Part shown: one piece after another, positions 1-47,825 of the stretch
Layout: every line of letters starts with the position of its first letter
How positions within the stretch are numbered: position 1 is the stretch's first letter
Origin: Kiritimatiellia bacterium
GTDB taxonomy: Bacteria; Verrucomicrobiota; Kiritimatiellia; RFP12; UBA1067
Assembly: GCA_017520845.1 (NCBI GenBank)
Contig: JAFXEU010000114.1
Coordinates: 1 to 47,825, forward strand
Length of the DNA stretch: 47,825 bases
Reading direction: 5' to 3'
The notes under the pieces: generated by a model
What the model saw: only the letters and a program-made list of their open reading frames with translations
Databases searched by the model: none
Told to the model about the DNA's origin: nothing
Program-made: the position numbers and the translations under genes

Positions 1-69
1 GACCCGAAGACGTACTTGTGTACGTCGAGTGGTCGCAAGGACGCGCAAATCGCCCATATCAAAAGCTGA
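1..69 (+). CDS. possible 3' end of a gene entering from the left
   Basis: The first reading frame is open from base 1 to a TGA at 67-69 and would give 22 residues ending in AQIAHIKS. Nothing in it identifies a family and an open frame this short can arise by chance. The 105 bases that follow hold no gene, only a G-tract and then a promoter. Confidence 0.15.
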   Translation, partial: DPKTYLCTSSGRKDAQIAHIKS

Positions 70-137
70 GCACGGTTGCAGCAACATCCGCCGCGTTATG
101 TAAAGTCACGGAATGTTTTGTCGGTGAAAATAAAACT

Positions 138-151
138 GGGGGGGGGGGGGG
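138..151 (+). repeat. homopolymer tract of 14 G
   Basis: Fourteen consecutive G residues lie 23 bases upstream of the -35 box of the promoter serving the 292-aa protein gene. Tracts this long slip during replication and, near promoters, can make expression phase-variable. They are also a common place for sequencing or assembly errors, so the exact length is uncertain. Confidence 0.8.
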
Positions 152-174
152 TATTCCAAATTGTTTCCGGCGCA

Positions 175-204
175 TTGACTTTCCTGAACGTGATGGTATA
201 TAAT
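175..204 (+). promoter_or_regulatory. near-consensus sigma-70 promoter of a probably leaderless gene
   Basis: TTGACT (175-180) and TATAAT (199-204) are separated by 18 bases. The next ATG begins at 212, eight bases after the -10 box, so a normal start point near 210-212 leaves essentially no 5' UTR. There is no room for a Shine-Dalgarno sequence, which points to leaderless translation. Confidence 0.75.
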
Positions 205-211
205 ACGGATT

Positions 212-1090
212 ATGAAAAATAAATACTTTGTTGTCGGCGCATCCGTCACACTTTTAATCGCAGGTGCCATCTTTTGGTTCTCAATGGAGCCGGATGCCGT
301 CTCCCCTGCGGAAATTGAAGCGACGCCCGTAAAAAACGGCAAAAAGACCGCTAAAAGCCAACCAAGAAAAACAAAAAAACATCGAAAGAACGCGACAATC
401 GGCAAAAGCGGCAACGCAAAATCATCCTTAAGTGATGACAAGCGGTCCAAAAGGCGAGAAGCGCTTCTCCGTCTTCGCAAAAATTATCTGGAGAAAGAAG
501 CTGAAGAAATCGCCAAATTAAGCCCGTCTCAGCGAGAGCTGTACAGTGCGCTCCAAAAAGCCATTGAGGCAAGCAACGACTCGGAAGTGCTGCGAATCAT
601 CCGCAGTATGCAAAGCTCGAAAGACTGGCCTCAAAACATAAGTCCTTTCATCAAGCATTCCGCACTCAACGCACTTTTTGCCATGGGCGAAAAATCTCTT
701 TCTGAAATCATCCCGTTCATGGCGGATTCAGACAGCGAAATCGTTGAAGAGGCAAACTCACTTTTCGTAGATTCCGTTTCCGATATGGATTTGAGCGATT
801 ACTACAGAGCCGAACTTCTTATTGCCGCCTCAAAGGCCGTTACCGATGTCGACACGCTGGAATCGCTCCTTTTTGAACTTAACTCCATGCGCAACTCCGT
901 CGCGGTCGATGCGATTAAACAACTTCTTGCTACCGGCAACTCAAACGTACAGCAGCTTCTGCCGGATGCTATCGAAACTTTTGTCGGCGAGGAGGGAATC
1001 AAAACCCCGGAACAGCTCGATGAATGGCTTAAGCAAAATCCCGACGACGAAAACGACGACGACTTCTACGGAAAGAAGCCTCAAACATAA
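212..1090 (+). CDS. N-terminally membrane-anchored helical (HEAT-like) protein
   Basis: A 292-aa protein of unknown function. Residues 5-24 form one hydrophobic segment, probably a signal anchor. Residues 40-85 are a low-complexity linker rich in Lys, Arg, Ser and Asn. From about residue 85 the sequence is predicted by eye to be a run of paired helices resembling HEAT/armadillo solenoids (segments with ALNALFAMGE and DAIKQLLATG). The C-terminus is very acidic. The ATG follows directly on a strong promoter. The next gene starts 9 bases after the stop and has the same anchor-linker-helical plan, so the two probably form one operon and may act together at the membrane. No catalytic motif is visible. 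Confidence 0.8.
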   Translation: MKNKYFVVGASVTLLIAGAIFWFSMEPDAVSPAEIEATPVKNGKKTAKSQPRKTKKHRKNATIGKSGNAKSSLSDDKRSKRREALLRLRKNYLEKEAEEIAKLSPSQRELYSALQKAIEASNDSEVLRIIRSMQSSKDWPQNISPFIKHSALNALFAMGEKSLSEIIPFMADSDSEIVEEANSLFVDSVSDMDLSDYYRAELLIAASKAVTDVDTLESLLFELNSMRNSVAVDAIKQLLATGNSNVQQLLPDAIETFVGEEGIKTPEQLDEWLKQNPDDENDDDFYGKKPQT

Positions 1091-1099
1091 CGATCATGT

Positions 1100-1756
1100 A
1101 TGCGTCATTTCTCTAAAACACTTCCATATTTTATAATTGCCGGCGCGTTTCTCGCACTGGCCGCGCTCGTGTTGTTCCTGACGCTGCATGACACGCATGA
1201 TCAGCAAGTTCTCGCGGAAATCCCCTCTCCGACAACCTGTGAGCCCGAATCCGGAAAGGACCCCGAATCGTCGAACAAACCGAACAAAAAGAAAGAACCG
1301 TCCTCTTCCGCAATATCCACGGCGACAGAGACAACCGAAGAGCCGTCTTCAACGACAGACCGGGTGTCAGCCGCCGAGGACGGAGACGATGAAGATTCCA
1401 CCCGCTTCTTTTCTCAGCTTGAAAAATGGTCGGACGGCGAAAAATACAGGGCTACAGAAAAAGACGCCGGGGATTTCGCCGCCCGATTCAAATCCCTTCC
1501 GCCCGCGATACAGGAAGAGAATCTCAATCATGCGCTCAATCTTATTCCGGACGCCAACATAATTCTTCTAACCGGCCTTTTATTCGACAAGACTATCAAG
1601 CCCGAATTCAACGAACTGATCTTCAATGACATTCTCAACCGGGACGAGTCTATAAAACTCCCGATCGTCAGACAGGTACACAAAGACCGCGCTCATCCCT
1701 GCTGGAGCGATGCGGCCTGGATATTAGATGTCACCGATGAACCGACGGAACAATAA
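1100..1756 (+). CDS. N-terminally membrane-anchored protein with Ser/Thr/Glu-rich linker
   Basis: A 218-aa protein of unknown function. Residues 9-28 are one transmembrane segment. Residues 45-105 are a linker rich in Ser, Thr, Pro and Glu. A predicted helical region follows (about 110-200) and ends in the motif HPCWSDAAW. It lies 9 bases downstream of the 292-aa gene with the same overall plan and is probably co-transcribed with it. A second ATG at 1096 is in another frame and opens only a shadow ORF. No obvious Shine-Dalgarno precedes the start, so translation may depend on coupling to the upstream gene. The operon ends at the hairpin at 1795-1829. Confidence 0.75.
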   Translation: MRHFSKTLPYFIIAGAFLALAALVLFLTLHDTHDQQVLAEIPSPTTCEPESGKDPESSNKPNKKKEPSSSAISTATETTEEPSSTTDRVSAAEDGDDEDSTRFFSQLEKWSDGEKYRATEKDAGDFAARFKSLPPAIQEENLNHALNLIPDANIILLTGLLFDKTIKPEFNELIFNDILNRDESIKLPIVRQVHKDRAHPCWSDAAWILDVTDEPTEQ

Positions 1757-1794
1757 TTACGATTCAAATGCCGTCATTGTAATTCACAACTAAT

Positions 1795-1829
1795 AAAAGA
1801 CGCCGAACCTCTATGGTCCGGCGTCTTTT
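1795..1829. terminator. bidirectional Rho-independent terminator
   Basis: An 11-bp perfect stem (AAAAGACGCCG with CGGCGTCTTTT) encloses a 13-base loop. The outer A and T runs give a U-tract in either direction. It sits between the two converging operons ending at 1756 (+) and 1834 (-) and can serve both. Confidence 0.85.
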
Positions 1830-1833
1830 CGTC

Positions 1834-4800
1834 TTAGTTTTCCGGGCTTATTCCCCAATCGTCCGCCCACCAGTCTACGTCTCCCTGATCAATGCCGAGA
1901 ATGTTGAACGGAGCGGAGAAATTCCAGGAGCGTGTAGTCTTACGCCCTGTATCGGGATTTTCATCCGTCACCTTGAAACTCTTCGTGCAGAAACCGGCGG
2001 TGACGGTTTCCGGGTCAAGCGGAGACATCTCATCCGCCGAGAGAATCAATACGCCGTTATGCTTGAAGCCTGTAATTTCCTTTTGCTTTGCTCCAGTCTC
2101 ATCTTCGCTCCAGATTGAGAACGAACCTGTCACGATACCGGTCGCGCGGGCAAGCTTAATCTGAATATTGCACGGATTTACACTTCCTGTAAGGTCGTAT
2201 ATTTTGCCGTTTTTAACGAGGCTCTTCTTGGGAACAGAGAACTGATCACCGACAAGATTAACCTTGTTCATATTTGGCTCAACCTCAGTCACGATCTGGA
2301 ATCCAGCCGCAACGGCCTCTTCGGGGAATTCGAAAATTTCCGCAGTTGAAGTCTCGAAGGCTCTGTTGAGGTAATAGGACTGGAGATTGATGACAGTATC
2401 ATACCATCCGCCGGCAGGAATAACTTCAATGCCGTAACCTTCTTCATTGTAATAAGTCAATTTGGCGTCGTCGTTATACCAGACGAGCGGAAGCGTTGAA
2501 TCCACAACGAGCTTACCGAGCTCATTCCTGAAAAGACGGAGTTCTCCGCCGAAGCAGCAAGGCGACTTTGCGAAATAAATCGGCACATACATCGCGTAGC
2601 CGTTCGCAGACTCTTCATCCGCTCGGATGCCGCAAGCTTTTACGGACATCGAAGGTTTCGTTTTACCGTCCGCCAACATGCCGGCAACCTTGACATCGCC
2701 CTTGTTGCTGACCTTCAATGTCAAATAACCGTTTCCGGCGGGGATTCCGTCAGAAACATAAACGCCATCCGGAACGAGCGCAACCGTATAATAACCGACA
2801 AAGTTCGTTACCGCATTGAAGTATTCCTGAACCTTGGCGTTGTTGCGATAAAGAGAACCGGTATAATAAATGTTCTCCTGTACGCCCTTAGACTTGGAAT
2901 CAGGCACATTCATCTCCAACTCAACGGAAGCGACTGAATTTGCCCAATCGAGCGAATTCGTGGTAGAGCCCTTCGACACGGCCACTCTGAGCGTATTCGT
3001 GTAAGTGATACCCGCAACCTTCTGCACCAGCGACATCGTCTGGACAGCGTTCGCCTCATCGCTTTCCGCATCGTTCCACCCCGTAGCCTTGAACGTATAA
3101 GCCTTTCCTCCGAGAGCCACTTTAGCGGACAGCGCGGCAGGGGTCTTTGTCGAAACGGTCAATGTAACGGACGCCAGACGCGGGAACCCGTTCGTCAACG
3201 CTGAACCGTCTTCAGAAAGAACACCGTAGAATGTTCCTGTCTCAAGGGCAACGTTTTCCGTCTTAACCCTTGCGACCTTAGCGTTCTTCTTGGCCCAGTC
3301 AGCATAAGTCGATTCAACTGTAGTGCCCGCGCGTGAAACCTCGGTAAGCGTCACGACACACTCGTCAACAGGCATCTGAGCGGGATACTCGTCTGCGCCA
3401 AGCTCGTCTTCGGTGAATCCCTTGAGCTGAACGGAGAATGTCTTGTTGCCCTCCCAATTCGCCACAAGATCGGGAATAAGCTTAATCTCGATCGTCTTCG
3501 CCTTATTGTCGCCGTTCTTCCATTCAAGAACACCGTTCTGAGCGACATAATCAACTCCGGGAACGGCGGAGCCCGCTACAGTACCGTACTTTACGCGGAC
3601 AAGACCATCCTTCGCCGTGCGGTTGACCGTAAGTTTAACGGAAGCTGCATTCTCCTTCGAGGACACGGCGTTCTTGGCGAACCTGATCGCTCCGACATTC
3701 GCGAAAAATCCGGAAAGCGTATATGAACCATCCTGGGGATCCTCCGGCTTCAAATGCTTTACCGTAAGGTAATACTTCGACTTTACGCCAGCGAGAGCGA
3801 TTTTATCAATTGACTTTACGTTCTCTGCGACAACGCCCGCTTCCGCATTGGTTATCGAGAATACGGCGTCACCGGTATTTCCTTCGAGCGCGATCGAATA
3901 ATACTGGCCGTCCTTTGCCGTAAAGGAGAAATTATCTTCGGCGTCCGTCTTCCAAAGCGTGCGAGACTGCTTAAGGGGAGTATTCTTGAACTTCAACGCG
4001 GTTGCGGTTTTGGCGACATCGTCTTTAGGATCGAACGTGTCGGAATAATAAGCCTCAAGGACCGTCGAGTCCGTATCGGCGTCAACCGTTACCGTTTGAG
4101 CGGCAGGCGTAGAAAAGCCTTTGACCGCGGCAAACTTAACCGTATTCTCGCCGCTCAACAGCACGGAAGCGCCGCCGGGATACTTAACGCTCTCTTTGTT
4201 CAGCGACCATGCTCCGTCATCGGTTCCATAGATATTTACCGTCAGAATTCCAAGCTTGGCGCCGTCAGAGGAATATGCAAGCGTGTGAATTTTATAATTC
4301 TGATAATCAAGTCCCTGCCCTTCTGCAACACTTAAACGGATATAATACGTCGCATTCGCCGTCGCCTTGAACGACAACGGCTTATCGGAGGCGGGGTTGA
4401 TATTGCCGGAGGTCCTCGTCGCAGTCTGGCGCGAACCATTTAAAGTGAAAACCTCTGCCTTAAGCGAATTGGACGATACTGGATTCTGCTCCAATGACGC
4501 ACGCAAGGAATAAGTGATGCCCTTTCGTCCCGCGATGACAAATACGTCAGACCAGTCGGTGGGACCGAGCGCGTGCCACCCGTGACCTTCGGGATCGATA
4601 GCTTCAGGAGTGTCCGTCGACAAACCGGGCTTCGCCACTAAACCTGATGCCCCATCAACGGAATCATCGTAAGAGTCCCATTCATCGGGAGATCCGGAGA
4701 CGGCACTCGCGTCTATAAGATTAATAAAACCTGTCGTGTTGGCCGGAGCATCACCAAATGGGTTATCTGACTTCTGACATACGCCCGCATACATAACGCC

Positions 4801-5949
4801 ATCAGCCTCCGCAACGAACGCGCATCTGGGATTTAACGATACACCGTCATGTTCGTTCTGTGCGACGATTTCGCCTTTTGAATCGTAAACGATCAAAAGA
4901 AGATTCGTAGACGCACCTTCCGTCATCGCGACATAACGTTTGCCTTTTTCGGCCTCGAAGCGGAAGAGCGACTCGTCGATAATCTCGTCGAAGAACCCCG
5001 TGCTCATATCAATTTTTCTACCCGCGACGAACGAAGCCTTAAATCCGTTGGCATCGTTTAATTCCGCAAAGGCGTGCTCTTCTATCGCCCTGGAGGGGAG
5101 TTCCTTATAATGCAGCGTGAAATCTCTGCCCTCGTCGCTCGAAAGGCCGGAGACGGCAATAATATGATACCCGGAGGTCAAGGGTGAAACATAAACACCG
5201 GCATCGCTTGAACCGACGGTGTAGTCGGGATTGCCGTATACGGACGGATCTTCGCCGTCTACAGTTTCGGCAAGCCCGGCGGATATAGACATCATAAAAT
5301 CGGACGTTCCTCCCGTTGTGTAGAACGAATACATTTTACCTGCGGTAAGTTTCGCCTTGAAATAATACTCGCCGGCCACCTCGAGCTTTGAAGAATACTG
5401 CTTCTCCGTTTTCGACGGACTGATCGTCACGGGCGACTCCTCTCTCCCCGCCGGAATGACAACGCCCTGCTGGAAGGCGATCGTCACCCGTGCACCTGCC
5501 TTACCTTCGATTTTAATATAGTACAGCCAGCTTTTCGGATCGCTGAATTCGGGATCCTCCTCGTCGATATACCAGTCATCGGAATACATGACCAGTCGAG
5601 TGTTGTAGCCGATCTCGCTTACGGTATCAAACGATGCGCCGGGCGCGAAAATATCTCTGTTGTCCTCGCTTTCCGTGGTATCCCTCGCATAGGCGTCGAC
5701 ATATATATCGTCATCGTCGGTCGAAACCCCTTCGGTCCATACGGTATACGCATTCCCTCGGTTTAATGTCGCCTTAAAATAGTATACTCCGTCACTGGAA
5801 CCCGATTCTTCCGCAATCAGAGTCACCGTCTTCTCGATCTTTGACGATTTAAACGAAATAGACGTAGCCCCGCCTTCATTATTCGGGGCGCCCAGAGTAA
5901 CTGAAGCGCCCATTAATGCGAAAAACGAGAGAAAAGCGATTTTTTTCAT
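1834..5949 (-). CDS. giant secreted beta-rich protein with Calx-beta-like segment
   Basis: A 1371-aa protein with a typical signal peptide (MKKIAFLSFF, Ala/Gly-rich end near residue 20). Residues about 25-750 are beta-rich and contain several segments like bacterial pre-peptidase domains (motifs of the form YYFKA and YYIRLSV). Residues about 760-868 resemble a Calx-beta domain (VKLTVNRT and VPGVDYVAQNG). The last ~320 residues form a module also present at the C-terminus of the neighbouring 1507-aa protein: GYYTVAL, then GNGYLTLKV, AGMLADGK and TGIVTGSFSI. From memory, similar modules recur in large secreted proteins of Verrucomicrobia and Lentisphaerae. No membrane anchor or catalytic motif is seen. 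The gene starts 33 bases after the 1507-aa gene and ends at the 1795-1829 terminator. It is probably a surface or adhesive protein. Confidence 0.8.
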   Translation of the reverse strand: MKKIAFLSFFALMGASVTLGAPNNEGGATSISFKSSKIEKTVTLIAEESGSSDGVYYFKATLNRGNAYTVWTEGVSTDDDDIYVDAYARDTTESEDNRDIFAPGASFDTVSEIGYNTRLVMYSDDWYIDEEDPEFSDPKSWLYYIKIEGKAGARVTIAFQQGVVIPAGREESPVTISPSKTEKQYSSKLEVAGEYYFKAKLTAGKMYSFYTTGGTSDFMMSISAGLAETVDGEDPSVYGNPDYTVGSSDAGVYVSPLTSGYHIIAVSGLSSDEGRDFTLHYKELPSRAIEEHAFAELNDANGFKASFVAGRKIDMSTGFFDEIIDESLFRFEAEKGKRYVAMTEGASTNLLLIVYDSKGEIVAQNEHDGVSLNPRCAFVAEADGVMYAGVCQKSDNPFGDAPANTTGFINLIDASAVSGSPDEWDSYDDSVDGASGLVAKPGLSTDTPEAIDPEGHGWHALGPTDWSDVFVIAGRKGITYSLRASLEQNPVSSNSLKAEVFTLNGSRQTATRTSGNINPASDKPLSFKATANATYYIRLSVAEGQGLDYQNYKIHTLAYSSDGAKLGILTVNIYGTDDGAWSLNKESVKYPGGASVLLSGENTVKFAAVKGFSTPAAQTVTVDADTDSTVLEAYYSDTFDPKDDVAKTATALKFKNTPLKQSRTLWKTDAEDNFSFTAKDGQYYSIALEGNTGDAVFSITNAEAGVVAENVKSIDKIALAGVKSKYYLTVKHLKPEDPQDGSYTLSGFFANVGAIRFAKNAVSSKENAASVKLTVNRTAKDGLVRVKYGTVAGSAVPGVDYVAQNGVLEWKNGDNKAKTIEIKLIPDLVANWEGNKTFSVQLKGFTEDELGADEYPAQMPVDECVVTLTEVSRAGTTVESTYADWAKKNAKVARVKTENVALETGTFYGVLSEDGSALTNGFPRLASVTLTVSTKTPAALSAKVALGGKAYTFKATGWNDAESDEANAVQTMSLVQKVAGITYTNTLRVAVSKGSTTNSLDWANSVASVELEMNVPDSKSKGVQENIYYTGSLYRNNAKVQEYFNAVTNFVGYYTVALVPDGVYVSDGIPAGNGYLTLKVSNKGDVKVAGMLADGKTKPSMSVKACGIRADEESANGYAMYVPIYFAKSPCCFGGELRLFRNELGKLVVDSTLPLVWYNDDAKLTYYNEEGYGIEVIPAGGWYDTVINLQSYYLNRAFETSTAEIFEFPEEAVAAGFQIVTEVEPNMNKVNLVGDQFSVPKKSLVKNGKIYDLTGSVNPCNIQIKLARATGIVTGSFSIWSEDETGAKQKEITGFKHNGVLILSADEMSPLDPETVTAGFCTKSFKVTDENPDTGRKTTRSWNFSAPFNILGIDQGDVDWWADDWGISPEN

Positions 5950-5982
5950 AGCGGCTTTCCAATCCTTATTTGTGCTTTTATT

Positions 5983-8900
5983 TTATTCGACCGTGGTTAT
6001 TTCAGCAGATGAGCCGACATTGACCTTTACGGATTTACCCGACTCGGTCTTGAAGGTGTCCGCATAGTAATATGCTCCGCTCATAAACGGCAATGTAACA
6101 TCAACGACAGTATCGGTACATCCGCAACCAGGGCCCCAACCGATCAAAACGACTCCTTTGTACTTTGCCGAATAAGTTTTCATGTTGCCGTCTTCATCTT
6201 GATACGGAACCTTAACCGAGCCGGAAACGATTCCGGTCGAGCGGGAAATTGAAATCGTCGCTCTATAATTGTTTTCACCCGAGATGGCGATTTTCGAATC
6301 GAAACTGTTTTTATCGAGACTGACGACCAATTCACGATCAAATACGATATTGGGGGTCAGTCCTGAATAATTGCTGTCCCACGCCTGCAGCAGGCTGTCG
6401 CCGGAATCGTAAATTCCGCCGTATACATCGAAGAGAATGTCATAGTACGAATTCAGCGCCTTCTCATAGTGGGACCAGCGGAAATCTGCAGCGTCTTTAA
6501 ATACAGCCTGACAGTTGCCGGATTCCTCTTTGTTCTTCAAGGCGTCGGAATTGATTTTCACCACGCCCGCGAGAATATCCTTCGACGAGGTGCGGAAAAC
6601 AGGCAACCTACCCCAATTGCATTCATCATCAGCAACCTTCTGCAGCGTCGAACTTCCGGAAACGGCAGTTCCGTTAGGCAGCATACCCGCCCATGTAACC
6701 TTTCCGGTGTTAAAGGCCGAAGACGACGTCATCTTCAGCGTGAGGTACCCATGCCCCTTAGGAGCGATCTCTGGACGCTCTGCGCCTTCAACAACGCCCT
6801 CATTTCGCAACGCAACGGTATAGTAGCCCTTCCAGGCATCAGCCTTATTGGTCTTAGACCAGATATTTCCGTCGCATTGGGCTTTTAAAAGCTCGTTATC
6901 GGGATTCATCATCAAAACATCAAACGATCCGTCTACATTGGCTTCAAGAACAAAGCCATATCCCTTCGTTCTTGAAGTCAGTATCGCAAAAAAGCTTCTG
7001 TACGATCCGTCTTCAATCTCTACGTCAGCCCAAGAGGACGAGGAGAACGAAATCGATCCATCGGCACAAAGCAATTTGGCCGACGTCTTACCGGTAGAAG
7101 ACATAGTAAGCTGAAGAGTTCCGACCAGCGTTGATCCGGTCATGTTGAAAACGGGAATATCCTTAAACGTTCTCGCCTTTGCGAAAACGCTGGGAACGGA
7201 CTCTCCTGTTTCATCGTCGACCGCCGGCGCAAAAGGATCGACTACCTCTATCGTCAACGCGAGCGTAAGCCCGGCCTTGCGCTTCGATCCGCTGACCTGC
7301 TCGACCTGATAAACAGGATAATAAACGCCCGCTTTCGCCTTGGCTACGCCGGATACAAGAAGCGCATTAGCCTCGGAGTCCCAAGAAACCTTAAGCCCGG
7401 AAGGCAGCGTTCCGGAGAGCTTCTTGAAAGTCATCCTGGTGAATTCCGCTCCGTCGGCGACAGCTACAGGATAACTGTTGCTGGTCGCGACATAGCGGTG
7501 GAGTTTCGCGTATGCCGTTTCGGTCGCGAAGGCGGGTGCGTCGGCCGCTACGCCGACGACGCGAACGTTATTCGACGCCGAAAGAATTTTCAAGCCGTCT
7601 TTAGGAGAGTGGAACGAAACGGTCGCGGTCTTACCCGCCGGAACGCCCGAAACTACCACCGACTTATCCTCGAACCTGTGATTGCCCCACTGAAGTTCGC
7701 CGTCGGACACATCGCCCGAAATCTCAACGCCGGCGAGACTTGATTTAACTCCGACGGATACTGGGCCGTCGGAAGCCTGCAAACGTTTGGCGTAAAGCGT
7801 GGCACTCTCGCCCTCACGAACATATACCGTGAGTTTCTTCGAGAAGAAGGGTTCCGCGCCGACGAACGCCGCCTTGCCGGCCGACTGAACATCGTTGTCT
7901 TTAACCGTAAGAACAAACGTATCCTGAACAGCTTCGGCCAAACCGTCCTTGACGGTAAACTTGAGCGCTACGTCGCCGGCTCCGTCAAAACGCTCATCTT
8001 CAAATACCGTAACCGTGATGTTAGTCGTACCTGCGACACCCTCCTTCCAGGTAATGGTCACGGGTTCAAATGCAAATCTCTTTTCTCCGTCACTGTTGTA
8101 AAAGGTTGTATTCTCTTCATCAAGAACAACTTCAATTGTCACGTCTCCGGATTTTCCTTCCGTGCGGGCAAGAGCGACAAAATAATCTCCAACAGCCTCG
8201 TTCGTCGAGGCGACCGCAGTAACGAATCCGACTTTTCCGGGCTTCCAGATCTGATAGCGCAATGTCGCACCGCTAAGAGGAACAGAGACGTCTCCATCAA
8301 CGAGGGCGGTAAAGAATTTGCAGTACGGATCATCTTCGTCAAGAGGCTTAAGCGCAGCCTTGTTCAAATTAGCGACGTGAACCCCGGTAAATTTGTAAAC
8401 GGTATCCTTCGCGATTCTCACTACTACATGATCCAACCCTTCGCCGGGTTCTGCATCGGCATACTTCTCCTGCGGAACAAGCACAACATCACCGGATACC
8501 TTAAACGGATGGAAATTCGCAGCCTTAGTACTTTCGGCCGCAAAAGCTTCAGAGGTAATGTCAACTCCGGAAACCTCTACATAATAATCACCGGGCTCGG
8601 TAAACGTGTATTCAAGCGTTACGCCGGACGAGAGCTTTCCGGTTACACCGTCATCGACGTACTTTTTGCCGCCGTCCTCATCGATCGTACAGAATTTAAC
8701 CGCGACATCCGCATCGCTCGTGCCTTCGACGGAAATTTTCTGAAGAGCATTGCCTCCCACGCCGTTAAGCTTGAAAACATCCTTGAAGTCGCAATGTGAT
8801 ATCTCGCCGAACGCCTCGCCGCCGTTGGCGCTGAACGCGATAGCGCCGTCGCCGGGATAATCGTTTTCAATATCATCAAAATGAGTTCCCTCCGCGTCGG

Positions 8901-10506
8901 CAATTTCCAGCATTTCATCAAACCGCTTGAGGATATCGGCGCATTTCTCTCTTGCATCGGTATACGGACTTTTAGCGGCAAAGCGGGTCATACGGGCGGC
9001 GACGCTTCCGTCTTTGCGAAGAAGAACAAAAATCGGCACACCTGTACGGTTCGGGTTCGTATCGTCAGGACGGTGGAAACCGCCTTTAGACGTATCGGTC
9101 TGAACAAGAATTCTGTTGCGCTCAAGTACCGCCGACGCCTCCTCGTCGGAAACTCCCTTGCGCGTCAAATATCCGAGACCGCTGCGCACCATCGGCGCAA
9201 GCAACGACTCATCCGCGCCGCCGAGAGAGTAATCGTAAAAGTTATAGTCGGGAAGCTCGTACGCGAGCGTCGTCGAATACCCTTTACGTGAAAGCAAAGT
9301 CGGGCTCTCGCATTCAACGCTCGCGGAAGTGAAATTAGGCACATCAACAACGACAAGCGCAACATTGTTGCTCTTGGCCCAGACATCGACAAGCGACTTG
9401 CCCTTATCGTTCAGAACATTGAGGAAATTACGCTCGGTGTTGGCGCAATCATGACACCAAAGCGATCCCTGAACCGCAACAAGAGTATACGCCTCTCCAT
9501 CGGCCTGGGCGACGCGTTGAGTCGCCACTTCATAATCCATGGTCCATTCGCCCCATGCTAACTCCGGTACGACATCAGTCCTCCCAAGATCCTGAGCGGG
9601 GACGGCTGCCGATCTCTCGCCTATCCAAAGAGGATTCGCCGCCGAATTGGGCAAATCAACATAAGTTATGCTGTTCGTACCGACAACCGTGCCGTCGGCA
9701 TCCTTTACAACGAGAAAAGCCTTATCGCCGTCCTTCGCGGCTTCTGAATCAAAAACATTCGAAATATCAACTTCAATGGTCTGATTTGTCTGGCCTGCAG
9801 TCCAATCCACGTTCTCGGTCCTGACAAGCGTACCTTCGGGAGAGACGACATCAATCAGATTATTGGTGACGATATCGGCAACTCCTGCCTCGCGCGCAAG
9901 AGAAACAATCACGCCGGATGTCGAACTTTCCGCCTCCAAACGATGTCCTTCCGTTTCTTCAAGCGCAAGTTCTCCGCCCGAATAATAGGTTGGAGGAACA
10001 TAGGAGCCGAGATATTTATCTACGGAGCCCATAAACTGCTCGCCGACGGTACCTGTTTTCACGGGCATCAACCCGGTTTTTCCGGAAAACTTCTCTAAAA
10101 TCGTCTTGCTTTCCCGTTTCCAATAAACTGCAATATACGGGAATTTGCCGCTGAGATTTTTGGCGAAACTTTTAGCTTTCCTGCTATCCTCCGTACCCGT
10201 ACCGTAGGCGAAAACGAATAAATACTTGCGCTCATTCATCCATGCTTTGGCGCTCGATTGAGTCATAGCCGCTTCGAGTTTTTTACAAATAGCACACCCG
10301 GGATTCGCCCAAAAAACGACAAGCGGAATATTTTCGGTGTCCGCCTTGGCTTTCATCGCCAAATAATTTGAATTCCATTCGCCAGGCTTAAAATCAATCG
10401 ACGTGGAATATTCAAGACCGCCGTCGGCAACCGCCCCTAAAAGAGAAGTCGCGCACATGACTACCGCCGCTCCGGCGGCGAACAACTTAACGATTGTCGT
10501 TTTCAT
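5983..10506 (-). CDS. giant secreted protein with two thioredoxin-like CxxC segments and Calx-beta-like segment
   Basis: A 1507-aa protein with a signal peptide (hydrophobic residues 5-24, cleavage probably after LLGA). Residues 58-165 look like a thioredoxin fold with an active-site-like CAIC at 71-74, preceded by VVFWANPG. Residues 338-480 look like a second one with CHDC at 351-354. A pre-peptidase-like segment lies near residues 570-650, a Calx-beta-like segment near 779-872 (ITVTVFEDE, KDND) and an Ig-like segment near 1000-1120. The C-terminal ~280 residues match the end of the downstream 1371-aa protein. The start ATG overlaps the stop of the upstream lipoprotein gene by four bases (ATGA) and has an AAAGGAGG Shine-Dalgarno. 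Possible roles are disulfide handling at the cell surface or a redox-linked adhesin; neither is shown. Confidence 0.8.
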   Translation of the reverse strand: MKTTIVKLFAAGAAVVMCATSLLGAVADGGLEYSTSIDFKPGEWNSNYLAMKAKADTENIPLVVFWANPGCAICKKLEAAMTQSSAKAWMNERKYLFVFAYGTGTEDSRKAKSFAKNLSGKFPYIAVYWKRESKTILEKFSGKTGLMPVKTGTVGEQFMGSVDKYLGSYVPPTYYSGGELALEETEGHRLEAESSTSGVIVSLAREAGVADIVTNNLIDVVSPEGTLVRTENVDWTAGQTNQTIEVDISNVFDSEAAKDGDKAFLVVKDADGTVVGTNSITYVDLPNSAANPLWIGERSAAVPAQDLGRTDVVPELAWGEWTMDYEVATQRVAQADGEAYTLVAVQGSLWCHDCANTERNFLNVLNDKGKSLVDVWAKSNNVALVVVDVPNFTSASVECESPTLLSRKGYSTTLAYELPDYNFYDYSLGGADESLLAPMVRSGLGYLTRKGVSDEEASAVLERNRILVQTDTSKGGFHRPDDTNPNRTGVPIFVLLRKDGSVAARMTRFAAKSPYTDAREKCADILKRFDEMLEIADAEGTHFDDIENDYPGDGAIAFSANGGEAFGEISHCDFKDVFKLNGVGGNALQKISVEGTSDADVAVKFCTIDEDGGKKYVDDGVTGKLSSGVTLEYTFTEPGDYYVEVSGVDITSEAFAAESTKAANFHPFKVSGDVVLVPQEKYADAEPGEGLDHVVVRIAKDTVYKFTGVHVANLNKAALKPLDEDDPYCKFFTALVDGDVSVPLSGATLRYQIWKPGKVGFVTAVASTNEAVGDYFVALARTEGKSGDVTIEVVLDEENTTFYNSDGEKRFAFEPVTITWKEGVAGTTNITVTVFEDERFDGAGDVALKFTVKDGLAEAVQDTFVLTVKDNDVQSAGKAAFVGAEPFFSKKLTVYVREGESATLYAKRLQASDGPVSVGVKSSLAGVEISGDVSDGELQWGNHRFEDKSVVVSGVPAGKTATVSFHSPKDGLKILSASNNVRVVGVAADAPAFATETAYAKLHRYVATSNSYPVAVADGAEFTRMTFKKLSGTLPSGLKVSWDSEANALLVSGVAKAKAGVYYPVYQVEQVSGSKRKAGLTLALTIEVVDPFAPAVDDETGESVPSVFAKARTFKDIPVFNMTGSTLVGTLQLTMSSTGKTSAKLLCADGSISFSSSSWADVEIEDGSYRSFFAILTSRTKGYGFVLEANVDGSFDVLMMNPDNELLKAQCDGNIWSKTNKADAWKGYYTVALRNEGVVEGAERPEIAPKGHGYLTLKMTSSSAFNTGKVTWAGMLPNGTAVSGSSTLQKVADDECNWGRLPVFRTSSKDILAGVVKINSDALKNKEESGNCQAVFKDAADFRWSHYEKALNSYYDILFDVYGGIYDSGDSLLQAWDSNYSGLTPNIVFDRELVVSLDKNSFDSKIAISGENNYRATISISRSTGIVSGSVKVPYQDEDGNMKTYSAKYKGVVLIGWGPGCGCTDTVVDVTLPFMSGAYYYADTFKTESGKSVKVNVGSSAEITTVE

Positions 10507-11582
10507 TTTGCCTCCTTTGTAAAAAGCTTTTGCCCGGAAGGAAATTCTATTATGGCATTTTCCTTCAGGATTTTCAATAGGTCTTTATATTTTTTTTCAG
10601 CATGCTCGATATGAGCGGATTCAATCAACTCTTCTTTGGCGGGAATTTCAATAAACATCGGCAATCGGAAGAATATGCGTGATAAAATATATAAGCCGTC
10701 ATCCGTAAAACCGTCCAGCCTGGCTATCATCAAGCCGTTGTCGCCTTCAACGGGAGGCGTAAACTGTCCAGGTTTTAATTTTTTTATTTCAGCGAGCAAG
10801 GCATGGTCGCCTTTCAGGAAGTCATTATCAAGTTCACCCCACATCCCGTTATCTTTGCGTTCAGCAGGTATTTCAGTATACTTTACAGCTAAAGACTTGA
10901 ATTCGCCTCCTTGCTTCAGCTGATTCCACACATTTGTCGCACGAGCGAAAACAAGCTCGTTGGTAAGCGTAACTCTGGCATTGTAATCGTGAAACGATTT
11001 GATTTTTTTATCCGCCCATCCCGGATCCAATATCAATGGTTCATTCTCTTTTAATTTTTTCTTTATTTCGTATTCAAGCGCTTCAAAACGAATTCGGGAA
11101 TCAACAAGACTTGAATCAATCCCTTCTATTTTTAAAAGATCATCGTAGGATTTGTCTCCTTTGGCCCGCAATACCATAAATGCGCGGCGCTTAAAGGCTT
11201 TCAATGTCTTTTCACCTACCTCAATCCCGTTAGTGGAGGCGTATTGCTCCAATAAAACGTTTTTTACAAACTCGTTCGGATATACCTTATAAGCTTTAAC
11301 TCTTATTTTAGACAATTGATTCGATGCGATATCAGGCTTTTTATGCAACCTTAACGCGATATTCATCTCTGTCATTTTACAAATATCACGCTTTGTCAGC
11401 ACTTTTTCATCGACTTTTACAACTGCGTCGTCCAATCCAAGATCGTCAAACTTAAACCCTGTTTTCTCGAAATAAATCTTTTCGGATGTTGAATTTTCTG
11501 TTTTAGGAGACAGTTCATCCTGCGTAGGTGAACACCCGAGGAAACCTCCCGTCACAACTAAAGCATATAGTATCTTTTTCAT
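10503..11582 (-). CDS. SurA/PrsA-like parvulin-type peptidyl-prolyl isomerase lipoprotein
   Basis: A 359-aa lipoprotein. The N-terminus MKKILYALVV ends in GGFLGC, a lipobox with Cys at residue 17. Residues about 40-200 are helical like the N-terminal chaperone part of SurA/PrsA. Residues about 210-300 resemble a PpiC rotamase domain, with ATNVWNQLKQGGEF and FTPPVEGDNG. The start at 11582 was chosen over one 39 bases upstream because it has a GGAG Shine-Dalgarno and a proper lipoprotein signal; the upstream start falls inside a terminator hairpin. The stop overlaps the next start (ATGA), so it is translationally coupled to the thioredoxin-like giant protein. It probably assists folding of exported proteins, perhaps its two neighbours. 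Confidence 0.75.
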   Translation of the reverse strand: MKKILYALVVTGGFLGCSPTQDELSPKTENSTSEKIYFEKTGFKFDDLGLDDAVVKVDEKVLTKRDICKMTEMNIALRLHKKPDIASNQLSKIRVKAYKVYPNEFVKNVLLEQYASTNGIEVGEKTLKAFKRRAFMVLRAKGDKSYDDLLKIEGIDSSLVDSRIRFEALEYEIKKKLKENEPLILDPGWADKKIKSFHDYNARVTLTNELVFARATNVWNQLKQGGEFKSLAVKYTEIPAERKDNGMWGELDNDFLKGDHALLAEIKKLKPGQFTPPVEGDNGLMIARLDGFTDDGLYILSRIFFRLPMFIEIPAKEELIESAHIEHAEKKYKDLLKILKENAIIEFPSGQKLFTKEAK

Positions 11583-11607
11583 TATTTGTCTCCTTTGATA
11601 ATTAAAA

Positions 11608-11636
11608 AGACAGGCAAACATTGCGTCTGCCTGTCT
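11608..11636 (-). terminator. terminator or attenuator between the Cys-rich protein and the PPIase operon
   Basis: On the minus strand a 9-bp perfect stem (AGACAGGCA with TGCCTGTCT) is followed directly by TTTTTAA. It lies after the 261-aa gene and 26 bases before the PPIase start. No good promoter is visible between them, so partial read-through would put the three downstream genes under the same promoter at a lower level. Confidence 0.75.
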
Positions 11637-11661
11637 CTTGTTTTACTGTCAACTGCGTGAC

Positions 11662-12447
11662 TTAAGGGTTGGTGCCCTGACCGTCGTCCTCAGCTTCGTC
11701 CTCAGCGATGAAGCCCTTGGGAGCGAGAACGGTAGCGTCAAACGCCTCGGTCTCTGAATCAAACGCCTTAGTGAGTTTCTTAACAGCGGCGGTATTCGGC
11801 TTGAGTGTCCACTTACCGAAAGCGGCCGTCGTTTCCACATAGTCCTCATCCTGCTCGAGCGTGCAGAGATCCCAAATGATAGCCGCGGTCTCTTCGCACT
11901 CATCCTCGCACTCATCAGCGTTGTAGTTGCAAGTCTCGCAAAGGGGAGCATCGAGCTGACCAGCGAAGTTGCCGGAGATGCTCTTGATGGCGAGCTTCTT
12001 GATATCGTAAGTACCGAAACCAGCGAGCGTCAAGTCGTTGAACTTAGCAACGGCCTCGAGCTGCTTCTTATCCTTACCGATGAGGTTGAGCTGAGTCCAC
12101 GAAAAGTCAGCCACAACTTCCTTCTTGGACTTGGTGTTCCAGAAAATGGACTCAAAGGTAGTCTCCGTGTCATAGCAACCGCAAGAGGCGTCGATGCACT
12201 CGTCGGGATCAGCTTCGGTCGCATCAGTCCGACCAAAGATGTAGCCGTCGATCTTGAAGGAGCCAGCCTTACGGTAGCAAACGTCCTCAGTGCAGGTAGA
12301 AGCCTTGCCCTTGACCGTGAAGGCAACAGTCGTCTTGCCGGAGAGGGTCAACTTATACGCGTATACGCAAGCCGCATCTTCCTGGCAAGCAGCGAACGCA
12401 CCACCGATCATCGCCGCAGCGGCGGCAGCAATCATGAGTTTCTTCAT
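11662..12447 (-). CDS. Cys-rich, acidic secreted protein
   Basis: A 261-aa exported protein of unknown function. The signal peptide is MKKLMIAAAAAAMIGGAFA with probable cleavage after AFA. The mature part has 12 cysteines in small groups (for example ECIDASCGC and LCETC), enough for six disulfides, and a very acidic C-terminus (EDEAEDDGQG). It begins with its own good promoter and a ~290-nt leader, suggesting strong and possibly regulated expression. The following genes encode a parvulin lipoprotein and a protein with two thioredoxin-like CxxC segments, which could catalyse its disulfide formation. It might be an abundant surface-layer or matrix protein; that is inference. The Cys directly after AFAA leaves a weak lipoprotein alternative. 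Confidence 0.8.
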   Translation of the reverse strand: MKKLMIAAAAAAMIGGAFAACQEDAACVYAYKLTLSGKTTVAFTVKGKASTCTEDVCYRKAGSFKIDGYIFGRTDATEADPDECIDASCGCYDTETTFESIFWNTKSKKEVVADFSWTQLNLIGKDKKQLEAVAKFNDLTLAGFGTYDIKKLAIKSISGNFAGQLDAPLCETCNYNADECEDECEETAAIIWDLCTLEQDEDYVETTAAFGKWTLKPNTAAVKKLTKAFDSETEAFDATVLAPKGFIAEDEAEDDGQGTNP

Positions 12448-12739
12448 TTTATTTTGTTTCCTTTTTGCTTATTCATCTCAGTCTTGCGATTTCGCAATCC
12501 CTCAATCCGGAGCTACCCGGTTGATCCGTTCATTTTGGCGGTATCATGCCAAACCACTTTTTTAAACCCGCGTGATCACGGTCGACACACATGTCATGCC
12601 ATTCAGCTGTGTTAAAGCGGTTTGAGTTTCGCACCTTAACCAACAGACTTAGTCGCGCAGTCGAGTAAACTTCAACGTTGCCCGGGTTTTACCCATGGGC
12701 CCGGACACCATGTCCGAATCCTCTTCCTTGCAAAAAAGC
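12448..12739 (-). promoter_or_regulatory. long structured 5' leader of the Cys-rich protein gene (unclassified RNA)
   Basis: About 290 nt lie between the predicted start point and the ATG and contain no convincing ORF. On the minus strand several hairpins can be drawn: CGGACA-TGG-TGTCCG; GCCC and GGGT pairing with ACCC and GGGC; GTTGA with TCGAC; and TTGCG-AAAT-CGCAA just upstream of the AAAGGAAA ribosome site. The 10-bp palindrome CGTGATCACG lies in the middle and GGCATGA occurs twice. I could not match it to any riboswitch class I know, nor to RNase P, tmRNA, SRP or 6S RNA. It may be a cis-regulatory RNA or a stabilising leader. Confidence 0.45.
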
Positions 12740-12745
12740 GAGAGT

Positions 12746-12774
12746 ATTTTATCATATTTTTTTTTTGACCGCAA
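12746..12774 (-). promoter_or_regulatory. promoter of the Cys-rich protein gene
   Basis: Minus strand TTGCGG (12769-12774) and TAAAAT (12746-12751) are separated by 17 bases that are almost entirely A/T. The predicted start point near 12739 defines the long leader. The promoter lies just past the end of the GH106 gene. Confidence 0.65.
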
Positions 12775-12798
12775 GTGGGGGGTCTGTATTTTTTTTCG

Positions 12799-15123
12799 CT
12801 ACCGGAAATTTATCCTCACAGGACCTAAAAGCCCAGACGGTGTAAGCTTGGAATCCTTAGTGAAATAATTCCAGTCGGTAAAGCACCTGCGACCTTTTGA
12901 CGGACGGCTCTTGATACTTCCGTCGAACCATTTGGGAAAACTCTTCAGATACGTTCCGCCTACAATCGGGGCCTCGACAAAATCGCAATCGCTTATCTCC
13001 TGTTCGTCGCCGATAAGCCTGTTGGCCCATACGTTCGTAAACTCGATTCTCAGTTCGTTCTCACCTTCCGCCAGCGTCCCCGAAGGCAGCCATACCTCGT
13101 ACGGCGCGCACCATAATGTCGCAAGCTCTTTACCGTTCAGGACGACTTTTACAATCTGGTTGTTACAGTCTCCGAGGCTTAAGATTTTTTCTCCTCCGAC
13201 TTCTGTCATATTGAATTTTATCGAATACACGGCGGTTCCGCTGAAATACTTTAGATCATTGTCTTCGCTTTTAGTCCAATCGATAAGCTCGTTCGTTATA
13301 ATCGTCTTTTCGCCGAACGACAATCTCCAATCGCCTTTGATTTCCTTGGAAGAGCGCGAATCAAAGGAAATCAGCCCCTGCATATAATCGCTCCACATCG
13401 AATACCGTGCCGACCGCCGCCGAATTTTCCGCAGCTTTAAGAATCCAGATCCGCACGGAGCAAGCGTTAAAGGAATCTCGCCGTTGACTGTCCGTAAAGG
13501 CGTATTGCGATCAGAAAGAGGATCATACCATCCGGCTACAAAACCGCTCTTCTCGAAAACTGCCTTGAAGTTCACGCTCTTCATCGAACGGTTGACGACA
13601 AAAAAACGGTATTCGTCAGATGCCTCGCGCGCTATCGATTCAACCGCGACGGAAGACGGCGTAACGCCTTTCAGCGTCAACTTCGCCGCCGACGGCTCAC
13701 CCCATTGAAGAGACGCCTGACAGCGGTTGAGATATTCGAAGAACCCCTTGCCGCTTTTCGCCCATGTCTGATTTCGCCCGAAATGAGTGCCCCAGCGTCC
13801 CATCGCCTTGCCGGGCAGCACATCATCGCCCCACGGCTGATGCGGACATGTGTGAAGAATCATCCTGTTTATTCCGCGCAGGAACTGCGCGTCGGCGGCG
13901 GCCTTAAGCATAAACGGAGTCTCGTTCCATCTGCAGTTCGAAGGGCTCGCCGTGAAAGCCTCCGCCTCGATCACGTTGTGGCGTTTCCCGCCGGGGCCGG
14001 TCCAGGTATTCCAATCAAGAGGCTTTACCGGCTCGTGAACCTTTTTAGGGATGAACCAAAATTCCGTCATGACTCTATCAACATATTTAGCGCAGTCGCG
14101 CGAATCGAAAGGACCGCCGTAAGGCTCGCACGCGAACTCAAGTCCCGCAGAGTTCAATTTCTCATGCATAATTTTAAAGAGGACGTCACGGTACAGTTCG
14201 CGTATCGTCAATTCGTAATCGTCTTTAAATTTCTTCTCGTCCGTTTCGCTCGGGGCTACTGTGGTCTTAAAGCCGCCGAGAACAGGCAAAAACGGCAGCG
14301 GATCATATCCACGGCGGGCTTTGAATTCCTCTCTCATTTTCGGCGTCCAGGTCGGACGGCCCGCCTCGTATGAATCGAGAAGAACGAACTTCATCGTTTT
14401 ACCGACGTGGCGCCCGAGATATTTTTTCATATCTCCTATAACGCGATCAAGATGAAACTCGACGGCCTCCGGATTCATCTTGTCGCATTCAAGGCCGAAA
14501 ATTTCCCATTGGTTCGGCTGAGTGAACGCCCCCATCGGAATGTGCTGTATTTTAACGCCGTCGACAACGCCTATATCAGCTATGTCCGTATGCCGCGCTG
14601 GGATTTTAGGCTTCTCGAATGCGCCCGTATCGCCGTTTTCGACGGGGAACATAGCATGCGCTTCAAGTGAAATCTGCTCTTCGACATTCGTCACGTTGAA
14701 AACGAGCTCACGCATCGCAAGACGCGAAGGAATCCACGGCCCGCCGGTTGAGGTGTAACCTGGACAGTTATGAAGCCCGAGTTCAATATTGCGCTTCTCT
14801 GCCTCATCGCAGGCGAATCTGACGAGTGCCCACCATTCAGGGCTGAACGCGATTATCTTCCCGTTCGGAGGATTGTCGATTTTGGATGCCCAAGGCGTAC
14901 AGATGTCACACATTCCGAATATCGTCGCCGAGCCGATCCCGACTTCAGCGAACCAGTCGAGATCCTTTACGATACCCTCCTTGGAGACATGCGAACCCAT
15001 CCAATGCCACCAAACGCCCGTCTTCGCTGAAGCGTTTGAGTTTTTACCTGACGCCGAACATACCAAAACCAACCCTATCAATATCGAAAATAAAAATTCC
15101 AGCGCTTTTCGTCTTTTAGTCAT
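12799..15123 (-). CDS. glycoside hydrolase family 106-like protein (probable alpha-L-rhamnosidase)
   Basis: A 774-aa exported protein. The N-terminus MTKRRKALEF with hydrophobic LFSILIGLVLVCSASG is a signal peptide or lipoprotein signal. The start of the mature part, WWHWMGSHVSKEGI followed by DLDWFAEVGIG, is characteristic of GH106. The middle carries the catalytic (beta/alpha)8-type region, with HNCPGYTSTGGPW, LLDSYEAG and FACEPYGGPF. The last ~200 residues form a GH2-type sugar-binding beta domain (GDWRLSF). GH106 enzymes remove terminal alpha-L-rhamnose from plant pectin and other glycans. The start at 15123 was chosen because residues upstream of it run into murC and have no signal character; an AAGGTAG Shine-Dalgarno overlaps the murC stop. 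It is the last gene of the operon. No clear terminator follows. Confidence 0.8.
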   Translation of the reverse strand: MTKRRKALEFLFSILIGLVLVCSASGKNSNASAKTGVWWHWMGSHVSKEGIVKDLDWFAEVGIGSATIFGMCDICTPWASKIDNPPNGKIIAFSPEWWALVRFACDEAEKRNIELGLHNCPGYTSTGGPWIPSRLAMRELVFNVTNVEEQISLEAHAMFPVENGDTGAFEKPKIPARHTDIADIGVVDGVKIQHIPMGAFTQPNQWEIFGLECDKMNPEAVEFHLDRVIGDMKKYLGRHVGKTMKFVLLDSYEAGRPTWTPKMREEFKARRGYDPLPFLPVLGGFKTTVAPSETDEKKFKDDYELTIRELYRDVLFKIMHEKLNSAGLEFACEPYGGPFDSRDCAKYVDRVMTEFWFIPKKVHEPVKPLDWNTWTGPGGKRHNVIEAEAFTASPSNCRWNETPFMLKAAADAQFLRGINRMILHTCPHQPWGDDVLPGKAMGRWGTHFGRNQTWAKSGKGFFEYLNRCQASLQWGEPSAAKLTLKGVTPSSVAVESIAREASDEYRFFVVNRSMKSVNFKAVFEKSGFVAGWYDPLSDRNTPLRTVNGEIPLTLAPCGSGFLKLRKIRRRSARYSMWSDYMQGLISFDSRSSKEIKGDWRLSFGEKTIITNELIDWTKSEDNDLKYFSGTAVYSIKFNMTEVGGEKILSLGDCNNQIVKVVLNGKELATLWCAPYEVWLPSGTLAEGENELRIEFTNVWANRLIGDEQEISDCDFVEAPIVGGTYLKSFPKWFDGSIKSRPSKGRRCFTDWNYFTKDSKLTPSGLLGPVRINFR

Positions 15124-15131
15124 AACAGCAA

Positions 15132-16322
15132 CTACCTTACTGCAGCCACCCTCTTCGCAAGGATCGGCAATCCGGGATCGCGAGCTCCGCACGTCGCAAA
15201 AGCCGCAAATTTCGCACGGTTGGCGGATATCCAAGCGTATGCCTCATCAAGATCCTTTACGCTAACCGCCTTCTCCGAATCGATCCTCTTTAGGAGCTCA
15301 TCCGAATTTATCGAACGGTCCGCCGTTCCGCCTGCGTCATAAACTGGAAGCAAAAGAAGTTTATCGCATGAGCGCACGGTTTCATTGAACATCTCAGCAA
15401 GGCCGTCCAGCATCTTTCTCAAAGGCGCATACCCGTGAGGCCGCCATACGACGCAGATCCCCTCGGGATGAGTCTCGGCAAGCGTCGTCCACATGGCCTT
15501 TATCTTTTCGGGATTATGGGCGTAATCGTCGTACACCCCTTCGCCGACTTTCTGAAGGCGCCTTTCGACGCCGCCAAACTTCAAAAGCGCCGCCCTCGCC
15601 GCCGCCTCGTCGCACCCGAGAGCCTTCGCCATTTCAAGCGCGAGAAAAGCGTTGTTTCTGTTGTGCCTTCCGGGAACGGAAACGTCTGCCTCGCCGTAAA
15701 CTCCGCGTCCTTCGACGAGCGGACCCGGCATTCCCGCGACAAACGCGTCGAAAACCTCGTCCATCTCCTCTTTGGAGTAGTGATCGGCAGAAGCGTTCGT
15801 AACAACTGCAGCATAAGGCTTAAACGCCACGAGCGATTTATCGCTCTCGTCGACTTCGGCGACGGCGTATTCTCCGCGCCCGAACCTGACGGCGCCCTCC
15901 CAGCCGGGGACGTTCGCGCCGTTTACGCACATCGGGTCTAGTCCGCATTCCGCGAGAATATGACCCAGCATCGCCGTCACGGTCGACTTACCGCAGGTGC
16001 CGACGACGGCAACGAGCTTATACGGCGAGAGCGTCCTTGAAAGCGCCTTGGCGCGATGAGTGACGGGAATACCCAGCTCTCGGGCCTTCTTCAGCCCGGG
16101 ATTATCCTCTTCGATGGCCGTTGAAACTATCACCTCGCCGGTCGTTTCGTCGACTCCGCTTCCGTCGTCTGGAAAGCATTTCACGCCTATCGACTCGAGA
16201 AAGCTGATATTCGGCGTTCCGAGAGTACGGTCGGCGCCCGTCACCTCGTCTCCGAGCCTGACGAGAGCGGTTGCCAATGCGCTCATTCCGACTCCGCCGA
16301 TTCCTATAAGATGACGCTTCAT
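15132..16322 (-). CDS. murC: MurC-like UDP-N-acetylmuramate--L-alanine ligase (short form)
   Basis: A 396-aa Mur ligase. The N-terminal Rossmann part HLIGIGGVGMSALA is typical of MurC. The ATP loop is GTCGKST (108-114), where MurC normally has GTHGKTT. Further signatures are VDESDKS near 158, VTNASADH, GRHNRNNA and DDYAHNP near 266. MurC adds L-Ala to UDP-MurNAc in cytoplasmic peptidoglycan synthesis. The protein is 50-90 residues shorter than usual. It lies apart from other mur genes, in an operon with redox and glycosidase genes, so it could be a paralog or act on recycled muropeptide. ATG at 16322 shares one base with the preceding TGA; a GTG three bases earlier is an alternative. GH106 follows after 8 bases. 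Confidence 0.65.
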   Translation of the reverse strand: MKRHLIGIGGVGMSALATALVRLGDEVTGADRTLGTPNISFLESIGVKCFPDDGSGVDETTGEVIVSTAIEEDNPGLKKARELGIPVTHRAKALSRTLSPYKLVAVVGTCGKSTVTAMLGHILAECGLDPMCVNGANVPGWEGAVRFGRGEYAVAEVDESDKSLVAFKPYAAVVTNASADHYSKEEMDEVFDAFVAGMPGPLVEGRGVYGEADVSVPGRHNRNNAFLALEMAKALGCDEAAARAALLKFGGVERRLQKVGEGVYDDYAHNPEKIKAMWTTLAETHPEGICVVWRPHGYAPLRKMLDGLAEMFNETVRSCDKLLLLPVYDAGGTADRSINSDELLKRIDSEKAVSVKDLDEAYAWISANRAKFAAFATCGARDPGLPILAKRVAAVR

Positions 16323-18118
16323 CACTTCGCAAGCTCCTTAAGAGTTTTTCTGACCGCCTCTACCATAGCGGGAGGATTGCTTAAATCCTTGACTGCCTTC
16401 TCCATCGGACACATCCCGGTCCTGTCGCGGTTTATGATCTCTTTTACGATCTCCGATCCGCTCGCCTTTACATCGTAGTTTTCCAAAAGTTCCTTCGCCC
16501 CTTCACTCATGATTTTCGCATGAACCTCCTTCGCTCCGCCGGCAATGCATATTGCGGCTGCGGCGCGTCCTATCACCTTGTCGGCGACTATCACGCCTTC
16601 GAGCTTTCCGCTGTCCAGAAAAACGAGGAGCGGCTTGATGCCACGTCCCTTGTCGCGGGCGATAATGACTCCGTTCCTGCCGAGAACGCAGGAATCGCCG
16701 CGCTCAATGCATGAAATCATCTCCGCCGTCAAATCGCCCGCCGACATCGGCAGAACTTCTCTCTGGCGGTCGAACCCTTTAACTATAATCGCGGAGGCGG
16801 GTCTTACCGGGCAGACGTGCTCGCACGCGCCGCACCCGACGCACGCCGTCTTATCCACAACTATGGCCCCGTCCACGATATGAAGCGCTTTTACGGGACA
16901 TTTGCGAACACACGCCCGGCAATATTCCTGTTTATCGCCGCTCGCGTTCCTGAGACAAAGATCCTTTTTCCAGATGGCGTGGCCGATATGAAGATTGGCG
17001 CGCTCCTTCGTTCTCGGTTTCAACGCGCCCATAGGACACGCGCTCGCGCATTTATAATCGCACGAAAGACGGCAGTATCCATTCTGGAAATACATCTCGG
17101 GCTGACCGAACGTTTTCAGATCGACGGACTGGCGCAAAACGTTCATCGGACAGCGCGTCACGCAAAGTCCACAACCGACGCATTTAAGATTGAAGATTTT
17201 GCGGGACACGGCACCTGGGGGCATGATGGACGCAGGGCGCGACGGCACTCCCGGCATCGACACAGACGCAAGGCCGCCGTCAGTTGTCTTCTCTACCGTG
17301 TGCGCCGCGGCAAGAACGGCGACGCCCTTTATAGCGGTTCTTCTCGACACCTCGAACTCTTTCGCTTCAGTCATCTTACTTGTTTCAGCTTCGGCGTTTT
17401 TATCATTTCGCGGGAAGCACTTTCTGCAATTTTCACATCCCCTGCAGATCTTATCGCTCAAAAGACTTTTTTTCGAAAGTACAGAAAACAGGGAACCGAA
17501 CGGGCACACCCAGTTGCACCAAAGCCGCCCCTTGCCGAAAAACGCGCTCACGACGACCAAGGCGAACATCACCAATCCGCACAGCACAACAGCATTCACC
17601 GATGCGGATTCTCCGGAAGAGACGCCCAATATATTTCCTACCCCCGAAGCGTCGTTGCCGACCGCGTTTCCGCCCGTAAGGGCCATCATCGACTTACTGA
17701 CGATCGAATAAGGATTTATAAGATGGGCCAGCGCTCCTAAACCGCACGCGATAAGAATAGCGAAGACGGCGAAAACCGACCACCTTACGGCGAGCTGAAC
17801 GCGAGTAGCGGGCAGACGCGTACAGACGCGCCGGACAGCCTTTCGGGGACTTGCGATCCTCGCGATAAAACTCTGCACTATTCCGAGCGGACAGAGGCAC
17901 TCGCAGAAAAAGCGTCCCCATACGGGAGTAAGCGCGAGAATAATCAGAAAACCGCACGAGAACGCAGGCTGCACCAAAAGCGGATAGTCGCTCCAGATTC
18001 TCAACCACGACGACGCGTCCACAGTGAATGCCGCTATAACGGAAACGATGACCGCCAGCGAAATCACCCTTTTCGCGGACCACACAAGCAACGCTTTCCA
18101 AAATCTCCAATTCTTCAT
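16322..18118 (-). CDS. NapH-like membrane iron-sulfur protein fused to NapG-like ferredoxin and DUF1893 domain
   Basis: A 598-aa protein in three parts. Residues about 10-235 have several membrane helices with two NapH/CcoG-type motifs (FFCECLCPLG and LWCNWVCPFG). There follow a cysteine motif, CRGCENCRKCFP, and an internal twin-arginine-like segment SRRTAIKG followed by a hydrophobic Ala/Val stretch. Residues about 315-450 carry ferredoxin motifs (CVGCGLCVTRCP, CRACVRKCP, CVGCGACEHVCP). The last ~135 residues match DUF1893 (GIKPLLVFL, ADKVIGRAAA, INRDRTGMCPMEKAV). It probably passes electrons between the membrane and a partner such as the 4Fe-4S aldo/keto reductase immediately upstream. ATG at 18118 overlaps that gene's TGA by four bases (ATGA), which fixes the start. 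Confidence 0.75.
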   Translation of the reverse strand: MKNWRFWKALLVWSAKRVISLAVIVSVIAAFTVDASSWLRIWSDYPLLVQPAFSCGFLIILALTPVWGRFFCECLCPLGIVQSFIARIASPRKAVRRVCTRLPATRVQLAVRWSVFAVFAILIACGLGALAHLINPYSIVSKSMMALTGGNAVGNDASGVGNILGVSSGESASVNAVVLCGLVMFALVVVSAFFGKGRLWCNWVCPFGSLFSVLSKKSLLSDKICRGCENCRKCFPRNDKNAEAETSKMTEAKEFEVSRRTAIKGVAVLAAAHTVEKTTDGGLASVSMPGVPSRPASIMPPGAVSRKIFNLKCVGCGLCVTRCPMNVLRQSVDLKTFGQPEMYFQNGYCRLSCDYKCASACPMGALKPRTKERANLHIGHAIWKKDLCLRNASGDKQEYCRACVRKCPVKALHIVDGAIVVDKTACVGCGACEHVCPVRPASAIIVKGFDRQREVLPMSAGDLTAEMISCIERGDSCVLGRNGVIIARDKGRGIKPLLVFLDSGKLEGVIVADKVIGRAAAAICIAGGAKEVHAKIMSEGAKELLENYDVKASGSEIVKEIINRDRTGMCPMEKAVKDLSNPPAMVEAVRKTLKELAK

Positions 18119-19362
18119 TTCGAGATCTCCCTGTCGATAAGACCGTCTATCCAATCGTCTATCTTTGCGATTTCCCTAGATATGTTGATCGATTGAGGAC
18201 AATGCCCGAGACATCTGTCGCACCCCGTACAATGCTCCGCGCGGCGCAACGGGTCGGGGATCGCCTTGGCGAATTCCTCCAGAACCTTTCTGCCCGAGGG
18301 GTAATCCTTCATCGTAATTATATTATTGCGGAACGCAAAGTGCGCCGGGATATCCAGTCCGTACGGACACGGCATACAGTAGTTGCAGTGCGTACACGGA
18401 ATAGTCTTAAATCCAAGATAGGCCTTCGCCGCGCGTTCAAGGGCATCAAACTCCTTTTCACTGCAAACCTTCAAAGGCGAAAACGTCTCGACATTCTCTT
18501 TGATATGCTCCTCGAAAGTCATTCCGGAAAGAACAGTCATCACGTTCGAATGAGAACCGCAGAATCTGAACGCCCACTTCGCCGGTGTCGCCTCGGGATC
18601 AAGGTGTGTAAGCTCCTTGGCGACGGCATAATTGTATTTGGCGAGGCTTCCGCCCAAAAGCGGTTCCATTATCGCTACGGGTATTTTACGCCTGGTCAGT
18701 TCATCATAAAGATATTTCGCGTCAAGGTTGCGCTTGTTGACCTGCTTGGCGTGACGCCAGTCGACATAGTTCATCTGAATCAGACAGAAATCCCATTTAT
18801 ACTTATCATGATTCTGCATGCACCACTCGAAAACCTTCGGATCGCCGTGGAAAGAAAATCCGAGATTTTTTATCCGCCCCGATTTGCGCAGTTCGACGCA
18901 CCAGTCCAGCGCCCCGTTCTCGAGATAACGTTTAGAGAACGTCTTGAAATCGCCGTTACCCACAGAATGCAAAAGATAATTGTCGATATAATCCGTCTGA
19001 AGTTCCTTGAGCGACTTCTCGAACATCTCCTTGCATTTTTCGAGGGGGTACTGCGCAGGCGAGAAATTCGAAAGCTTTGTCGCGATAATATAATCTTCAC
19101 GCTTATACCCGCTCGCCTTGAGAGCCTTTCCGAGACAACCCTCCGAAAGTCCGCGACAATAGGCCGGCGACGTATCAAAATAATTGACGCCGTTGTCGAG
19201 CATATATTTGATCTGCTCGTTGAGACGCTTTTGGTCGATTTCGGCGTTGGAAGCGCCGCGCGCCCAGCCGTTCGCGTGCCTGCCGTCAACCGTGGGCATC
19301 CGCATTGCCCCGTACCCGAGAAGCGATATCTTTCGCCCGTCAACTTTGAAATTGCTGGTCAT
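18115..19362 (-). CDS. aldo/keto reductase with C-terminal 4Fe-4S ferredoxin domain
   Basis: A 415-aa protein. Residues 1-300 are an aldo/keto reductase TIM barrel: LGYGAMRMP at the start, the tetrad candidates in VNYFDTSPAY (Asp, Tyr), IIATKL (Lys) and YLLHS (His). Residues 325-400 carry two 4Fe-4S clusters: CTHCNYCMPCP and CTGCDRCLGHCP. Such fused enzymes are common in anaerobes and are thought to be redox enzymes of sugar or cofactor metabolism fed by ferredoxin; the substrate is unknown. The gene starts 6 bases after the SGNH hydrolase and overlaps the NapH-like gene by four bases, so the two redox proteins are probably made together. Confidence 0.85.
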   Translation of the reverse strand: MTSNFKVDGRKISLLGYGAMRMPTVDGRHANGWARGASNAEIDQKRLNEQIKYMLDNGVNYFDTSPAYCRGLSEGCLGKALKASGYKREDYIIATKLSNFSPAQYPLEKCKEMFEKSLKELQTDYIDNYLLHSVGNGDFKTFSKRYLENGALDWCVELRKSGRIKNLGFSFHGDPKVFEWCMQNHDKYKWDFCLIQMNYVDWRHAKQVNKRNLDAKYLYDELTRRKIPVAIMEPLLGGSLAKYNYAVAKELTHLDPEATPAKWAFRFCGSHSNVMTVLSGMTFEEHIKENVETFSPLKVCSEKEFDALERAAKAYLGFKTIPCTHCNYCMPCPYGLDIPAHFAFRNNIITMKDYPSGRKVLEEFAKAIPDPLRRAEHCTGCDRCLGHCPQSINISREIAKIDDWIDGLIDREISK

Positions 19363-19368
19363 GCGATA

Positions 19369-20037
19369 CTATTCCTGCTCAAGCCCCTTGAGAACCACGT
19401 CTGCGAAAATCGCGTTGCCGCGATTGTTCAGGTGTGTGCCGTCCCACGTAAGCGTTCTCTTTTTAGGATCCTTCTTTTCGGCAATCGCCTTGCGGATCGC
19501 GGCTCCAGGATCGAGATAAATATACTTACGCTCCAAAGCCATGCGTTTAAGTTCGGAATTGTACGACGCGAGATTTATGTTTGCGCCATAATTTGGATCG
19601 TCCTCAAGGACAGGAGTCTGAGAAAGAACAACTATTTTCGCGCCGGTTTTGTCGAGTTTGTCGAAAATCGTCGAGACGTTTTTAATGTACTTGTCCAGCG
19701 GGACTCCCGGATTGTCCGCGGCAGGATTGGGCGAATCGTTCACCCCGCACGAGAAAAAGACCCACGTAGGCTTGCGGCGGATAACGTCGGCGTTGATGCG
19801 CTTGAGCATATCGGCGCTCGTATTGCCGGCGATGCCCGCATGAATGAACGCGACTTCATCGACCTCTTTTCTGACGCGCGACTCCAGGATGTTCACCCAG
19901 CCGCGCGGATCGTCGGCGCCGAGCTGAGTTATGGAGTCACCGAGAAACGCGATTCTATCGCCGTTTACGAACGGAAGCCCGGCAAACGCCGAGGAAAGGA
20001 CAAAAAGTGCTGACAACATCAATGCGGCTTTTTTCAT
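19369..20037 (-). CDS. secreted SGNH/GDSL hydrolase
   Basis: A 222-aa exported esterase-like protein. The signal peptide MKKAALMLSALFVLSSAFA is clear. GDSIT carries the nucleophile Ser35, GNTS forms block II, GVND (98-101) supplies the oxyanion Asn, and WDGTHLN supplies Asp199 and His202. The family removes acyl groups from carbohydrates or lipids. As the first gene of an operon that ends with a GH106 glycosidase, it may deacetylate plant polysaccharide before debranching. AAAGGAGAT lies in front of the ATG and a TATAAT box lies upstream. Confidence 0.85.
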   Translation of the reverse strand: MKKAALMLSALFVLSSAFAGLPFVNGDRIAFLGDSITQLGADDPRGWVNILESRVRKEVDEVAFIHAGIAGNTSADMLKRINADVIRRKPTWVFFSCGVNDSPNPAADNPGVPLDKYIKNVSTIFDKLDKTGAKIVVLSQTPVLEDDPNYGANINLASYNSELKRMALERKYIYLDPGAAIRKAIAEKKDPKKRTLTWDGTHLNNRGNAIFADVVLKGLEQE

Positions 20038-20061
20038 TTTTTATCTCCTTTATCATCGTGC

Positions 20062-20067
20062 ATTATA
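20062..20067 (-). promoter_or_regulatory. -10 box of the SGNH-AKR-murC-GH106 operon
   Basis: Minus strand TATAAT lies 24 bases upstream of the SGNH hydrolase start, within TTGATATAATG. No good -35 box is found at 16-18 bases; TTAACA at 19 bases is a weak candidate. Confidence 0.5.
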
Positions 20068-20193
20068 TCAAAAATCACATACATGTTGTTAAGTGGAATA
20101 TAATCAGATTCTACAATTCGGCTGAATTAAGATTGCAGAATGAATTATGGCTAGTACAACCGAAGGAGATATCACGCCAATTGTAAACTGCAA

Positions 20194-20231
20194 TGGATTA
20201 GTCTCCGCCGTAAAAGGCGGTTCCTAATCCA
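20194..20231. repeat. 38-bp imperfect palindrome between the V-ATPase and SGNH operons
   Basis: Outer arms TGGATTAG and CTAATCCA pair perfectly over 8 bp, and inner arms CCGCC and GGCGG pair over 5 bp. There is no U-tract on either side, so it is not a classical terminator, although it follows the end of the V-ATPase genes. The rest of 20038-20282 holds the SGNH promoter region. A 26-codon plus-strand ORF at 20147-20227 includes the palindrome but has no ribosome site and is not called. Confidence 0.6.
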
Positions 20232-20282
20232 CACTTCGCCAAGTTAACGATATAGCAAAAGATTTATGCTTTCAGATTATTA

Positions 20283-22052
20283 TCACTTGCCGTCTGAAGC
20301 CTCTTCAATCTTCTTAATAAGCTCGGCTTTGGCAGATTCGAACTCTTCAGAAGCGAAAGGCTTGTCGTTCCAGTCGATAAACGCCTGCTGAAGCGCGAGC
20401 ATGAACTTGCGCGTCGCATCCTTTTCGGGGAACTCAAACTCGGTAACAAGAACCTTCTCCATCATATCGAACATAACCCTCTGGCGCTCGACGGGCGTAG
20501 AAGAGTCCGAATCGGAAAACGCGTTCTGCTGGAGATAGACGGCGTCAAGAAATTCGCCCTTGAGATAAGTCGTAAAGTCTTCGAGCGAGGTTCCCTCTTC
20601 GCCGACGACCTTCATCATCTGACCGATTTCATTACCCTTGCGGAGAATGGCGCGGGCCTTTTCGACACGGTCCTGATCAATGACCGAATTGTATTTGCTC
20701 CAGCTGTCGAGCGGGTCGATCGCGGGATAGCGGCGGGCGTCGGAACGGGCGCGCGAAAGACCGTGGAAGCCGCCGACGACCTTAAGCGTCGCCTGGGTTA
20801 CGGGCTCGTCGAAGTTGCCGCCCGCGGGCGAAACGGTTCCGCCGATCGTAACCGAGCCGATGTCGCCGTTTTTAAGCTTTACGCGGCCCGCGCGCTCGTA
20901 GAACGCGGCGATACGGCTTTCGAGGTATGCGGGGAACGCCTCTTCGCCAGGAATCTCCTCGAGTCGGCCCGAAAGTTCGCGCATGGCCTGCGCCCAGCGG
21001 GAGGTGGAGTCGGCGAGAACGAGAACGTTCAGTCCCTGCTGACGGAAATATTCGGCGAGCGTAACGGCCGTGTAAACCGACGCTTCACGCGAGGCGACCG
21101 GCATCGACGAGGTGTTGCAGATGATGATCGTGCGCTTCATGAGCGACTGGCCCGTCTTCGGGTCTACGATTTCGGGGAATTCCTTCAGAGTTTCGACAAC
21201 CTCGCCCGCGCGCTCGCCGCAAGCGGCGGAAATCACGATATCTACCTTCGCGTAGCGAGCGGTCGTCTGCTGAAGAACGGTCTTGCCCGCGCCGAAGGGT
21301 CCGGGAATGCAGTATGTCCCGCCGACGGCCACGGGGAAGAACGTGTCGATCGTGCGCACCGTCGTCTCAAGCGTTTCGGTAGGCGCAAGACGCTCGACGA
21401 AGCACTTGATCGGCACCTTTACGGGCCAGCGCTGGAGCATCTGGACTTTAACGTCTTTCCCGTTTGAGTCAGTCAGCGTCGCGATGTCTTCAACGACGGT
21501 GTAATCGCCCTCGCCGGCGAGTTCCTTGACCGTGAAAGAACCGCGAAACGCGAAAGGCACCATAATCTTATGGCCGGGCATCGTCTTGTTGTCGAAGATT
21601 CCCTCGGTAACCCAGCCGAGAACGTCACCGGCCGAAACGCGCTCGCCTATCTTGGCCGTCGGATGCCAGTCCCATTTTCTGTCGCGGGGAAGCCCCGGCA
21701 GGTATATGCCGCGCTGAAGGAAGTACTCGGCGTCCGCTGAAATTTTCGCCGCCTCCTTCGCAAGTTCGGAAAGAGGATTCTGAAGTCCGTCGTAAACCTG
21801 AGCGAGCATGCCTGGACCAAGCTCGGCGGCGAGAAGTTCGCCCGAAAACTCGACCTTGTCGCCCACCGTCAGATCCGTCGTCGCGTCGAACACCTGCATA
21901 TCGCAGACCGTGCCGCGGACACGGACGATCTCGGCCATGAGCCGCTTCTCACCGAGGATTATGTAACCGACTTCGTTCTGGGCTACGGCTCCGTCAAATG
22001 CGACGGAGGTCATGTTTCCGTTTACCGCTACAATCTTTCCGGTTGTGGTCAT
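20283..22052 (-). CDS. atpA: V-type ATP synthase subunit A
   Basis: A 589-aa catalytic subunit, the normal length. The Walker A loop GPFGAGKT is at 251-258, preceded by the typical VGGTYCIPGPFG. ACGERAGEV, the DSTSRWAQAMRE segment and the SPAGGNFDEPVT region are all present. It hydrolyses or makes ATP in the cytoplasmic V1 head. In V-ATPase operons the order E-DUF2764-A is normally followed by B, D, I and K, but here transcription runs into a non-coding stretch and then an unrelated operon. The gene starts 20 bases after the DUF2764 gene and is co-transcribed with it. Confidence 0.95.
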   Translation of the reverse strand: MTTTGKIVAVNGNMTSVAFDGAVAQNEVGYIILGEKRLMAEIVRVRGTVCDMQVFDATTDLTVGDKVEFSGELLAAELGPGMLAQVYDGLQNPLSELAKEAAKISADAEYFLQRGIYLPGLPRDRKWDWHPTAKIGERVSAGDVLGWVTEGIFDNKTMPGHKIMVPFAFRGSFTVKELAGEGDYTVVEDIATLTDSNGKDVKVQMLQRWPVKVPIKCFVERLAPTETLETTVRTIDTFFPVAVGGTYCIPGPFGAGKTVLQQTTARYAKVDIVISAACGERAGEVVETLKEFPEIVDPKTGQSLMKRTIIICNTSSMPVASREASVYTAVTLAEYFRQQGLNVLVLADSTSRWAQAMRELSGRLEEIPGEEAFPAYLESRIAAFYERAGRVKLKNGDIGSVTIGGTVSPAGGNFDEPVTQATLKVVGGFHGLSRARSDARRYPAIDPLDSWSKYNSVIDQDRVEKARAILRKGNEIGQMMKVVGEEGTSLEDFTTYLKGEFLDAVYLQQNAFSDSDSSTPVERQRVMFDMMEKVLVTEFEFPEKDATRKFMLALQQAFIDWNDKPFASEEFESAKAELIKKIEEASDGK

Positions 22053-22072
22053 TGTTGGACTCTCTTTGATTT

Positions 22073-22540
22073 TTAAAATGAAATTTTAGTTTCAGCCGTC
22101 AGCCTGTCGAACGCGGCGGAACCGGCTTCTGCGGAAATCTTCGCGCGTTTGATGGCGATTTTCAGTCTCACCGCGTATGTCGCGAGCGCACCCGCGCCGA
22201 GAGGAGATGTAAGATCGGTCAATTCTTCGGCGGCGTCCCACCAGATTCTGTCCAGAAGTTCGTCGCGCTTCGCGACATCCTTCTCCTGAAACGCGTGAGC
22301 GACTTTCGTGCGCCAATAAACGGAGCAGCCTTCGGCGGCGCGAACCCATTTCGCACCGCCCCGCGCCACGGCGACCGCGTTTTTAAGCTGTGTTTCGAGA
22401 TCGGCCCATTTTTCTCCCGTAAGTTCGTCGATCCCCTTGCCCGCATCGACGCAGAGCGAGGTGAACTTCTCCCACGAAATGGCGGGCGGCTGATCGAAAA
22501 CGAGCGCCGGAAGGCTCGCGACTATGTAATCGATCGTCAT
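22073..22540 (-). CDS. DUF2764-like V-ATPase-associated protein
   Basis: A 155-aa protein lying between subunits E and A, the position usually held by DUF2764 proteins. The N-terminus IDYIVASLPALVFDQPP and the following WEKF segment match that family from memory. Its role is unknown; by position it may be a subunit or assembly factor, functionally comparable to a C-like subunit. The start overlaps the subunit E stop by four bases. No membrane segment or catalytic motif is present. Confidence 0.75.
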   Translation of the reverse strand: MTIDYIVASLPALVFDQPPAISWEKFTSLCVDAGKGIDELTGEKWADLETQLKNAVAVARGGAKWVRAAEGCSVYWRTKVAHAFQEKDVAKRDELLDRIWWDAAEELTDLTSPLGAGALATYAVRLKIAIKRAKISAEAGSAAFDRLTAETKISF

Positions 22541-23106
22541 TTCAGAAGCCTGGCGAGTTCGGGACGAAGGCGCTTGGAAAGCTCTTCGGCGACTACCTCA
22601 GCGGTGAACGCGTGCTCGACGCGGCCGCCGTCGATTTTTACCGAAAAGCCGGAATAAACGTTCTCGTCGGTAACGATGGAGATTTCGCCCTTGGCGGCGA
22701 GCTGGGCCTTAAGAGAGGCGGCGAGCTTTTCGGCTGCGGCGATTTCAACGCTGCCGGTAAGGTCTTTTACCGCTTCACCGGCGAGTTGAACGGCTACCGT
22801 CTCGTCGGCGAGGGCCTTCTCGACATTCTTCACAAGCACCCCTTCAAGAAGGGCGGTGATCGCCTCGCGGACTTTAAGAACCGTGTCGCGGGCGGCCTGC
22901 TTCACCGTTTCGTCGGCACGCGCGGCGAAATCGTCGGCGACAGTCTTGGCCTCGGCCTTCGCGCGTTCAGCCTTTTCCTTGGCGGTCTTGACGATTTCGG
23001 CGGCCTTGGCCTTCGCTTCGGCAATTATTTCGGAAGCCTTCGCCTCGGCTTTCTCGACACCGTCACGGTTGATCTTTTCTAACAGTCCCTGCAGATCTTC
23101 AGACAT
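22537..23106 (-). CDS. atpE: V-type ATP synthase subunit E
   Basis: A 189-aa peripheral-stalk subunit. Residues 10-75 are a long Ala/Lys/Glu-rich helix (repeated AEAKAKA and AKEKAERAKAEA) typical of subunit E, followed by the globular C-terminal part with EISIVTDENVYSGFSVKIDGG cut across its middle. The start at 23106 was preferred over an ATG 12 bases upstream because the GGAGGT of that upstream codon context acts as Shine-Dalgarno for ATGTCTGAAG. It is the first gene behind its own promoter at 23130-23159. Confidence 0.85.
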   Translation of the reverse strand: MSEDLQGLLEKINRDGVEKAEAKASEIIAEAKAKAAEIVKTAKEKAERAKAEAKTVADDFAARADETVKQAARDTVLKVREAITALLEGVLVKNVEKALADETVAVQLAGEAVKDLTGSVEIAAAEKLAASLKAQLAAKGEISIVTDENVYSGFSVKIDGGRVEHAFTAEVVAEELSKRLRPELARLLK

Positions 23107-23129
23107 GGTTACCTCCATTATTACAGATA

Positions 23130-23159
23130 ATTATATACCTTTTTTTATCTGAAAGTCAA
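23130..23159 (-). promoter_or_regulatory. promoter of the V-ATPase E-DUF2764-A operon
   Basis: Minus strand TTGACT (23154-23159) and TATAAT (23130-23135) are 18 bases apart. The start point near 23123 leaves a ~17-nt leader holding the GGAGGT ribosome site of subunit E. It lies 10 bases beyond the end of the methyltransferase gene. Confidence 0.75.
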
Positions 23160-23169
23160 TTCTTTCAAC

Positions 23170-24114
23170 CTACGCTTTAACCGACTTTAAAACGCAGTAC
23201 CCGCGGCGGCGGATGACTTCGACATTCGGGAAGTAGCGCTCCTGAACAGGCCTTAGGCCGGCATCGTTCTTTACGACCGTATAACACAAGCCGCCCGGCT
23301 TAAGAGCCCTTTTAGCCGTCTCGAGAAACACTTCGGCTATCCTGTAATCGGAATAATAGGGAGGATTGCCCGCGAAAACGTCGAATGTTCCGTCCATCCG
23401 CGCGGGCGTCCCGTTATCCGCCAAGATCACCTCGGCAGACATATTGAAATTCGCCGCGTTCAAGTTGGCCGCCTCGACGGCCCGCGAATGGGAATCGACC
23501 ATGACGAGCGAAATATCCTTTACGACGCTCTTGACGAGAAAGCCGACAAGCCCGCAACCGCAACCCATGTCTAAAAGTTTGAGAAATGAGGAATGGGGAA
23601 ACGGGGATGAGGTGAGGTCGCGGGAGATTACTTCCGCAAGAGCGAGACCGCCCTCGTCGAGACGTCTGTGGCAAAAGCACCCGGGGTAGCTCGTAAACAT
23701 AAGCTTATCGCCGCCAGGGACGCTCGCAGGCCACTTCGCGCTGAAATCACGCACGCGGTCGGGATCGTCGCGGATTTTGGAAAGAAGCTCGTTCCTGTCG
23801 CGCTCCTTGCCGACGAATTCGAGCTCGAATTTCGCCGGCTTGAGACGATGAATCTCCTGAAGCATATCAAGCGAAAGCTCGCCCGACATAAGTTTAGGCC
23901 CTGTCTTGAATTTTATGAGATCCCAGGGACCTTCAGGCAGATGTGGCGAACAGACGGCGCGGATATGATGCGTTTTCTCGATGGCGTGGCGATGGTAGAT
24001 ATCGAGCGTATGGCAAAGAACGTCCCCGTCGATCCACTTTGCGGTAAACTTCTTGCCGTGCTTGCCGCGCTCAAAAAGATCGGCAGCCTTATATCCTACG
24101 AGAAGCGTTTTCAC
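23170..24114 (-). CDS. RsmC/RlmG-type class I methyltransferase (probable rRNA methyltransferase)
   Basis: A 314-aa cytoplasmic enzyme. The C-terminal half is a Rossmann methyltransferase: SAM motif I LDMGCGCGLVG (181-191), an acidic motif II in VMVDSHSRAVEAANLNA, and NPPYY (250-254), the motif of N-methyltransferases of the RsmC/RlmG group. The N-terminal half (1-140) lacks recognisable motifs and could be the substrate-binding half. The likely target is a guanine of rRNA, but which one cannot be told. It overlaps gltX by four bases and is co-transcribed with it. Confidence 0.75.
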   Translation of the reverse strand: MKTLLVGYKAADLFERGKHGKKFTAKWIDGDVLCHTLDIYHRHAIEKTHHIRAVCSPHLPEGPWDLIKFKTGPKLMSGELSLDMLQEIHRLKPAKFELEFVGKERDRNELLSKIRDDPDRVRDFSAKWPASVPGGDKLMFTSYPGCFCHRRLDEGGLALAEVISRDLTSSPFPHSSFLKLLDMGCGCGLVGFLVKSVVKDISLVMVDSHSRAVEAANLNAANFNMSAEVILADNGTPARMDGTFDVFAGNPPYYSDYRIAEVFLETAKRALKPGGLCYTVVKNDAGLRPVQERYFPNVEVIRRRGYCVLKSVKA

Positions 24115-25430
24115 AGCGCGTATTTCTCCGCCGCGCAGCTGAGGCGCTCGATCGTTTTCTCGCGACCGAGAAGCTGAAGCATCTCAAAGAGTCCAATACC
24201 TTCGCCCCGGCCCGAAACGGCGACGCGGATCGGGTGGACCCACGGGCCCATACCGTTTCCTTGCGAAAGTTCCTTAACGAAATTTTCAAGCGCCGGGGCC
24301 TTCCATTCGCCCGCATTCTTAAAGCGCTCCACGAGATCAAGGAGAAGCGCCTTTACGCCTTCCTTTTTAAGACGCTTTTCGACGGCCTTCTCGTCCATCT
24401 CAAACTCGTCGCTGAAAAAGCATCTGCAGGCGGCGGGAATATCATTCAGGAATTTAGTCCTGATCTGAAGCTGGTCGACGAGATAGTCGGTATCGTAGCC
24501 TTCAGGAATCGTCATACCGGCCTCGTTAACGCGGCGGACGAGCTCCGAGGTGAAAACGTCCTTGGGCATACGCTTGATGTATTCGCCGTTCATCCACTGA
24601 AGTTTCTTCATGTCGAACTTCGCGGCGGTAACGTGAACCTTGGCGAGATCAAAAAGCTCAATCATTTCGCTCTTCGTCAGAACCTCGCGGTCGTCGCCGG
24701 GGTTCCAGCCCAGAAGGAGAAGATAGTTGAAGAGCGCGTCGGGCAGATAGCCCTGATCTCTGAACTCGCCTACGAAAGCCGCGCCGTCGCGCTTCGAATA
24801 GGGCTTGCCCTGCTGGTTTACGATCATCGAAAGGTGGCCGTATTTCGGAACGGGAGCGCCGAGCGCCTTGAACATGCAGATGTGCTTAAACGTATTCTCC
24901 ACATGATCGTCGCCGCGGATGATGTGTGTGACGCCCTGATCAATGTCATCGACGACGTTGGCGATGTGGAAGATGGGCGAGCCGTCGGAGCGTACGATCG
25001 CGAAATCCTGAATATCCTCGGCCTTTTTAGACATCTTTCCTTTTACAATGTCATCAAACTCGATAACACCTTCAGTAGGCATCTTAAACATTATAACTTC
25101 GCCCGTCTTGCCGTCTCGAGAAGTTCGCTCGCACCTGTAGGCGTGGCCGGAGGCGAGAAGCTTCTCGACGGCCTCCATGTGACGCGGCTTGTTCTTCGTC
25201 TGATAAAACGCTTCTTCATCGTAATCGAGCCCGAGCCACCGCATACATTCCAAAAGCGCCTGAATCGCCTCAGGCGTCGAACGCTCGAGATCCGTATCTT
25301 CGACGCGAAGAAGAAACTTGCCGCCTGTATGGCGGGCGTAAAGCCAATTGTAAATGGCGGCGCGGATATTGCCGATGTGAACCTTGCCCGTCGGAGACGG
25401 CGCGAATCTGACTCTGATATTTTCTGACAT
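24111..25430 (-). CDS. gltX: glutamyl-tRNA synthetase
   Basis: A 439-aa class I synthetase that charges tRNA-Glu. The HIGH motif appears as HIGN (18-21), preceded by RFAPSPTGKV; the KMSKS-like loop is KPYSKRDG (209-216); LRVEDTDLERS and RGDDHVENT are typical. It is 30-60 residues shorter than many bacterial GluRS, mainly in the C-terminal anticodon-binding part. The start codon lies 10 bases after a TATAAT box, leaving a 5' UTR of only 2-4 nt and no Shine-Dalgarno. It is followed by the methyltransferase gene with a four-base overlap. Confidence 0.93.
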   Translation of the reverse strand: MSENIRVRFAPSPTGKVHIGNIRAAIYNWLYARHTGGKFLLRVEDTDLERSTPEAIQALLECMRWLGLDYDEEAFYQTKNKPRHMEAVEKLLASGHAYRCERTSRDGKTGEVIMFKMPTEGVIEFDDIVKGKMSKKAEDIQDFAIVRSDGSPIFHIANVVDDIDQGVTHIIRGDDHVENTFKHICMFKALGAPVPKYGHLSMIVNQQGKPYSKRDGAAFVGEFRDQGYLPDALFNYLLLLGWNPGDDREVLTKSEMIELFDLAKVHVTAAKFDMKKLQWMNGEYIKRMPKDVFTSELVRRVNEAGMTIPEGYDTDYLVDQLQIRTKFLNDIPAACRCFFSDEFEMDEKAVEKRLKKEGVKALLLDLVERFKNAGEWKAPALENFVKELSQGNGMGPWVHPIRVAVSGRGEGIGLFEMLQLLGREKTIERLSCAAEKYAL

Positions 25431-25439
25431 AGTCTTACT

Positions 25440-25445
25440 ATTATA
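25440..25445 (-). promoter_or_regulatory. -10 box giving a probably leaderless gltX mRNA
   Basis: Minus strand TATAAT is followed by nine bases and then the gltX ATG. With a normal 6-8 base distance the transcript would start 2-4 nt before the ATG. No consensus -35 is seen at 16-18 bases. Confidence 0.55.
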
Positions 25446-25502
25446 CCAAAATCACACTGTCGAGTGGCGCAACATTTGAACGTGCAGTCGGCGGCACCGA
25501 AT

Positions 25503-26873
25503 TTACCGGTCGAAAATATACCGTTTTACCGTCTTCAGCGCGTGTTGCAGCTCATTCTTAGACGAGACGGAACTCAGCGATAAGCGCAGAAACGCGCGGG
25601 AAGGATTTTTACGCGCCGCAAAACGGCATGAATGACAGACGCGCACTCCCGCCTCGAGAAGTTCCCGTTCGATGTCGGGCCCGTTCCGCTTCGAGGACGC
25701 CAGTTCTACCGTACGGAAAAAAGGCACATCCTTCGCCGCCCGTCGCTCCCTCGCAAACGTTTTTTCGAACACCGCGTTCATTTCCTTCGCCCGCCGTATT
25801 TTCAGATTGATGAGCTTTTCGGCGCAGCCGCTCAAAATCAGTTCACTCATGATTTCGGCATCGAGTGCGCCCGCCTTGATGGTCAAGCGGTGATGGGCGC
25901 CCATCAATTCTTTTAAATGCCGCTTAGGCGTTACGGCGAAAGCGACGCGGAGACCCGGGGCGAGAAAACGCGTCGCGCCCGTCATATAAAACGTCTGTTC
26001 GGGGAGTCTCCCCAAAAAAGTCCCCGTGCCGTCGGGCACGAGCGTCGCGTCATCCTCCAAAACAAACATTCCGCATTCCGATATTACCCTTGAGAGCTCA
26101 TCCTTTCGGCGCTTCGACATCGTAACGGTGGTCGGATTGGCGCATGTCGGCATCAGAAAGACTCCTTTGATACGTTGACGCCCGGCAGCTTTCTTCAAAG
26201 CGTCCGGCAACATCCCCTCGCCGTCTCCTTCTACCGGAACAAGGCGGACACGCACGAGACGGGCGGCTTCAATTAAGTTTCCGTATGTAAATTCGTCCAC
26301 GGCAAGCGCATCTCCAATTCCGAAAAACGCGAGCATTATCGTTACAAGCGCGCTGTGAACGCCCGGAAATACCACAGTCTCTTCAGGACCGGCTTCACAT
26401 CCGAGGCGAGATATCCAGAATGCTCCTGCCGATCTGTGACGCGCGGCTCCCGAACGTTCGCTGTAGGAAAAAAGATCACGCGTATAATCGCGGTTCATCA
26501 CATCGCGCGCGGTCTCGATCAGAAAGCGCGAACTCAATTCAGGAAACCCCTGGACGGCGCTTAAATCGATAACGGAAGCGTTCCCGCAATCCATTCTCCC
26601 CGGCAAAGGCGCGACGAACGTGCCGCGCCCCGTAACGCCGTAAACAAGTCCCCGTTCGCGGCAGATATCGTATGCTCTCGTCACGGTGGTGAAATTTATG
26701 TCCAGCCAATCGGCGAGTTCGCGCTGCGGGGGAAGACAGGTCCCCGGGGGAAGCGTTCCGGAGGTTATCGCGCGCTCTAAAGACGAAGCGAGCGACAGGT
26801 AACGAGGGCGCGTAAGCAAAGCGGGATCGGGCTGCCAACTGAGAGGATGCAGGGAAAAATCGTTTATCGGCAT
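25503..26873 (-). CDS. MocR-family (GntR/aminotransferase) regulator, PdxR-like by position
   Basis: A 456-aa regulator. Residues 20-90 are a GntR winged helix (SLERAITSGTLPPGTCLPPQ, then TTVTRAYDICRERGL and GRGTFV). Residues 100-455 have an aminotransferase fold (PTCANPTTVTMSKRR, FVLEDDA, FLAPGLRVAF). The PLP-anchoring Lys of the usual SKxLAPGLR motif is Arg302 here (TRFLAPGLR), and the Tyr normally following EDD is Ala276. So it may bind an effector without forming the usual Schiff base. It is divergent from pdxS, the normal place of pdxR, and probably controls PLP synthesis. ATG at 26873 was chosen; a TTG at 26891 is in frame. No strong Shine-Dalgarno. Confidence 0.8.
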   Translation of the reverse strand: MPINDFSLHPLSWQPDPALLTRPRYLSLASSLERAITSGTLPPGTCLPPQRELADWLDINFTTVTRAYDICRERGLVYGVTGRGTFVAPLPGRMDCGNASVIDLSAVQGFPELSSRFLIETARDVMNRDYTRDLFSYSERSGAARHRSAGAFWISRLGCEAGPEETVVFPGVHSALVTIMLAFFGIGDALAVDEFTYGNLIEAARLVRVRLVPVEGDGEGMLPDALKKAAGRQRIKGVFLMPTCANPTTVTMSKRRKDELSRVISECGMFVLEDDATLVPDGTGTFLGRLPEQTFYMTGATRFLAPGLRVAFAVTPKRHLKELMGAHHRLTIKAGALDAEIMSELILSGCAEKLINLKIRRAKEMNAVFEKTFARERRAAKDVPFFRTVELASSKRNGPDIERELLEAGVRVCHSCRFAARKNPSRAFLRLSLSSVSSKNELQHALKTVKRYIFDR

Positions 26874-26907
26874 ATTTTGTAATCCATACAATTTTGGGAA
26901 TGTATTG

Positions 26908-26937
26908 ATTCTACCATAGTGATAAACTGTCAGTCAA
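26908..26937 (-). promoter_or_regulatory. promoter of the MocR regulator and pdxR-pdxS divergent control region
   Basis: Minus strand TTGACT (26932-26937) and TAGAAT (26908-26913) are 18 bases apart. The interval to pdxS is under 100 bases, so a regulator bound here could act on both genes. ATTGA near the -10 box and TCAAT at the -35 box form an inverted pair. A clear pdxS promoter was not found. Confidence 0.6.
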
Positions 26938-26965
26938 TCGCATCAACATGAGAAAGGACGATATA

Positions 26966-27835
26966 ATGAAAGGCAAAACCCCAAACCGCCTCCTCGCGGA
27001 AACTCTCAAGGGTGGAGTAATCATGGATGTTACCACGCCCGATCAGGCTAAGATAGCCGAAGACGCGGGCGCATGCGCCGTCATGGCGCTCGAGCGCGTT
27101 CCTGCCGATATCCGCGCGGCCGGCGGCGTAAGCCGTATGAGCGATCCCGGCATGATCCGCTCGATCCAGGAAGCGGTTAAGATTCCCGTCATGGCCAAGT
27201 GCCGCATCGGACACATCGTCGAAGCGCGTATTCTCGAGGCTATCGGAATCGACATGATCGACGAAAGCGAGGTGCTTTCACCCGCCGACGACACGCTTCA
27301 CGTCGACAAGCGCAAATTCGCCGTTCCGTTCGTGTGCGGAGCGCGCGATCTCGGCGAGGCCCTCCGTCGCATCGGCGAAGGAGCGATGATGCTCCGCACC
27401 AAGGGCGAAGCCGGAACTGGCGATGTCGTTCAGGCGGTAAGGCACCTGCGCAAGATCGAGCAGGAAATCCGCTGGCTCACCGGTCTGAGAGAAGATGAAC
27501 TTTACGACGCGGCCAAGAAACTCGCCGCGCCTCTCGATCTCGTTCAGAAGGTCCATGCCGACGGAAGGCTCCCCGTCGTCAATTTCTCGGCGGGCGGAGT
27601 CGCGACTCCTGCGGACGCCGCTCTCATGATGGAACTCGGCGCCGAAGGCGTTTTCGTCGGCTCGGGAATCTTCAAAAGCGGAGACCCCGCAAAGCGCGCG
27701 GCGGCGATCGTCAAGGCCGTTGCGAACTGGCAGAATCCAGAAATGCTCGCGGAACTCTCTTCAGGTCTCGGCGAAGCGATGGTCGGCATCAACCCCGATG
27801 AAATCCGCACGATAATGGAGGCGCGCGGCATTTAA
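26966..27835 (+). CDS. pdxS: pyridoxal 5'-phosphate synthase lyase subunit PdxS
   Basis: A 289-aa PdxS that makes PLP from ribose 5-phosphate, glyceraldehyde 3-phosphate and ammonia. GGVIMDV with Asp21, VMAKCRIGH with Lys78 and RTKGEAGTG with Lys146 are the conserved active-site elements; the (beta/alpha)8 barrel is full length. The start at 26966 has AAAGGA 8 bases upstream; an ATG at 26948 is less likely. Ammonia normally comes from PdxT, usually the next gene, but here a terminator follows and pdxT is not in the window. The divergent MocR regulator is the likely controller. Confidence 0.95.
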
Positions 27836-27849
27836 GCCCAACAATTTCA

Positions 27850-27882
27850 AACAGCGAAAAGTAAACCCGACTTTTCGCTGTT
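27850..27882. terminator. terminator after pdxS, possibly bidirectional
   Basis: A 13-bp perfect stem (AACAGCGAAAAGT with ACTTTTCGCTGTT) with a 7-base loop lies 14 bases after the pdxS stop and is followed by a T-rich stretch. It can also serve the GH95 gene converging from the right. Confidence 0.85.
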
Positions 27883-27901
27883 TGATTTCTTTAAAAACAG
27901 C

Positions 27902-27914
27902 GGGGACAGTCCCC
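27902..27914. repeat. GGGGACAGTCCCC palindromic element, copy 1
   Basis: Perfect GGGGAC-A-GTCCCC. It lies between the pdxS terminator and the end of the GH95 gene. Two more copies occur at 30063-30075 and 46637-46649. Confidence 0.75.
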
Positions 27915-27923
27915 TTTCTGATA

Positions 27924-29858
27924 TTACCAGCTGAAGTCTACCGTCTTTCCTTCACGAGTGCGAAGGCCTTTTACGCTTCCGCCCTTCCAGTCTGCGGGAA
28001 TCGATTTCTCGAGGAGGATTTCACATACCGCCGCGACCATACCGAGGTTGCCGTCGATCTGGAACGGAGGATGTGTAGCGAACATGTTGTCGAGAGTATT
28101 GTACCTGAGAAGCGACTCGAGCATCTCGCCCGCCTTGTCGCCTTCGCCGAGACGAGCCCAGAGGGCCGCGCGCCAGGGCCATGTCCAGCTGCGGCGAGAG
28201 TCGCCCGTCGTGGTGCGGCCCGCGAGCGCGACCTTGGCGGCCTCTGCGAGCTCAGGCGTAGCCTTGCGCGAAATCGTCGAGCCCGGATAGACGGCATAGA
28301 GGTGGCTCGTGTGGCGATGCTGATCGCCTTTCACGTCGCGGTCGGCCTCCCACTCCTGAAGCTGGCCCCACTTGCCGATCTTGTCCTTAAGAAGTTTAGG
28401 CTCGACACGCGCGACCTCCTTGACGAACGCATCGTTGATCCCGAGCTCCTTGGCCGCCGCAAGAATGGAGCGGAAGAGTTCGCGCATGATCTGCTGATCG
28501 TGGGCGACGCCGTCCTCGCGCGGACCATGCTCGGGACTCCAGCCGTCCTTTACGACGATCGTTCCGTCGGGACGCTCCTTGAGCTGGGTCGAAAGAATAA
28601 ACTCCGCAGCGCCCTTCATAAGCGGCCAGCAGACTTCCTTCAGATATTTCTTATCGCGCGTGAAGAGGTAGTGATCGTAGCACTGCGCGGCCATCCACGG
28701 CGCGCCCGCAAAGTTCCAGCGCCAGCCGCCGCCGCCGAACGCATTGGCGCTCGTGCGGTACGCGTAACCCTTCGAATCGGGGAACGCCATACGCGAACCC
28801 TCGGCCGCGGTCGGCATCGACATGAGCATCCAATCGGAAAGCGGAGTAAAGCAGTCAGAAAGATTGGCGGAATCGGCACCCCAGTAATTCATCTGGATAT
28901 TGATGTTGGTGTGATAGTCGGCATGCCACGGCGGATTGTTTGAATTATTCCAGATTCCCTGAAGGTTGGCGGGCAAAGTACCGGGACGCGAACAGCTGAT
29001 AAGAAGATAACGGCCAAAGTTGAACATAAGCGCGACAAGCGGAACATCCTTGCCGCCTTTTTTAACCTTCGCCAGACGTTCGCGCGTAGGAATCGCCTTA
29101 TCGCCTTCGCCGAGATCGAGCGTCATGCGGTCGTAATACTTTTTGTAATCGGCAACATGGCGCTGAAGAACTTCAGACGGATAGATCGTAGGGGAGAGTT
29201 CACCGATCGTATCTGTGCCCGTGACGGCCCTCAGAACAACAACAGTCAAACCGCGAGACTTAAAATTCTTTAAAACATCGGCACGCGCGGCATATTTTAA
29301 GCCATTAGGAAGCGTACCGGAAAACGAAACGCTGTTATTATCCGATTTTTCACCTTCACCGTGCGCACCCTTGAGCGTCAGCCTGATGCGGCGCTTCTTA
29401 ACGTCGCTGATGAAAATAAAAATCGCATCATCGGGAGCGCTCGCAAAAATCCTGCGCTTGAAATTATCATCCGCGATTTTAAACTGATCGTCGTATACCG
29501 CCGTCGAAACGTTAAGCTGACGGCGATAATCGGTTACTGCGCCTTCGCCGAGACCTTCAATCGCAATATTGAGTTCTCCGAAATTCTGATACGCGCCCAT
29601 TGTCGAATAATTGGCGTCGGCGCGGTTGTCGTGAATATCCTTCGTGAGATTCTTGTCGCCCGTCCAAAGCGAATCGACATTGAACTGGAGCTTAAGATTT
29701 CTAGCTCCTCCGTCGACCATGCACCCGAGTCTCCCGTTACCGAGCGGATACCACGAATTCTCCCAGCCGCGACCCGGCTGATTATCCCAAATCACATTTT
29801 CCGCGCCAAAAGCAAGAACGCCAAGAAAAGCGAAAACAACAGCTAAAGTTTTTTTCAT
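27924..29858 (-). CDS. glycoside hydrolase family 95 (probable alpha-L-fucosidase)
   Basis: A 644-aa exported enzyme. The signal peptide is MKKTLAVVFAFLGVLAFG. The N-terminal beta domain contains YPLGNGRLGCMVDG. The catalytic barrel contains TNINIQMNYW (Asn318 and Asn320), WSPEHGP (Glu443, the expected general acid) and FQIDGNLG (Asp602). All known key positions of GH95 are therefore present. It is about 100 residues shorter than many GH95 enzymes, with a reduced C-terminal beta domain ending shortly after VKGLRTREG. It would remove terminal alpha-fucose (some members act on galactose) from mucin or plant xyloglucan. It has its own promoter and a GAGGAG ribosome site and stands alone. Confidence 0.88.
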   Translation of the reverse strand: MKKTLAVVFAFLGVLAFGAENVIWDNQPGRGWENSWYPLGNGRLGCMVDGGARNLKLQFNVDSLWTGDKNLTKDIHDNRADANYSTMGAYQNFGELNIAIEGLGEGAVTDYRRQLNVSTAVYDDQFKIADDNFKRRIFASAPDDAIFIFISDVKKRRIRLTLKGAHGEGEKSDNNSVSFSGTLPNGLKYAARADVLKNFKSRGLTVVVLRAVTGTDTIGELSPTIYPSEVLQRHVADYKKYYDRMTLDLGEGDKAIPTRERLAKVKKGGKDVPLVALMFNFGRYLLISCSRPGTLPANLQGIWNNSNNPPWHADYHTNINIQMNYWGADSANLSDCFTPLSDWMLMSMPTAAEGSRMAFPDSKGYAYRTSANAFGGGGWRWNFAGAPWMAAQCYDHYLFTRDKKYLKEVCWPLMKGAAEFILSTQLKERPDGTIVVKDGWSPEHGPREDGVAHDQQIMRELFRSILAAAKELGINDAFVKEVARVEPKLLKDKIGKWGQLQEWEADRDVKGDQHRHTSHLYAVYPGSTISRKATPELAEAAKVALAGRTTTGDSRRSWTWPWRAALWARLGEGDKAGEMLESLLRYNTLDNMFATHPPFQIDGNLGMVAAVCEILLEKSIPADWKGGSVKGLRTREGKTVDFSW

Positions 29859-29886
29859 TTTAACTCCTCTTTAATTTATATGAAAC

Positions 29887-29916
29887 AGTATACCCAATCC
29901 ACATGCATATAGTCAA
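29887..29916 (-). promoter_or_regulatory. promoter of the GH95 gene
   Basis: Minus strand TTGACT (29911-29916) and TATACT (29887-29892), 18 bases apart. The start point near 29880 gives a ~22-nt leader with GAGGAG at 29864-29869. Confidence 0.75.
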
Positions 29917-29970
29917 CAAGCAACTATCACCCTTATCCCACTTTTTCTGCTGTGCTCCCAACGAGCCAGC

Positions 29971-30076
29971 ATTCCGTGGTTAAAAATCCCGCGTCAAATT
30001 CTCACTTTACAAAACAAGATAAAACCGCCGCTATTATCCAATTTCTATCACTTTTCTCCTGTGGGGACAGTCCCCC
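29971..30076 (+). repeat. degenerate ~100-bp element ending in GGGGACAGTCCCCC
   Basis: The stretch can be aligned by eye with 46554-46650: both have GTGGT near the left end, then TCAAAT and ACTTTAC at similar spacing, then TTTCT, and both end in GGGGACAGTCCCCC. The second palindrome copy (30063-30075) is its right end. The remainder of the gene-free stretch 29917-29970 shows nothing recognisable. Confidence 0.4.
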
Positions 30077-30079
30077 AGG

Positions 30080-30616
30080 CTATTCGTGGAAGTAGAAGAA
30101 GTTGTATGTACCGGAAACGCGCTGTATCCAGAGCGGCCTTGTCGCGACTGACTCCGTCGGATCCCACCCGAAGGCGAGTTCAACAGCGTTATTCGACGCT
30201 CCATTGAGACGCTGAACACAAAGATAGCCATCGTACATAAAGCGGTGGTGCATATTTGTACTCCCGTTCACCGTTTCAACATATTCAACACGGCGGCCCA
30301 TGCGGTCGTACTTCATCGTGATGTTCGTCGCGCCGCACGACCACAGGACGGGGCGGTTCTCGCCGTTGTAGGTAACGCTCCTGACGCCAGTGGAGGTCTT
30401 TACGAGCGTCTGGTTTCCGTCCAGGTCGAACTGAGGTGCGAACTCTTCCTGCGGCGCGTTGGGGACAACGCGCCCTACCCTTGAACGGCGTTTCGCGAAG
30501 CGGTAGGGCGGCTTGTCCCCAAGCCGCCGCACCAAGGCGGGAAATTCCCCGCCTCGGCTGCGCAAGTCGGACCTATCGAAACGGTAAGCGCACGCGCTAC
30601 CCTTTCGAATCATCAT
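30080..30616 (-). pseudogene. displaced RHS core fragment
   Basis: A 178-aa frame whose residues about 46-178 are nearly identical to part of the C-terminal core of the large RHS protein (GRVVPNAPQEEFAPQF to NFFYFH). The DNA match covers 30085-30479 against about 32155-32567 at over 90 percent by eye. It stops exactly where the GGGGACAGTCCCC element begins, so it lacks the end of the core and any tip. The first ~45 residues translate the REP-like palindromes at 30453-30553. The ATG overlaps the stop of a small upstream ORF (ATGA) and has AAAGGAG before it, so it may still be translated. It is most simply a remnant of a duplicated or displaced RHS tip. Confidence 0.7.
30453..30553. repeat. cluster of three GC-rich palindromes (REPIN-like)
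   Basis: Palindrome 1, 30453-30474: GGCGCGTTG, loop GGGA, CAACGCGCC. Palindrome 2, 30507-30528: GGCGGCTTG, loop TCCC, CAAGCCGCC. The two are inverted relative to each other, each flanked on the inside by CTACC or GGTAG. Palindrome 3, 30536-30553: GGCGGG, 6-base loop, CCCGCC. Two inverted REP units with a short spacer are the arrangement called a REPIN. No RAYT transposase is in the window. Confidence 0.7.
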
Positions 30617-30711
30617 TCGCTCCTTTCACTGCTTGCGTCCCTTCTTTTGCCGTCCCGCCGCTTGCGAACAACAATTACCATGGTAACCATCAATATGCGT
30701 CTAAACGTCAT
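30613..30711 (-). CDS. 32-aa Arg-rich small ORF coupled to both neighbours
   Basis: A small frame starting MTFRRILMVTMVIVVRKRRD with a short hydrophobic stretch and a basic tail. Its ATG overlaps the stop of the 156-aa membrane protein (ATGA) and is preceded by AAGGAG; its stop overlaps the start of the RHS fragment (ATGA). This phasing supports translation, but the product may only serve to carry ribosomes through, or be a remnant. No family is recognised. Confidence 0.4.
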   Translation of the reverse strand: MTFRRILMVTMVIVVRKRRDGKRRDASSERSE

Positions 30712-31178
30712 GGTCTTTCTCCTTCTGGGGCGTCACCGTCACCCGTTGTTGTATATTGGACGCATCTCTCACACAGAAACTTTGATGCTACATTATCTAG
30801 CATTCTGAAAGGTTCATAATCAGTCAAGCCTATTCTCCAACCATACTTTGAAATATTTTCGTAGAGATAAATATAATTTCGCCCGTCATAATACAACAAA
30901 TAATTGCAATCGCAAATTGTAATCATAATCGCTAACGGTGCATCTTTTATATCGACATCTGAGCTAAATATAGCAACACCATTATTTTCAGTTAAAGGAT
31001 GCATCCAAGTATGGAATTGTGTTTCTTGGAATTGGCTACGCATTTCATCTATAATAATCTGGCATTTACGTGGCAGGAGAAAATAGTATAAGAGAAGAAG
31101 ATATGTCACAACAACCGCGCAAACAATGTTAACAGTAGTTGATATTATCAAAAATCGCCTACCTATGCAACATTTCAT
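30708..31178 (-). CDS. small membrane-anchored protein linked to RHS gene, candidate immunity protein
   Basis: A 156-aa protein of unknown function. Residues 9-35 form one transmembrane helix (ISTTVNIVCAVVVTYLLLLYYF); the rest, probably outside the membrane, has about four cysteines and a Tyr-rich central part (NYLLYYDGRNYIYLY). The base composition is clearly more AT-rich than most of the window. Its ATG shares one base with the stop of the 130-aa protein (TAATG) and its TGA overlaps the next small ORF. Small genes directly after RHS genes often encode immunity to the RHS tip; position is the only support for that here. Confidence 0.65.
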   Translation of the reverse strand: MKCCIGRRFLIISTTVNIVCAVVVTYLLLLYYFLLPRKCQIIIDEMRSQFQETQFHTWMHPLTENNGVAIFSSDVDIKDAPLAIMITICDCNYLLYYDGRNYIYLYENISKYGWRIGLTDYEPFRMLDNVASKFLCERCVQYTTTGDGDAPEGERP

Positions 31179-31570
31179 TACTTGTCTCCATTGCTTGACT
31201 TCAACCGGTATTGAGAAACGATTGAGGCTTCCCGCCCTCTGTAAAGAAAGTTCGTCACTATGCCATTTCCATCATACTGATGCGAAAGCAAAAAATCTAA
31301 GTTGCCAATGCTAACAGAAAAGGACCTGGTATCTTCATTTTTAGAAACTATTATTGGACGAGAACCTGCATTGACATAACACACTTGTTCTGCTGGTCTA
31401 GAAATAAGTGTGCAAATGTCATTCTCAAAAACAATTTCACCTGAACTTAGATGTTTAACAGAACTATGACCCGCATTAAATATAAATCTCGCGGCAATGA
31501 TACCTATCAATAGAATTGCAAAAAAGCAATTCAAAGATACAGAAATTATCGCATAGGATTTTCGACTCAT
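31178..31570 (-). CDS. small membrane-anchored protein directly after RHS gene, candidate immunity protein
   Basis: A 130-aa protein of unknown function. Residues 7-31 are one transmembrane helix, and the remaining ~100 residues have beta-like stretches (RSFSVSIGNLDFLLSHQYDG in the middle). It follows the RHS stop by 9 bases and is preceded by AGGAGGTAGT, a good ribosome site. The plan (anchor plus small soluble domain) resembles the next gene, though sequence similarity between them is weak by eye. AT-rich composition suggests acquisition together with the RHS tip. Confidence 0.65.
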   Translation of the reverse strand: MSRKSYAIISVSLNCFFAILLIGIIAARFIFNAGHSSVKHLSSGEIVFENDICTLISRPAEQVCYVNAGSRPIIVSKNEDTRSFSVSIGNLDFLLSHQYDGNGIVTNFLYRGREASIVSQYRLKSSNGDK

Positions 31571-31579
31571 AACTACCTC

Positions 31580-34500
31580 CTATTCATGCCGAGCATCCAT
31601 ATCTTGTAGCATTCTACTTAGCTTCTGGTAAGCCTTCTCTAGTTCCCCTATCCTTTTCAGAACACGAGGATTATTCAAATCACTACATAACAGTGATTGT
31701 ATTTCCCGATTGATTTCACCCATCTTTGCAATTATCATTGCTTTACTCATAGGTTCAACTGCCGATGCCATCTCAGAGCCTGGACTTGGTGCGACATAAC
31801 CTAAAAGACTCACAAGCCAATCCCAAAATCCTTGCCCTAATATATCATTGTAAAAAGGATAATTATTAACAAATACAAAGAGTGAAAGTGCGAATGTTTC
31901 ATTTTTTGGGTCGCGAACAGTCCACCTGGAAATGGAAGGAATATAATGCCTGTAATTATAGTACACGAGACCCAGCACGTCATCGGCGTATTCACTGCTG
32001 AACCTGAATGGGTTGACCTCGGCGACATTAAAGGCCGTGAAGGCTGTGTTGGTGGTGACAGCGGTCACTACACCGAAGGGTGCGAACTCGTAGTGCGCGG
32101 GAACGCTGCGCGCCGACTGGTAGGAAACGAGCTCCGAGACGTTCTTGTTGCCGTCGTGGAAGTAGAAGAAGTTGTAAGTCCCCGAGACGCGCTGCATCCA
32201 AAGCGGGCGGGTGGCGACTGGCTCCGTCGGATCCCATCCGAAGGCGAGGTCAACGGCGTTGTTGGCGGAAGCATTGAGCCGCTGGACGCAGAGGTAGCCG
32301 TCGTAAACGAAGCGGTGGTGGGCGTTGGTGACGGTCACCGAGGACGGCGACCCTCCCACCGTCTCAAGGTATTCCACGCGCCGCCCCATACGGTCGTACT
32401 TCATCACGATGTTCGTCGTGCCGCACGACCAAGAGACGGGGCGGTTCTCGCCGTTGTAGGCGACGCTCCAGACGCCAGTGGAGGTCTTAACGAGCGTCTG
32501 GTTTCCGTCCAGGTCGAACTGAGGAGCAAACTCTTCCTGCGGCGCGTTGGGGACAACGCGCCCTACCAACGTGTACTGGTTGAGGCTATTGGCGACGTAT
32601 GTGCGGTTGGTGCCGAGGTCGAGAGACGAGAGGCGGTTGCCGATGTCATCGTACTGGTAGGCGTATTCGTTCAGCGTCGCGTTCTTCACGGCATTGGTCA
32701 ACTCGTTGCGGTCGTTGTAGCCGTAGGCGTCGGTGCGCGTCTCAGTCATGCGCGTACCGGAACGGGATATTTCCGTGCGGCGTCCGATGGCATCGTTGAC
32801 ATAGTCGTACTGCGAGACGACGCTGCCAAATGCCGTGTTCTTAACTTGCGTCAGGAGGTCGCGCGTCGGCTCATACGTCCAGTCCGTCCGCCCCGCCGTG
32901 CCGACGGTCAGCGAAGACTTGAGGTCGGTCCCCGGCAGGTAGCCGTACGTGTACCACGCCCCGGCGAACATCACGCGCTTGATGCGGGCGGTGTCGGGCT
33001 CGTACTCGATGATGTTCTTTCTTGAATTGTCGAGCGTGTAGCCGAGGTCGCGCCCGAATGCGTCGCGGTGTCTTGTCTTGCTCTTGGAGTAAAGCCCAAT
33101 CGTCGCCTCGCCAACGACTTCGCCGAAGTCGTCGTATGTGGTTGTGGTCGTTCCAACGGCATCGGTCGCGGAAATCTGACGTCCCAAAGCGTCATAGACG
33201 AACGTGATGGACGGAGTGCCGTCGGAGTAGGTTGTATTCGTCAGATTATTCCAGCCGTCGTATGAGTATGTCGTAACGACCCCACGGGCCCATGTACGCG
33301 TCGCGAGATTTCCGCTATCTGTATAGGTGTAAGCCGGGCCTTTACCGTCTGCATAAATTTTAGAAAGGAGTAGCCCTGTCGCATCGTCATAATTCCATAC
33401 CGTCACATCGCCGTTCGATGAATGTTCCGCACGATACGTTGTCATATTAGTCATGACATTGTAATCATTGTAAGCATAAGAAACCGGATAAGTTCCCCCG
33501 CCTTCGTATATCTTGTTGCCGCGAAGATCATACTCGTACACTGTCGCAATTCCCAATGCATTGGTAATCGCGGCGAGATTTCCTATCTCATCATAAGCAT
33601 AGCGCGTCGTGCTTCCCGCCGCATCAGTAACGCTGGCGAGACGCCCAAGTGAATCGTATTCGTTTGTTGTGGCGTTGCCGCGACCGTCGACTTGTATTTT
33701 AGCACGACGATACGCATCGTACACGATTGAATTTGTAACAGCCGAATGAGAGACCGATAAAATCTCAACGCCATCAACACTTTTCGTTAAAGCGATATTA
33801 CTCGCCGTAGACACTGCGGAATATGTCATTCGCGTCGAGGAAGCAGTATCTAAACTCGTCCACATTTCGCTTTTATTGCCGCGAACATCAAACGATATAT
33901 TACGCGATTCATCTGAAAGCGAGAGTCCTGATATTTGGGACATATTCGTCGTCACGAGCGGAGCGATAGACGAATCCGAAGAAGTAACCGTGCTTGATGA
34001 ATTGCGCCATACATTACCACCATATAAAATATACCCTGTCGCCGCAGCCCGTATCTGGCTTTTGCCGTCCGCCGTTCTTTCAACGCTTACAACATCGCCC
34101 CACACATCGTATGTAAGCAATTCGCGGGGCTTTCCAGTCTGAAGCTTTTCTATAAGTTGACCCTTATCGTTATATGTCATTTCTGTTATAAGAATCGAGC
34201 CGTTCGCACCTGGACGCTCTTCCAAGACTTTTTCACCGAAAGCGTTGGTGTATGTCTTTATCCATCGCGCGCCATCGGGAGAAAGATAATTAACTTTCTC
34301 CCACCTGAGACCATCGTCTGTGACGCCATAAGTCCAATATTCATTCGCATCAGATGTCCCCGTAATGGAGTGAATCGAACCGTCGGGATTAAGTGTAGTT
34401 GTTCTGACAGCTCCGGACGGATAAACTATTGTCGTAACTCTGCCATCGTCCGAATAATTATAGGTCGTAGTACGGTTTTGAGCGTCCGTCTCGCGAATTA

Positions 34501-37500
34501 AACACGACTGTTCATCATATTGACGCGTTCGTGTTCGCTCTTCCAATCCATCAGAGGTTTCTTTCTCGCAGATTACACGACCTTCTGCATCATAAATATA
34601 TTCCGTTCTTACAGAACCAAGAGGACTGTTACGCGTTGTGTACAGAATCTCTTTAGCTTCATTAAAAACATTCGTAGTTAAAATCCCGTCTTCCGAGCGA
34701 ATCCACAAAGGCCCCGTACATATCCAATCTGAAGACGACTCCTTACCGTCTGATTTCACGGAATAAATATTTTTGTGCGCCGCGTTATACCGGTTTGTAG
34801 TCCAATCCGTTTCATGCCATGCGTTGTTTATATACGCATAATTAACGACTGACACCGCGTTGCCTGAAACATCATAGGACATGACGGTTCTTGTTGACTT
34901 TCCATTGACGAGAGAGAAGCCCTCATCCTCAGACCAGACACCGTTGTCTATCGTTTGAATCCATGAATAATCAACAGGATCATATTCTGCGTATTCTATT
35001 TTTGATGCCCGTCCTGTTTCATCAACTAAGAGCGTCATCCTTCCGAAATTATCAAATTCATTAAATGAAGTTCGCGATGCAACCCCGTCTTTACGGATGT
35101 TTACAACCCTATTCGTCAAATAAATCGTTTCTTCATCTTCAACGATTATCCCATTTTCTTTTACAATCCTGTGAGCCACGCGCCGGTCAACAACTCCGCC
35201 GACAGGAGGAAGTTCTGGATAGCTCAATACGGTTTCACGAACAATTCCTCCATTAACTATCGAAAGTTCATTTGTCACACGATTCCATTCGTCATACTTA
35301 TACGCTGTTTCATATCCGCGCGAATCCGTTTTAGAAGCTACTGTACCAGAAGTATTGCGCTGAATTAAAAACTGTCTTTTACCGCCAATTACTTTATCTG
35401 TCTCCATGATTGAGCGGTTTGAAACATCAAGAACAGAAGTTTCGAGGCGCTCGACTTCGCCTGCATTATTCAACGTTTTATAAACCACGTTCCAAACATC
35501 ATTTGTCAGATCGTAAGCGATTTCCTTTTTTCGCGTTTTAACGGCTTCAGTTCCAGGCGCTTTCGTAAAAATCCAATCCTGGGCAGCAGAGTCATACCGC
35601 CATTCTGTAACAAACTCCAATTGCGCAGAGCGTCTTTCCGTAAGTCTAAAAAGACCGCTGCCGTCACCTGAAAACACAAATGTTTTAGCGACAATTCCAG
35701 ACCGGGACGACCATTGCAGCTGATAAGAGAAACTACTTAACGGTTCAACATCCATCCTGCCGTCAGACAATGAAACAATAGATTTTATCGCACCCGAAGC
35801 ATCATATTCAATATCAATGCCCAAATCCTCGACACTAATCCACATCCCGTCCGGAGGGCGGAGCGCTTTAACCAGGCCTGTTTGCGCATCGTATTTTATT
35901 TCGGTACGATTTTCAAGGACCTCTACCAAATCCCCATCCAACCTGTAAACGCCTCGTGAAAGCCCTGACGACATATTGACAGGTTTCCCGTCTTTATATT
36001 CAGTTCCCTCGCCAAATGAATTTAAGATTATCACATCAAGAGGACGACCGTCGTCAACAACGGTTTCACCTTTCACGAACACGGCTCTGCGGGTCATCGG
36101 ATGATCATAAACAAGCGCGCGTGAAGTCCATAAACGCGACACAGGATAAGTTTCTTTAATCGCCACTCGTCCAGTCGGAAGGTTTGGGATCCATGGCGTA
36201 CGTCCGAATGTTTGAGAAAAAGAAACACTGCCTAACTCCGTTGTTGTCCCCTCTATACAGCAGCAATCGTCCTCCGCCTCTTCCTTTTCTGGCAAGAGTG
36301 TAAACACCGCAGACTCACTATCTATTAGAATACCTTCTTCATATAGGCCGAACGTTACCGTAGAACTACGCTCGACATCCCAATAATCCGAGGCTTTATC
36401 TACACTTGCGGTGTCATTTGAAACAATAAGTCCGCCATCGGAACTTATACATTTGATTTCATAATCCAATCCCTCAACGCCTTCGCCAAGTTGTGTTGCA
36501 ACAGTGCATTCTTCGCCCGGCTTCTTTCTCGAGAATTTCACGTCATTAGGAGAAACCTGAATTCTAACATCATTTGTAGCCGGCACATACTCGGCAAATT
36601 TCAGAACCGAAAAATGTGCAGGGCCGCCGACGCTGGATACATTGAGTGAAATCGGATAGGCGACATTCGCCTTAAATCTTCCATACGCAATTTCCCCATC
36701 TCCAGAACCGTTTAACCATTCCGCAGATGCTACCATATCTCCTACCATCAGCTCGGCATGATCGTCGGCGGAAATTTGAAATGCGTACAACCCGCTTTTT
36801 CTCGGTATAAATCTACCGCCCGAGGCAACGACCTCACAGACATTGCTGTGACCAGGCCCAGAAGCCTCAAATTCGGGAATCGAGGAAGTTGTAGTAGTTC
36901 CGCCAGGTTCGGAAAGCCCAAGAATCGAAAAATCCCCAAATGGTTCTGTAATAGAAACCGTAACCGCAAATTCCCCGTCCAAACTGTAGAAAACTTCTTC
37001 ATCGGAAGATGGGTTAGATAGTGCCGAAACGGAATCGTCGGCAGAAAAAGCCTGCGCCTGAGACGATAAGTTAACAGACGAGTTAATATTAGAAGCCAAA
37101 TCACGATCTCTACTGGACTTCAATAAAATAGACGAGGCTTCCAACGGAGTACCGTCTAATGAAAAAAGAAACAGATATTCCGCATCAGGTTGAGTTGAAA
37201 CGGGAATATCACCGCCTTCAGCCTCGTGCAAAATCCGCATATCCTCCGACAGAACGAAATAGCCTATCGCTGAAATTTCTTGAGTGGCTGCATCAACAAC
37301 CAGCAAATCTTCACACTGATCGTTAAGCGTAACAAAAACGCCACCTGAAACATTTGCAAATTCCAATTCATGGCTTGTCGTCTCTGACACTGCTGGAGGA
37401 TAAACGGCAGAATCGACTGCAATAAAATCAATCGCAAATGCCGCAAATGCAAAAGAAAGGACGATTAAGCACAACCGACCGGTAAAGCGCCTGATTTTTT

Positions 37501-37507
37501 GAGACAT
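31580..37507 (-). CDS. giant RHS/YD-repeat protein with signal peptide and PA14-like segment
   Basis: A 1975-aa exported protein. A signal peptide covers about residues 1-25 (CLIVLSFAFAAFA). Residues 229-305 resemble a PA14-type beta domain (SGLYAFQISADDHAELMVGD). From about residue 560 on there are many YD repeats (YDSLGRL, YDEIGNL, YDALGRQ), which in RHS proteins form a shell around the C-terminal tip. The core ends with YYNYRHYIPSISRWTVRDP and FVFVNNYPFYNDILGQ, followed by an 83-residue tip that is hydrophobic at first and then coiled-coil-like; no known toxin motif is seen. The promoter at 37573-37601 and AAAGGA before the ATG support the start. DNA for the core (about 31960-33330) is much more GC-rich than the regions on both sides. 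Three small frames follow closely. Confidence 0.88.
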   Translation of the reverse strand: MSQKIRRFTGRLCLIVLSFAFAAFAIDFIAVDSAVYPPAVSETTSHELEFANVSGGVFVTLNDQCEDLLVVDAATQEISAIGYFVLSEDMRILHEAEGGDIPVSTQPDAEYLFLFSLDGTPLEASSILLKSSRDRDLASNINSSVNLSSQAQAFSADDSVSALSNPSSDEEVFYSLDGEFAVTVSITEPFGDFSILGLSEPGGTTTTSSIPEFEASGPGHSNVCEVVASGGRFIPRKSGLYAFQISADDHAELMVGDMVASAEWLNGSGDGEIAYGRFKANVAYPISLNVSSVGGPAHFSVLKFAEYVPATNDVRIQVSPNDVKFSRKKPGEECTVATQLGEGVEGLDYEIKCISSDGGLIVSNDTASVDKASDYWDVERSSTVTFGLYEEGILIDSESAVFTLLPEKEEAEDDCCCIEGTTTELGSVSFSQTFGRTPWIPNLPTGRVAIKETYPVSRLWTSRALVYDHPMTRRAVFVKGETVVDDGRPLDVIILNSFGEGTEYKDGKPVNMSSGLSRGVYRLDGDLVEVLENRTEIKYDAQTGLVKALRPPDGMWISVEDLGIDIEYDASGAIKSIVSLSDGRMDVEPLSSFSYQLQWSSRSGIVAKTFVFSGDGSGLFRLTERRSAQLEFVTEWRYDSAAQDWIFTKAPGTEAVKTRKKEIAYDLTNDVWNVVYKTLNNAGEVERLETSVLDVSNRSIMETDKVIGGKRQFLIQRNTSGTVASKTDSRGYETAYKYDEWNRVTNELSIVNGGIVRETVLSYPELPPVGGVVDRRVAHRIVKENGIIVEDEETIYLTNRVVNIRKDGVASRTSFNEFDNFGRMTLLVDETGRASKIEYAEYDPVDYSWIQTIDNGVWSEDEGFSLVNGKSTRTVMSYDVSGNAVSVVNYAYINNAWHETDWTTNRYNAAHKNIYSVKSDGKESSSDWICTGPLWIRSEDGILTTNVFNEAKEILYTTRNSPLGSVRTEYIYDAEGRVICEKETSDGLEERTRTRQYDEQSCLIRETDAQNRTTTYNYSDDGRVTTIVYPSGAVRTTTLNPDGSIHSITGTSDANEYWTYGVTDDGLRWEKVNYLSPDGARWIKTYTNAFGEKVLEERPGANGSILITEMTYNDKGQLIEKLQTGKPRELLTYDVWGDVVSVERTADGKSQIRAAATGYILYGGNVWRNSSSTVTSSDSSIAPLVTTNMSQISGLSLSDESRNISFDVRGNKSEMWTSLDTASSTRMTYSAVSTASNIALTKSVDGVEILSVSHSAVTNSIVYDAYRRAKIQVDGRGNATTNEYDSLGRLASVTDAAGSTTRYAYDEIGNLAAITNALGIATVYEYDLRGNKIYEGGGTYPVSYAYNDYNVMTNMTTYRAEHSSNGDVTVWNYDDATGLLLSKIYADGKGPAYTYTDSGNLATRTWARGVVTTYSYDGWNNLTNTTYSDGTPSITFVYDALGRQISATDAVGTTTTTYDDFGEVVGEATIGLYSKSKTRHRDAFGRDLGYTLDNSRKNIIEYEPDTARIKRVMFAGAWYTYGYLPGTDLKSSLTVGTAGRTDWTYEPTRDLLTQVKNTAFGSVVSQYDYVNDAIGRRTEISRSGTRMTETRTDAYGYNDRNELTNAVKNATLNEYAYQYDDIGNRLSSLDLGTNRTYVANSLNQYTLVGRVVPNAPQEEFAPQFDLDGNQTLVKTSTGVWSVAYNGENRPVSWSCGTTNIVMKYDRMGRRVEYLETVGGSPSSVTVTNAHHRFVYDGYLCVQRLNASANNAVDLAFGWDPTEPVATRPLWMQRVSGTYNFFYFHDGNKNVSELVSYQSARSVPAHYEFAPFGVVTAVTTNTAFTAFNVAEVNPFRFSSEYADDVLGLVYYNYRHYIPSISRWTVRDPKNETFALSLFVFVNNYPFYNDILGQGFWDWLVSLLGYVAPSPGSEMASAVEPMSKAMIIAKMGEINREIQSLLCSDLNNPRVLKRIGELEKAYQKLSRMLQDMDARHE
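32541..32562. repeat. REP-like palindrome inside the RHS coding sequence
   Basis: GGCGCGTTG, loop GGGA, CAACGCGCC, identical to palindrome 1 at 30453-30474 and followed by CTACC. It is translated in frame as GRVVPNAP between YD-repeat segments, without disrupting the gene. Confidence 0.7.
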
Positions 37508-37572
37508 AATAGCATCCTTTCTTTTGATTTGAAATTGCCAGATAAGGAAATAGGTTCACTAATTCCAAGGCG

Positions 37573-37601
37573 ATTATACCACTTCGTACTCAGAAACACA
37601 A
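37573..37601 (-). promoter_or_regulatory. promoter of the RHS cassette
   Basis: Minus strand TTGTGT (37596-37601) and TATAAT (37573-37578) are 17 bases apart. The start point near 37566 leaves a ~58-nt leader with AAAGGA at 37515-37520. It begins right after the terminator of the ribosomal protein operon. Confidence 0.7.
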
Positions 37602-37610
37602 GCTACAAAT

Positions 37611-37639
37611 AAAAAGACCGCCGCTAAAAAGCGACGGTC
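37611..37639 (-). terminator. terminator of the ribosomal protein operon
   Basis: On the minus strand GACCGTCGCT pairs with AGCGGCGGTC (10 bp, one G-T pair) around a TTTT loop and is followed by TTTTTATTT. It lies 28 bases after rplO, so the operon ends there. Confidence 0.85.
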
Positions 37640-37667
37640 ATTTTCAGTACCCTTAATAAGGCTCAGC

Positions 37668-38105
37668 TTAGCCGACCGTACCGCCGGCGGCCTCGATCTT
37701 GGCCTTGGCGGCCGCGGAGCAAGGAACCTTGACGGTGAACTTCTTGGTGAGTTCGCCGTTGCCGAGAACCTTGATTTTCGGGCGCTTGTTGTCGGAGAAT
37801 CCGGCCTTGGCGAGAGTCTCGACGGTGATTTCGGCACCGGCTTCGAACTTCTTCTCGAGATCGGAAACGTTGACGCCGAGAGCCTTGGCGTTGAACGCCG
37901 CATTGTTGAAGCCACGCTTGGGAATACGGCGGACGAGGGGCATCTGGCCGCCTTCGAAGCCGAGTTTCTGCTTGTGACCCTTGCGGGCGCCCTGACCCTT
38001 GTGGCCGCGCGTGGACGTCTTGCCCATGCCCGAACCGCAACCGCGACCGACGCGTTTACGACGCTCGCGGGCTCCGGGGGTATTCGTGAGATTGCTCAAT
38101 TCCAT
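37668..38105 (-). CDS. rplO: 50S ribosomal protein L15
   Basis: A 145-aa protein with the typical L15 start: LSNLTNTPGARERRKRVGRG and the glycine-rich GSGMGKTSTRGHKGQGAR segment that threads into the 23S rRNA core, then FEGGQMPLVRRIPKRGF. It is the last gene of the operon; in most bacteria rpmD would precede it and secY would follow, but neither is here. AAAGGAG precedes the ATG, 20 bases after rpsE. Confidence 0.95.
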   Translation of the reverse strand: MELSNLTNTPGARERRKRVGRGCGSGMGKTSTRGHKGQGARKGHKQKLGFEGGQMPLVRRIPKRGFNNAAFNAKALGVNVSDLEKKFEAGAEITVETLAKAGFSDNKRPKIKVLGNGELTKKFTVKVPCSAAAKAKIEAAGGTVG

Positions 38106-38125
38106 GATAGTAACTCCTTTCGCGC

Positions 38126-38620
38126 TTACGCTCTGGCGGTGGCGATTTCTTCGGCCGAACGGAGCTTCAAGAGAGCGTTCATCGTGGCCTTGACCACGTT
38201 GAGACGGTTCTTGGAGCCGAGCGACTTGCCTACGGCGTCACGGATGCCGACCGCTTCGAGAACGGGACGCATACCGCCGCCGACGATGAGTCCCGTTCCG
38301 TCGGGAGCCGGCTTCAGAAGAACGCGGCCGCCGTCGCAAACGCCCTCAACCTCGTGGGGGATCGTCTTGCCCTTGAGCGTGATCTTGCGCATATTCTTGC
38401 GCGCCGCCTCGCCGCCCTTGCGGATGGCGTCGGAGACTTCATTGGCCTTGCCGAAACCGACACCGACCTTGCCCTCCTTGTCACCGACGACGATGACGGC
38501 GGAGAAGCTCATACGGCGACCGCCCTTGACGGTCTTGGCGCAGCGGTTGACGAACACGTTGTGCTCGTCGAGCTCGTCCTGCTGAGCCATCTCGTTACGC
38601 TTATCGCGATTCTGAGCCAT
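38126..38620 (-). CDS. rpsE: 30S ribosomal protein S5
   Basis: A 164-aa S5. The first ~25 residues are a charged extension; NRCAKTVKGGRRMSFSAVIV and GFGKANEVSDAIRKG follow, the double-stranded RNA-binding part, then the conserved VLEAVGIRD. S5 stabilises the decoding centre and helps tRNA selection. AGGAGG lies at the end of rplR, 2 bases upstream of this gene's ATG region, so the two are tightly coupled. Confidence 0.95.
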   Translation of the reverse strand: MAQNRDKRNEMAQQDELDEHNVFVNRCAKTVKGGRRMSFSAVIVVGDKEGKVGVGFGKANEVSDAIRKGGEAARKNMRKITLKGKTIPHEVEGVCDGGRVLLKPAPDGTGLIVGGGMRPVLEAVGIRDAVGKSLGSKNRLNVVKATMNALLKLRSAEEIATARA

Positions 38621-38622
38621 AA

Positions 38623-38985
38623 TTACTTAGCCTCCTCTTTCTTAGCGCTGATCGAAAGGCCCGCCTCGACGGCAGACTCGACGATGGCCGCGACGCGACC
38701 GGTGTACTTGAAGCCGCCGCGGTCGACGACGACGGTCGCGATACCCGCGGCCTTGGCGGCCGCAGCGGCGGCCTGACCGAGGCTCTTGGCGACTTCGAGA
38801 TTGTTCTTCGTCTCCTTGAGCGAGCTCGCGGAGGCGAGAGTCTTGCCGGCATCGTCGTCGATGAACTGAACGTACATGTTCTTGTTCGTGACGCAGATGG
38901 ACATACGCGGACGCTCCGCGGTACCGACGATGCGCTGACGGAGGCGGATATGCCTCTTCTGGCGCTGAACTTTGCGATTGAACAT
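38623..38985 (-). CDS. rplR: 50S ribosomal protein L18
   Basis: A 120-aa L18, which binds 5S rRNA. The basic start RQKRHIRLRQRIVGTAERPR and the segments VTNKNMYVQFIDDD and AAGIATVVVDRGGFKYTGRV are diagnostic. AGGGAGA precedes the ATG. It lies in the standard order between rplF and rpsE. Confidence 0.95.
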   Translation of the reverse strand: MFNRKVQRQKRHIRLRQRIVGTAERPRMSICVTNKNMYVQFIDDDAGKTLASASSLKETKNNLEVAKSLGQAAAAAAKAAGIATVVVDRGGFKYTGRVAAIVESAVEAGLSISAKKEEAK

Positions 38986-39009
38986 TTCGCTTTCTCCCTA
39001 CTGTCGCGA

Positions 39010-39546
39010 TTAAGCGACCTTCTTGCCCTGTTTGCGGCGGATCTTCTCGCCGACGTACTTGATGCCCTTGCCCTTGTAGGGTTCGGCCGGGTAGAACGCG
39101 CGGATGCGGGCGGCGGCTTCGCCGACGAGCTCCTTACTGATACCCTTAATCGTGACCTGAAGACCGTCGTTCTCGACGGTAACGGTCAATCCCTCGGGGA
39201 TGGCGTAGATTTTGGGAGACGCGAAACCGAGCGAAAGAGCGAGCTCGCTGCCCTTGAGGACAGCCTTGAAACCCGTACCTTCGATCGAAAGCTGCTTCGT
39301 GTAGCCCTGCGACACGCCGATAACCATGTTGTTGATCAGCGCGCGGGCGAGACCGTGGAAGTTACCGTATTTATCATCGTCGGCGCAAGCGACTTTGAGA
39401 ATACCGTCTTCAACATTCGCCGTGATGCCTTCATGCATCGTGTAGGAAAGCTCACCGAGCTTGCCCTTAGCCGTCACTTTCTGACCCTCGACCGTGACTG
39501 TTACGCCCTCGGCGAGTTTGACGGGTTCTTTTCCGATTCGAGACAT
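39010..39546 (-). CDS. rplF: 50S ribosomal protein L6
   Basis: A 178-aa L6, normal length, with SRIGKEPVKLAEGVTVTVEG at the N-terminus, the VIGVSQGYTKQLSIEGTGF centre and the conserved C-terminal EPYKGKGIKYVGEKIRRKQGKK region split here by its family variation. It binds 23S rRNA near the factor-binding site. An AGGAG lies ten bases before the ATG. Confidence 0.95.
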   Translation of the reverse strand: MSRIGKEPVKLAEGVTVTVEGQKVTAKGKLGELSYTMHEGITANVEDGILKVACADDDKYGNFHGLARALINNMVIGVSQGYTKQLSIEGTGFKAVLKGSELALSLGFASPKIYAIPEGLTVTVENDGLQVTIKGISKELVGEAAARIRAFYPAEPYKGKGIKYVGEKIRRKQGKKVA

Positions 39547-39564
39547 TGTCTTATGGCTCCTGAA

Positions 39565-39957
39565 TTATGCGATTGTGCAAAGAATTTCTCCGCCGACCTT
39601 CGCCGCGCGAGCCTCTTTGCCGGACATTACGCCCTTGGAGGTCGAGAGGATGGCGAGGCCCATGCCGCCGAGAACGGCAGGGATTTCGGGGACCGATACG
39701 AACTTGCGAAGACCGGGCTTCGAGACGCGCTTGAGCTCCGTGATGGCCGGAACGGCACGATCGGAGTACTTGAGCGTAATCACGAGCTTCTTCGGGAATT
39801 CGCTGGTCATGACGACGTCGGCGATGTAGCCGGCTTCCTTCATGACGCGGGCGATTTCGCCCTTCATGTTGCTCGCGGGCGTCTCGACGGAGTGAAGGCG
39901 GGCCTTCAGACCGTTGCGGATCGTCGTGAGCATGTCGGAAATGGGATCGATAGTCAT
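39565..39957 (-). CDS. rpsH: 30S ribosomal protein S8
   Basis: A 130-aa S8 with IDPISDMLTTIRNGLKAR at the start and the C-terminal LGGMGLAILSTSKGVMSGKEA signature split by one substitution from consensus. S8 binds the central domain of 16S rRNA and in E. coli represses the spc operon; whether it does so here is unknown. GGAAGGA precedes the ATG. Confidence 0.95.
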   Translation of the reverse strand: MTIDPISDMLTTIRNGLKARLHSVETPASNMKGEIARVMKEAGYIADVVMTSEFPKKLVITLKYSDRAVPAITELKRVSKPGLRKFVSVPEIPAVLGGMGLAILSTSKGVMSGKEARAAKVGGEILCTIA

Positions 39958-39981
39958 TTTAAGATTCCTTCCCTCTAATAA

Positions 39982-40167
39982 TTACCACGAGGCCTTCGTT
40001 ACACCGGGGATGAGACCGGCAACAGCGAGTTCGCGGAAGCACAGACGGCAAACGCCGAACTTGCGGATGTAAGCGTGACGACGGCCGCAACGCTGGCAGC
40101 GGTTGTACGCGCGAACCTTGAACTTGGGCGTCTTCTTCTGCTTTTCAATCAAGCACTGCTTAGCCAT
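39982..40167 (-). CDS. rpsN: 30S ribosomal protein S14, zinc-binding type
   Basis: A 61-aa S14 of the short zinc form: Cys24, Cys27, Cys40 and Cys43 in RCQRC and VCRLC, followed by [18 protein letters not shown]. The zinc-free long form is absent. A strong AGGGAGGA precedes the ATG, three bases after rplE. Confidence 0.95.
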
Positions 40168-40169
40168 GA

Positions 40170-40706
40170 TTAGTTCCTCCCTGCGAACGGCATACCCATG
40201 GAGTTGAGAAGCTCCTTGGCGGCCTTATTGTCAGTCGAGCTGGTCACGAACGTGATGTCCATACCGGAGTGGGCCGAACCTTCCGCGATGATTTCGGGGA
40301 AGATCGAGTGCTCCTTGAGACCGAGCGTATAGTTGCCGCGGCCGTCGAAGCCGCGGTTGGAGACGCCGCGGAAGTCGCGGATACGGGGGAGAGCGACCGA
40401 GATGAGGCGGTCGGCAAATTCCCACATGCGCTCGCCGCGAAGCGTGACCTTGGCGCCGATAACCATGCCCTCGCGGAGCTTGAAGTTCGAGATCGACTTC
40501 TTCGCGCGGCAGAGCTGGGGCTTCTGGCCTGTGATCGCCATGAGGTCGTCAGCGAGCTGCTTCTGCTCGTCCTTGGAAACGATGCCGAAGCCCATGTTGA
40601 TGACGATCTTCTGGAGGCGGGGAACGAGCATCTTGTTGGTCGTACCGAGCTTCTGTTCAAGCTCGGCAACCATGCGGCTCGTATATTCGTCTTTAAGTCT
40701 TGCCAT
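40170..40706 (-). CDS. rplE: 50S ribosomal protein L5
   Basis: A 178-aa L5, the 5S rRNA-binding protein of the central protuberance. [33 protein letters not shown] cut in its middle, and [20 protein letters not shown] are typical. AAGGA precedes the ATG. Order and spacing with rplX (18 bases) and rpsN (2 bases) are standard. Confidence 0.95.
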
Positions 40707-40724
40707 GATGGTCAGTTCCTTAGA

Positions 40725-41036
40725 TTAGAGGGTTTTGCCGCTCTTGACGGAGACTCTGAGCTTCTTGCCGTCCTTGACTTCGGTCTTGACGCGCGTAGCG
40801 CACTTCTTGTCCGAATCGTAAGGCATGAGCTTGCAGAGGCGGATGGGCATTTCCTTGTCGATGATGCCGCCGGGAGTATTCTCGGTGCGACGCATGGCCT
40901 TCTTGCGGACGTTGACGCCCGCAACGATGGCCGTACCCTTCTTGGGATCGACGCTGGTGACGGTACCGGTCTTGCCGGCGGAAGTTCCGCTGGTGACGAT
41001 GACCGTGTCGTTCTTCTTGATTCTTGCGATAGCCAT
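40725..41036 (-). CDS. rplX: 50S ribosomal protein L24
   Basis: A 103-aa L24 with the KOW motif near the start (IKKNDTVIVTSGTSAGKTG), then GTAIVAGVNVRKKAMR and GGIIDKEMPI. It is an early assembly protein of the large subunit. AAGGAG lies before the ATG. Confidence 0.95.
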   Translation of the reverse strand: MAIARIKKNDTVIVTSGTSAGKTGTVTSVDPKKGTAIVAGVNVRKKAMRRTENTPGGIIDKEMPIRLCKLMPYDSDKKCATRVKTEVKDGKKLRVSVKSGKTL

Positions 41037-41053
41037 TGTTAGTACTCCTTGAA

Positions 41054-41419
41054 TTAGACCACTTCCGGGGCCATCGAAAGAATCTTCATGTAGTTCTTCT
41101 CGCGGAGCTCGCGGGCGACAGGTCCGAAAACGCGGGTGCCGATCGGGTTGAGCTTGGCGTCGACGAGAACGCAGGCGTTCTGGTCGAAGTGAACCGTGGA
41201 GCCGTCCTCGCGGCGGATCGGCTGACCCGTGCGGACGATGACGGCCGTCGCGACGGAGCCCTTCTTGATCGAGCTCGTGGGCGACGCTTCCTTGATGGCA
41301 ACGCGGATGATGTCGCCCAGGTGGGCGTATTCCTTACGCTGGCCCTTGATGCGGAAGCACATGGCGCGCTTGGCGCCCGTGTTGTCCGCTACTACGAGAT
41401 TGGAGAGTTCCTGTAACAT
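41054..41419 (-). CDS. rplN: 50S ribosomal protein L14
   Basis: A 121-aa L14 with VVADNTGAKRAMCFRI, LGDIIRVAIKEASP, AVIVRTGQPIRREDGSTVHF and the end FGPVARELREKNYMKILSMA shortened by family variation. AAGGAG precedes the ATG, 12 bases after rpsQ. Confidence 0.95.
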   Translation of the reverse strand: MLQELSNLVVADNTGAKRAMCFRIKGQRKEYAHLGDIIRVAIKEASPTSSIKKGSVATAVIVRTGQPIRREDGSTVHFDQNACVLVDAKLNPIGTRVFGPVARELREKNYMKILSMAPEVV

Positions 41420-41431
41420 TTCGACTTCTCC

Positions 41432-41683
41432 TTACTTGACGATGCGCCAGCGCTTGGTGGCACTCATCGGGCGGGTTTCCATAATGGTGACGCTGTCACC
41501 GACCTTCGCCGTGTCGGCCTCGTCGTGGACGTGGTACTTCTTGGTACGCGTGACGACCTTGCCGTAAACGGGGTGGAGTTCGCGGTAGCTGACCGTGACG
41601 ACCACGCTCTTCGCGCCCATCTTGGACGCAACGACGCCTTTGCGCACCTTGCGCGCGCCGCGATTATTGGTTTCCGTGCTCAT
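41432..41683 (-). CDS. rpsQ: 30S ribosomal protein S17
   Basis: An 83-aa S17 with RKGVVASKMGAKSVVVTV and KYHVHDEADTAKVGDSVTIM cut at family positions. ATG at 41683 shares one base with the rplP stop (ATGA); an in-frame start 72 bases upstream only reads rplP out of frame. The direct contact with rplP leaves no room for rpmC (L29), which lies here in most bacteria. Confidence 0.95.
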   Translation of the reverse strand: MSTETNNRGARKVRKGVVASKMGAKSVVVTVSYRELHPVYGKVVTRTKKYHVHDEADTAKVGDSVTIMETRPMSATKRWRIVK

Positions 41684-42105
41684 CAGATCTTGACTCCTGC
41701 GCGGGTGATAAACTTCGTGTGAATTCCGATCTTGGTGGCGGCGAGACGGAGACACTCCTTGGCGATCTCCTCGTTAACGCCGCCGACTTCGAACAGAACC
41801 TTACCGGGAAGGATAACGGCAGCCCAGAACTCGGGGTTACCCTTTCCTCCGCCCATACGGACTTCGATGGGCTTGCGGGTTACGGGCTTGTCGGGGAACA
41901 CGCGGATCCACAACTTGCCTTTACGCTTCATTTCGCGGTTGATCGCGACGCGGCACGCCTCGATCTGGGTCGCCGTGAGAAGACCGCGGGTGAGAGCCTT
42001 AAGGCCGAACTCGCCGTAAGCGAGCTCAGTACCCGAAGTCGCGTAACCGGAGCGGTTACCCTTGGAGACCTTGCGGAATTTAACTCTTTTAGGCATCAAC
42101 GGCAT
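41683..42105 (-). CDS. rplP: 50S ribosomal protein L16
   Basis: A 140-aa L16 with [40 protein letters not shown], and [18 protein letters not shown] cut at variable positions. It sits near the peptidyl-transferase centre. GGAAGG before the ATG at 42105 supports the start; an in-frame ATG nine bases downstream corresponds to the usual MPKRV start. Confidence 0.93.
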
Positions 42106-42108
42106 GTC

Positions 42109-42804
42109 TTACCTACCTTCCTTGCGGTCACCGCGCTCACGACGCTCGCCACGGCGCTCGCCGCGGGGCTGACGGGGCTGGAAACCATCTTTCTTGCAGA
42201 TCCAAACCTTGATGCCGATCTTACCGGCGGTGGTGTTGGCTTCTGCGAAACCGTAGTCGATATTGGCTCTCAAGGTGTGGAGCGGAACGGAACCCTCGCG
42301 GAACCACTCGACGCGGGCGATTTCAGCGCCGTTGATACGGCCGCCGGCCTTGACCTTGATACCCTCGACGCCCATGTCCATGGCGACCTTCATCGCACGC
42401 TTCATCGCACGCTTGAGAGCGATACGACGCTCGAGCTGCTGAGCGATCGACTCGGCGACGAGCTGAGCGTCGGCGTCAGCGCCCTGGACTTCCTTGATCT
42501 CGAGGTAGACTTCTTTCTTCGTCACCTTCTCGAGCTGGGTACGCATCGCCTCGACGTCGCCGCCCTTGCGGCCGAGGATAACACCGGGACGGGCGCTGAA
42601 GAGCGTGACGCGAACGCGGTTGGCGTAGCGCTCGATGAGGATCTTGGAGATACCGGCCTCGGCGAGCTTAGCCTTGCAGAGATCGCGGATCTTCTGATCT
42701 TCGATGAGGAACGCGCCGAAGTTCTTCTTGGGAGCGAACCAGCGGCTGCCCCAAGCGTGGGTAACGCCGATACGAAAACCGATAGGATTAACCTTCTGAC
42801 CCAT
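42109..42804 (-). CDS. rpsC: 30S ribosomal protein S3
   Basis: A 231-aa S3 with [20 protein letters not shown], the KH motif [11 protein letters not shown] and [11 protein letters not shown] near the end, then an Arg/Glu-rich tail ([18 protein letters not shown]). ATG at 42804 shares one base with the rplV stop (TAATG) and AAGGAGG lies before it; a start 48 bases upstream was rejected. Confidence 0.95.
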
Positions 42805-43154
42805 TATTTCGCCTCCTTCTTGACGTCGGTAAGGACCACCTTGCAATGGCACATGCGGCGGGCGATCGGATGAGCGGAGCCGCGGGCCGTGGGCCAGTAG
42901 CGACGCATACGGATAGATTCGTCGAAAACGCTGAGCTTGACGATCATCGAGCCGGGCTCGGCGACGCCGTTGTTGTTCTTAGCGTTAGCGATAGCCGAAA
43001 GGAGCGTCTTGCGGAGAATTTCCGCCGCCTTCTTGGGCGAGTATTCGACGACCTTCAGCGCGTCAGCGGCCTTGAGGCCCTGACAAGCGCGCGCGAGGGG
43101 ACGGCCCTTGGCCGCCGACATACGCGCATTACGGGTGATGGCAACTACTTCCAT
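42804..43154 (-). CDS. rplV: 50S ribosomal protein L22
   Basis: A 116-aa L22 with [39 protein letters not shown] and the C-terminal [18 protein letters not shown] loop that lines the exit tunnel. ATG at 43154 has AAAGGG 8 bases upstream; an in-frame TTG six bases earlier is the alternative. Confidence 0.93.
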
Positions 43155-43166
43155 TTTCAAAACCCT

Positions 43167-43442
43167 TTACTTAGCCTTGGCGGCGGAGTTGCCGTGCGTC
43201 TTGAACGTACGCGTGGGAGCGAACTCGCCGAGCCTGTGGCCGACCATGTTTTCAGTGATGAAGATCGGCATGTGCTGTCTACCGTTGTGGATCGCGAAGG
43301 TAAGACCGACGAAATCGGGCAATACCATAGAGCGACGGCTCCACGTTTTGATAGGCTGCTTCTTGCCGCTAGCCTGCATCTTCTCGACCTTGCGGAGGAG
43401 GCTTTCCTCGACATAAGGCCCCTTCTTGAGAGAACGTGCCAT
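43167..43442 (-). CDS. rpsS: 30S ribosomal protein S19
   Basis: A 91-aa S19 with [40 protein letters not shown] and [19 protein letters not shown], all typical. It contacts the head of the small subunit with S13. A strong GAGGAGG lies before the ATG, next to the rplB stop. Confidence 0.95.
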
Positions 43443-43445
43443 GTA

Positions 43446-44270
43446 TTATTTCCTCCTCTTGACAATAACCTTATCGGACGCCTTGCGCTTAGCGCGGGTC
43501 TTACCGCCCTTGGCGAGCTGACCCCAGGGCGAACGCGGATGCGAACCGCCTGAAGTACGACCTTCACCGCCGCCCATCGGGTGATCGACCGGGTTCATCG
43601 CAACACCGCGAACCGTAGGACGGATGCCCATGTGGCGCTTGCGGCCGGCCTTACCGAGGGAGATGGAATCCCAATCCTTGTTACCTACCGTACCGATGCA
43701 GGCGAGGCAGCGGCCGTTGAAGATTCTGACTTCGCCGGAAGGCATCTTCAAGGTAACGGTGCCGTTCGAGCGGGCCATAACCTGGCAGGCGTTACCGGCG
43801 GAGCGGCCGATCTTGGCGCCCTGACCGGGAACGAGCTCGATGGCGTGGACCATGAGGCCGAGGGGGATCTGAATGAGCGGGAGGCAGTTGCCGACCGAAG
43901 CTTCAGCCTTGGGGCCGTTCATGACCTTCATGCCGGGCTTAAGACCCTCGGGAGCGAGGATGTAGCTCTTGACGCCGTCGGCGTACTCGATGAGAGCGAG
44001 GTAAGCGCTGCGGGTAGGATCGTAGGCGATATCCTTAACGGTCGCCTCGACGTCAAACTTGTTGCGCTTGAAGTCGACGAGGCGCAGACGCTGCTTAACG
44101 CCGCCGCCGCGATGACGGGTCGTGATGCGGCCCTGATTGTTGCGGCCCGCGGTCTTGCGGACGGCCTTCGTCAGGCTCTTCACCGGCTTCTTCTCGGTGA
44201 TTTCGTCAAACGTCGCGGAAAGGCGGAAGCGCATTCCCTGCGAGCGTGCTTTATATGATTTAAGTCCCAT
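43446..44270 (-). CDS. rplB: 50S ribosomal protein L2
   Basis: A 274-aa L2 with GRNNQGRITTRHRGGGVKQR, LPLGLMVHAIELVPGQGAK-like middle and the conserved C-terminus RGVAMNPVDHPMGGGEGRT and HPRSPWGQ, the segment needed for peptidyl-transferase activity. AAGGAGAG lies before the ATG, 11 bases after rplW. Confidence 0.95.
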   Translation of the reverse strand: MGLKSYKARSQGMRFRLSATFDEITEKKPVKSLTKAVRKTAGRNNQGRITTRHRGGGVKQRLRLVDFKRNKFDVEATVKDIAYDPTRSAYLALIEYADGVKSYILAPEGLKPGMKVMNGPKAEASVGNCLPLIQIPLGLMVHAIELVPGQGAKIGRSAGNACQVMARSNGTVTLKMPSGEVRIFNGRCLACIGTVGNKDWDSISLGKAGRKRHMGIRPTVRGVAMNPVDHPMGGGEGRTSGGSHPRSPWGQLAKGGKTRAKRKASDKVIVKRRK

Positions 44271-44281
44271 TGTATCTCTCC

Positions 44282-44563
44282 TTAGACCTGCTCGATGCGC
44301 TCGCCGGCCTTAACGGTGACGATGGCTTTCTTCCAGGTAGGTTCGGTTACGGCGCGACGGGTGCCGCGGATATACCTGAGCCCGCCCTTCATGTTGGCGG
44401 TGCGGACCGCGAGAACGTGAACGCCGAACTTCTTTTCGACTGCGTCTGCGATCTGGGGCTTGCGAGCGTCAACGGCGACCTCGAGAATATAGCGGTTCTG
44501 AGCGCTGAGGATCGAGCCCTTCTCGGTGATCAAAACTTTCTTGATAACTTCTTCGTTCGTCAT
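44282..44563 (-). CDS. rplW: 50S ribosomal protein L23
   Basis: A 93-aa L23 at the exit-tunnel mouth, where chaperones and SRP dock. EEVIKKVLITEKGS, YILEVAVDARKPQIADAVEK and the conserved RYIRGTRRAVTEPTWKKAIV segment identify it. Two starts are possible: ATG at 44572 has AAGGA directly abutting it, too close to work, while ATG at 44563 has it 9 bases upstream, so the latter was chosen. Confidence 0.9.
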   Translation of the reverse strand: MTNEEVIKKVLITEKGSILSAQNRYILEVAVDARKPQIADAVEKKFGVHVLAVRTANMKGGLRYIRGTRRAVTEPTWKKAIVTVKAGERIEQV

Positions 44564-44575
44564 GGCTTTCATTCC

Positions 44576-45169
44576 TTACTTGGCGATGCGGGCCATAATG
44601 ACGTCGAAACCGGCCTTGTCGCAGACGACCTTCTTCGCTACCATGAGCGAGTAGACGTCGAGCGCCTGGGCGGTCGAATAATCGACGCGCGGGAGGTTGC
44701 TGGTGACGAGAAGCGTCGTATCATCGACGTCCTTCTGGACGATGATGGCGCTGCGGTCGACACCGAGATCCTTGAGGAACGCGGCCATGAGCTTCGTCTT
44801 GGGCGCCTCAAACTTGAACTCGTCGACGACGATAACGTCACCGGCGGCGAACTTCTCGGAGAATGCACGCGCGAAAGCGAGCTTCCAGACCTTCTTGTTG
44901 AGCTTCTGCTCGAAGCTGCGGGGCTTAGGACCGTGGGCTACGCCACCGCCGCGCCAAACGGGCGACTGACGGAAACCGGCGCGGGCATTGCCCGTACCCT
45001 TCTGCTTCCAGGGCTTCTTGTTGGAGCCGGCGACTTCGCCCTTACCCTTCGTGCAGGCGGTGCCTGCGCGCATGGCGTTGCGAATGGCGGTAACGGCGTC
45101 CTTGACGGCCTGAGCGCCCTTATCGAGGGTCAACTGAGCCTGATCGACGGTTACATCGATTTTCTTCAT
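44576..45169 (-). CDS. rplD: 50S ribosomal protein L4
   Basis: A 197-aa L4 with the tunnel loop KPWKQKGTGNARAGFRQSP followed by VWRGGGVAHGPKPRSF and the C-terminal Rossmann-like part (LVTSNLPRVDYSTAQALDVY). In E. coli L4 also represses the S10 operon through the leader; the long leader here makes a similar loop possible. AAGGGG precedes the ATG, two bases after rplC. Confidence 0.95.
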   Translation of the reverse strand: MKKIDVTVDQAQLTLDKGAQAVKDAVTAIRNAMRAGTACTKGKGEVAGSNKKPWKQKGTGNARAGFRQSPVWRGGGVAHGPKPRSFEQKLNKKVWKLAFARAFSEKFAAGDVIVVDEFKFEAPKTKLMAAFLKDLGVDRSAIIVQKDVDDTTLLVTSNLPRVDYSTAQALDVYSLMVAKKVVCDKAGFDVIMARIAK

Positions 45170-45171
45170 AA

Positions 45172-45834
45172 TTACTTAGCCCCCTTCTTCGCCTTGTCGG
45201 CGAGCACCTTGTTCTTGAGAGCCTTGCGGACGATAACGATGCCGTTTCTGCAGCCGGGGATCGAACCCTTGACGAGAAGAGCATTGTCCTCGGGACGGAT
45301 CGCAACGACTTCGAGGTTGCGGGCCTTGCGGTTGACGTCGCCCATGTGGCCGGGCATCTTCTTGCCCTTTTCAATCCAACCGGGGAGGTCGCGAGCCGCG
45401 AGACCGCCCGTACGGCGCTTGGAGTGGCCGCCGTGGGTCATGTTGCCGCCGGCGAAACCGTAGCGCTTGATGACGCCCGCGAAACCGCGGCCCTTGGTAA
45501 CGCCCGTAACGTCGACGTACTTGACGCCTTCGAAATTGGCGACCGTGATGGCCTTGCCGACTTCGACCGTCTCGCCCTCGTCGAGAGCAAATTCCTTAAG
45601 CATACGCATCGTCTCGACGCCGGCCTTTTCGAAGTGCTTCTGCTGGGCCTTGGCGAGGCGCTTGGCCTTCTGAGAACCAAAACCGAGCTGAGCGGCCTCG
45701 TAGCCGTCTTTCTCGAGAGTTTTAAGCTGAACAACCGGGCAGGGACCGACTTCAATGACGGTTACGCAAGTGCGCTTACCGTCGGCGTCGTAAACCTGGG
45801 TCATACCGATCTTCTTACCGATCAAACCTTCCAT
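45172..45834 (-). CDS. rplC: 50S ribosomal protein L3
   Basis: A 220-aa L3 with MEGLIGKKIGMTQVYDADGK, the KGRGFAGVIKRYGFAGGNMT loop near the peptidyl-transferase centre and the GKKMPGHMGDVNRKARNLEV segment. ATG at 45834 has GAGGAGGG overlapping the rpsJ stop; a start 66 bases upstream was rejected because it lies inside rpsJ without signal. Confidence 0.95.
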   Translation of the reverse strand: MEGLIGKKIGMTQVYDADGKRTCVTVIEVGPCPVVQLKTLEKDGYEAAQLGFGSQKAKRLAKAQQKHFEKAGVETMRMLKEFALDEGETVEVGKAITVANFEGVKYVDVTGVTKGRGFAGVIKRYGFAGGNMTHGGHSKRRTGGLAARDLPGWIEKGKKMPGHMGDVNRKARNLEVVAIRPEDNALLVKGSIPGCRNGIVIVRKALKNKVLADKAKKGAK

Positions 45835-45844
45835 GACACCCTCC

Positions 45845-46153
45845 TCAGACCTTGATGGTGATGTCGACGCCGGCGGGAAGATTGAGCTTCTTGAGCTCAT
45901 CGATCGTCTGGGCGGTCGGGTTGACGATGTCGAGAAGGCGCTTATGCGTGCGCATCTCGAACTGATCCATGGACTTCTTGTCGACGTTCGGTGAACGGTT
46001 CACCGTGAAACGCTCGACGCGGGTCGGCAGCGGGATAGGACCCACTACCTGCGCACCCGTGCCCCTGGCCGTGTCGATGATACCACCGACGGCCTGATCG
46101 AGCACACGATGATCGTATGCCTGGAGGCGGATGCGGACTCTTTGCTGCTGCAT
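45845..46153 (-). CDS. rpsJ: 30S ribosomal protein S10
   Basis: A 102-aa S10, first gene of the operon, with [40 protein letters not shown] and [19 protein letters not shown]. It joins the 30S head and in other bacteria also takes part in antitermination. AAGGAAAAAGGAAA precedes the ATG. Upstream lies a ~275-nt non-coding leader rather than tuf or fusA. Confidence 0.95.
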
Positions 46154-46431
46154 TTTCCTTTTTCCTTTTTTTAGTTTCGGCCCTCGACTTTTTAAGTCTC
46201 AAGCCCCTTCGTTGACTGTGCCTCGACGGTCGCGATATCCGCGCGCATGAACTCATTCATGTTGGCGCGGGAGGCCCGTTGGGCGCCTCGCTCGCGACTG
46301 GGTTTCGGCCCAGTAATCACTGCAAAAACAAGGCTCGCGGCACACTCGTAACCGCGAGCTTTTTCAACTCGTCGGTCACGACGCGACGGGATATACCTGC
46401 CCGTATCGAGACCCACTTTTTGCAAAGATTG
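46154..46431 (-). promoter_or_regulatory. hairpin-rich leader of the S10-spc operon
   Basis: About 275 nt of leader between the promoter and rpsJ. Stems on the minus strand: GCTCGCGG with CCGCGAGC (46333-46340, 46352-46359) followed by CTTGTTTTT, an attenuator-like arrangement; ACTGGG with CCCAGT (46297-46302, 46309-46314); and GAGGC with GCCTC (46271-46275, 46285-46289). The first stem also has TTTTT on the plus strand and could stop transcription both ways. An open frame at 46192-46425 begins with TTG and looks random. The arrangement resembles an autogenous ribosomal-protein leader. Confidence 0.55.
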
Positions 46432-46437
46432 TAGGAA

Positions 46438-46466
46438 AGTATATCAAATTTGGCGTTTTCGCGCAA
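46438..46466 (-). promoter_or_regulatory. promoter of the S10-spc ribosomal protein operon
   Basis: Minus strand TTGCGC (46461-46466) and TATACT (46438-46443) with a 17-base spacer. The start point is predicted near 46431. The upstream side (46470-46510) is strongly A/T-rich and could act as an UP element. Confidence 0.75.
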
Positions 46467-46535
46467 TAGCAGATATAAAAAAAATCAAAATTTTTAAATT
46501 CTTTAAATTCTGCGTCTCAGTCATCTCCCCAACCA

Positions 46536-46563
46536 ACCACCGCATTTTGCAAAATGCGGTGGT
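46536..46563. repeat. 28-bp perfect palindrome
   Basis: The half-site ACCACCGCATTTTG is followed immediately by its exact reverse complement, with no loop. It would be a perfect two-fold symmetric protein site or a cruciform. It lies in the gene-free stretch upstream of the ribosomal promoter and at the left end of the ~100-bp element ending at 46650. Confidence 0.9.
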
Positions 46564-46650
46564 AACCTCGCCCTCAAATCCGACTTTACGACCAACGCCA
46601 AAAAATCAAGCTCCCCCTCGTTTCTTCTCACACCAGGGGGACAGTCCCCC
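46554..46650 (+). repeat. ~100-bp element ending in GGGGGACAGTCCCCC
   Basis: Second copy of the element seen at 29971-30076, sharing GTGGT, TCAAAT, ACTTTAC, TTTCT and the terminal palindrome. The palindrome here (46636-46650) is one base pair longer on each side than the copy at 27902. An AT-rich gene fragment begins 10 bases to the right. Confidence 0.45.
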
Positions 46651-46660
46651 TTGCCCTCAA

Positions 46661-46774
46661 TTAGAGCAAACAGGACTTGAAGTTACCATGAGAGTTTCTC
46701 ATGGTAGAGAGATTAAAGCAGCTTGTGGACAGTTAGCTAATACATATAATAAAGCCAAAAAACAACAGAAATAA
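46661..46774 (+). pseudogene. 3' fragment of an rlmN-like 23S rRNA methyltransferase gene
   Basis: The last 37 codons before a TAA match the end of RlmN: TGLEVTMRVSHGREIKAACG, with the Cys of AACGQL being the methyl-carrying Cys of the radical-SAM enzyme (Cys355 in E. coli), then a Lys-rich tail. Nothing upstream belongs to the gene; the frame to the left is out-of-context repeat DNA. The fragment is far richer in A/T than the neighbouring ribosomal genes, so it probably came from another genome. It could be a displaced gene end created by an integration or rearrangement. It keeps its own terminator. Confidence 0.65.
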
Positions 46775-46804
46775 TTTAATTAAAAGAGCCAGACGCACAG
46801 ACGC

Positions 46805-46853
46805 AGAGCCGATAATATGCAGTTTGAAATACTGCTGTTATCGGCTCTTTTTT
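46805..46853 (+). terminator. strong Rho-independent terminator after the rlmN fragment
   Basis: Outer stem AGAGCCGATAA with TTATCGGCTCT (11 bp, perfect), inner stem GCAGT with ACTGC, then TTTTTT. The stretch 46854-46976 after it holds only a 7-bp hairpin (GCTTTGA with TCAAAGC, 46932-46949). Confidence 0.9.
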
Positions 46854-46976
46854 GATTTTAATTTGTGCCCCTAATAACCATATTGGAGCAAAATCAGAAC
46901 TGTTGCTTGTCGTTCTTTGATTTCCGCAGCAGCTTTGAAAAATCAAAGCCGCCGTTTCTTTTTATCTTCTAATGAA

Positions 46977-47384
46977 ATGACGCGGTATCAGTATAACGAC
47001 CCGCAATTTTTGGAGGGTCGTCAACCTGTATCTTTACATTATCTTCTGAAACATATAGCGCACCTTGTCCAGGCGGCTGTTTGGACGGCGGGGCTGGATG
47101 ACTGGCTTGCCGACAGCGGCCTGATACCCTTTCAGTTTTGTAAGGCATACGCTCTGCCCGTTGGTGTAAAAGGCCAGATCAGTACGGTATGCCTGTATAC
47201 AGCGGGCGGGAATCTCGCCAGTAAAGACAACTTCATCCTTTTTTACCTGGGCCGTTTCGATGGTGGCACAGTATTTCGGTGCATCATGATAAGCCCTGGA
47301 AAGGTATTACGGATTACCAAGATCGACCAGGAGAGGCGCGTGGTGTGGGTCGCGCTGCTCGGTAACGACCGCGATCCGAAGTAG
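46977..47384 (+). CDS. hypothetical protein, unrecognised
   Basis: A 135-aa frame from ATG 46977 (an in-frame ATG at 46917 would add 20 residues, but these look non-coding and cross a hairpin). The protein starts [17 protein letters not shown] and is mixed alpha/beta by eye; it has no signal peptide, no membrane helix and no motif I know. No clear ribosome site lies before either start. Its codon use is unlike the ribosomal genes. A run of nine C (47393-47401) follows the stop. It sits between a foreign gene fragment and repeat arrays, so it may belong to a mobile element. Confidence 0.45.
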
Positions 47385-47422
47385 ATTATCGACCCCCCCC
47401 CTTGAGCGGCCTTTCGTTGAAA

Positions 47423-47484
47423 GTGTCACAGGTGTCACAAGTGTCACAGGTGTCACGCCCTGTGACACTGTGACAGTGTGACAC
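47423..47484 (+). repeat. array of GTGTCAC repeats, four direct then three inverted
   Basis: GTGTCACA begins at 47423, 47432, 47441 and 47450 (9-base spacing), then GTGACAC or GTGACAG begins at 47462, 47470 and 47478 (8-base spacing). The two halves are inverted copies around GCCCT. The spacing and orientation suggest a multi-site protein-binding region such as iterons, or a repeat-coding gene end; no long frame covers it. Confidence 0.8.
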
Positions 47485-47500
47485 CTTGGGATTAAGAATT

Positions 47501-47630
47501 AGAGGGTGACTAAGGGTTATTAAGGGTGACTAAGGGTGACTAAGGGTTATTAAAGAACGCCCTTAGCAACCTTTAGCAACCTTTAGCACCCTTTAGCCTC
47601 CTTTAGTCGCCTTCAGCTCCCTCCAGTCGC
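47501..47630 (+). repeat. 10-bp repeat array, five units in one orientation then seven inverted
   Basis: Units in exact 10-base register: TAAGGGTGAC or TAAGGGTTAT at 47501-47550 (the first unit begins AGAGGG), then after AGAACGC seven units of the form CTTTAGCAAC at 47561-47630, drifting to CTCCAGTCGC. The second set is the reverse complement of the first in outline (GGTTGCTAAAG). A period close to one helical turn would place all sites on one face of the DNA. Confidence 0.8.
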
Positions 47631-47825
47631 CTACACGAAAAGTACAACCATTGAACTTTTGTTCGCCTTGCAGCTCACCTCCGAGTCCGGTAGTGGGCAA
47701 GCACTGCTGTCTGGTCGCATAGCGCTGCATGTGCTTATATGAGAACTAATATATATAAATATTATTTATAAATATTAGGTGTGTATAGGCTTCGCTATCG
47801 ACTCATCCTATGAGACTTACGGCAA
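47631..47825. other. gene-free stretch with A/T-rich segment at the right end
   Basis: No coding region is seen. At 47745-47778 almost every base is A or T, with CTAATAT and ATATTAG at the ends forming a 7-bp inverted pair. Beside the two repeat arrays this could be a DNA-unwinding element, but that is inference. The window ends here. Confidence 0.4.

Follow-up and report, generated by a model that had tools for sequence, protein, structure and literature searches.

A candidate polymorphic-toxin locus with a putatively exported RHS protein and two membrane-anchored partners in a Kiritimatiellae genome

Polymorphic toxins of the Rhs and CDI types are known together with orphan toxin/immunity modules (PMC3150448, PMC3482391), and nearly all the immunity proteins known when they were surveyed were cytoplasmic (PMC3482391). 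One Rhs protein, Tse5, is a pore-forming toxin (PMC10684867). Disulfides have been described in periplasm-acting effectors and in their immunity proteins (PMC5792426). In addition, GTAG-type REP elements, intragenic copies included, have been reported with Verrucomicrobia among their hosts, in a paper whose main text leaves rhs unmentioned (PMC3733652). The locus described here is of a known kind, an RHS polymorphic toxin, for which we infer toxicity, immunity, cleavage and delivery. What is new is that the RHS protein is predicted to be exported, that its putative partners are membrane-anchored, and that tip and partners may form a three-gene module.

The window, i.e., the whole stretch of 47,825 nucleotides that was analysed, comes from the MAG of a rumen bacterium of the Kiritimatiellae (G000; a 2.74-Mb assembly in 116 contigs, 92% complete) that holds one RHS gene of this locus type plus a displaced fragment. 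The relatives named below are likewise Kiritimatiellae MAGs, from rumen or gut. An earlier note on this DNA had described a chain of five frames, and we find it at every coordinate given, all on the minus strand. The features are as follows.

37616..37639, minus strand: terminator-like hairpin behind ribosomal-protein genes
31580-37507, minus strand: RHS gene, 1975 aa, with a signal-like N-terminus (MSQKIRRFTGRLCLIVLSFAFAAFA), YD repeats and RHS-associated core
31583..31831, minus strand: tip, 83 aa, after the DILGQ core end; a short aromatic hydrophobic segment, then a predicted helical hairpin
RHS/gene A gap, 9 bases, minus strand: holds GAGG (AATAGGAGGTAGTTATG)
31178-31570, minus strand: gene A, 130 aa, N-terminal transmembrane helix; probable immunity protein, quickly diverging
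30708-31178, minus strand: gene B, 156 aa, N-terminal transmembrane helix and juxtamembrane helix (the part conserved in L112); probable second partner
30665..31843, minus strand: AT-rich module of tip, A and B, GC 0.36-0.42, against ~0.58 in the flanking RHS core DNA
30613..30711, minus strand: 32-aa frame with a strong Shine-Dalgarno (AGAAGGAG) and a hydrophobic start (MTFRRILMVTMVIVV); GC-rich junction DNA from about 30665
30080..30616, minus strand: 178-aa frame, holding a tipless displaced RHS core fragment at 30084-30479

Genes A and B meet at TAATG, B and the 32-aa frame at ATGA, and the 32-aa and 178-aa frames at another ATGA. The coupling joints claimed in the note are thus present, but the last two are probably incidental, since it is junction/repeat DNA that encodes the 32-aa frame and the opening ~42 residues of the 178-aa frame. 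The 32-aa frame is probably the truncated start of a third anchored gene. Because a terminator-like hairpin follows the ribosomal-protein genes, the RHS gene is probably a transcription unit of its own. It lies directly behind the last gene (L15-like) of the ribosomal-protein operon (window 37507-38105), a position at which secY is the usual follower. At its other end, the region stops before a GH95 gene. Two more giant frames, of 1507 and 1371 aa, occupy window positions 5983-10506 and 1834-5949 (minus strand), with a weak thioredoxin-like match and Calx-beta/PPC domains.

The assignment of the large protein to the RHS family is firm. Its RHS repeats score above curated cut-offs (PF05593, E=1e-36; also TIGR01643), as does the RHS-associated core (TIGR03696, 40.1 bits vs a cut-off of 32.5), and a PDB sequence search finds homology of the shell to the Tse5 structure 8cp6 (E=1.8e-26). 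The PDB matches cover the shell only and not the tip, for which no sequence relation to Tse5-CT was found. The core end reads DILGQ, a departure from the DPxGL of the autocleavage motif; the Asp of RDP and that of DILG are both present. The PA14-like domain proposed in the note corresponds to a PA14/GLEYA-like region at ~231-290, and it recurs at roughly the same position in relatives L048 and L057, but the match lies below the Pfam cut-off in all three (E=0.0018/0.0047 in the window). Judged by eye, the N-terminus suggests export by a Sec-type signal; localisation calls in this work follow a hydropathy rule, not a trained predictor. No PAAR or similar N-terminal delivery domain was found by Pfam, which detects only the RHS repeats and the sub-threshold PA14/GLEYA region. 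The T6SS sheath protein VipB (PF05943) has no match in G000 at 92% completeness, and the E. coli control was positive.

RHS genes are common in the Kiritimatiellae family of the window, with this core in 69 of 115 family genomes. In 60 fetched loci, a core-end profile picked out 96 core-bearing frames, and in 83 of these the tip was closed and usable. As partner we took a gene on the same strand whose start falls between -60 and +200 bases of the tip stop (n=78 tips), and called it anchored or exported if its N-terminus was strongly hydrophobic (signal, lipobox or membrane helix); both the cut-off and the gene-picking rule are our own. On this basis, 65 of the 78 tips (83%) are followed by an exported or anchored gene, and among 155 control neighbours from these loci the number is 46 (30%; p=2.6e-15, related loci not being independent). 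The earlier note had made its reading depend in one half on whether the small genes are linked to RHS genes elsewhere, and these percentages say that small anchored genes are. This hydropathy-based result makes the family unusual, with partners predominantly exported rather than cytoplasmic, since the immunity proteins covered by PMC3482391 are nearly all of the latter type.

The 82 tips fall into 61 clusters and the 78 partners into 69. Each of the eight partner clusters with several members has its match in a tip cluster, which accounts for all 10 similar pairs (hypergeometric ~3e-22, relatedness ignored). Thus, a comparison of tips and small genes, which the note had proposed between strains, supports co-inheritance of the two families among relatives. 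Pfam matches among 86 tips include Tae4, PLA2G12, Zn-PLC, peptidases M76 and M10, and PG-binding domains, all of them families with established envelope or extracellular activities; DUF4329 and the other matches are uninformative. Cysteine makes up 3.4% of tips and 3.2% of partners against 1.1% of shells, an approximately threefold enrichment that is as expected for the periplasm. Two recurrent proteins stand beside RHS cassettes in L049, L050, L051, L052 and L064: an N-terminally anchored protein with an MKRKIVVA-like start, and one that combines a PPEGVAFGE region at its N-terminus with a membrane part resembling CcdA/DsbD, possibly linked to the Cys-rich tips. Tandem arrays of core, tip and small gene are found in L044, L045, L050 and L052.

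The tip of the window has a different look from most of these. It was called unrecognised from the start, and indeed Pfam and NCBIfam give no match above cut-off for the tip, for A or for B. At 83 aa, it is short compared with the 140-250 aa of most other tips, has a single Cys and belongs to no detectable enzyme or toxin family. In a single-sequence AF2 model of the core end plus tip, the C-terminal two thirds of the tip form a predicted helical hairpin with pLDDT ~91-93 over most of its length; the model overall is mediocre (pLDDT 63.5), with low confidence outside the hairpin. B modelled alone is poor (pLDDT 52.8). Only one RHS-linked relative of the tip was found in the sampled class (L108/L112), in another genus. 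The weak tip matches in G068, G103 and G271, like the tip-profile matches outside the window in general, are phage proteins, coiled coils or non-genes, and none stands behind an RHS core. The tip profile had no matches among viral contigs. Single-sequence searches returned no credible relative of A or B in the sampled family or class; a weak match of A (G169) and two of B (G042, G288) fall in unrelated frames.

The locus L112 consists of an orphan core, a 99-aa tip and two anchored genes, in the gene order of the window. Its core is ~31% identical to the window RHS protein over the core end. The two tips align with a score of 92, where the best of 82 other tips reaches 38, and B scores 72 with its counterpart, against 49 for the best among other partners in either direction. 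The similarity of B is confined to residues 5-71, which cover the membrane helix and the juxtamembrane part, and the remainder has diverged. For A, the positional counterpart scores 37, which is inside the background, so only the position of A is matched and there is no detectable homology. L112 shows the same GC step as the window, with an AT-rich module between GC-rich flanks. This one relative supports the view that tip, A and B may constitute an exchangeable three-gene module that moves between RHS cores. The tip exchange that the note had suspected is therefore upheld in part: a homologous tip stands on a different core in another genus, with two anchored genes behind it. The paired anchored genes do not serve as a general sign of exchange, since two in series follow only 10 of 53 tips. 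In view of this minority arrangement, we regard the pair as a property of the tip+A+B module.

The same observations bear on three other readings. The tip could be no toxin at all but a helical element by which the RHS shell docks onto A and B, as an adaptor for surface display or secretion. Its short, coiled-coil-like form and lack of a catalytic signature would suit such a role, as would the co-conservation of tip and B, the latter only in its membrane and juxtamembrane part. However, the module sits in the toxin slot of the family and, as other cassettes do, moves from one core type to another, and the extreme turnover of tips across the family is unlike that of a structural adaptor. We consider docking unlikely, and the tip-display role that the note had offered for the anchored proteins has found no positive support. 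Alternatively, tip and B could act jointly as a weapon, with B aiding tip insertion or serving as a co-toxin, and A alone would confer immunity. This would fit a B that is conserved with the tip while A diverges, and the equal gene order in two genera, but the anchor of B lies in the membrane of the producer itself, with no evident export beyond it, and two loci only are concerned; such a weapon is very improbable. Finally, B could be an orphan immunity gene stacked from an older, lost cassette, leaving A as the only cognate partner. According to PMC5361080, arrays of such genes are known in other systems, and an RHS remnant does lie directly behind B. Since L112 has homologues of both the tip and B in identical order, we give stacking hardly any weight. 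We thus continue to favor an envelope-acting tip that is neutralised by membrane partners.

The displaced core behind the module (30084-30479) has 81% DNA identity to the RHS gene, and the 178-aa frame shares 85% identity with RHS residues 1645-1787; only the last ~136 residues of this frame are RHS-derived, the first ~42 being junction/repeat DNA. It ends about 105 aa before the core end and lacks a tip. Its 5' edge coincides exactly with a GTAG-type REP element, a 26-bp palindrome (GTAGGGCGCGTTGTCCCCAACGCGCC) that is also found in frame inside the RHS gene:

32541..32566, minus strand: GTAG-type REP in frame in the RHS gene, read as the peptide VGRVVPNA
30453..30478, minus strand: GTAG-type REP at the 5' breakpoint of the displaced core
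30503..30528, plus strand: opposite-oriented REP copy (GTAGGGCGGCTTGTCCCCAAGCCGCC), ~25 bases upstream of the breakpoint

Given the missing tip, the early end and the start at a REP, the displaced core is no loaded spare or usable orphan toxin. The note had seen in it a sign of tip exchange, and this idea finds no support in a fragment that is tipless, REP-bounded debris. Orphan core+tip cassettes are present in L044, L045 and L050; downstream of the window RHS gene there is only the tipless fragment.

The REP pattern occurs in 54 of 112 family genomes, and the reversed-pattern control gave 0 in every row. The elements have a GTAG end, a palindromic stem-loop with compensating stem variants, and interspersed copies. 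The RHS frames of the fetched loci contain 22 copies, every one read in the sense frame as VGRxxPxAP or a close variant of it; the other reading frames are also open and are used in other genes. The in-frame copies occupy several shell sites (the window, L045, L051, L052, L054, L056, L091 and others), and palindromes are seen in non-RHS genes too (L139, L143, L164). We dropped the idea that the palindrome is a new type of coding-gene repeat, as intragenic GTAG REPs, including those of Verrucomicrobia, are already in PMC3733652. L066 and L069 hold look-alikes of the Y1_Tnp transposase at the motif level. A second repeat type, with peptides like LCASAPLRE and LRDSASPRE, occupies the same hot spot of the RHS core, between LNQY and DADGN/DLDGN, in L100, L101, L102 and L048. 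In L100, a displaced core starts exactly at this second repeat type, making a second case of a repeat-bounded displaced core. Two such cases are suggestive of rearrangement at repeats without being proof. In the window, the position of the breakpoint is observed, and the remnant would be debris of an earlier rearrangement at the REP.

The REP insertions, the debris behind B and a tip among the shortest could also mean that the locus has decayed, the tip being a truncated remnant and the chain non-functional. Against this, the RHS frame is intact over 1975 codons, A and B are intact and coupled, and the related tip of similar length (99 aa) ends independently. Decay is the most improbable of the explanations that we have weighed.

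We therefore return to the reading of an exported-RHS polymorphic-toxin locus with an envelope-acting tip, membrane partners that neutralise it, a tip+A+B module and REP-derived debris, and we put the probability of this whole account at roughly 0.6. The exported-RHS type would be widespread in one Kiritimatiellae family. The RHS protein would leave the cytoplasm by its predicted Sec-type signal, and, by analogy with Rhs, TcC and Tse5, the shell may enclose the C-terminal tip and cut it off at the DxLG core end. The tip would act on the envelope of a competitor, most likely on the membrane, given that it looks helical and non-enzymatic. A and B, as inner-membrane proteins with predicted periplasmic domains, would neutralise it, A presumably as a fast-evolving specific immunity protein and B as a second partner or immunity protein. 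Tip, A and B would travel between cores as one AT-rich module, and the remnant behind them would have been left by the earlier rearrangement. The short tip with its one Cys and no family, the single RHS-linked relative, the A counterpart that is not detectably homologous, the DILGQ motif and the lack of a VipB match speak against this account. A bolder version, in which the hairpin tip cooperates with the membrane helix that is conserved in B, A is the fast-evolving immunity and the module is loaded by recombination at translated REPs in the RHS gene, would be a new type of membrane-acting RHS weapon; we think it quite unlikely.

These findings point to a gut and rumen bacterial family whose exported RHS shells carry envelope-acting Cys-rich tips and have exported partners to match, in contrast to the mostly cytoplasmic immunity proteins described so far. 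In the tip+A+B module there is a small, testable candidate for membrane action. The REP at the breakpoint suggests one concrete route of cassette rearrangement.

Compared with known systems, the repeats resemble the GTAG REPs of PMC3733652 in their GTAG end, palindrome and insertion within genes, and a Y1_Tnp (RAYT-like) transposase gene lies between RHS cassettes in the related locus L045 (9623-10471, minus strand; PF01797, E=1.8e-7). They differ in recurring here in a single frame within RHS genes and in lying at a cassette breakpoint. Periplasm-acting amidase and phospholipase effectors such as Tae4, whose immunity proteins are periplasmic too (PMC5792426 for the disulfides), have likenesses in the Tae4-like and phospholipase tips of family-mates and in the Cys-rich tips and partners, but here such tips are fused to exported RHS shells, and the window tip is none of these enzymes. 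With Tse5 (PMC10684867), the locus shares Rhs shell homology and a putative membrane-directed tip; unlike it, Tse5-CT is ~149 aa long (residues 1169-1317) and is delivered by a T6SS. The Rhs/CDI toxins and their orphan modules (PMC3150448, PMC3482391) are alike in the YD-repeat shell, RHS-associated core, variable tip and co-inherited adjacent small gene, and, in relatives of the window locus, in tandem displaced cores with other tips. Differences lie in the predicted Sec-type signal, a tipless displaced core and no T6SS sheath gene found, and in partners that are mostly exported or anchored. Since an orphan core+tip cassette is common but not obligatory, the window locus keeps its place among the RHS polymorphic toxins.
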